IMG/VR virus record: IMGVR_UViG_3300021962_000327
Coordinates: 1 to 35,155 of that record
DNA: 35,155 nucleotides
Direction: 5' to 3' (one strand)
Source of the DNA: a virus
The translations under genes were made by a program, and so were the position numbers. The notes beneath the pieces are model-generated. The model had not been told where the DNA came from. It saw only the letters and a program-made list of their open reading frames with translations, and made no database searches. Shown in pieces: positions 1-35,155 of the stretch; within the stretch, counting starts at the first letter, position 1; every line of letters begins with the position of its first letter.

Positions 1-554
1 TTCAAGAACATATCGTTATAAACATTTGTAAATACATCTGGATCTAATATTCTCCAACATTCTACAATAACGTATGTACCAGGTACAACATCTGCTGCCC
101 AGTCCATATCAATATGTAGTCGATTCATATGTCTATTGAATCTAATTGGCTTTTGTCCTACAAGTACTTGATTAATTAATTCCAATTCTTGTCTTACTTG
201 TGTATAATAAATTACATCTGTTGACATCAAAGTGTATAGATCATTGATCAGAATTTGGTATTTAATATCAAAGATGTTAGTTCCCGTAGATTTATTCATA
301 AACGGAAATACTCTTTCAACGCCTACAACCGCATCTGATATTTCAACATATTGATCCGAAATATTATTAGCAGTCATCTGATGCTTTAGATAAACTTTTT
401 CTACAGCATCAAAGTGATACTCACGATAGAATTGAAACGCATCATCAATACGATCTTCAACTTGATCGTCATCCACATTAATCTCAATTACCGGTGCACC
501 CAGTTGTCTAAGGCAATAATCTTTTAATTGTTCTCTAGATGTTACGGTTGCCAT
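1..554 (-). CDS. 13: Neck protein gp13, C-terminus beyond the window
   Basis: The first 184 residues are present; the gene runs off the left edge, so its C-terminus is not seen. The N-terminus starts MATVTSREQLKDYCLRQLG and continues with GAPVIEINVDDDQVEDRIDD and FYREYHFDAVEKVYL, the pattern of gp13 in T4-like cyanophages. In T4, gp13 and gp14 form the neck that closes the filled head and joins it to the tail. The start ATG overlaps the stop of the upstream small gene by one base (TAATG), so translation is probably coupled. It is the last gene seen in the leftward late run, as in T4 where 13 follows the fibre and whisker genes. Function rests on recognised sequence pattern plus gene order. 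Confidence 0.85.
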   Translation of the reverse strand, partial: MATVTSREQLKDYCLRQLGAPVIEINVDDDQVEDRIDDAFQFYREYHFDAVEKVYLKHQMTANNISDQYVEISDAVVGVERVFPFMNKSTGTNIFDIKYQILINDLYTLMSTDVIYYTQVRQELELINQVLVGQKPIRFNRHMNRLHIDMDWAADVVPGTYVIVECWRILDPDVFTNVYNDMFL

Positions 555-883
555 TATCGAGTTACTCCTGGGTTAACTGTTACAATACCTTCTACTATTC
601 TTACAACAGTATCAGCTATATTTGCCTCTATATCATATATGTATCTACCTGCAATTAAGTTTGCAGTTTGACCGGAGGTTAACGATATTGATACGTTACC
701 TGTTGAGGTATTAGTAATATTTGCAGTAAAGGTAGTGGCATTTGCGCTAGAATATGATCTGCGCATTTGGCTTTTAATATCGTATCCTGTTAGGGCAATA
801 GGATTTTTACTGTTGTCCAAAAATTGAACATTGGCAGTAAATGTCGCGCCTTGGTCTATTACTAAATTTTTTATCGTTGCCAT
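554..883 (-). CDS. Small virion-associated protein, function unknown
   Basis: 109 residues with no signal peptide or membrane segment. The sequence alternates polar and hydrophobic residues and is rich in Thr, Asn, Ile and Val, suggesting a small beta-sandwich. The shape (N-terminal IDQGATF, then a GRYIYDIEA stretch) recalls beta-sandwich modules at the N-terminus of baseplate or receptor-binding proteins of other phages. It lies between the long fibre gene and 13, where T4 has the whisker gene wac, but there is no fibritin-like coiled coil, so it is not a recognisable wac. A role in the fibre or neck is inferred from position only. Confidence 0.6.
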   Translation of the reverse strand: MATIKNLVIDQGATFTANVQFLDNSKNPIALTGYDIKSQMRRSYSSANATTFTANITNTSTGNVSISLTSGQTANLIAGRYIYDIEANIADTVVRIVEGIVTVNPGVTR

Positions 884-886
884 TTA

Positions 887-3800
887 TTATCCGCAGTGGT
901 ATGAGCAAGCAATTTGCTTAACTTCTGTTGGTGATGAGAATGTAACAGCTTCTCTAGCTTTTGCTACAGTATAATTATGTAATAAATCATCAACTTGTTT
1001 CATGCCTTTGCCGGCGATTGACGATGTTGTGATATAATCTCCAATTTCAATGTTGCCGTTTTCACCGCAAACATTTACCAACCCTTCGCCTACGCTATTA
1101 ATGAATACGCAAGTATGATTATTCCAAACATCTTCATGTTCTGCAATAATTCTTTCTCCCCAATTTGTGCTGACTTGTTGTATAGTAGCTGGAATATCTG
1201 GATTATCTTCTGACGCGTCAGGATTTGGAATTTCTGTCACATTTTCTATAGAATATTGGTCAATCAAACAATGCGGTAAATACGCATCATCTTTTGTATT
1301 TCTAAATACTCCTAAAATAGCTTTTTGGGTAGGTTGAGTAGATTTTGTAACAATTGTTAACGCATCACTTACAAGTTTTGTAGCAACAACGCTTACGTCT
1401 ACGACAATATCTCCGGGTTCAATAACTTCTGTAGGATCCATTAGTGCATCATGTGATCCTGTAAAGGTAGTAATTGTAGCAGGGCCTGTTTTAATATCAC
1501 CTGCGTAAACACGAAGAGCTGCACCTGCAGCATCCGCCAATACAATATTTGTTGAAACGGTTGCGCCCTCTGTTACTGTATGTTGAAATTGTGCTGCTTT
1601 TGCAGTTGACCCTGTTCCCTTTATCGTAAAGTCTGCAGCAGCTGCTACTGTTGTAGAATTGGTATAGCTATAAAAGGAACCGCCTCTAAGGCCCTTTACC
1701 GCCATTTGTCCTAGATATTCGCCGAACGCGCCCGTGCTATTTTGCGCAAACGAAGTAACGCCAACGGTATCATTCGAAAGCAAAGTATACGTATGTAAAT
1801 TAGCACCGCCTCCAACGTAGGTTCCATCTTTAAATCTCCAGAATGTTGCTGCATTACCGCCTGCACCTACTGCATTACACCCTACCGCCAAAGCATCCTG
1901 TATAACAGTTGAACTTACTAGTAAAGCAAATTTACCTACTAAACTTGTCTCAAAGAATCCTACTCCCGGTAAACCTGAAAGAGCTTGGGTAGCACCAATA
2001 CCAAATTTTCCGCCAGCAATGGTAACAGCAGGCCCTGACGAAAAGTCCGATGCTGTAATTGCGCCTGCAGCAATCTTGTCAGCTGTAATTGCGTTTGCTT
2101 CGAGCTTTGCGGTTGTAATTTGGCCAGCACCAATCTTATCTGCAGTTATTGTACCTGTAGCAAGTTTGTCTGCAATAATAGTACCATTAACTATTAATCC
2201 GCCATTGATAACCGCAGCAATTGTGTTCCATGCTGAGCCGTCATACACTTTAGTTGCTGTAAATGTTGGATTTGTAGCCGGAAAAATTAATGTTACCTCA
2301 TCCGTTCTAATTGGCGTTCCGCCGCCCGCAGCAGAAATTGCAGTAACTGCAGCTGCGTCACTCCACGCTGCCGACGGCGCAGTTCCGGATGTTCTAATAC
2401 TACCTCTAGTTCCCGCTGTTCCATTGGTACCATTAGTACCAGCTGAACCTTGGACACCCTGTTTTGCTTTTGATAAACTGTATATTTTTGTTAAATTTGA
2501 ATACCCTGCTTTAGACGCGACAAATGTAACCGATGCGGTATCTGCAGACATTGCTGTTACGGAAATATTTCTAGTATTCGTACCTGCAATCGTACATCCT
2601 GTTGCAGTAGTTGTGTATGTCCAATTTGCACTGTCATCAACTAATCCCAAATATATAACAGCTTGTGTGGAAACCCCTGCAAATGATGAAACGGTACCTG
2701 CGGAATCTGCTGCTACGGTTTTATTTTCGTCAGTTAAATACATTAACGGAGTAGTATTTCCATTAAATACTTTATAAACGCTTACAATATCGCTATAAGT
2801 TGTTGCTCCGTCGACGTATGATGCTTTTATAGTAACACTATTTGACACCATATTTGCAAATGTTAATTTTTTAACATTGGGATCTGTTGTAGATGTTAAT
2901 GTGGCTGTACCTGCAGTAACCGTAAATGTTGCGGTACCGGACATACCAGTCAAGTTTGCTGTAAACACAATCTCAGGGGTGTTTGTGGGTGCATTATTTA
3001 AAACGCCAAACCCAGGATGATCATTGTTTAAATCAAGCCATTTTGCCGTAGCCGCTGATACGTTTGCTACAGCTGCCCCTAAAGTGGTTGTTCCGCCGCT
3101 TGGCAATGCTACAGATACTGTTGATGCAAGTAAACCTGCTGCAAACAATGGGTTTCCTGCAGCATCTCTAATAACTAGATTTCTACCGTCAATTTTATCA
3201 GCAGTAACTGCGTTTGCCTGAAGTTTTACTGTTGAAATAGAATTTGCTTCAATTGCATTTGCTGTAATAGCATTTGCCATAATGTGGAACGCAAAAATAG
3301 AGTTTGCTGCCAATTCAACTGCTGTAATTGCGTTAGCTGCAATTTGATTTGCAGTAATACTATTTGCCTGTATTGCAGCAGCATAAACAGAATTCGCTGC
3401 TATTTCAACTGCAGTAATAATATTTGCTCTAAGCATGCGGGTATCAATCGAATTTGATTGAATTGCGTTAGCATATACTGAGTTAGCTGCAATTTCAACT
3501 GCAGTAATGATATTAGCACGCAACATTCTAGTTTCAATAGAATTAGATTGAATTGCGTTGGCATATACTGAGTTAGCTGCAATTTCAACTGCAGTAATGA
3601 TATTAGCTCTAAGCATGCGTGTATCAATCGAATTAGATTGAATAGCATTAGCATATACCGAATTTGCTGCTATTTGTACCGCAGTGACTGCATTTGCTGC
3701 AATTGTGTTTGCAGTAACTGCCCCCGCCTGAATCGCTAGTGTGTATATGGAATTCGCAGCAATTTGTGTTGCTGTAACTGCTCCTGCAGCAATTTCTTGA

Positions 3801-4828
3801 GCAGTTATAACACCCGCAGCTATTTTACCTGCGATAACAGCGTTTGCAGCTAATAAGCTAGATGTAATATTACCAGCAGCAATTTCAGTAGAACGAATCG
3901 CACCTGCAGCAATGGTGCCTACAGTAATTGCGCCGGCTGCAATTTTGCCAGCAACAACAACATTTGCCGCAAGCATTGCAGAACTACTAATAGCTCCGGC
4001 CCCTAGTGTTACGTTTCCCGAACCCGCAATATACGCGTTATAATTGTTCCATGCACCGCCAACATATATGTACATATTGTTGTCAAAAGTATATAGAACT
4101 GTTCTGCCTTCAAATAAATCGGTTGTAGGAAGTGGAGTAGTATTCCAAATCTCAATAGATGCTAAAGAATTTGCAGTTGGTGTAAATGCTGCTCTTGGGC
4201 TTATCCATGCGGCACCATCCCAAATATACAGCCCGCCATCTGTAGTATTATAAACAGACTGACCGTTTGCAGTACCGTTTGCGCTTAAATTTGTTACTAG
4301 AGAAACAACCCCTGCAGCTGATGCATTTGCAGTTATTGAATTAAATACGTTTGTAAAGTTAGTTAATGATGTAACATTTACGGTTGCTAGTATATTCTGT
4401 AAATTACTTAAATCTACAGTTGCAACATTCGCCAATGCGTTTTGTAGATCCCCTAAATATACTGGACTCACATTTGCTAATGCATTTTGCAACTTTCCTA
4501 AATCTACAGGAGTTACTAACGCCAATGCATTTGCAAGTTTACTTAAGTCGGTGTAGGTAACAGCACTCATCTTATCAATCAATATTGATAGATTGGTAGA
4601 TGTTATATTTGGCCAACCTTCAAAATTTAAATTGCCGCCATAATTATTAATAATTGTGCCACCGCCGCCGTTGCCGCCTACGCCATTATAGTAAGCCAAA
4701 TTTGCATAAGAATATACGTTCGCAAAATTTTGATTAATTTTCAAAAATGCTGTGCGAATAGGATCGCCTGATCCGTCATTAGCGGATACGCCTATGTTGA
4801 CATTATTTATAGTATATGTGTTTGACAT
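887..4828 (-). CDS. Long repetitive tail fibre protein
   Basis: 1313 residues. The N-terminus (about 10-45, GVSANDGSGDPIRTAFLKIN then NFANVY) is the attachment motif seen in many T4-like aquatic phage fibres. Residues 91-150 are four 15-residue repeats of the form xPVDLGKLQNALANV. Residues about 190-212 (YNTTDGGLYIWDGAAW) look like a small beta module. Residues about 280-550 and 880-947 are Ala/Ile/Thr-rich repeats (AITAxxIAAG type) expected to form a trimeric beta-structured shaft, including three near-identical 30-residue units. Residues about 792-810 are a short collagen-like Gly-X-Y stretch. The last 190 residues start near GSHDALMDPTEVIEPGDIVV and resemble the peptidase G2 (intramolecular chaperone) type ends of fibre and appendage proteins, which may self-cleave after folding. 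It is the likely adsorption fibre; which T4 fibre it replaces is not clear. Confidence 0.85.
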   Translation of the reverse strand: MSNTYTINNVNIGVSANDGSGDPIRTAFLKINQNFANVYSYANLAYYNGVGGNGGGGTIINNYGGNLNFEGWPNITSTNLSILIDKMSAVTYTDLSKLANALALVTPVDLGKLQNALANVSPVYLGDLQNALANVATVDLSNLQNILATVNVTSLTNFTNVFNSITANASAAGVVSLVTNLSANGTANGQSVYNTTDGGLYIWDGAAWISPRAAFTPTANSLASIEIWNTTPLPTTDLFEGRTVLYTFDNNMYIYVGGAWNNYNAYIAGSGNVTLGAGAISSSAMLAANVVVAGKIAAGAITVGTIAAGAIRSTEIAAGNITSSLLAANAVIAGKIAAGVITAQEIAAGAVTATQIAANSIYTLAIQAGAVTANTIAANAVTAVQIAANSVYANAIQSNSIDTRMLRANIITAVEIAANSVYANAIQSNSIETRMLRANIITAVEIAANSVYANAIQSNSIDTRMLRANIITAVEIAANSVYAAAIQANSITANQIAANAITAVELAANSIFAFHIMANAITANAIEANSISTVKLQANAVTADKIDGRNLVIRDAAGNPLFAAGLLASTVSVALPSGGTTTLGAAVANVSAATAKWLDLNNDHPGFGVLNNAPTNTPEIVFTANLTGMSGTATFTVTAGTATLTSTTDPNVKKLTFANMVSNSVTIKASYVDGATTYSDIVSVYKVFNGNTTPLMYLTDENKTVAADSAGTVSSFAGVSTQAVIYLGLVDDSANWTYTTTATGCTIAGTNTRNISVTAMSADTASVTFVASKAGYSNLTKIYSLSKAKQGVQGSAGTNGTNGTAGTRGSIRTSGTAPSAAWSDAAAVTAISAAGGGTPIRTDEVTLIFPATNPTFTATKVYDGSAWNTIAAVINGGLIVNGTIIADKLATGTITADKIGAGQITTAKLEANAITADKIAAGAITASDFSSGPAVTIAGGKFGIGATQALSGLPGVGFFETSLVGKFALLVSSTVIQDALAVGCNAVGAGGNAATFWRFKDGTYVGGGANLHTYTLLSNDTVGVTSFAQNSTGAFGEYLGQMAVKGLRGGSFYSYTNSTTVAAAADFTIKGTGSTAKAAQFQHTVTEGATVSTNIVLADAAGAALRVYAGDIKTGPATITTFTGSHDALMDPTEVIEPGDIVVDVSVVATKLVSDALTIVTKSTQPTQKAILGVFRNTKDDAYLPHCLIDQYSIENVTEIPNPDASEDNPDIPATIQQVSTNWGERIIAEHEDVWNNHTCVFINSVGEGLVNVCGENGNIEIGDYITTSSIAGKGMKQVDDLLHNYTVAKAREAVTFSSPTEVKQIACSYHCG
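3396..3665 (-). repeat. Three tandem 90-bp repeats in the fibre shaft
   Basis: Three consecutive 90-bp units (3396-3485, 3486-3575, 3576-3665), each starting gctgc on the plus strand, encode 30-residue units containing VEIAANSVYANAIQSNSI followed by TRMLRANIITA. Copies differ by only a few, mostly synonymous, bases. They lie inside a longer, more diverged run of related Ala/Ile repeats. Confidence 0.95.
4379..4558 (-). repeat. Four 45-bp (15-residue) repeats in the fibre N-terminal region
   Basis: Four consecutive 15-residue units (TYTDLSKLANALALV, TPVDLGKLQNALANV, SPVYLGDLQNALANV, ATVDLSNLQNILATV) form residues 91-150. DNA identity is lower than protein identity, so this is an old duplication. 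The Leu/Ala spacing suggests a helical bundle or coiled coil preceding the beta shaft. Confidence 0.9.
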
Positions 4829-5050
4829 TTATTTTCCCGACTGAGAATTATTTACTAACAATTGCAATAAAGATTTTATCTCAGAAATTTCTGATTTCAT
4901 AGTATTTATTTCATCTGAGAGTTGCATCATTTTGTTTGATGTATCCTTTTTTGCCTTATATTCTTTTAGCCCTGCAATGTCTTGATTAATTAATGCAAGA
5001 TTTTTTGTATTTTTTACAAAGCTATTTTCATTTTCCAATTTTACATACAT
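4829..5050 (-). CDS. Small coiled-coil protein next to the fibre gene
   Basis: 73 residues. Residues 25-70 are mostly charged and Leu/Ile/Met in heptad-like spacing (MMQLSDEINTMKSEISEIKS then LLQLL), so a coiled coil is likely. There is no membrane segment. The gene abuts the fibre gene directly (stop next to ATG) and lies one base after the upstream structural gene's stop, so it is co-translated with virion genes. It could be a fibre chaperone or a small fibre-associated subunit; neither can be shown from sequence. Confidence 0.65.
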   Translation of the reverse strand: MYVKLENENSFVKNTKNLALINQDIAGLKEYKAKKDTSNKMMQLSDEINTMKSEISEIKSLLQLLVNNSQSGK

Positions 5051-5051
5051 T

Positions 5052-6788
5052 TTAAATCACCGCAGTTGCTATTAGATTTTTAATTTTTGGGACAATTGTT
5101 GTATCATTTGAGTAAAAAACAACCTTAACCTGAAACTTATTAAAAGATGTGAATGTAGTATTTACGCCGCCAACCGAAGCGTCATATGATAAATTGCGTA
5201 TACCTGTAGTAGCTGTTGAATCTTCATCTAAAATCTTGTAAGTCTCGGGTATAAATTCTGTTTCAGAACCAACATATTTTTTACCAACATCTCCGCTAAT
5301 ACTACTTTGATTAATAACATTTGCAGATTGATTATATAACGGCATCAGTCTCCAATCTCTAGCTTCAATTGAAGAATCTCTTCCATTATCCGAAGAACTT
5401 ATAACGCGGCAAAATACATCTATATCAGTACCAACTTTACGGTTAACATCTAATTTAACTTCTAAACCAGTAGAGTCAAATCCTTCTTCCAATGTAATAA
5501 TTTTACTAATATATTTTGATTTAGCAACGCCATTTGCCGCCTTCAATTCAGAATTTCTAGTATCTGCTTCATATGGGTCAATTAAATTTTTAAATGAATA
5601 TAATTTTGTTGCAGCTTTATCTAATGCAGGGGTAACATCTGGAGTATTGTTTGTGAAAGTAACTTGTACTTTAGAATCTCCTGTACTTTCAAGCGCCCAT
5701 CTTTGAATTAATTTAAATGGAGTCTTTTCTTTAAACGCTGCATATGATTGCATTGCTCCGCTGCTTGCATTTTTGCCCTTAACTTCATATGCAATTTTTG
5801 TTAAATCACCAAAGTTATATTGTGCCGCATCTAAATAGATATTATCCATTTCTGTTCTTGGCATTCCGGCAGTCTGCAACTCAAAAGTTTTTACACCTGT
5901 TTCAAATTTTGCTTTATTAATCTTAAAGCATAAATCTGTATTTGTTTCTTCCAACCATACGTTAGTGTTTTGAGTTTTGAACAATCTTCCAGTATATGGT
6001 TCTTTTGATACTAAATCATTGCTACCTAAAATCTGTGCTCCCAATTTTCCAGAATATAATTTATAGTTTGGAGAATTTGACAACACTGAAAACGCATATT
6101 CTCCAGGTGGGAAATATGTAGGTGTAATATTAAATTTTGTTGATGCGCCTATACCAGACGATGGAGAAGCTGGAACATTTACACTAGATGCTGGCATTGA
6201 AACAGATGTGCCTGCTATGACAGTTCCTGCAGATGGTAATCCATCTATAACTCTTCTAAACTCAATTGATACTGGCAATTCTGAATCTTTTGCTGCAAAG
6301 AAAAGTTCTAAGGATGTAATAAAAATACCTTGAGAATATCTAGTAGGAACAAAGAATGTTTGTGTTAAAGGGTTTAATGTACTAGATTCTTCTTGTATCG
6401 CTCGTGTGGCCGCCGCAGGAACAACGGAATCGCCTAATTCTGCGGGCAATTTTTCATCTGCTCTATCTGCAGTAACACTTGCATAAATTTTATCTTTAGA
6501 AGAATCAAATAACTTAAATTGCAGTTTTAATGTTTCACTAATTTCGGGTGTCCATTCTGGATGTACCAACACTTGCCCAGATGCATATCCTGCGCCATCT
6601 GTGATTAACGGATCGCCGGTTATACCATTCACAGGAGAAGCCATTGCAGTATGATCTGCACCATTTGCCAGAGCTATTAGTCTAGAAAAAGGAGGAAGGT
6701 TAAAAGCTTGAAATTTAACAAGTTTTGAAACTGGGCGTGTGAATGAAACTGGGCGTGTGAATGAAACTGGGCGTATGAAAAGACTCAT
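5052..6788 (-). CDS. Virion structural protein of T4-like aquatic phages (baseplate/fibre region)
   Basis: 578 residues with no signal peptide or membrane segment. The sequence is beta-rich and ends in a domain with LEEGFDSTGLEVKLDVNR and DIDVFCRVISSSDNGRD, a pattern I associate with structural proteins of T4-like cyanophages near the fibre genes. The N-terminus is unusual: MSLFIRPVSFTRPVSFTRPVS comes from three 18-bp tandem repeats. The gene lies between the DUF4815 protein and the fibre, where T4 has genes 9-12, so it probably links fibre to baseplate. The exact T4 counterpart is unknown. Confidence 0.7.
   Translation of the reverse strand: MSLFIRPVSFTRPVSFTRPVSKLVKFQAFNLPPFSRLIALANGADHTAMASPVNGITGDPLITDGAGYASGQVLVHPEWTPEISETLKLQFKLFDSSKDKIYASVTADRADEKLPAELGDSVVPAAATRAIQEESSTLNPLTQTFFVPTRYSQGIFITSLELFFAAKDSELPVSIEFRRVIDGLPSAGTVIAGTSVSMPASSVNVPASPSSGIGASTKFNITPTYFPPGEYAFSVLSNSPNYKLYSGKLGAQILGSNDLVSKEPYTGRLFKTQNTNVWLEETNTDLCFKINKAKFETGVKTFELQTAGMPRTEMDNIYLDAAQYNFGDLTKIAYEVKGKNASSGAMQSYAAFKEKTPFKLIQRWALESTGDSKVQVTFTNNTPDVTPALDKAATKLYSFKNLIDPYEADTRNSELKAANGVAKSKYISKIITLEEGFDSTGLEVKLDVNRKVGTDIDVFCRVISSSDNGRDSSIEARDWRLMPLYNQSANVINQSSISGDVGKKYVGSETEFIPETYKILDEDSTATTGIRNLSYDASVGGVNTTFTSFNKFQVKVVFYSNDTTIVPKIKNLIATAVI
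6726..6779 (-). repeat. Three 18-bp tandem repeats at the N-terminus of a structural gene
   Basis: Plus-strand unit tgaaactgggcgtgtgaa occurs at 6726-6743, 6744-6761 and 6762-6779 (last copy with one change, gtatga). It encodes three RPVS(F/K) steps immediately after the start codon. Copy number changes would stay in frame. Confidence 0.95.
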
Positions 6789-6793
6789 TTTAA

Positions 6794-7423
6794 TTATCCT
6801 AAGAATTTGTTAACTAAAAATGTAGATTTTAATTTTGCAAGATTTTCTTCAGCTAAGTCCTGCACATCTTTTGAGTTCGGGGATACGTCAAAATCTGCGG
6901 AAGAGAGATGTGTCCAATCCGTAACAAACCCGTTATCTATACTATATTGAACTGATGTAGAAACATTAGCATTTGCATAAACAGTATTTGTATCAAGTGT
7001 ACTATTAATGAAAGTATTTAAGAGATCCACGTTAGATTGGAAACCTATTGTATTTGCATAAAATTTCTTTTCAGGGATTATAACAGTATAACTATTTTCA
7101 ATAATACCATTGGCAGCTGTAAACATTGTAGGTATACTACCAGTATAACTTTCTAATGAAGCTTGGTTTACTACATTGCCGCTTCCCTTATAAAATATAT
7201 CATCTGCAGCATATCTTACAGTATCAGTATCTTGGAACGAAGTAGTTCTCAATCCATCTGCTTGTGCAATATCGTTTAGCTGTTGAACTGTATCTAACCA
7301 ACCAGATGAAGTTGATCCGTTTTGAATATGCAATTCTCTTGCAACCTTAGAGAAAAATTCAAGTTTTCCCTCCTGGATGCCTGATATCTTTAAATTATCT
7401 AATTGATTTGGGATTGTAGCCAT
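6794..7423 (-). CDS. Putative virion structural protein, unknown fold
   Basis: 209 residues starting MATIPNQLDNLKISGIQEGK. The first half is mixed helical (FFSKVARELHIQ, WLDTVQQLNDIA) and the end is a charged helix (KDVQDLAEENLAKLKS). There is no signal peptide, membrane segment or catalytic motif. It lies between the DUF4815 protein and the 578-residue structural protein, in the same orientation with short gaps, so a small baseplate or fibre-connecting subunit is likely. I do not recognise the family. Confidence 0.6.
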   Translation of the reverse strand: MATIPNQLDNLKISGIQEGKLEFFSKVARELHIQNGSTSSGWLDTVQQLNDIAQADGLRTTSFQDTDTVRYAADDIFYKGSGNVVNQASLESYTGSIPTMFTAANGIIENSYTVIIPEKKFYANTIGFQSNVDLLNTFINSTLDTNTVYANANVSTSVQYSIDNGFVTDWTHLSSADFDVSPNSKDVQDLAEENLAKLKSTFLVNKFLG

Positions 7424-7448
7424 TTAATTACCTTTGTTATCTGCACTA

Positions 7449-10400
7449 TTATTCGCTGCCGAGACCTGGCCCGGTGGTGCCATTCAGCTCATCATATTCT
7501 TGATTCATTGCTGTAGGCAATGAATTTATATCTCCTCCGCCTATAACAACCGGAGGATAAATAATTGCTCTGCCGTTGTTTCCTAATATAGTTGCAGAAT
7601 TTGGGTTAAGATCAAAATTACTCGCAATAGTTTGTGCAATAAATTCTTCCTCGGTATAATTCATATGAACAAATTCATTTAATGTAGATACATCTGGGTC
7701 TGTTACAAAGAATAAATTATGTTGCACTGCTGAGAATGCTGGTCTACATTCTTGTCTTGCAGTATCAATTGCTGCTGTGAAATATGGGCTAATATAATAT
7801 CCCGCACCGTAATTTGAGAAATTGTCTACAAGGATACCTGTTTTATATAAAATATTGCCTTGGCTTCCATTTCGGTCAAATACTACATTATTTAATGCTA
7901 TAATATCCAAGCCTTGTTTTTTAACTCGTTTTTCTAACGCCGCTAATTTTTTATCTATAACAGATATATCCTTCATAGTATATCTAGTTGCAGTGTTATA
8001 TTCAATTTTTATTGAACCTGCACTAGGAGTATGAGGTGGCACATACAATGTGGCTAATAATAACCGTGTTTCATCTGTTTTATCTGGCGGTGGAACTGGG
8101 TTGTCTCCAGGAATTCCGTATTCCGCAGTAAATTTATTTTTAGATTTGTTTACGCTAGCATCACGATTGTTTATATAAACTCTATCGTATCTGCCCAAAT
8201 AATATTCTACGTCTGCCTCTGTCCCCGGAACAGATGTTGGGTTTGGTTTAATATATTCATCGAAATAAAATATATTGGACAGTCTGCCATCAAATCCGCT
8301 TTGGACACTCAATGGAGTATCATCTTGTCTTCTTGGTCTAAAATCTAAACAATCTCTTAAAACAAATTCTTCACCATCGGTTGTAGATCTATAAGTTGGG
8401 ATTTTGTTGTATACGTTTGCTGGATATGATTGTGCATCAATTGCGCCATCTCCAGAATGTGTAAAGTAGTCAAACACAATTAACACGTTTCCTGGAACTT
8501 CATCCGCTTTTCCTAAGAACGTAACTGAACCGTGGTCGTACCAATTGTCACCTTGCCCGCTATCTAAAAAATATTTTAATAATGATTCTTGTTGTACTTT
8601 ATCCCAATATGCAGTATTTGTTAAGGATACACCTGTGCTTGATGCAGAAGCACGGTAAATTTGACCGTTACTTTGCACCATTGCATCCGCAGCATACGTA
8701 GTACCTGCATCGTAATTACCTACAAAAACATTACTACCTACTTTGTAAATTCCCTTATAATTAAAAACATCAGATTTTAATACAGCATATCTTTCATCTG
8801 ATGTAGTTATATTTGCATTATATGTAAAATTCTCTACAAGTGTTTTTGTTCTTCTAGGATAAGAATCGCTTTGCAATGTAGCAATAATATCCACTGTACC
8901 CGCTAATACAACAGTATTAAAATCAATAGTTAATTGTGTTCCGCTTGCATCTATATCTACATCAATGTCTTCTAATGGAACAAAAATATTACCGAGATAT
9001 CCGGGTGTATAGGCATCTCGTACAACCATTGTATAGTATTCTCTTTTTATCGAATCGGATAAAGCAGATCCTGCGGGTCCAACGAAACTATTAGGTGACC
9101 CTGTACTAATTGTTACTACGCCTGAACTACCATAAACATTAGGATAAGTCTTTTGATACACAACCTTGTTGTTTGTGACAGATTTAACATTATTCTTTGG
9201 TATTTTAAATACGTTTCTACTAGATGATACATCATAATATTTCAATCTATTATCAACTAAACCATATACAGGGTGAATATTTGCAAAGAATGTAGGATAG
9301 TTGTACGTGCCCTCATTACCATAATTTGTAGTAAACGCATTTTCAACACCTATAACTGAGCGAATATCATCGGGTGTTAATGTTGTAGATGCTTGTTCAT
9401 AGTAATACCAATAGAATCTAAATGCAGAATTTGCGCCATACCCAGTTTCATATTGGATGTGTTTTGGCACAACATACCCCACAACGGTAGTGTTGTCCAT
9501 TACTGTTCTATCAGTTGTATTATGGCATTCGTAATAATTTGCCCCGCTGAAATCTTTCATATCTGGCAAACCAAACTGAGGAGCTTCTGTTACGACATAC
9601 GTACCGAAGAATGTATCTATATTTAAAGATTCTATTGTACTAGATGTGTTAGATTTTGGAATTAGGATGGGTGTTTTTCCAGATGTTGCGATATCGTAAC
9701 CACCTACAAATGCCCTACCAGATGACACGTAGAATTTTGCGTATAAGTCATCATACGTAGTTCCGGCTGCTTCTAGCTTGAAAGGATTAACTACATAGTT
9801 TCCAGATTCAGCATATGTTCTTGAAGCAAGAGTTTTTGCCAATTCATTGTATTTGGAATCTGAACTAGATTCAACTAAATCTAATGTACCATTTATATAA
9901 CGACCAATCTCAACGTATTGTCCTGTAATATCGGGTTTATTGTCGCTTGATAGATCTACCGAATCTAATTCTAAATCTACTTTTAATCTATCCGCCCCTG
10001 GCGCTAAATAATTTGAGCTGCCAAACGCAGGGTCTAATAAACTAGAATCGTCATTATAGTTTACAACACTTTCGGCATATCTTAAAACAATAGATTTTGT
10101 AGGATATGCAGTATATTTTTGCGGCACAATAGTTTGTGCTGGTGTATGAATGAAAAACCCATTCTTATAGTATGTTCCGCCACTTATTCCAAAAACTAAT
10201 GTTGGGCTAGTGCTTCTTCGTTTAATTGTAAGACCAACATTTGAATCAGAAAGGCCCACATTTTTGTTAACAATTATTACCGTGCTTGATAAAATTTCAA
10301 TTACAAATATATCTGTTACAGGGGATCCTGCAACTATTACTTCATCCCCTACCTTAATGGAATTTGTAGATGAAGATAAAGTTATAGAATCTGAGTATTC

Positions 10401-10934
10401 TTGAACTACACCAATTGCTGAAATGAATATCGAGTCGTCGGTTGTTGCAGTAACAGATGTTACAGCTTTTGCGTTGGCTTGTGCAATAGTATCATAGAAA
10501 TATAATCTTTCATTATCTGCAAATTCATTTTTACCTTCGCCTTTAATCACAGTCATTACAATTGTAGGAGCATCTCCGACATCTGGATTATCTGCATCAA
10601 AAACAAAATTTACTTTACCTATAATGTTAGACCCAACACCTGCCACAAATTTATTTAAGAATGCATCAACATTTGACGTATCAACATTGTTTATTAGCTT
10701 GATTGCTCTCGCATCAGGATTAGTAGTTACAGAAACAGGATCATCGCTTAAGACACGTGATCCATCTACAAAAATATGGTTTGCAAATCTTTTTATTTGA
10801 TTCTGCAAAATAGTCTGTATTTGTGTTAGCTCTCTTGCCTGTACAGGCGTACCCGGCTTAAAAAGAATTCTATAAAAATTCTTAGTACCATCAAAATCAT
10901 CATAATATGGATTTGTTGCTAAATTTACGGCCAT
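7449..10934 (-). CDS. DUF4815-type large baseplate/fibre structural protein
   Basis: 1161 residues. The N-terminus (residues 8-70: NPYYDDFDGTKNFYRILFKP, then ARELTQIQTILQNQIKRFANHIF) is the characteristic start of the DUF4815 structural proteins of T4-like cyanophages and pelagiphages. The middle is beta-rich with many Asn, Ser, Thr and Tyr. Near residue 1000 there is a short helical stretch (KKLAALEKRVKKQGLDII) that could trimerise the protein. It follows gene 8 directly, where T4 has genes 9 and 10, so it is likely the peripheral baseplate or proximal fibre component. The family has no assigned biochemical role that I can name. Confidence 0.8.
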   Translation of the reverse strand: MAVNLATNPYYDDFDGTKNFYRILFKPGTPVQARELTQIQTILQNQIKRFANHIFVDGSRVLSDDPVSVTTNPDARAIKLINNVDTSNVDAFLNKFVAGVGSNIIGKVNFVFDADNPDVGDAPTIVMTVIKGEGKNEFADNERLYFYDTIAQANAKAVTSVTATTDDSIFISAIGVVQEYSDSITLSSSTNSIKVGDEVIVAGSPVTDIFVIEILSSTVIIVNKNVGLSDSNVGLTIKRRSTSPTLVFGISGGTYYKNGFFIHTPAQTIVPQKYTAYPTKSIVLRYAESVVNYNDDSSLLDPAFGSSNYLAPGADRLKVDLELDSVDLSSDNKPDITGQYVEIGRYINGTLDLVESSSDSKYNELAKTLASRTYAESGNYVVNPFKLEAAGTTYDDLYAKFYVSSGRAFVGGYDIATSGKTPILIPKSNTSSTIESLNIDTFFGTYVVTEAPQFGLPDMKDFSGANYYECHNTTDRTVMDNTTVVGYVVPKHIQYETGYGANSAFRFYWYYYEQASTTLTPDDIRSVIGVENAFTTNYGNEGTYNYPTFFANIHPVYGLVDNRLKYYDVSSSRNVFKIPKNNVKSVTNNKVVYQKTYPNVYGSSGVVTISTGSPNSFVGPAGSALSDSIKREYYTMVVRDAYTPGYLGNIFVPLEDIDVDIDASGTQLTIDFNTVVLAGTVDIIATLQSDSYPRRTKTLVENFTYNANITTSDERYAVLKSDVFNYKGIYKVGSNVFVGNYDAGTTYAADAMVQSNGQIYRASASSTGVSLTNTAYWDKVQQESLLKYFLDSGQGDNWYDHGSVTFLGKADEVPGNVLIVFDYFTHSGDGAIDAQSYPANVYNKIPTYRSTTDGEEFVLRDCLDFRPRRQDDTPLSVQSGFDGRLSNIFYFDEYIKPNPTSVPGTEADVEYYLGRYDRVYINNRDASVNKSKNKFTAEYGIPGDNPVPPPDKTDETRLLLATLYVPPHTPSAGSIKIEYNTATRYTMKDISVIDKKLAALEKRVKKQGLDIIALNNVVFDRNGSQGNILYKTGILVDNFSNYGAGYYISPYFTAAIDTARQECRPAFSAVQHNLFFVTDPDVSTLNEFVHMNYTEEEFIAQTIASNFDLNPNSATILGNNGRAIIYPPVVIGGGDINSLPTAMNQEYDELNGTTGPGLGSE

Positions 10935-10943
10935 TTGTTTACC

Positions 10944-12245
10944 TTAGAATTCTATAACTATATGAATATTTTCTGCTTGGTCAGAATTTCTTGTTATTTT
11001 TGCACGATTTTCAATATACAAAAACTGACCTGTATTTTTATCTACCTCGGGTTCTGTTATCGATATAACAGTGCCAACAGCCAATGAGTTGCTACCATGA
11101 ACTACCTCGCCCACGGAGAAAGACACATTGCCAGAATATAACTCAATTGGTGTAATAAATCTAAGAGTTACGTCACCGGCAGAAACATTCGAACTAACAA
11201 CAAATCCGTTGGCGTTGTTAGTGTCGCCATAAATGTATTCATCTATAGCAAATGTTCCGCTAATATTTGACAATAACATAGTATGTGTCGCATTTAATGT
11301 TGTTTCGGTTGCGACCAAGGAAGTAGTATTTGAAATTGGATTATTTACAATGCCAATTCTTCTATAATCATTCACAACCGGAAAATCTCCAGATCCTTCT
11401 GCATAATTTAATCTAGAATTTATCATAACATATCTAGCACCTAACTCTGTATATGGATCTTGCCCGTGACCATTTCTAGGAGAAACTATTGCTCTTGCTG
11501 ACGCATTTGCTCCTCCGCCTCCAGAAATCTGTACATTGGCATAATTATAATTTGTTCCGTACAATGTTGTTTCTATTTTATCTATCGTATTTGCGGCAGT
11601 TAAAGTAACAGTTCCTGCAGCTGCACCTGTACCGTCACCTAAAATAGTAACAACAACTGAAGATGCCGTTGTAAAAGCATTGCCTGCATTGGTGACTAAT
11701 ATATTATCAATAGTTCCAGGCAATGCAGTAGATACAACATCGCTGTCAACATTGACGGGCATAAAATTAACTGTTAAGAACTTTAACAAATCTGAATCTG
11801 TTAATGAGTATAGATATTTCCATCTATAATTATCAGCTGTTGTGAATATAGATGTTGATTTTCCTGTAGGCTTAACAGTCGATACCGCACCATAATTATT
11901 AGATATGCACTTATATACGTTGTTGTCGGATGTTAGTACATAAAAATTTGAAGAATATAAATTAGTAGCCTCATTGTCATACTGAGTATATACTACTCCG
12001 GTTTGCCAATCATGTCTTCTAACAACTTGTTTAAAATCTGTAGTTAATATTCTTTTTAATGCAACTGCATCTGCCCAATAAACGGATTCTTGATATTCAG
12101 TATTCTTAGGAGTAACAGGCGTAGGCTCGGCAGGCCATTGTTGAGGTCTGCCGACAAAAAGATATAATGTGTTAGTAGCGCTGACAGACGAGATAAACTG
12201 CGCTGCACTAAAAACTCTAAAATTTTCTGTTATAATTTGAGCCAT
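10944..12245 (-). CDS. 8: Baseplate wedge protein gp8
   Basis: 433 residues (T4 gp8 has 334). The start (IITENFRVFSAAQFISSV, then YLFVGRPQQWP) matches the T4 gp8 start region (IVTSKFRTEKMLNFYNSIG, FGRSEPW). The VVRRHDW and NYRWKYLYSL segments and the end (YIENRAKITRNSDQAENIHI followed by VIEF) match T4's YMENRPPIIMAMDQTEEINI ending. gp8 is a dimeric wedge subunit. The extra length lies in the central beta region. Order 6-(7)-8 is as in T4. Confidence 0.85.
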   Translation of the reverse strand: MAQIITENFRVFSAAQFISSVSATNTLYLFVGRPQQWPAEPTPVTPKNTEYQESVYWADAVALKRILTTDFKQVVRRHDWQTGVVYTQYDNEATNLYSSNFYVLTSDNNVYKCISNNYGAVSTVKPTGKSTSIFTTADNYRWKYLYSLTDSDLLKFLTVNFMPVNVDSDVVSTALPGTIDNILVTNAGNAFTTASSVVVTILGDGTGAAAGTVTLTAANTIDKIETTLYGTNYNYANVQISGGGGANASARAIVSPRNGHGQDPYTELGARYVMINSRLNYAEGSGDFPVVNDYRRIGIVNNPISNTTSLVATETTLNATHTMLLSNISGTFAIDEYIYGDTNNANGFVVSSNVSAGDVTLRFITPIELYSGNVSFSVGEVVHGSNSLAVGTVISITEPEVDKNTGQFLYIENRAKITRNSDQAENIHIVIEF

Positions 12246-12274
12246 TGTTTTTCCAAATAATTTTTAATTATTTA

Positions 12275-14053
12275 TTACAGATAATTGAACACATAAAATA
12301 CATGATCTGCAGTAATAGCTAAATTGGCAATCCTGTTATCAGAATATTCTGTAGATCCTGCTGTGAGTGTTGCTTTATCCCAATCAGATGTAATGTACAA
12401 ATAATCCCAAATTTCATTATCTACCGTTGTACTAACATTTGCGTCTACGTTATTTGTTATGTCAATTTCACTAAACACTTGCATGCCGGCAGGATGAACA
12501 GTGCCACTAGCTACATTCTTCCAATTATCCAAAGATACTTTTGATTTAACAACGTATGAAAAAGGTTGGTAATATATTTTGCTTGGGTCGGGCGCATCGA
12601 CAGCTGGACCTTCAATATATACCAATTCTGATAGTTTACCTTGGTTATTTACCCAATATCCTGAACTTTCTCTGAGAACACCCAAGTTACTTTCTAAAAT
12701 AGCATTACTAGTATAGATTAAATTTGCTTGTACCGATGTATTTGCATTTGATGTTACAAATCTAAATCTATACTCATCCAATACTGTAGATACCGATATT
12801 TCAGATGTAGTGTTATTAAGAGCGCTATTTGTATTCCCATAAAAATATAAATTAGCAGTTGCGCCCTTTTTAAGTTCATGCGGAGTAGTCGATACATATG
12901 TGCCCCTATTTAAGGTAACATTCACATTTCCTGTAAAAGATAAAGTAGGTTGATCTATATATACGGGTTGAAAGGCTGCTGAGGAAACAACATTGCCTAT
13001 AATTGTCCTTCCAAGAAATACTCCAGGATTTATAACTTTAACAGATTTAATTTTGCCAGTTGCGTCAACAGATTCAATTTTTACATTTGCACCCTGAACT
13101 CGAATTTCAGCATTAGGTTCATATCCATTTGCTCCGTCAATTATTCTTATTTTAGTTAATTGAGGAACCGTTGTTGCTTTTAACGTAGTTTTTGGTACGC
13201 CAGATGTTATTAACTTATATGCAATAATTTCTTCTAAGAGAAACTCACCTTTAACATCTTCTAAACTTAATTCGTAAAACTCTTCTGTATATCCAGTATT
13301 TGTGTATATTTTATTGACTGTGTTAACAACGGCAGATGCATTAGATACAGCACCTATGATTTTTGTATTTACAAAATCGTAAATGTTAGAACTATCAAAC
13401 GGTATCACACGTATTGTTTTATCTTTTTTCCAGATACCGTCAGACGCTTTTAATATTACAGTGTCAGGGTAAAAGAAATTAACATCTTCACCAAACATTA
13501 CTCTAAATAGTAACCGATATCCTTCTTCTGTTCCTTTTGTTGTATAAAGATCTTTAAAGTGTTTAATAAAGGTTCTTTTATCTGTAATAATATTTCTTGG
13601 AATATCATTACCATAATTTCTGAAGAATTGTTCTATTAAGCTGTCTATAGTATGATCGCTATCAGCATACAATCTTGCATTTTGTAAAATTTCTTGAGGT
13701 TGTTGATCCTGCTCTAAAAACTTATAATATGCTTCTAAAAATTTTACAAAATTAGATGTGGCATCTGCTCTAATAAATCTTGCAACTTGATTTGATAAAC
13801 TAACACTAATATTATTGCTTACTTCAACTTCGGTTGAAGATAATATTTTTGTAATAAAAACAGTATTTGTTATTGCTGGGTGAGCTAATCTATCACCTGC
13901 AAGCAAATTTTCAGATGAACTAATCGTTACTCTTTTAGACGATGCAGTTGTAGTTATAACTACAGTATTAGTAATAGATGATTCGCCAACCCGAATAAAC
14001 TCAGGTATTTGCGAATCAAATATTTTGGATAATTTTTGTGTTATTCTACTCAT
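12275..14053 (-). CDS. Baseplate wedge protein in the gene 7 position
   Basis: 592 residues, against 1032 for T4 gp7. The recognisable part is residues about 95-210: FVKFLEAYYKFLEQ, then DSLIEQFFRNYGNDIPRNII, KRTFIKHFKDLYTTKGTEEG and YRLLFRVMFGEDVNFFYPD. This signature is shared by wedge or structural proteins between genes 6 and 8 of T4-like cyanophages. The remainder is beta-rich. The start overlaps the stop of gene 6 by four bases (ATGA). Placement strongly suggests the gp7 role (wedge core, contacts gp6 and gp53), but direct similarity to T4 gp7 is not something I can see, so the symbol is left empty. Confidence 0.75.
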   Translation of the reverse strand: MSRITQKLSKIFDSQIPEFIRVGESSITNTVVITTTASSKRVTISSSENLLAGDRLAHPAITNTVFITKILSSTEVEVSNNISVSLSNQVARFIRADATSNFVKFLEAYYKFLEQDQQPQEILQNARLYADSDHTIDSLIEQFFRNYGNDIPRNIITDKRTFIKHFKDLYTTKGTEEGYRLLFRVMFGEDVNFFYPDTVILKASDGIWKKDKTIRVIPFDSSNIYDFVNTKIIGAVSNASAVVNTVNKIYTNTGYTEEFYELSLEDVKGEFLLEEIIAYKLITSGVPKTTLKATTVPQLTKIRIIDGANGYEPNAEIRVQGANVKIESVDATGKIKSVKVINPGVFLGRTIIGNVVSSAAFQPVYIDQPTLSFTGNVNVTLNRGTYVSTTPHELKKGATANLYFYGNTNSALNNTTSEISVSTVLDEYRFRFVTSNANTSVQANLIYTSNAILESNLGVLRESSGYWVNNQGKLSELVYIEGPAVDAPDPSKIYYQPFSYVVKSKVSLDNWKNVASGTVHPAGMQVFSEIDITNNVDANVSTTVDNEIWDYLYITSDWDKATLTAGSTEYSDNRIANLAITADHVFYVFNYL

Positions 14054-15918
14054 ACTGGAATAGCATTGACTGTTAAGCCTTGCAGTCTATTGATGTTTGA
14101 ATTTAATGTACTATCATCCAAAAGAATAATTTGATTCTTATCAACCGCCACATCCAAGTATGAATCTTGAACAATTGCCGTAAATCTAATGTCCGTGCCA
14201 TCTGCAGGATAACCTATTAATACAATATTTTCAATCGATACTTCGCCTGTTCCATAATTAATAGTGCCATAATTACTTGCAATTGTTGCGCCGGTGTCGC
14301 CGTTTACTAATTTTAATGTGCCAGTGCCTGTTTTATCTGGAATTAAAGTATTAGGCACATCTTTTACAATACATTCTACAGGTGATCCATTTACCGTTAC
14401 TATAAATCTTGTAGATTCAAATGTGCCTGGTTCTAAACCATTTTTAAACTTAATCGTGTTGCCTATAGTGTAATTATTTGTAAGAGCATTAATTGTTGGT
14501 TCAATTCTACGCTGCAATTTAACAGTCATTAGATTGCCAATAATGGTATCTCGTACGTTATCAATATTTCGTGATAATTTAGAATAAACAAAGTCTTTAT
14601 CGAATTGTTGTAAATCTGTTGAGAAATAATCTTGTATTTCTGCAACAACTAAATTTTTAATATCTGTTGCTGATAAAGTAGTTTTTGCAGCATCATACTT
14701 TACATTGACAGATAGATTAATGTAAAAATAATCAGGTGTTATAAATTCAGGTGTGATGGATAAAACTTGTTTACTTTGTAAAATTAAGTTCTTAATATCA
14801 TCTTTTGTAGATTGTGTAATCTCGTATCCATCATATGGTTTCAAAGATACAATAACTTTGCCATACATTGGTGGATTATTTTCTTCGCCACCCCATACTG
14901 CAACAGATTCAACTAACGGATAATTCTTTTCAATCAACGCCTTGTAGTCTGACGCGGAAACTGCTCTGTTTTGAGATGCAAGATATTTAGGTGCTCTAAA
15001 TTTAATACTATCGATAGTTTCTTTAGATAACCCCCCGCGAGAATTTGTTGTAGCTGTTATTGTGCCATCTACAGTGCCGCCGCCAACTCTTGCACCGCAG
15101 GTAAATTGTTGTGTGATATTACCCGATACATTACCAATAGTTCCATTACTAATTAGATAAGATGCAATAACTAAATTGTTTCTATCTAATTTTTTGCCGA
15201 TAACTCCATCGCCAAAGTATATTTGGAAGAATCCAGTTGGAGTTTCTTCAATAAAATATACTGTGTCTGTAGAAGAAATACCAATAGTATCTTCTGCCAA
15301 TGTATAAACAGTCTGTGTTGTATCTGCAAAGGAATTTTGTACTATTACCTGCAGGGTAGATGTGTCAAGGTTATTATTTGGGATAACATATTTTTCTGCG
15401 GGGCCTGGTACATCTACGCTAAATGTGTATTCTAATGGAGTACCTTCAACAATTTCTACATCTGTAAAATTATAATTACCCACATTGGGTTGTATCGTAA
15501 CCGCATTTAAATTAACGAATGTTAATGATACTTCATCTATCGTAGTTGTAAACGGTGTGAATTTTTCCAATGTTAAAAATGTAGGACTATTTGTTGGAGA
15601 GATAACTTCAAATGAAATCTTTGCTCTCGCTCCTCTAACCGATATTGGAGTGTATCCTAGATGTTTTGCGATTGATACTGCAGATGCTCTTTTGACTGCA
15701 GAATCCAAAAACATATCATTAATAACCATGCTTGCCAAGTAGGCATTATAATGGGTGTTGTATGATAAAACATCTAACAAAATAGATAATCCCGATCCCT
15801 CAAAATCAAAATCTGTAAAGTATGGCGCCCCATCTTCTGCAGTATAATTCTTCAGAAAGTCTTTTAAATTTGATTTAATTGTATCGAAGTCTAATTCTGC
15901 AATTCTTAAATTTGCCAT
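14050..15918 (-). CDS. 6: Baseplate wedge protein gp6
   Basis: 622 residues (T4 gp6 has 660). The N-terminal region reads FDTIKSNLKDFLKNY, DFDFEGSGLSILLDVLSYNT, YLASMVINDMFLDSAVKRAS and AKHLGYTP, the gp6/gpJ baseplate J-like pattern. The middle has the typical FGDGVIGKKL segment. A second conserved part, RAVSASDYKALIEKNYP then VESVAVWGGEE, is the J-like core that forms the gp6 ring around the hub. The start overlaps the gp25 stop by one base. Confidence 0.92.
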   Translation of the reverse strand: MANLRIAELDFDTIKSNLKDFLKNYTAEDGAPYFTDFDFEGSGLSILLDVLSYNTHYNAYLASMVINDMFLDSAVKRASAVSIAKHLGYTPISVRGARAKISFEVISPTNSPTFLTLEKFTPFTTTIDEVSLTFVNLNAVTIQPNVGNYNFTDVEIVEGTPLEYTFSVDVPGPAEKYVIPNNNLDTSTLQVIVQNSFADTTQTVYTLAEDTIGISSTDTVYFIEETPTGFFQIYFGDGVIGKKLDRNNLVIASYLISNGTIGNVSGNITQQFTCGARVGGGTVDGTITATTNSRGGLSKETIDSIKFRAPKYLASQNRAVSASDYKALIEKNYPLVESVAVWGGEENNPPMYGKVIVSLKPYDGYEITQSTKDDIKNLILQSKQVLSITPEFITPDYFYINLSVNVKYDAAKTTLSATDIKNLVVAEIQDYFSTDLQQFDKDFVYSKLSRNIDNVRDTIIGNLMTVKLQRRIEPTINALTNNYTIGNTIKFKNGLEPGTFESTRFIVTVNGSPVECIVKDVPNTLIPDKTGTGTLKLVNGDTGATIASNYGTINYGTGEVSIENIVLIGYPADGTDIRFTAIVQDSYLDVAVDKNQIILLDDSTLNSNINRLQGLTVNAIPV

Positions 15919-16319
15919 TATCTTACTCTGCTAATAGTTGTTGTTACTGTTACTGGTTCCGAAACATTATTAAGAGCAAATATTACTTCAATATCAATTG
16001 CATTTAAATCTGAGTTATCTATAATGTTTACCTCAAGAATTGTTGCTCTGGGTTCAAATTTAGTTATAGTATCTCTAATACTTTTATCAAGAGCAGAAAT
16101 AGTAGACGGCATCATATTTTCAAACATCAAGTTATTTACTTGACTGCCTATTTCCGGGTGAAACGGCCTCTCATAATTCTTTGTCAGAATTAGATTTTGT
16201 ATAGACGCCTTAACCGCATCCGAATTTTTCCTTGTAAGAATATCTTTGGAATACGGGTGAGGTGCGAATATCAGATTTAAATCTGTGTAACGTCTAACAA
16301 CTCTGTTTATAGTAGCCAT
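15918..16319 (-). CDS. 25: Baseplate wedge protein gp25
   Basis: 133 residues, the usual size (T4: 132), of the GPW/gp25 family. It shows DLNLIFAPHPYSKDILTRKN near the N-terminus, a PFHPEIGSQVNNLMFENM segment and the conserved EPR turn (FEPRATI, about residue 90), then a final beta strand. gp25 contacts gp6 and gp53 at the inner baseplate and nucleates the sheath. It lies directly upstream of gene 6 with TAATG overlap. A 66-base AT-rich gap separates it from gene 5. Confidence 0.92.
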   Translation of the reverse strand: MATINRVVRRYTDLNLIFAPHPYSKDILTRKNSDAVKASIQNLILTKNYERPFHPEIGSQVNNLMFENMMPSTISALDKSIRDTITKFEPRATILEVNIIDNSDLNAIDIEVIFALNNVSEPVTVTTTISRVR

Positions 16320-16385
16320 TTTATTATTTATTAAATTTTAAATGTTCTAGGAAGTAAACATTATAAATACTGTCCGTTTTATTTA

Positions 16386-18470
16386 TTACAGCAAATTGAC
16401 CAAAGCATTACGTTGCCCTGGCGAATTGACGCTATGATTTGCTAAAGTACCAATTGGCATTGACGATTTACTGCCATTTTGGGCGGCAGCCACGTGAATC
16501 CACGCAATAGTTCCGCTCGGGCGCGTAGCATATTCTAACAATACTTGTTTAAACGGCGTATTATTTTTAATCCACTCTGCCGCTTCATAATAGTCAGCAT
16601 ACGATCTACCTGTGAATTGTAGGTCAACTGCTTGTCCTACATTATGATCTGAACTAGACGGACCTGTTCTAAATCCGCTCGTTATAACCATATCTGGGAA
16701 TTTTTCTTTAATCGGATCTAATACGTTTACCGCCAAGTGTTTTAGATTCCCGACTATTTGTTGTTTTGTTAATCCGTTTTGATTTTGTACAGGATGAGAT
16801 GTTGCACTTGGGCGCGTTGTTAAGTCGCCCAATGTAAAGTAATTAGACAACTTCAATGAATCGGGGAAATTATCATAATTTTTAAATTCTGAAGTATCTA
16901 CCGGTTTTATCTTTGCAGTATTATTAACTACTGAATCGGAAGGCCCTGTTCTTGATAGTGTGGTGTTTGCGGAAACAACCCCAGTATCTGTTCGCTGTTT
17001 TGCTAATGCAGGCGCTTCTTTTTCTAAACTGTCACCTAAGAATATATCGGCGGTATTTTCTGGTCTAGTTAATTCAGCGGTTTTGGCAACATTACTAATA
17101 ACTTTGTTTTCTGGCGGATCGTACACGGGCAATTTACTAGAAGATACTGAGATTGCACCCATCTTAGTTTTAACTGTTGCCGCATCAAGTAATAGTTCAA
17201 CTCCGCCTTTGATACTTGCAGTTGATGCTGAACCTGATTGTAGCGCCATTTCCTTACTAGCTTTTGCTGCAAATGCTCCACTTTTAGCATTCATTGTTAT
17301 ACTACTGCCCTGAATATTTACAGGACCGTCACTTGTAACTTCTACGCTAGATTTACCAGATAATTTAATATCATCTGCAACTACTTGAACCGTCGTGGCA
17401 GATTCTACTAGTGTTGACCCATAACTAACAACTGTAGTATTGCCTTCAACTTCTATATCAGCATTGTTTTGTACTAATATTTTTGTCGCGCCGCCTACTG
17501 TTAAATTATACGCACCTTTGACGTAAACATACCCATTTCTGTCGCATACCTCGTAATTGTCACCAATAACTTTTTTAACCATTGTTCCGTTTACGTCTAT
17601 CTCAATATATGTGCCCTTTTTGTGATAGATGTGTATTCTTTCAGCATTTGGCGTATTATCATACTCGATAACATGCCCTGCCTCTGTTTCAAGAACTTTG
17701 TTGAATGGATATTTTGCGTTATACGCAGGAGTAGGCTCACTCCATGTGCCAGATACTGCCTTTTTAATTTCAGTTTTTCTGTTATTCTTTTTTGTTGTAA
17801 AATATCTGTGAGTTCTATCTTCGGTCGCTAATTTATTTGTATCGGGTTTGCCGTCGTAGTCAAGTTTTGGATATACTTTGTTCGGATCCTGAAATCCTTT
17901 TTGTTGAGCAAGACTTGGACTATTTAACGGGCCGCTTGCATCACCTTTTGGATTGCTTGGATGATTCGCAACAGCTGCTTCTTGGCTATACTCGGAAATG
18001 CCATCTAATTTTAAAGCATTTCCATAATCATCATATGTAGTACTTCCTAATAATATAGGCGCACCGGAAGAATCATATACAGGATTGCCTGAAGTTGTAG
18101 TTAACACTTGCCCGGCTGCTTGTTTTTTTGTATTGTCTATTTTTTCTTTTTCCGGATTCTTATCAGGTTTTCCTGTAAGTGTACCCATCATAACGGGTTG
18201 TTGTTTTTCTTCTCCATCTAAGAACCATCCAACCACCCAAGTACCTTCAACCGGACCCAACGGTGTATCGCCTATGCCCGATGTACTTGCAGATGTGATA
18301 GGGCTAATTGGTAATGCCCAAGGCAAATCTTTGGTTGGTAATACTTTAATATCTTCAGTATGATATCCAATAATTCTAACCTTGCATCTTCCTAATTTTT
18401 CAGGGTCTTTTCTATCTTCAACTACCCCAAACCACCAGATAAAATTTTGATTTCCGTATATATTTTTCAT
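16386..18470 (-). CDS. 5: gp5-like baseplate hub/spike with C-terminal M15 peptidase
   Basis: 694 residues. Residues 1-105 form the gp5 OB-fold (FIWWFGVVEDRKDPEKLGRC, then GPVEGTWVVGWFLDGEEKQQ and PVMMGTL). Residues about 245-450 carry repeating V/I-rich strands (VYVKGAYNLTVGGATKILVQ, TVVSYGSTLVESATT) expected to form the trimeric beta-helix spike. Instead of the T4 GH24 lysozyme domain, the last 150 residues hold an M15-family peptidase: SGFRTGPSSSDHNVGQAVD with H609 and D616, and WIHVA with H659, the expected zinc ligands. It should cut peptidoglycan cross-links or stem peptides during injection. The start overlaps the gene 27 stop by one base. Confidence 0.88.
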   Translation of the reverse strand: MKNIYGNQNFIWWFGVVEDRKDPEKLGRCKVRIIGYHTEDIKVLPTKDLPWALPISPITSASTSGIGDTPLGPVEGTWVVGWFLDGEEKQQPVMMGTLTGKPDKNPEKEKIDNTKKQAAGQVLTTTSGNPVYDSSGAPILLGSTTYDDYGNALKLDGISEYSQEAAVANHPSNPKGDASGPLNSPSLAQQKGFQDPNKVYPKLDYDGKPDTNKLATEDRTHRYFTTKKNNRKTEIKKAVSGTWSEPTPAYNAKYPFNKVLETEAGHVIEYDNTPNAERIHIYHKKGTYIEIDVNGTMVKKVIGDNYEVCDRNGYVYVKGAYNLTVGGATKILVQNNADIEVEGNTTVVSYGSTLVESATTVQVVADDIKLSGKSSVEVTSDGPVNIQGSSITMNAKSGAFAAKASKEMALQSGSASTASIKGGVELLLDAATVKTKMGAISVSSSKLPVYDPPENKVISNVAKTAELTRPENTADIFLGDSLEKEAPALAKQRTDTGVVSANTTLSRTGPSDSVVNNTAKIKPVDTSEFKNYDNFPDSLKLSNYFTLGDLTTRPSATSHPVQNQNGLTKQQIVGNLKHLAVNVLDPIKEKFPDMVITSGFRTGPSSSDHNVGQAVDLQFTGRSYADYYEAAEWIKNNTPFKQVLLEYATRPSGTIAWIHVAAAQNGSKSSMPIGTLANHSVNSPGQRNALVNLL

Positions 18471-19837
18471 TAATAACCTTGAGGCAAGAAAGTAGATGTA
18501 AATTTGGGGGTATCGGGTTGCATAGAATCTCTAATAACTTCCATTGACATCATGTGTTTTACTAAATTAATTTTATGGTGAATGGATGTAATTAAGTATG
18601 TTCCGCTATACCTATTATCTAAATGTTCGGATGTTTTGTCTTCAGAAGATGCGGGAGAAATATCGGGAAAATTTATTTCCATTAGTCTGCCGGCTTCTAC
18701 ATCTGTTCTGCCATATATTGAAATATTTAACTTCAATGTATTAAGATCGTGTAAATTAGATAATCTATTGCCATATATCTTTCCCATTTTTTCCGTATAG
18801 TTATCTTTAGTGTTATCGTGTAGACCAGGATGCTTAGGATAAACACGTATATGATTTTCAAAGTTTCTTAAAACATTGTTTGGTGTAAAAAGCGGTTGTG
18901 GATTTTGAGCTACCACATGCTTATAATTATTAAATTCTGCGACATGATCATATTCAGTAATATCACGTTTTTTCTTAATTAAATCCACCGCAATTAGTGT
19001 ACTTGCAAAATATCCGTTTTCTAAACTAGTTAAGTGATCCAATCCATTTAGAATATTTAGATTTTGTATTAAAGTCATTTGCTCTTCAATATCATCGGTT
19101 CCGCGAGTTACACTTGTTGCAGAATAATTATATTTTCCAATTGTTTGTCCTTTATCAAATAAATCTTCAATTGCACCAAAATAAAATGCCTTAGCAGTTT
19201 CCCAGAATAAGAAGTTACATGCTCGACCCGAACTTGGTAAAGATTTTCTAGCAATCCAGTTTATACACTCAAAAGGAGTCCAACCTGGACTAACAAATTT
19301 TATATTATTTTCAGTTCTACTGTAAACAACAATTGGGGTAGTTTCTTGACTTTGTGAAAATTTTTCTGTTAGGTTGTATTTTAAGTTGCGATTAATTTCT
19401 ATATTCTCTGAAAATATTTTCTCGACCAGTGTTGATGCATTATCGTTAAATGGAGAATAAAGTGGTGATAACGAATCCACCAATGCTTCTTGAGAAATAA
19501 ATTTTAGTTTATATAGCTGAGTATTTTGATCTCGAACTACTGTACGATCTTCAACTGATACCACTCTAAAGGTTTTATAAATTTGCGAATTTAAAGTAGG
19601 CGTCTGTAATTTTACAATTAAATATTCTTCGCCGATGATTGGCAAAAATCTAACAAGATTTCTACTGTCGGATAATAGAATATCCCCAGACATTGAATTA
19701 TTAAATATACTTTCAAATATATTTAATTCCACTAAGTAGTCATTTAACGGAATAAATTTCCCGTTTGCTACTAATATTAGCTCCTCTATGGCAACTTCGC
19801 CTGGAGCTTGAAGACCATTTTGTGTTGCTGTACTCAT
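18470..19837 (-). CDS. 27: Baseplate hub protein gp27-like
   Basis: 455 residues (T4 gp27 has 391). The N-terminus (FIPLNDYLVELNIFESIFNN, then SMSGDILLSDSRNLVRFLPI) is the first tube-like hub domain of the gp27/gpD family. Further on are STLVEKIFSENI and WTPFECINWIARKSLPSSGR segments typical of the hub insert domain, and a final ... GTYLITSIHHKI ... strand. It is directly upstream of gp5, its known partner in the (gp27)3(gp5)3 hub, with a one-base overlap, and its ATG overlaps the gene 53 stop by four bases. In T4 gene 27 lies elsewhere; here all hub genes are together. Confidence 0.8.
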   Translation of the reverse strand: MSTATQNGLQAPGEVAIEELILVANGKFIPLNDYLVELNIFESIFNNSMSGDILLSDSRNLVRFLPIIGEEYLIVKLQTPTLNSQIYKTFRVVSVEDRTVVRDQNTQLYKLKFISQEALVDSLSPLYSPFNDNASTLVEKIFSENIEINRNLKYNLTEKFSQSQETTPIVVYSRTENNIKFVSPGWTPFECINWIARKSLPSSGRACNFLFWETAKAFYFGAIEDLFDKGQTIGKYNYSATSVTRGTDDIEEQMTLIQNLNILNGLDHLTSLENGYFASTLIAVDLIKKKRDITEYDHVAEFNNYKHVVAQNPQPLFTPNNVLRNFENHIRVYPKHPGLHDNTKDNYTEKMGKIYGNRLSNLHDLNTLKLNISIYGRTDVEAGRLMEINFPDISPASSEDKTSEHLDNRYSGTYLITSIHHKINLVKHMMSMEVIRDSMQPDTPKFTSTFLPQGY

Positions 19838-20433
19838 TGATTAATTAATGATGTGAATGAAGAATCTAGAGAAGATACGATTGACGGTTTTAAAATGTTA
19901 ATACGACGTTTTTGTTCGTTTAACAATTCTTCATACATTAGATTACTAATAGGGAATAATGTCCCGCTTGCTGGGGCATTTTGAAATACAATATTAACTT
20001 GCACATTTAAATTGGATGCTTGTGATGTTATTGCAGCTGCAGTATTATAATTTGAATTTTCGTATAGTCCTCTATATCCGGATACAATATATTCTTGGGC
20101 ATTAACATAGTGATGGAGGTTGTTTATATTATTCTCTCCATACTTACCCTTGCAGTATTCAATTAAGTTATAGTATGAAAGCGGCCAATCAAATCTAGGG
20201 TCAATAATATCGTTAGACATTAAAACTACCCAATGAAGGTTTGGATCGCCGTACCAGAAGTTTGCTACGATTTCAGGCGTCTCTCCATCTTTAACGTCGT
20301 ATTGGTCAAAGAATGCGCCATTTTGTGTGACCTCATCTGACAATTTTATTCGTCTTAGAATATCCGGCACAAGTTGAAATGTTTTCTCATCATCTAAAGT
20401 ATATGGTAAAAGTGGGAATTTTTCGAAGAACAT
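19834..20433 (-). CDS. 53: Baseplate wedge protein gp53
   Basis: 199 residues (T4: 196). The diagnostic region is DGETPEIVANFWYGDPNLHW followed by VVLMSNDIIDPRFDWPLS, matching T4 gp53 (PEELANAIYGNPQLYWVLLM, CNDNYDPYYGW). The N-terminal MFFEKFPLLPYTLDDEKTFQ and later NINNLHHYVNAQEYIVSG are as in cyanophage versions. gp53 joins adjacent wedges into the dome. It immediately precedes gene 27 (four-base overlap). Confidence 0.92.
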   Translation of the reverse strand: MFFEKFPLLPYTLDDEKTFQLVPDILRRIKLSDEVTQNGAFFDQYDVKDGETPEIVANFWYGDPNLHWVVLMSNDIIDPRFDWPLSYYNLIEYCKGKYGENNINNLHHYVNAQEYIVSGYRGLYENSNYNTAAAITSQASNLNVQVNIVFQNAPASGTLFPISNLMYEELLNEQKRRINILKPSIVSSLDSSFTSLINQ

Positions 20434-21525
20434 TTAGATTCCTTGTGCAATTACATTTTCTCGAGTTTGTATATCCAACTCTCGGAAGCTTAAAGATATA
20501 TTAATTTCAACAGGTGCCCCGTTTGCAAAAGATGCAAATTGTTCGCCACCATACTCCACTGTCATATCGGTCAACGCACAACTAGTAATTTTATTTAAGT
20601 ATCCATTTTCTAAATTGTTATAATAGTAACGTATTTCAAACTCAGACGGATAAATGTAAAAATATCCACCTGCTGATAATTCAGGGTGCATGTGTTCTTT
20701 AAACTTGTCTATAATTCCATAAATTCTATCAACCTCTGTTGCGTTTTTTGGCATGAATTTATATTTAAAATTAAATTTTCTATAATCAACCCCCTCAAAG
20801 AACACTTCTCTAAAAGGATTGGTTTTAACTTTCGCACCCAATTGAGCTATATCTGATATAGACGCATTTCCAAAGCCGGGCAAAATTGATGGAATTTTTG
20901 CTATTTGTAGACCTACAGCGGCGCCTAATTCTCCGCCAGCTGGTCCTGTTACCGAATCTGTAAGAGACGTATCGCTGGTTAGGAAACCTCCAAGAACACC
21001 CATATCTTTATCTTGATAGTTTACTCCGTATGTAACGGTTGGGCGTTCTTGCATTGCAAGAGTAATTACATCTTTTAATCTAAATTTCTTATCATTTTGC
21101 AATATAGATGTGTTTAATGTTCCTGCAGTAATTGCAATTGCCGCTTGGCCTGCGGCGAAAGTTTTAGCTGCGGATGCCACTCCTGCCTTTGCCGCACCGT
21201 AACCGCCCCTGGATGAAATTGCTTCAGCTGCCTTAACAATCCCAGAAACAACTGACCCACCAGCGACTAATGCTTGTGCTTTATTAAAAGCTTCTTGCGA
21301 GTTCAACCCTTCCTGGTCGCTTCTTCGTGTACTATTTACCGCATTTTGATAAGTATTGTAACTCTCTTTAAATTTAGATTTACCACGAACATTTATGAAA
21401 AAAGCAACGTAATGTTGTAAATCTGGGTTCGTTCCCAAACCCGTCGGATAACTGTACGTACCGACACTATAATCAGTATTGTAGCTTCCGTTAGATTTAC
21501 GTTGAATGCTGTTAGTTGTAGCCAT
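20434..21525 (-). CDS. 48: Baseplate tail-tube cap/junction protein gp48
   Basis: 363 residues (T4 gp48 has 364). The C-terminal half has NPFREVFFEGVDYRKFNFKY, KFMPKNATEVDRIYGIIDKF and HMHPELSAGGYFYIYPSEF, the core of gp48, which sits on the hub and starts the tail tube. The N-terminal half contains an Ala/Gly-rich segment (about residues 90-140, GYGAAKAGVASAAKTFAAGQ) that could be helical. It is the first gene of the leftward late operon, starting 31 bases after a TATAAATA late promoter element. Confidence 0.9.
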   Translation of the reverse strand: MATTNSIQRKSNGSYNTDYSVGTYSYPTGLGTNPDLQHYVAFFINVRGKSKFKESYNTYQNAVNSTRRSDQEGLNSQEAFNKAQALVAGGSVVSGIVKAAEAISSRGGYGAAKAGVASAAKTFAAGQAAIAITAGTLNTSILQNDKKFRLKDVITLAMQERPTVTYGVNYQDKDMGVLGGFLTSDTSLTDSVTGPAGGELGAAVGLQIAKIPSILPGFGNASISDIAQLGAKVKTNPFREVFFEGVDYRKFNFKYKFMPKNATEVDRIYGIIDKFKEHMHPELSAGGYFYIYPSEFEIRYYYNNLENGYLNKITSCALTDMTVEYGGEQFASFANGAPVEINISLSFRELDIQTRENVIAQGI

Positions 21526-21533
21526 TTGTTTCC

Positions 21534-21541
21534 TATAAATA
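21534..21541 (+). promoter_or_regulatory. T4-type late promoter for the rightward 4-2-54-26-29 run
   Basis: Exact TATAAATA, the T4 late promoter -10 consensus used by gp55-RNA polymerase with gp33 and the sliding clamp. It lies 28 bases before the gene 4 start; transcription should begin about six bases after the element, near 21547. Confidence 0.75.
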
Positions 21542-21555
21542 TTATAGTTATTAAT

Positions 21556-21563
21556 TATTTATA
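21556..21563 (-). promoter_or_regulatory. T4-type late promoter for the leftward structural run
   Basis: Plus-strand tatttata at 21556-21563 is TATAAATA on the minus strand. It lies 30 bases before the gene 48 start, with expected start of transcription near 21550. The two late elements face across each other, so each promoter lies inside the first bases transcribed by the other. Confidence 0.75.
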
Positions 21564-21569
21564 TGAGTT

Positions 21570-22022
21570 ATGTACACCAAAACCTACAAAGGCCGGTTCA
21601 GGGTAGCAAACGCTACAAAATACAAGGGCGATATCACGAATATAGTATATCGATCATTATGGGAGCTAAAATTTATGAAATGGTGTGATGACAATATTTC
21701 CGTTGTGGAATGGGGTTCAGAAACAGTAATTGTTCCTTATATTTCGCCAATCGACAATAAAGTCCATAGATACTTTGTAGACTTTTATATAAAAATTAAA
21801 AATAAGAATAACGCAATTGAAAAATACTTAATAGAAATAAAACCGGAGAGATTCACAAAACCTCCAGAAATCCCTAAAAAGAAGACAAAACGATTCATAG
21901 ACGAAGTCTTTCAGTATGGGGTCAATGATGCAAAATGGAAAGCAGCATTTGAATTTTGTAAAGATAGAAATATGAAGTTTATTATACTAACCGAAAAAGA
22001 TTTAGGAATTAAAACTAAATGA
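21570..22022 (+). CDS. 4: Head completion nuclease gp4
   Basis: 150 residues (T4 gp4 also 150). It is a TnsA/PD-(D/E)XK-type nuclease: SLWELKFMKWCDDN (E32), then VVEWGSETVIVPY, HRYFVDFYIKI (D71) and YLIEIKPERF (E89, K91). gp4 trims or completes DNA at the filled head before tail joining. The start at 21570 is preceded by only a weak ribosome site (TGAGTT), but this frame holds the conserved N-terminus MYTKTYKGRFRVANATKYKG. Its stop overlaps the next start (ATGA). Confidence 0.92.
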   Translation: MYTKTYKGRFRVANATKYKGDITNIVYRSLWELKFMKWCDDNISVVEWGSETVIVPYISPIDNKVHRYFVDFYIKIKNKNNAIEKYLIEIKPERFTKPPEIPKKKTKRFIDEVFQYGVNDAKWKAAFEFCKDRNMKFIILTEKDLGIKTK

Positions 22023-22579
22023 ATAAAAATCCATTTGAGACAGTAAGATTAAATGCTGCAGGGCAGGAGAAATCTTATCAATGGTATAGACAACAGATTG
22101 GCAATTTAGGTAAGTTTGCTACAGCAAACCAAACACTAAAGGATACACCTATGGTATCCTCAATAATGCCAGGGGAAATGTACCTATTTTATTATGATCC
22201 AAAATATAAAGATCAATTGCCATACTACGATAGATTGCCATTGGTGCTACCTTTTAGAAAGGTGCCCGGAGGATTTTATGGTATAAATTTGCACTATTTA
22301 CCGTATCAGATGCGATTTAGAATTTTACAGATATTATCAGATTATACGGTATCAAATTCAGATGAAACACGAATTAGATTGTCTTGGAAACTGCTAAACG
22401 CAACTTCCAGATTAGAACCTGCAAAATTTGCAGTAAAGCATTATTTAAATGCCCATGTTAAAACTAGATTTTACAAGATACAGTATGCTGATTGGATTAC
22501 TGCTTCACAATTACCAATCGAAAAATTTATAGGTGCTCAGAAAACAAAAGTCTGGCAAGATGCAAATAAAAGCATATAA
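22019..22579 (+). CDS. 2: Probable DNA end protector gp2
   Basis: 186 residues. The pattern MYLFYYDPKYKDQLPYYDRL then PLVLPFRKVPGGFYGINLHY and LPYQMR is that of the protein annotated as gp2, the DNA end protector, in T4-like cyanophages. In T4, gp2 caps the packaged DNA end against host RecBCD and is needed for head completion. It is coupled to gene 4 by a four-base overlap; T4 also places 2 and 4 (50) side by side. The assignment depends on family recall and context. Confidence 0.7.
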   Translation: MNKNPFETVRLNAAGQEKSYQWYRQQIGNLGKFATANQTLKDTPMVSSIMPGEMYLFYYDPKYKDQLPYYDRLPLVLPFRKVPGGFYGINLHYLPYQMRFRILQILSDYTVSNSDETRIRLSWKLLNATSRLEPAKFAVKHYLNAHVKTRFYKIQYADWITASQLPIEKFIGAQKTKVWQDANKSI

Positions 22580-22591
22580 CAAAGGAACGTA

Positions 22592-23224
22592 ATGGCAACG
22601 TTTAGCTTAAGAGAATTTACAACAAAAATTAGACAGGAGGGCTTGGCAGCCCCTAATAGATTTGAGGTAAAAATTCTACCACCATCATCATTAGCTAATT
22701 TTACGAATCAAAGTAGAACGATTAGTTTGTTCTGTGAGATTTCAAATTTACCTGGAATGTCTATTACCACTAAAGGGCATCGAATTTACGGATCAGCGTA
22801 CCAACGCCCAGTATCTGCAGAATTTAACGGTGAATCCATTAGTATGACATTTTATGTCGACAGAAACATGAATACCAAAGCATTTTTTGACGCATGGATG
22901 TTTAAAATAGTAAATCCAAATTCTTTTAATGTTGCCTATCAATCTGATTATGTTTCCCAGATTGAAATTACTCAGTTAGATAGAGCTGACAATACTACGT
23001 ATAATATTTCATTAGAAGATGCTTTTCCGCGAGCAATTAATATGATGGACTTGAATATGGGATCGACCAATCAAGCGCATCAACTGACAGTTACATTTGC
23101 TTATAGAAGATGGTTCCCGACACATGGACTTATAGAATCATTGGATTTGGGATCAAGCGTCTTATTTCCTCGTATGCCTAGGGGTCCAGGGGATAGCTTC
23201 GGAAGTGGCGACGTATTTGAATAA
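22592..23224 (+). CDS. Tail-tube family protein, probable baseplate tube initiator gp54
   Basis: 210 residues of the gp19/gp54 tail-tube fold: GLAAPNRFEVKILPP, SLFCEISNLPGMS, then FNGESISMTFYVDRNMNTKA and FFDAWM, and a long beta strand ending VTFAYRRWFPT. It has a good ribosome site (AAAGGAACGTA-ATG). Tube protein gp19 normally lies with gene 18, outside this window, whereas this copy lies among hub genes, so gp54 (which starts the tube on gp48) is preferred. T4 gp54 is longer (320 residues), so gp19 cannot be excluded. Confidence 0.75.
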   Translation: MATFSLREFTTKIRQEGLAAPNRFEVKILPPSSLANFTNQSRTISLFCEISNLPGMSITTKGHRIYGSAYQRPVSAEFNGESISMTFYVDRNMNTKAFFDAWMFKIVNPNSFNVAYQSDYVSQIEITQLDRADNTTYNISLEDAFPRAINMMDLNMGSTNQAHQLTVTFAYRRWFPTHGLIESLDLGSSVLFPRMPRGPGDSFGSGDVFE

Positions 23225-23250
23225 TAACATTTATTGATAAAGGATAAATT

Positions 23251-23946
23251 ATGGCTTTGCCTATATTAGAAACACCAACGTATGAATTGATACTACCATC
23301 TACGGATAAAAAAGTTAAGTATCGCCCGTTTTTAGTTAAAGAATATAAAATTCTACTAACAACTATAGAAGCAGATGTAACTGAAATCTCAAGAATTGTA
23401 ACAGAACTTGTAGATAACTGCACATTTAACAAACTCGATATGAATAAACTCGCGCATTTTGATGTAGAATATTTATTCTTAAATATACGAGCAAAATCCA
23501 TAAGTGAAAGTACAGATATATTAATTAATTGCAAATGCGGTGAAAAAATAGAACATATGTTAGATCTTACCGCAATTCAAGTATCAAAGGAAAATAGTAT
23601 CAGCAATAAAGTAATGCTTACTGCAGATACCGGTTTAATGTTGCGTTATCCTAAATTTGATGAAATCTTAGATATTCATAATAATGCAAATACAACAAAA
23701 GTAGTAGAACTAATTACTAATTGTATAGATGCAGTATTTACGAAGGATGATTATTTTGATTCTACATCGTATAGTAACAAAGAGTTATCGGATTTTGTAA
23801 ATACATTTACAAAGAAACAATTTGATAAACTTGAAGAGTTTTTTAGAAAAATTCCAAAAGTTGTGCATCATATAGAAAAAGAATGCCCGGTGTGCAAACA
23901 TAATAATGTAGTGGACCTTGAGGGCATACAAAATTTTTTCGTCTAG
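23251..23946 (+). CDS. 26: Baseplate hub/tail chaperone gp26
   Basis: 231 residues (T4 gp26 has 208) of the T4 baseplate gp26/gp51 family. The start (MALPILETPTYELILPSTDK, then KVKYRPFLVKEYKILL) is the standard gp26 opening in cyanophage-like genomes. It carries a possible zinc site, C94-x-C96 and C212-x-x-C215. The ribosome site AAAGGA lies 6 bases before the ATG. The 3' end carries a canonical -1 slippery sequence (23931-23940) two codons before the stop, so part of the product is probably extended into the gp51-like frame. In T4, gp26 and gp51 assist hub assembly rather than staying as major virion parts. Confidence 0.87.
   Translation: MALPILETPTYELILPSTDKKVKYRPFLVKEYKILLTTIEADVTEISRIVTELVDNCTFNKLDMNKLAHFDVEYLFLNIRAKSISESTDILINCKCGEKIEHMLDLTAIQVSKENSISNKVMLTADTGLMLRYPKFDEILDIHNNANTTKVVELITNCIDAVFTKDDYFDSTSYSNKELSDFVNTFTKKQFDKLEEFFRKIPKVVHHIEKECPVCKHNNVVDLEGIQNFFV
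23931..23940 (+). promoter_or_regulatory. Programmed -1 ribosomal frameshift site at the end of gene 26
   Basis: Zero-frame codons are caa aat ttt ttc gtc tag. They contain two overlapping X-XXY-YYZ heptamers: A-AAT-TTT (23931-23937) and T-TTT-TTC (23934-23940). A -1 slip leads into a frame open from 23940 to the stop at 24129-24131. I did not identify a clear downstream pseudoknot. Confidence 0.75.
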
Positions 23947-24131
23947 CTCTTTCCCATGAAAATCTTGTAAACTATTTTCAGTTAAATTTTTCGTTGATGC
24001 AGCATCATAAATACTCATTGACGGAAATAGAAAATATGTTGCCGTGGGAAAGAGAAATTTATGTATCGTTATTGGTGAACTATATTAATGAGGAAAATGA
24101 AAAAATAAAAGCTAAAAAAGCAAGGAGTTAA
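23940..24131 (+). CDS. gp51-like frameshift extension of gene 26
   Basis: In the -1 frame, 63 codons follow the slippery site: RLALSHENLVNYFQLNFSL, then MQHHKYSLTEIENMLPWERE and IYVSLLVNYINEENEKIKA, ending KKARS. The MPWERD-like motif and helix resemble the small gp51-like or tail-chaperone ORFs found after gene 26 in related phages. The only in-frame ATG is at 23997 (44 codons, no good ribosome site), and starting there would cut the helix that begins SHENLVNYF. So the natural product is probably a gp26 fusion of about 293 residues, like the G/GT chaperones of lambda. Confidence 0.75.
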   Translation, partial: RLALSHENLVNYFQLNFSLMQHHKYSLTEIENMLPWEREIYVSLLVNYINEENEKIKAKKARS

Positions 24132-24132
24132 T

Positions 24133-24690
24133 ATGTCTAAAAAGACTGATGAAGTTAAAGAAAAGAAAAAACCCGATGAAGATTGGATGACGAAAAAATG
24201 GCGTCCTATGATGGCAATGATGTATATGACTTGCTGTTTATTTGACTTTGCATTATTTCCAATTATGTTTACGATAGTCCAATTCTGGGAAGTTCAAGCT
24301 GCTAATGATGCATTTAGACAATGGGTTCCTATTACACTACAAGGCGGTGGATTATTCCACGTGGCTATGGGTGCAGTATTAGGCGTTTCTGCTTATGGTA
24401 GAACACAAGAAAAAGTTGCAGGTGCATCTAATGTTTCAACCGGAGTTCCGACTCCAGAGTTAAGCAGTACACCTCCAGTACAATCACCTAGCTCATTAGG
24501 TAGCGGCTTTAACTCATCACCTAGCACTTTTGGCGGTGGCGGTTTTAATCCATCACCTACTCCAAGTACCGGCTTCAATCAACCAGTAGCATCATCTGGA
24601 TTCGGCGGAGGATTTGACTCAACTCCTGCTCCGATAGATAATAGTTTCGGCACAACACCTACTAAACCAATAGTTAGAAGACCGGTATAA
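24133..24690 (+). CDS. 3-TM holin-family membrane protein with Gly/Ser/Pro-rich tail
   Basis: 185 residues with a strong ribosome site (AAGGAG). A charged N-terminus (1-20) leads into WMTKKWRPMMAMMYMTCCLF, a hydrophobic segment about 26-50, and a second one about 66-88 (PITLQGGGLFHVAMGAVLGV, ending SAYGRTQEK). This is the pattern of the GTA-type three-TM holin family. Residues 95-185 are a low-complexity Gly/Ser/Pro/Thr/Phe tail (SGFGGGF-like units). Its place between the tail chaperone and tape measure is odd for a lysis gene, and related phages keep it there, so a tail-related role is an alternative. Confidence 0.72.
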   Translation: MSKKTDEVKEKKKPDEDWMTKKWRPMMAMMYMTCCLFDFALFPIMFTIVQFWEVQAANDAFRQWVPITLQGGGLFHVAMGAVLGVSAYGRTQEKVAGASNVSTGVPTPELSSTPPVQSPSSLGSGFNSSPSTFGGGGFNPSPTPSTGFNQPVASSGFGGGFDSTPAPIDNSFGTTPTKPIVRRPV

Positions 24691-26207
24691 TGGCACAAGC
24701 ACTTGATCCGCAAAATCCGTTAGCCGAGGTCGCCGCGTTATTTGGCAAAGACGGCCTTGCGCACAAAGATTTAACTAATTTAACCTATACCATTGAGGAT
24801 TTGGTTAAAACGTTAGAAAAGCGTGCCGGCAAAGATACGTCGGACAAGAAAATCAGAAAAGACCGAGGCGAGCCGAGAACATTAACAAGCGATGTTCTTG
24901 GCTTTGGCCGTGGTCTGAAAGATGCGTTATTTACTGACCCAAAAAACTACTTGATGGGTAAATCTAGTTTACCCGCAACTGTTGAAAAAATTGAACCCGT
25001 ACTAAATGATGAAGAATTTAAAATACCTGAGCCAAAAGAAATGCCGGCCGAGGTAAAGAATGAAGTAAAATCTATAGAAAAAATTAATGAAATTGAAACG
25101 CCTATTAGCGATGATCCAAATAAAGTATTATCTATAGAAAAAATTAATGAAATTGAAACGCCTATTAGCGATGATCCAAATAAAGTATTATCGGACATGG
25201 TAGCAGTGTTAATTGATATGCGAGATGATAAGTCTCAACGACAAATGCTGGATGAGGCAGTTGCTATTAGAAAAATTCTAATAGATCAAAATAAAAAAAC
25301 AGAATTATCTGGCGGAATAGAACCTAATAACGAAGACGCCAAACAAGAAGATCGAGAAAAACTTGCAGAAGCTATTGCAAGAAGAATGACAGAGGCCTTT
25401 GGCAGTGGGATAGGTAATCCATTTAATCCAATGATGCTAGACCCAGATTTAGCAGACAGACCAACTAGAACTGGTCCTGGGAAAACAGGCCCGGGTGGCC
25501 CACCGACAGGTCAGCCAAAGACACCTGGCCCAGGAAACAAGACGCCCCCTACTTCCGGCGGATCCAAGTTTAAATTACCTAAAATGCCACCGGGCGTTGG
25601 TAAAGCCGCAATGATTGGCGGTAGAGCAACGGGCATAGGTAGTCTGATGTTAGGAGCAATTGAAGCAAGTGAATATTTAGATGAAACCGGGTATGGCGAT
25701 AAACTGAATCAGGGCGCAGGACAAAACGCAGAGAAAGCATTTAAAAATATAAATGCAGACTTTAGTAAGCTAGATATAACTCCGGAGCAAGCTCAGGATA
25801 TATTAGATCAACCGGATTCTCCGGGCAAGCAAAGGGATTTAAAAGCTTTTGGGGGAGAAGATGAACTTAAAAAGAGAGCGGCCGAGCGTAAAAAAATTGA
25901 GCAAGCATCATTAAGAAAATACGATTATGTTGAACCAAACACAAGCCCAAAAATTAATCCGTTTGAACCTAAACCAACTGAAACAAATATTGGTAAAATA
26001 TTAAATGAAGTATCAGATCAAAATACAGAATTAAAAATGTATAATATGAGATCCGAACAACCGCAAATGATGACGCCTATTATATCTAATAAAACAATTA
26101 ATAATACCGAACAGACAATTATAGGTACACCGCCTACACCTCACTCTACAACAAATTCTTTCTTGCGTTGGCAACAGAATAGATCAGGGTTCACAGATTC
26201 CCCATGA
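24690..26207 (+). CDS. Probable tail tape measure protein (gp29-like)
   Basis: 505 residues (T4 gp29 has 590). Helical N-terminal region (KDLTNLTYTIEDLVKTLEKR), an acidic stretch with an exact 20-residue duplication (residues 128-167), helices about 168-240, a Pro/Gly-rich linker about 255-300, a small-residue hydrophobic segment about 308-330 (GKAAMIGGRATGIGSLMLGA), and a polar C-terminus ending SFLRWQQNRSGFTDSP. Position directly after the gp26/gp51-like chaperone and at the end of the tail run fits the tape measure. The start overlaps the upstream stop (TAATG). Direct similarity to T4 gp29 is not evident, so the symbol is left empty. Confidence 0.7.
   Translation: MAQALDPQNPLAEVAALFGKDGLAHKDLTNLTYTIEDLVKTLEKRAGKDTSDKKIRKDRGEPRTLTSDVLGFGRGLKDALFTDPKNYLMGKSSLPATVEKIEPVLNDEEFKIPEPKEMPAEVKNEVKSIEKINEIETPISDDPNKVLSIEKINEIETPISDDPNKVLSDMVAVLIDMRDDKSQRQMLDEAVAIRKILIDQNKKTELSGGIEPNNEDAKQEDREKLAEAIARRMTEAFGSGIGNPFNPMMLDPDLADRPTRTGPGKTGPGGPPTGQPKTPGPGNKTPPTSGGSKFKLPKMPPGVGKAAMIGGRATGIGSLMLGAIEASEYLDETGYGDKLNQGAGQNAEKAFKNINADFSKLDITPEQAQDILDQPDSPGKQRDLKAFGGEDELKKRAAERKKIEQASLRKYDYVEPNTSPKINPFEPKPTETNIGKILNEVSDQNTELKMYNMRSEQPQMMTPIISNKTINNTEQTIIGTPPTPHSTTNSFLRWQQNRSGFTDSP
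25071..25190 (+). repeat. Exact 60-bp tandem duplication in the tape-measure gene
   Basis: 25071-25130 and 25131-25190 are identical, starting tctatagaaaaaattaatg. Each encodes SIEKINEIETPISDDPNKVL. Identity down to synonymous positions indicates a recent duplication. Confidence 0.97.
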
Positions 26208-26210
26208 TAA

Positions 26211-26234
26211 AAAAGCCCGGTTTCCCGGGCTTTT
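26211..26234. terminator. Bidirectional rho-independent terminator between converging operons
   Basis: A perfect 10-bp stem aaaagcccgg / ccgggctttt with loop tttc. It is flanked by A-runs on the left and T-runs on the right, so it can end both the rightward tail operon (stop 26207) and the leftward run ending at 26238. Confidence 0.93.
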
Positions 26235-26237
26235 CTT

Positions 26238-26522
26238 TTACTTCTTCGCTTCTTTTTCAGCTTTTAACTCTTCAGGTCGTTTAACTACTGGCTTTGCTGG
26301 TTTATCCGCGCCTGCTTCTGCAGGTTTGTCTTCCTTGGGCTTCTTTTCTATTTTACGAACACCGGGTGTTGCTGTTGGTTCCGGTGTTTTCGCTTTCGGC
26401 TTCTGGGCCTGCGTCTTCACCGTTTCCGTCTTTTTTTCCGGTGCCTTTGTTTCTGCAGCATAGCCCGAATGAGCCATAGCAAATGCAGCTAGAAAAGCAA
26501 TTACTGTTTCCTTTAGAGTCAT
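26238..26522 (-). CDS. Secreted Lys/Pro/Ala-rich small protein
   Basis: 94 residues. Residues 1-22 (MTLKETVIAFLAAFAMAHSG, then YAA) look like a Sec signal peptide with cleavage after AAYAA-like Ala residues near 23. The mature part is almost only Lys, Pro, Ala, Glu and Thr (repeating PEKK, KPKA, KPAK), an extended charged chain resembling periplasm-spanning linkers. It is the last gene of the leftward run after gene 32 and ends at the shared terminator. Function is unknown; binding to peptidoglycan or DNA in the periplasm would be guesswork. Confidence 0.7.
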   Translation of the reverse strand: MTLKETVIAFLAAFAMAHSGYAAETKAPEKKTETVKTQAQKPKAKTPEPTATPGVRKIEKKPKEDKPAEAGADKPAKPVVKRPEELKAEKEAKK

Positions 26523-26534
26523 ATTAATCTCCGA

Positions 26535-27455
26535 TTAATCGTCGCTTGCTAATTTAGCGAAGTATGATAGTGATTCCTCATCGTCATCAAAATTTACATC
26601 CTGTTTGGGTGTTGGTACTGATGCGCGAGGCGCTGATGCTTGTACTGGCGATGAGCCAATGTCTTCATCTAAATCAACATTCTCTGCAGGCTTAACTGGT
26701 GCTACACCTGCTGAAAGAACCATAGTAAGTTTTTTCTTCAAATCGTCATATGATTTAAAGTTCTTAGCATCCAAGAATGCTGTCAACGAATGTTGTTGAC
26801 TCCAGATTTTCTCAATAACGGAATCGTCATTAGAGATTGGACTTGGTGATTCGAATTCAGACTTATCGTAATTGCGATAGCCTTCAACATTACGAATCTT
26901 CAATTTGAAGTTTGCACCTGTGTCAAAGTCAAACACATTAACTGGTTTCTCATCTTCGAACTGAGGATCAGCCATGTCTTTAATCTTGTCCCAAATTTTC
27001 TTACCGAATTTAAACAAGAAGACTTTGCCTTCATTGTCTGGGCGAGCTGGGTCTTTAACAACAAGAATGTTAGCGTAGTAAGTTAACTTACGCTTTTGTT
27101 TGCGAGCAACTTCTTTATTTGCTTCTGAACCTGAGTTCCATAATTCAGTATTGAGTTCTGAAACTGGGTCTTGTTTACCGATAGTGGTCAAAGAGTTTTC
27201 GATGTACCATTTACCTGTAGGTCCCTGAAATCCGTGATTCCAAACACGAACAAACGGCAAGTCTTCACTTTGTGGTGGAGCCAAGAAGCGAATAACAGCG
27301 TAGCCGTTACCTGCTTTATCTACTTCTGGTTGCCAGAAGCGATCGTCTGATTTTTTAGAGTCGGATTGGGGATTTGCGATCTTTTCAACTTCTTTCATCA
27401 ATGAATCGAAGCCGCCGCGGGATTTGCGTAGATCTGCTAGTGAAGTATAAGCCAT
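26535..27455 (-). CDS. 32: Single-stranded DNA-binding protein gp32
   Basis: 306 residues (T4 gp32 has 301). The N-terminal LAST-like basic start (LADLRKSRGG) is followed by the OB core (GYAVIRFLAPPQSEDLPFVR, then VWNHGF, TIGKQDPVSELNTELWNSG, RKLTYYANILVVKDPARPDN and EGKVFLFKFGKKIWDKI), all typical of cyanophage gp32. The C-terminus is acidic (DVNFDDDEESLSYF). The protein has no cysteine at all, so the zinc site of T4 gp32 (His64 and three Cys) is absent. A good ribosome site (AAAGGAAACATC-ATG) is preceded by direct repeats that may serve autogenous control. Order 33-59-32 is that of T4. Confidence 0.95.
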   Translation of the reverse strand: MAYTSLADLRKSRGGFDSLMKEVEKIANPQSDSKKSDDRFWQPEVDKAGNGYAVIRFLAPPQSEDLPFVRVWNHGFQGPTGKWYIENSLTTIGKQDPVSELNTELWNSGSEANKEVARKQKRKLTYYANILVVKDPARPDNEGKVFLFKFGKKIWDKIKDMADPQFEDEKPVNVFDFDTGANFKLKIRNVEGYRNYDKSEFESPSPISNDDSVIEKIWSQQHSLTAFLDAKNFKSYDDLKKKLTMVLSAGVAPVKPAENVDLDEDIGSSPVQASAPRASVPTPKQDVNFDDDEESLSYFAKLASDD

Positions 27456-27467
27456 GATGTTTCCTTT

Positions 27468-27495
27468 CGTATTGGCGTAGTATTTGCGTAGTATT
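27468..27495 (-). promoter_or_regulatory. Short direct repeats in the gene 32 leader
   Basis: Plus-strand gcgtagtatt occurs at 27475-27484 and 27486-27495, with a degenerate cgtatt at 27468-27473. On the mRNA this reads AATACTACGC repeated at 11-base spacing, just upstream of the ribosome site. In T4 the gene 32 leader holds the operator through which gp32 represses its own translation, so a similar role is possible. Confidence 0.45.
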
Positions 27496-27685
27496 AACGT
27501 CGTTTATTTTTTTGATTAGCGTATGCATAATCTAGTAGTTCATCAAATACATCATCGTCTTTTTGCAATGATGCTACATTATATATAATCTTTCGATGTT
27601 TGTCAATCTTTGAGGTGCCCTTTTCAACACGACGCAACTTTTTCTCGCGGTCGTAGTAACCTTCATTCTTTTTTAACTTGTTCAT
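27494..27685 (-). CDS. Small basic protein between genes 59 and 32
   Basis: 63 residues, very rich in Lys and Arg (MNKLKKNEGYYDREKKLRRV at the start, NQKNKRR at the end), with a short acidic helix (DDDVFDELLDYAYA). It has no membrane segment or known motif. Charge and position among replication genes suggest nucleic-acid or ribosome contact, but no function can be assigned. Its stop lies inside the repeats of the gene 32 leader. Confidence 0.6.
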   Translation of the reverse strand: MNKLKKNEGYYDREKKLRRVEKGTSKIDKHRKIIYNVASLQKDDDVFDELLDYAYANQKNKRR

Positions 27686-27700
27686 TTTAAAAATAAAATA

Positions 27701-27922
27701 TTAAACATCTTTTGTCTTTTTTGCCTGGACTTTTAAATAAGGCCATGACAATATCCTCTTACTCAGTTCTTTTTGACCGTGTGCAACTTTAATCAAATAC
27801 CTTTGAGTTTCGGTAATAGCATTTTGTTGTTGCATTAAAAGCTCTTGCATGATTGCTACATTCTCTTCTAATTTTTTAATTTTCTTTTTAGAGTCAACTA
27901 ATTCTTCGTCTAAAGATTGCAT
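27701..27922 (-). CDS. Small coiled-coil protein, unknown
   Basis: 73 residues from the chosen ATG at 27922 (MQSLDEELVDSKKKIKKLEE). An upstream in-frame ATG at 27937 would add five residues but has no ribosome site, whereas GTGGA lies about 8 bases before 27922. Residues 5-40 are heptad-like (LDEELVDSKKKIKKLEENVA, IMQELLMQQQNAI), so a coiled coil is likely; the C-terminus is basic. It overlaps the 3' end of gene 59 by about 29 bases, hence is translationally linked to replication genes. Family not recognised. Confidence 0.6.
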   Translation of the reverse strand: MQSLDEELVDSKKKIKKLEENVAIMQELLMQQQNAITETQRYLIKVAHGQKELSKRILSWPYLKVQAKKTKDV

Positions 27923-28496
27923 CGTATTTTTCCACATCTATAACTAGAAACGGTTTATATTTTTTAATAAGTCTGGAAATATCAGGCCACACTATTGTGT
28001 CATTTATTTCAGAATCAAATTTATTAATAAACCCTGTAAGTTTTTCTAAGATAACAAGTGTTTCAATACTAATTGTTTTTCTTAGAAATGCTTTTATTAT
28101 ATATGGATGTTGCCCTTTAGTTATTGTAAAAATAGATGCAGGATCTATGCCTGAATCCTCACATTCATGGATTAAATTGTCCAAATCTTGGGAAAAACTA
28201 TAAGATAAACTCTCAATCTTCTTTTTCCATAATGTGTATCGTTGTCCGGCCTCAATGTCAAACATTCCACCCCAACGATCACCTGATACAAAATTTGCAA
28301 CTAAAAAGTTAGCAACTTCCTCATCAGTATAATTTTTTGATATCTTTTTAATTGAGAACAAGTCTGTACGTTTAGCAAATGCTTGTCTACTTGCTCTGAC
28401 TTTTCCTCTTTGTTTAATTACATCATATGCATCTGTTGTAAAATGCAGCTTTAGTGCAAGGTACATTTTATAAACTGAAAATTCATCCATTATCAT
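27894..28496 (-). CDS. 59: Helicase loader gp59
   Basis: 200 residues (T4 gp59 has 217). It aligns along the T4 protein: SVYKMYLALKLHFTTDAYDV with T4 SVYKLYLMIKQHMNGKYDVI, then RASRQAFAKRTDLFSIKKIS, VANFVSGDRW, and TISIETLVILEKLTGFINKF followed by DSEINDTIVW. gp59 loads gp41 helicase onto gp32-covered DNA at forks. It overlaps gene 33 by four bases (ATGA) and lies upstream of gene 32, its binding partner. The second Met (MIMDEF) is a possible alternative start. Confidence 0.9.
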   Translation of the reverse strand: MIMDEFSVYKMYLALKLHFTTDAYDVIKQRGKVRASRQAFAKRTDLFSIKKISKNYTDEEVANFLVANFVSGDRWGGMFDIEAGQRYTLWKKKIESLSYSFSQDLDNLIHECEDSGIDPASIFTITKGQHPYIIKAFLRKTISIETLVILEKLTGFINKFDSEINDTIVWPDISRLIKKYKPFLVIDVEKYDAIFRRRIS

Positions 28497-28771
28497 AGTG
28501 GCAGTTTGCCCCTTGGTCTCATATAGTTTTGATCTTCTGCTTCGTTTTGAATTTTATCTTTAAGCGATTGATTAATTAATTTAGTTACAGACTCAACGTC
28601 AATATCAATATCATTGCAGTATCCAATTACTGCATCCATATAACTAATTGACTCTTGTAATACTTTTTCCTCAATGTAAAGAGAAAATTCGTTAGGCGAC
28701 CTAAATCTCTTAGTAATAATTAGAGCATCGGTTAATGTCTCTTCGTTTTTTGGGTCTAACATTTCTATCAT
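28493..28771 (-). CDS. 33: Late transcription coactivator gp33
   Basis: 92 residues (T4 gp33 has 112). It matches the cyanophage gp33 pattern: SPNEFSLYIEEKVLQES, then ISYMDAVIGYCNDIDIDVES and VTKLINQSLKDKIQNEAEDQ, ending NYMRPRGKLPL. gp33 binds the RNA polymerase flap and the sliding clamp, with gp55 recognising TATAAATA; two such promoters are in the window at 21534 and 21556. Its ATG overlaps the bilin reductase stop (ATGA), so late transcription control and bilin synthesis share an mRNA. Confidence 0.87.
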   Translation of the reverse strand: MIEMLDPKNEETLTDALIITKRFRSPNEFSLYIEEKVLQESISYMDAVIGYCNDIDIDVESVTKLINQSLKDKIQNEAEDQNYMRPRGKLPL

Positions 28772-29442
28772 TCGATCTCTGGAAATAAAATTTCATCCAT
28801 AAAGTTTCTAAACACCGTTTCGTCGATGCCTAAGTTAATCATCATTGCGGGGGTGTGAGGGTTCATCTTTTGATATTTACAATAATTATTGTATTTCTCT
28901 TTATATGATTCGCCTGTTTTCTCAACACATCCTACATTATATAGGTAAACGTGTAAACTTTCAATAGCTAAATCAGCTAATTTGTCCAATTCTTCTTCTT
29001 CGGATATATTGCCCGCGGCAATCATGCCGGGACTAAAAATTTGAGTTGCCCAATCAGGCAATACCCTCGGTTTATTCCATTCCAATTTTGAAGAACGGTC
29101 TATGAACCAAGTATACACATCGCAGTTGCCATTTTTAGAAAAATCATGGAACGCACCTGTAATTTTATTTGCACCGCACACTACGTCAAATCCGAAAATA
29201 GGAGTCGGGTCATCTAATTCCGGGAATATAGTCATGTGCATAACCCAGATCTTTTTTGCTTCTCTTGCATCTACAATTTCTACATGCGCGCGACGATAAT
29301 TGCGAGAAGTAAAAATATAATTTTCCCAAAGATATCCGTTGCCTTGTTCTGCGGTGTATTTTAACTCATCGTCTGTAGTTTGCTCCAATGTCTCAAGAAT
29401 ATTTTGAGACAAGGGAATCATTTTATCCCATACTAAAGACAT
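28768..29442 (-). CDS. pcyX: Ferredoxin-dependent bilin reductase (PcyA/PcyX type)
   Basis: 224 residues of the Fe_bilin_red family, slightly shorter than cyanobacterial PcyA (about 248). Core: YRRAHVEIVDA, IWVMHMTIFPE and PIFGFDVVCGANKITGAFHD, then a WFIDRSSKLEW-PRVLPDWATQIFSPG stretch. E55, H69 and D86 line up with the catalytic Glu76, His88 and Asp105 of Synechocystis PcyA. PebA, PebB and PebS have Asn at the His88 position, so this belongs with PcyA or the phage PcyX group. PcyX makes phycoerythrobilin from biliverdin, PcyA phycocyanobilin; sequence reading alone cannot decide the product. Electrons would come from ferredoxin, not encoded in this window. Start overlaps the heme oxygenase stop (TAATG). 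Confidence 0.9.
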   Translation of the reverse strand: MSLVWDKMIPLSQNILETLEQTTDDELKYTAEQGNGYLWENYIFTSRNYRRAHVEIVDAREAKKIWVMHMTIFPELDDPTPIFGFDVVCGANKITGAFHDFSKNGNCDVYTWFIDRSSKLEWNKPRVLPDWATQIFSPGMIAAGNISEEEELDKLADLAIESLHVYLYNVGCVEKTGESYKEKYNNYCKYQKMNPHTPAMMINLGIDETVFRNFMDEILFPEIE

Positions 29443-29969
29443 TAGTTGAATTCCTTAACAAGCTCAATATTGTAATCAAACGCAACACAGGCTTCAGGTC
29501 CCATATCATCTGTTAATTTCTCTCGGAAGTTATTTGTTAGTTCTTCTTTGTTTTCAAACTCAAACATTTTACCTGAACCCGGTACAAGCTTAGCAAAAAT
29601 TTGGCCGCCATTTAGATCTCCTAAATATCGAACATACATATGCGCAAGTAAATCTTCTTTTTTAGTAAGATCCATAATATACTGAATATACTTCAATGTA
29701 GATTGCTTAATAGTGTATGTCTTATCCGGCACAAGAAGTTCTTGAAAGTCTTCAAAGATTGCTTTTGTACGATATAACCCCGCAATACCTTCATATGCAC
29801 CTAATTTAGGTCCTGCAATATTTTCCATCGCATGATATATTAAATGTAGCTGATACAAATATTCAGCATACTTATTCGTATCAACGCGCTTTTGAAAAAT
29901 CTCTTTGATAAACGGTTGTGTTTCCGCTTCTTTGTGTTTTTCGTGGGTTTGTTCTTTTAATGTAGCCAT
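29442..29969 (-). CDS. ho1: Heme oxygenase
   Basis: 175 residues, compact compared with cyanobacterial HO1 (about 240), which it lacks mainly at the C-terminus. It has the proximal heme ligand region LKEQTHEKHKEAE (H12), the LYQLHLIYHAMEN helix and the distal-helix signature HMYVRYLGDLNGGQ (GDLxGGQ, residues 117-123). It cleaves heme to biliverdin IXalpha, CO and iron using ferredoxin or another donor. The adjacent bilin reductase would use the biliverdin. The ATG lies two bases after the stop of the membrane-protein gene and has no clear ribosome site, so it probably relies on translational coupling. Confidence 0.95.
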   Translation of the reverse strand: MATLKEQTHEKHKEAETQPFIKEIFQKRVDTNKYAEYLYQLHLIYHAMENIAGPKLGAYEGIAGLYRTKAIFEDFQELLVPDKTYTIKQSTLKYIQYIMDLTKKEDLLAHMYVRYLGDLNGGQIFAKLVPGSGKMFEFENKEELTNNFREKLTDDMGPEACVAFDYNIELVKEFN

Positions 29970-29971
29970 GA

Positions 29972-30277
29972 TTATTTAAATAGTATAAGTGCAAGAAGTG
30001 TTGCATGAATAATAAATCCTACTCCTATAGTTACAATGTGTAGAATGTCTCTAAGGATTACTGCTCTAACAAACAACATAGATAATCCGCCCCAAATAAA
30101 CAGAATAAGATCAACGGGCGGCATCTTATCTGATAGACCAGACATAATTGAAATCATTGTTGGTATAGTTGCAGCGTGGACAAGTACAATACCAATCCAT
30201 GCGATTGTTTCGGCAGTAGCAACTGTTAAAGTTGTTTTACAATAGTCAATAACATCTTGTAGTGTAGGGTATTTCAT
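29972..30277 (-). CDS. Small three-TM membrane protein upstream of heme oxygenase
   Basis: 101 residues with three hydrophobic segments: about 22-46 (AETIAWIGIVLVHAATIPTM), 54-72 (PVDLILFIWGGLSMLFVRAV) and 79-100 (LHIVTIGVGFIIHATLLALI). Several His and charged residues lie in or beside the segments (H34, R71, R76, H80, H91), which could allow metal or heme contact, but no known motif is seen. It is coupled to its neighbours on both sides by gaps of 2-3 bases. Function is unknown; a small lysis-related protein is an alternative because the next upstream gene is a cell-wall hydrolase. Confidence 0.7.
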   Translation of the reverse strand: MKYPTLQDVIDYCKTTLTVATAETIAWIGIVLVHAATIPTMISIMSGLSDKMPPVDLILFIWGGLSMLFVRAVILRDILHIVTIGVGFIIHATLLALILFK

Positions 30278-30280
30278 AAT

Positions 30281-30811
30281 TTATTTGTAAAAAATGTGAT
30301 TGCCAATTTGTGCGATTTGTTGTCGTTTCCATCCCGGGGAAACATATGTTGCGTGATAATAAAGGGCATCGGCGAGGCCTGCCAATCGGAATCCCTCAAG
30401 TAAAACTTTCTTAGCTACTTCGTAAGATTCTTTATATGCAGATTGGTGTATGGGTCTTGTTTTTGCAGAAGTTTCGCAGTACCAACTGAATTGACAAATT
30501 ACCTTTTCATATACTACGTTCTTTTGATATACTACACGGCAAATATCGTTTGGGAATCCTGCATTTGCTGCCCTGTTCATTGTAACTTGTGCTACAGCAA
30601 CCTTGCCTTCAAACGGTTCACTTCTTGCTTCGTGGTAAATATTTTTTGCCAAACAGTCTAATTGCTGTTCTCTAACTGCAACGGTTGCGGATGTATCGGT
30701 AAAGTTGGATTGTTTTAAATTGTGTAGTTTTGAGGTTGTTACTTGTGTGAGTATTGATACTAACAATACTGCGGATACTGCTACTAAAAATGTTTGTGTA
30801 TATGTTTTCAT
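30281..30811 (-). CDS. Cell-wall hydrolase, SleB family, with N-terminal signal anchor
   Basis: 176 residues. Residues 7-26 (TFLVAVSAVLLVSILTQVTT) are a signal peptide or signal anchor. The SleB/Hydrolase_2 domain follows: LDCLAKNIYHEARSEPFEGK with E61 as likely catalytic acid, VAVAQVTMNRAANAGFPNDI, VICQFSWYC and YYHATYVSPGW. This family cuts the glycan strand as a lytic transglycosylase. With a signal-arrest-release type N-terminus it could act as an endolysin or in wall remodelling. Four cysteines (C53, C87, C105 and C112 approximately) suggest disulphides in the periplasm. A hairpin lies just before the start. Confidence 0.85.
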   Translation of the reverse strand: MKTYTQTFLVAVSAVLLVSILTQVTTSKLHNLKQSNFTDTSATVAVREQQLDCLAKNIYHEARSEPFEGKVAVAQVTMNRAANAGFPNDICRVVYQKNVVYEKVICQFSWYCETSAKTRPIHQSAYKESYEVAKKVLLEGFRLAGLADALYYHATYVSPGWKRQQIAQIGNHIFYK

Positions 30812-30819
30812 TTATCTAC

Positions 30820-30841
30820 GCAGGGAGATTTCTCCCCCTGC
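30820..30841 (-). promoter_or_regulatory. Hairpin in the leader of the SleB-type gene
   Basis: Plus-strand gcagggaga tt tctccccctgc folds into a 9-bp stem with a two-base bulge. On the mRNA it contains the purine run GCAGGGGGAGA, ending about 10 bases before the ATG at 30811. There is no T-run, so it is not a typical terminator. It may hide or reposition the ribosome site. Confidence 0.5.
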
Positions 30842-30848
30842 CTTCAGA

Positions 30849-31121
30849 TTACTTTTTACTAATAGTCTTTATATTATCTTGAGGAATGTTAGAAACAAAG
30901 CCATTCAATACATGAGCCTTTGCAATAATATCAGTTTCTGAGGGATAGGCTGGGAAGCCTGGATGCTCTGGAGGTGTCTGGCCGGCGTGTTTAGCCGTTT
31001 CTACCTTTGTGGCCCAGTCGTTAGATATTACCTCGCGCTTACCGTAGTATTCGTCACCAAGCATATCTTTGGCCATTTTTAAAAGTTCTAATCTAATTTC
31101 GAACGGTGTCATATTACTCAT
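30849..31121 (-). CDS. Conserved small phage protein, unknown
   Basis: 90 residues. The N-terminal helix MTPFEIRLELLKMAKDMLGD is followed by a charged linker (YYGKREVISNDWATKVETAK), a Pro-rich middle (PPEHPGFPAYPSETDI) and a short C-terminal helix. The form recalls a small protein repeatedly found in T4-like cyanophages and pelagiphages, with no known role. It has a strong ribosome site (AAGGAGATTAAA-ATG), selecting the ATG at 31121 rather than Met4. It follows the tmRNA on the same strand and may share its transcript. Confidence 0.7.
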   Translation of the reverse strand: MSNMTPFEIRLELLKMAKDMLGDEYYGKREVISNDWATKVETAKHAGQTPPEHPGFPAYPSETDIIAKAHVLNGFVSNIPQDNIKTISKK

Positions 31122-31156
31122 TTTAATCTCCTTGTGTGTATGAGTGTTTGTAAAAT

Positions 31157-31526
31157 GGTTAGTTATTCTGTTACGAGGAAACTAACCGAAACCCTAAGCA
31201 GCGTTTAGGCTGCTAAAGCGAACAGTTCGTCGTTTGCATTTACGTTTTTTGCTTCTGCGGCCGAGTTCCCCCAACCCTACGGGTTTCACATTCCCGTGCT
31301 GTCCACTCTGTTACTCTTTACCCTGTCGAATCTATTTCAGGCCCTTCAAAAAGATTTTTCCATCTGTCAAGTGCTTCGAAATAACTTATCCAAACACACC
31401 CTTCGCAACCTCTACCGCAACAAGTAGTTGGTTCTTGCGGTCTGGGATAAAAATCCTTTTGGTGGACCTGGCGGGATTCGCACCCGCGTCCAGAATACTT
31501 TTCTCTTTGCTTCATACAGCAATATT
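31157..31526 (-). ncRNA. ssrA: Circularly permuted (two-piece) transfer-messenger RNA
   Basis: Reading the minus strand, the acceptor piece comes first: TTCTGGAC, T-arm GCGGG-TGCGAAT-CCCGC (31471-31487), acceptor strand CAGGTCC (31464-31470) and ACCA ending at 31460. After about 115 bases of spacer comes the coding piece, starting at 31344 with GGGCCTG. This pairs perfectly with CAGGTCC, including the G3-U70 wobble that specifies alanine. Then come the GATTCGAC motif (31325-31332), a seven-pair helix 2 (CAGGGTA with TATTCTG), the tag reading frame, its stop inside a hairpin (AGCAGC/GCTGCT), and a final hairpin at 31157-31187. Ends are estimated. Order acceptor-then-coding is that of alphaproteobacterial, some betaproteobacterial and cyanobacterial two-piece tmRNAs. 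Confidence 0.93.
31205..31237 (-). other. tmRNA proteolysis tag reading frame
   Basis: GCA AAC GAC GAA CTG TTC GCT TTA GCA GCC TAA encodes ANDELFALAA followed by stop, so the full tag with the tRNA-borne Ala is AANDELFALAA. The E. coli tag is AANDENYALAA; only two residues differ. The bases before the resume codon (GTAAAT) and after it (GCAAACGAC) match the conserved resume region. The LAA end is the ClpX-recognised degron. Confidence 0.93.
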
Positions 31527-31532
31527 TTATAT

Positions 31533-31560
31533 ATTATAACAGGTTTTACGAAAAAGTCAA
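31533..31560 (-). promoter_or_regulatory. Sigma70-type promoter for the tmRNA
   Basis: Minus strand: TTGACT (31555-31560), 16-base spacer, then TGT-TATAAT (-10 at 31533-31538) with an extended -10 TG. Expected start of transcription is near 31526. The -35 lies within the last codons of the upstream nuclease gene. Confidence 0.85.
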
Positions 31561-32223
31561 TAAATTGTTGTCCATTTCGTAAGAATCTCGGCATTTTAGC
31601 AGTTCTTTGACCCAATTATCACGTTTTTCGACAAAAACTTGTGGATTTTCGTCTTCTACGGCGATAAGAACGACCAATTTACTGATTGGAATGCCCGTTC
31701 TCTCCTCATACATGATAGCGTATGCCGCACATTGCATGAAGTAGCTATGGATCCATTCTTTTTTCTTCAATTTGCCTGAAGTTTTAAAGTCGATGACTGC
31801 CAATTTGCCCTCATATTCGCCGATGCAGTCAACTGTGCCTGCTAATCTTAGGTGATCTGAGTATAATTTTTGCTCTTGCACATGAATGTTGTTAATTTTG
31901 TGCAATTCTGGCAAAATACTTGTGAAAAGTTCCTTTTGAAAGAAGGACATTTCATCTAAGACGTTATTATTGTTTAAATAATTCTCAATGTATGCGTGTA
32001 ACTTGGTTCCTCGCGTCGTAGCAGCTTTAGAAATTTTATTAGCTGCTTCCTCGCCGACTCTTTTACGCCATTCCATTATGCCTTGTTTACTTTGCGCGCC
32101 AAGAATGGTAGTAATTGAGGGATATTTCCTACCACTTGGCGTTTGATAAAACCTTACACCATCTTCTCGTGTAATTTGTTCTAACGTATCAAATTTATTC
32201 ACATTAACATGATTAAAAATCAT
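31546..32223 (-). CDS. PD-(D/E)XK exonuclease (RecB/Cas4/MGME1-like)
   Basis: 225 residues. Motifs in order: GTKLHAYIENYL with H76, QEQKLYS with E117, AGTVDCIG with D132, AVIDFKTSG with D145 and K147, and MQCAAYA with Q164 and Y168. This is the core of RecB-family and MGME1-like single-strand exonucleases common in T4-like cyanophages. It likely processes DNA ends in replication or recombination. The start is coupled to the endolysin gene upstream (3-base gap). The last codons overlap the tmRNA promoter. Confidence 0.82.
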   Translation of the reverse strand: MIFNHVNVNKFDTLEQITREDGVRFYQTPSGRKYPSITTILGAQSKQGIMEWRKRVGEEAANKISKAATTRGTKLHAYIENYLNNNNVLDEMSFFQKELFTSILPELHKINNIHVQEQKLYSDHLRLAGTVDCIGEYEGKLAVIDFKTSGKLKKKEWIHSYFMQCAAYAIMYEERTGIPISKLVVLIAVEDENPQVFVEKRDNWVKELLKCRDSYEMDNNLLTFS

Positions 32224-32226
32224 TAA

Positions 32227-32865
32227 CTATCCTTGTAAAATATCAACTGCGTGATTATAATGTTTAATTCTATCCTCTAAACCAATGAATCCGCCATTGA
32301 TTTTCTTTGTCATCATTTTAATATCCTGTGCGTCAGCAAGGGGATTTAAATTATTGGCATTCCAGAACCAGCATGCTGAATTTAATGCATAGTATGGTTG
32401 TAACAGAATGTCGGGTTGATCTAACAAAGTATGATCGTCAAAAAATGCTTCAGAACATTTTGTATAATTGTGTTTACCGGTCAATTGAATAAGACCACGG
32501 CCTCTAAACTTCCAGCCTTCGCCGCTTGCCTCATCTCCGTTACCCATTCTATTTGAGTACACTCTATTTGCAATCTTTTCAGGTTGTCTTGCATATTGAG
32601 CAGCAATTTGTGGGTTGGGGAAATACTTACCAAAGATCTTTTGCAGACCATCTGCACTATAATTCAGATTCTCCTGCATAACAGTAAATCCGCCCGATTC
32701 ATGTGCGCATTGTGCGATAAATGCCGACACCCGAGCAATGTCATTAATACCGTATTGCGGTAATGTCTCCACTATTGCCTCGTACCATTCTGTAATGTTT
32801 TTCACCCTTGGCAATAAATGATGTAATTGTTCTTCTGTAAAATTAAAATCAAATCCATCAGCCAT
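32227..32865 (-). CDS. Endolysin, glycoside hydrolase family 19
   Basis: 212 residues forming a single GH19 domain. Catalytic region: FIAQCAHESGGF (E56) with the second acidic residue E65 in VMQENLNYSADGLQKIFG, then WKFRGRGLIQLTGKHNYTK, DQPDILLQPYYALNSACWFW and KKINGGFIGLEDRIKHY, all diagnostic. No signal peptide, so it needs a holin to reach the wall; the candidate is the protein at 24133-24690. It cleaves the MurNAc-GlcNAc backbone at lysis. Good ribosome site (AAAGGAAAACA-ATG). Confidence 0.93.
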   Translation of the reverse strand: MADGFDFNFTEEQLHHLLPRVKNITEWYEAIVETLPQYGINDIARVSAFIAQCAHESGGFTVMQENLNYSADGLQKIFGKYFPNPQIAAQYARQPEKIANRVYSNRMGNGDEASGEGWKFRGRGLIQLTGKHNYTKCSEAFFDDHTLLDQPDILLQPYYALNSACWFWNANNLNPLADAQDIKMMTKKINGGFIGLEDRIKHYNHAVDILQG

Positions 32866-32885
32866 TTGTTTTCCTTTTTATATGG

Positions 32886-33179
32886 TCATCGTTGATAACA
32901 CGTTCTCTCTCTTTTAGTTGTGCCATCAGATTGTAGTGTTTCTTTCCAAGGAGTGCATTCCATAGTTTGTTCGATAATAGTTGGTTGTTGTTGAACAATA
33001 ACAGTATTCGAACGAGCTTTACTTAGTTCGTAACCAATTACCCCGCCAATAAGTACAGGCGCAACCCAGGAACGAGCAGGTTCATAATATGGTCCATGTC
33101 TAGAAGACCAATGCATATATTGCGCTGATACTGACATAGATAAAAATGCTAATCCAATTAGAATTAATATTTTCTTCAT
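32886..33179 (-). CDS. Secreted small protein with glycine-zipper-like segment
   Basis: 97 residues. Residues 1-19 (MKKILILIGLAFLSMSVSA) are a clear Sec signal peptide, with cleavage before QYMHW. A small hydrophobic Gly-rich segment (VAPVLIGGVIGYELSKA, about 39-55) follows, then a Gln/Val/Ile stretch and a C-terminal CTPWKETLQSDGTTKRERTC unit whose two cysteines may form a disulphide. It resembles small bacterial outer-membrane or periplasmic proteins of unknown role. Located between phoH and the endolysin, preceded by its own leader after a terminator; ribosome site CTGGAGAAAGAA-ATG. Confidence 0.72.
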   Translation of the reverse strand: MKKILILIGLAFLSMSVSAQYMHWSSRHGPYYEPARSWVAPVLIGGVIGYELSKARSNTVIVQQQPTIIEQTMECTPWKETLQSDGTTKRERTCYQR

Positions 33180-33195
33180 TTCTTTCTCCAGTTAA

Positions 33196-33222
33196 AAGAG
33201 CCGAATTATTAGCTCGGCTCTT
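33196..33222 (-). terminator. Terminator after phoH
   Basis: Minus strand: AAGAGCCGA, loop GCTAATAAT, TCGGCTCTT, followed by TTAAC, giving a 9-bp stem with a short T tract. It sits 8 bases after the phoH stop and before the secreted-protein gene. Read-through is likely needed for downstream genes unless a promoter lies nearby. Confidence 0.8.
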
Positions 33223-33229
33223 ATATTTA

Positions 33230-33976
33230 TTAAGTGTTATAACGTGTTTCGTAATCTAATCTTGCTAGGATATATTCTTTAACTATTGCAGATCTAACAA
33301 TATCATCCACGCCGAATTCGAATGTTTTAAATGAGGGCATCATATCGGCGATTGCCATGAACTTTTTGAGTCCAGACATGTCGGTTTTTCTGTATAAATC
33401 TGTTTGCCTAAAGTCTCCACAAAATACAATTTTAGAACGATTTCCTACTCTAGTAATAACTGAGTTTAATTCCATGTCCGTCATATTTTGGCATTCATCT
33501 ACTATAATAATAGAATCTTCTAGAGTAATGCCTCTGACAAATGACGTAATTAAAAACTTAATTGCTCCTTGTTCTTCTAACCGTTGATACGCGTCATGTC
33601 TTCCGAAAAGATCTTGACAAACTTCGACATATGGTTCAGTATATACCTCCGTTTTTTCTTTTTCGTCTCCTGGTAAATGACCAATTTCCCGACTAGGTAC
33701 TGCTGATCTAACTACTATTACCCGCTTGTAAGGATTAGACTTATCAAGCACTTCTTCTAACGCATGATATAGGGCAATGAATGTTTTTCCCGTACCTGCT
33801 ACTCCATGGAGTAACATAATACTTGAATCTTCATATGCATCAAAAAATAATTTCTGGTTGTCCGTTAATGGCTCTATTACTTTCATATCATCCAAGCGTA
33901 ACCTTAAGCGATTGTTTGCTAAGGTTAACTGTGGTTGTTCCGAATGTAACTGAGTATTATTTTTAGACTTTGCCAT
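33230..33976 (-). CDS. phoH: PhoH-like ATPase
   Basis: 248 residues from the ATG at 33976, preceded by AAGAGG at 8 bases. An in-frame TTG at 34006 would add ten residues but lacks a ribosome site in place. Walker A GVAGTGKT (58-65), Walker B IIIVDE (156-161), plus SAVPSREIGHLPGDEKEK and VFCGDFRQTD, are typical of the C-terminal PhoH family, an SF1-helicase-like P-loop protein. PhoH is widespread in marine and freshwater phages; its role during infection is not settled (RNA or phosphate-stress functions have been proposed). A terminator follows. Confidence 0.93.
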   Translation of the reverse strand: MAKSKNNTQLHSEQPQLTLANNRLRLRLDDMKVIEPLTDNQKLFFDAYEDSSIMLLHGVAGTGKTFIALYHALEEVLDKSNPYKRVIVVRSAVPSREIGHLPGDEKEKTEVYTEPYVEVCQDLFGRHDAYQRLEEQGAIKFLITSFVRGITLEDSIIIVDECQNMTDMELNSVITRVGNRSKIVFCGDFRQTDLYRKTDMSGLKKFMAIADMMPSFKTFEFGVDDIVRSAIVKEYILARLDYETRYNT

Positions 33977-34058
33977 GGATGCCCTCTTAAGGAAAAAGGA
34001 GGACAAATAGACTTTCGGCTATTGATTCCCCCTAGGTGTTAAAATTATTGGAAGCATT

Positions 34059-34316
34059 TTATCGTCTACTTAATTTGTCTGCCAAGTTACTCTTATAATT
34101 TTGAGAGTGAATCTTAGACAAGACTTCGTTAAAACCACCATCTGGTTTAGTGACTCCTAGACGGACAGAGTCTCCTAGCGCAGGTGCGCCAGTGATGAGG
34201 TTTTCGTGATTTGTTGATTTGCAGGATGGGCATTGCTGTTCAGGACGTGCGTCATAACGACACATCACGTCAAATAATGTTTCACAATCGTTGCATTTTA
34301 ATGTATAACTAGGCAT
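34059..34316 (-). CDS. FmdB-family zinc-ribbon protein
   Basis: 85 residues. The N-terminal zinc ribbon has C8-x-x-C11 and C29-x-x-C32 (MPSYTLKCNDCETLFDV, then EQQCPSCKS), the FmdB putative-regulator pattern also common in T4-like cyanophages. The C-terminal half is polar with a helix (GGFNEVLSKIHSQNYKSNLA). It may bind nucleic acid or protein; no function is established. It overlaps the upstream gene by eight bases. Confidence 0.85.
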   Translation of the reverse strand: MPSYTLKCNDCETLFDVMCRYDARPEQQCPSCKSTNHENLITGAPALGDSVRLGVTKPDGGFNEVLSKIHSQNYKSNLADKLSRR

Positions 34317-34854
34317 ATGTAAACCATTCAGGTGTTTGTCTTTTTTTCCAGGATGCTAGGTGCTTTTTTGCACCAACATAATAATTTATATATGATCTGA
34401 CGGAATTCCCGGATACCTTATACTCATCTGGCATTGCGGGTGTCGGTTCAGTAAATCCTACGCCTTTAGGAATGTTTGTAGGTGGAGTATACAAAACATC
34501 TGCCAATCGTTGTGTAGAATGTATTCTACCATACCTATACGTATATTCGTTTAATACTGCAATGAATAACTTATACAACCATTCATAATTTTCATAAGAA
34601 TGTCTTACCCAAATTGCTGAAGGATGGTTGATATGAGTGGCCCGATAAAGCACATCATCGCGGCTATCAGAGAGTATATACGAGGTTCGTTGTCTGCCAG
34701 TTCTAGTTCCCCTATCAATACTAGGGACACCGTCAATAAACCTATGAGCAGTAGAAAGTAATTGAGCATATTCAAGGATCATTTTAACGACATGTTTGTC
34801 ATTGTGCAATTCAGCACACTTCTTGGTATCGTTGTGTAAGTAAAAGATATTCAT
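34309..34854 (-). CDS. Conserved phage protein of unknown function
   Basis: 181 residues starting MNIFYLHNDTKKCAELHNDK then HVVKMILEYAQLLSTAHR, a highly conserved opening seen in many aquatic T4-like phages. Further conserved parts are ATHINHPSAIWVRHSYENYE, WLYKLF, EYTYRYG and PAMPDEYK. His, Asp and Lys in the first 40 residues and the HxNHPS segment look like active-site candidates, but I know of no demonstrated activity. There is no signal peptide or membrane segment. It is overlapped at both ends by its neighbours. Confidence 0.75.
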   Translation of the reverse strand: MNIFYLHNDTKKCAELHNDKHVVKMILEYAQLLSTAHRFIDGVPSIDRGTRTGRQRTSYILSDSRDDVLYRATHINHPSAIWVRHSYENYEWLYKLFIAVLNEYTYRYGRIHSTQRLADVLYTPPTNIPKGVGFTEPTPAMPDEYKVSGNSVRSYINYYVGAKKHLASWKKRQTPEWFTYA

Positions 34855-35123
34855 GTTTCAAATTTTTCAACTGCGTTAAGAATTTCAATGTATGTAAATT
34901 TTGCGGAGTTTGAAAATATGTCAGAAGTAGATGCTTTGGTTATTGCAGATAAAACTATCTCTGAATCACAATTTTCTAATGTGGATGCTGTTATTTTATA
35001 TGAAAACAAACTAAATATATTGACTGCTAAAACAGTAAGAAATATTTCCTCATCCGTATATAACGGAATTTTATAAACAACTGTTTTTTGTTTATCCGGA
35101 AATCTTAAAACTTTGGCGCTCAT
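34851..35123 (-). CDS. Small protein, unknown
   Basis: 90 residues. It begins MSAKVLRFPDKQKTVVYKIP, followed by a helical region (DEEIFLTVLAVNIFSLFSYK) and two further helices, mostly polar. Hydrophobic stretch 28-41 is too short and mixed for a confident membrane segment. The ribosome site AAGGA lies in the loop of a hairpin formed by the bases before the ATG. It overlaps the next gene by four bases. Family not recognised. Confidence 0.6.
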   Translation of the reverse strand: MSAKVLRFPDKQKTVVYKIPLYTDEEIFLTVLAVNIFSLFSYKITASTLENCDSEIVLSAITKASTSDIFSNSAKFTYIEILNAVEKFET

Positions 35124-35144
35124 AAAGAGGTTCCTTCTCTTTAT
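35122..35144 (-). promoter_or_regulatory. Hairpin presenting the ribosome site of the first gene
   Basis: Minus strand ATAAAGAG-AAGGAAC-CTCTTTAT is a perfect 8-bp stem with the Shine-Dalgarno AAGGA in the seven-base loop. The start codon uses the last two bases of the 3' arm plus G, so folding could control access to the start. Confidence 0.6.
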
Positions 35145-35155
35145 ATATTATTTTT

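Follow-up and report, generated by a model that had tools for sequence, protein, structure and literature searches.

Judging from its sequence, the T4-related phage behind IMG/VR record IMGVR_UViG_3300021962_000327 very probably produces a tail-building helper protein in two versions from a single gene. We consider the following account of how it does so highly probable. Most ribosomes would read gene 26 to its own stop codon, yielding a 231-residue TAC-N protein, and a fraction would slip by −1 on the heptamer T_TTT_TTC. During the slip, the P-site tRNA-Phe would re-pair from UUU to UUU and the A-site tRNA-Phe from UUC to UUU. Slipped ribosomes would resume at CGT and continue for 63 codons, producing a 293-residue TAC-NC fusion that carries a gp51 domain. 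Within the clade to which this phage belongs, slipping would probably be aided by pairing between GAGGG, 9 nt upstream of the heptamer, and 16S rRNA, as well as by a 12-bp long-range stem beginning 6 nt downstream. Analogy with lambda G/GT and homology to T4 gp26/gp51 suggest that TAC-N and TAC-NC may together hold the tape-measure protein, probably encoded at 24690-26207, during tail assembly. What we infer from the observations below is the slipping itself, its rate, the stimulation by the two elements, and the function of the products as chaperones.

The window, by which we mean the whole 35,155-nucleotide stretch analyzed, is a 35-kb virus record comprising a T4-like tail region and is AT-rich (36% G+C). 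Its plus strand carries a head closure gene (phrog_218), a DNA end protector (gp2), a tail tube protein, gene 26, a gp51-like tail, a holin-like membrane protein, and a gene of 505 amino acids. The minus strand carries a tube cap, wedge, hub-lysozyme, and further baseplate genes. Gene 26 (23251-23946, plus strand) encodes 231 amino acids in the zero frame, and its ATG is preceded by an AAGGA site. This short form is a member of the gp26 family, matching Pfam T4_baseplate (PF12322) with an E-value of 2.1e-56 and phrog_150 (baseplate hub) with an E-value of 9.4e-59. Its predicted structure is confident (pLDDT 87.5), and the fold neighbors of the model are gp26 and gp51 proteins. The gene ends in GAG GGC ATA CAA AAT TTT TTC GTC TAG, with the stop codon at 23944-23946.

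Two overlapping heptamers lie in the zero frame shortly before this stop, A_AAT_TTT at 23931-23937 and T_TTT_TTC at 23934-23940, as the first-pass annotation had noticed. The pattern T_TTT_TTN occurs only 3 times in the 10,767 codons of the window, which argues that its presence at the end of gene 26 is not due to chance. We compared the site with 80 IMG/VR relatives at 51-82% amino-acid identity. In all relatives that reach past the junction, the frame is preserved and the gene ends in TTT TTC GNN stop. Among 40 clade representatives with less than 92% nucleotide identity, the two phenylalanines at the site are encoded by TTT TTC in 40 of 40, even though TTC makes up 20% of phenylalanine codons elsewhere in the gene. 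Such fixation is rare at other positions, since 39 of 40 fully conserved degenerate residues use at least two codons. The overlapping −1 frame accounts in part for the fixed C of TTC, since this base opens a CGT (Arg) codon there.

A wider survey that included known phages, in which the heptamer was not a selection criterion, expanded the comparison to 229 distinct junctions. Every one of them has an in-frame T_TTT_TTN and also a −1 tail 59-71 codons long (229/229), although many are close relatives of one another and the count does not represent 229 independent events. The last base of the heptamer is C in 175, T in 48, A in 3, and G in 3. The first-pass annotation had set conservation of the slippery bases beforehand as a test that could refute it, and the bases are kept in every relative that has the tail. 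A sequencing error as the source of the frame change is ruled out by the 229 distinct junctions. The −1 frame opens no more than 13 nt before the stop in 45 of the 229. Directly before the heptamer, P-HM1 and S-CREM2 have a −1 stop codon, which implies that the frame switch occurs on the heptamer or just after it.

Of the two heptamers that had been proposed as slippery sites, only the second withstood this comparison. A_AAT_TTT is lost in one clade member (L079), which reads AGT TTT TTC and still has T_TTT_TTC, and it is also missing from most of the distant lineages read in detail. These losses leave T_TTT_TTN as the only conserved site. The predicted junction after residue 230 was correct, with F230 as the last residue shared by both products.

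A run of T residues could also cause RNA polymerase to slip, such that part of the mRNA itself carries the frame change, and the site, with at least six consecutive T in an AT-rich genome, is compatible with this. We nevertheless regard polymerase slippage as very unlikely. The clade's run consists of six T only, and longer runs are generally required for transcriptional slippage in bacteria. Moreover, the phase NNT TTT TTN in the zero frame is fixed in 229 of 229 junctions, and the Shine-Dalgarno-like element and stem described below are conserved at spacings typical of ribosomal frameshifting.

The frame entered by slipping ribosomes would begin with CGT at 23940 and run to the TAA at 24129-24131. 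Its 63 codons (23940-24128, plus strand), beginning RLALSHENLVNYFQLNFSL, had been reported correctly in the first-pass annotation. The gp51-like label given to this frame also held, as the tail matches phrog_634 (baseplate hub assembly catalyst) with an E-value of 2.8e-28. It additionally matches the far C-terminal end of phrog_150, and it corresponds to the C-terminal part of the gp51 family. We found the tail in 547 records, mostly from cyanophages, with others from Vibrio, Sinorhizobium, Pseudomonas, and Pelagibacter phages.

Many cyanophage records suggest a different origin for this protein segment, namely that it is an independent small gene, gp51, with an internal ATG or TTG start and perhaps translationally coupled to the gene 26 stop. 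It is annotated as a free-standing gp51 gene in S-PM2, P-HM1, HTVC008M, phiM9, and S-RIM2, and an early ATG is present in 31 of 38 clade representatives. However, the annotated starts vary between records, and public annotation of S-WAM1 (L092) and ACG-2014d (L094) places no gene at all over the tail before the next gene. A Shine-Dalgarno-like motif precedes none of the 31 early ATGs (0/31), as opposed to 40 of 40 for gene 26's own start. Ten loci lack ATG, GTG, and TTG altogether in the first 30 tail codons, which excludes an internal start there. The first-pass annotation had described a single ATG with a poor ribosome site in the window's tail. In fact, the tail has TTGs as well as ATGs at 23997 and 24036, although the earlier of these ATGs does indeed lack a Shine-Dalgarno-like motif.

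Purifying selection acts on the stretch of tail that precedes the usual first ATG. Across 38 loci, the −1 frame between the gene 26 stop and this ATG has a pN/pS of 0.215 and zero stops, whereas the other frames of the same stretch have ratios above 1 and many stops. T4 gp51 is also homologous to the whole fusion rather than to the tail alone. We therefore give the free-standing gene only a very small chance of being the right reading. The short ATG-started product that had been named as the alternative is excluded in loci without a start codon, and elsewhere the sequences lend it no support. Together, the sequence evidence supports the joining of gene 26 to the gp51-like frame by a −1 frameshift, as originally proposed.

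Two further elements flank the heptamer, and both are kept in the window's clade beyond what their codons need. The first is the Shine-Dalgarno-like GAGGG at 23920-23924 (plus strand), a probable stimulator located 9 nt before the heptamer. The invariant glutamate codon that opens it is GAG in 26 of 40 representatives as compared to 12% elsewhere (p = 4e-15, a value that, like all P values for the probable stimulators, ignores shared descent and is to be read as a ranking only). This preference is best interpreted at the RNA level, because the −1 frame is closed there in many loci.

The second element is a long-range stem of 12 bp, also a probable stimulator. Its 5' arm, CUCUUUCCCAUG (23947-23958, plus strand), starts 6 nt after the heptamer and its 3' arm, CGUGGGAAAGAG (24043-24054, plus strand), lies inside the PWERE codons of the tail, such that the stem closes an 84-nt loop within the tail coding sequence. 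The 120-nt stretch holding the stem folds with a z-score of −3.98. Across 30 relatives, 97.2% of cells in the stem alignment are paired, compared to 43-70% for slid versions. Stem columns 58 and 145, both at third codon positions, are occupied by U-A, C-G, or U-G, and by G-C in L079; C-A was never seen among the 30 relatives. When synonymous codons were randomized, the pairing of the arms beat about 95% of controls, with 28 of 28 loci at P ≤ 0.05 (again as rankings), and the mean arm pairing energy was −18.6 versus −8.9 kcal/mol in the controls. The leucine of the 5' arm is encoded by CTT in 28 of 28 loci, yet the commonest leucine codon in the tails is TTA. Both arms fall in conserved codons, and the stem is limited to the window's clade.

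The stem was not found in cyanophages. Strong local hairpins occur soon after the heptamer in S-PM2 (L082, after 3717) and S-WAM1 (after 1507). Their presence in place of the stem suggests that different lineages may have substituted one downstream stimulator for another. Among 60 loci outside the clade, 45% fold better than synonymous controls.

The layout of the signal resembles that of bacterial dnaX, where the slippery site is preceded by a Shine-Dalgarno-like element at about 10 nt and followed by a stem at about 6 nt. The window likewise has an upstream Shine-Dalgarno-like element and a downstream stem, both of them putative stimulators. It differs in its heptamer (T_TTT_TTC as opposed to A_AAA_AAG in dnaX) and in that its stem closes an 84-nt loop. 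No description of the clade's pair of extra signals was found in the cited literature passages.

The relationship to T4 was assessed with a profile built from 225 predicted fusions. Its match to T4 gp26 covers positions 10-235 and stops at the junction, whereas its match to T4 gp51 covers positions 23-279 of 296 (E-value 5.8e-15 in a two-sequence search) and crosses the junction with no gap there. Since gp51 spans the junction and gp26 stops at it, T4 appears to encode as two genes what the window's phage would obtain by frameshifting. T4 gp26 (TAC-N) and gp51 (TAC-NC) are homologous to the short and long forms in the window, but in T4 they are separate genes on opposite strands rather than one gene with a −1 frameshift. 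The T4 gene 26 ends in GAG TTC TTT GAG TTA CTA TAA; no slippery heptamer was found in it and no gp51-like tail was found downstream. Full-length relatives of T4 gp51 are present in 1,339 phage records, mostly from phages of enterobacteria and Acinetobacter.

According to two later papers (PMC10274946 and PMC12846349), the tail assembly chaperones of T4-like phages were identified by Vladimirov, Gautam and Davidson in 2022. The summary in PMC10274946 states that some T4-like phages have one short gene and one fusion gene, and passages of PMC12846349 credit the 2022 work with poly-T −1 signals in T4-like TAC-N genes. Earlier publications already cover both the gp26/gp51 chaperone pair and poly-T frameshift signals in such genes, which places our case within a known class. 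As a system it is ordinary, but the evidence for it is unusually good. Passages of PMC12846349 describe a comparable arrangement in Vandenendeviridae and Andersonviridae (Pseudomonas phage Adele), where a T run at the 3' end of TAC-N is the site of a −1 frameshift. There, as in the window, the tail is open in all genomes and is elsewhere annotated as a separate gene. These belong to other phage families and use the motif GTTTTT, and the passages mention neither a stem nor a Shine-Dalgarno-like element.

We lean toward a history in which T_TTT_TTN frameshifting is ancestral and nearly universal in T4-like phages outside the T4 subfamily. T4 would then be derived via gene duplication, and the window's clade would have gained a three-part, dnaX-like signal in which an unusual stem closes an 84-nt loop in the tail coding sequence.

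According to a review (PMC5009743), long-tailed phages widely share G/GT-type frameshifting, with T4 as the exception. As in lambda, a short and a long form would be made by frameshifting just upstream of the tape-measure gene, here a candidate. No sequence homology to lambda G/GT was shown, and the window has one membrane-protein gene in between. This holin-like gene (24133-24690, plus strand) matches Pfam GTA_holin_3TM with an E-value of 2.6e-5, at the cut-off. Orthologues occur in 39 loci, and in near relatives the gene lies between the chaperone and the tape-measure candidate, a place from which it is absent in about half of the clade.

The gene following it (24690-26207, plus strand, 505 amino acids) is the tape-measure candidate by position, and position and homology indicate that its product is probably the tape measure. 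An open reading frame of about 450-630 amino acids follows the chaperone, directly or past the holin-like gene, in 43 relatives, and a few relatives match PHROG tape-measure families. Searches gave no match of the product to T4 gp29 with hhalign, nor to the HTVC008M tape measure with BLASTP. Its structural model is helical and of low confidence (pLDDT 54.5).

Frameshifting could be real and its products still be structural parts of the baseplate hub rather than tape-measure chaperones, as their Pfam and PHROGs family names would have it. In keeping with this, the fold match of the gene 26 model to the HK97 chaperone 2ob9 was not significant (rank 13, E-value 2.1, TM-score 0.35 on the target). 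Sequence searches against solved structures returned only weak, unrelated matches. We consider a structural role improbable given that the corresponding T4-like proteins have been published as tail assembly chaperones (Vladimirov et al. 2022, as cited in the passages of PMC10274946 and PMC12846349) and that a predicted short/long frameshift pair lies just upstream of a tape-measure candidate, as in lambda. Homology and position thus point to gp26 and the gp26-51 fusion acting as chaperones.

These results have implications for public annotation, which either shows the tail as gp51 on its own, with starts that are guesses, or misses it; a gp26-gp51 fusion is the likely product. The T4 layout can be read as one frameshifting gene replaced by two, which makes it a natural experiment on the loss of a recoding site. 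The compact three-part signal (GAGGG, heptamer, and stem) is amenable to reporter testing.

Additional observations concern the tape-measure candidate and its surroundings. In the candidate at 24690-26207, two copies of the 20-residue sequence SIEKINEIETPISDDPNKVL stand in tandem, and there is a long stretch rich in Pro and Gly. In two relatives (L032 and L033), its N-terminal part matches twice within about 5455-7700, near 5480 and near 7100, which suggests a tandem duplicate of the gene. On the minus strand of the window, a ferredoxin-dependent bilin reductase (28768-29442, Pfam E-value 2.5e-17) adjoins a heme oxygenase (29442-29969, E-value 1.3e-23), a phycobilin pathway pair of the type known from cyanophages.
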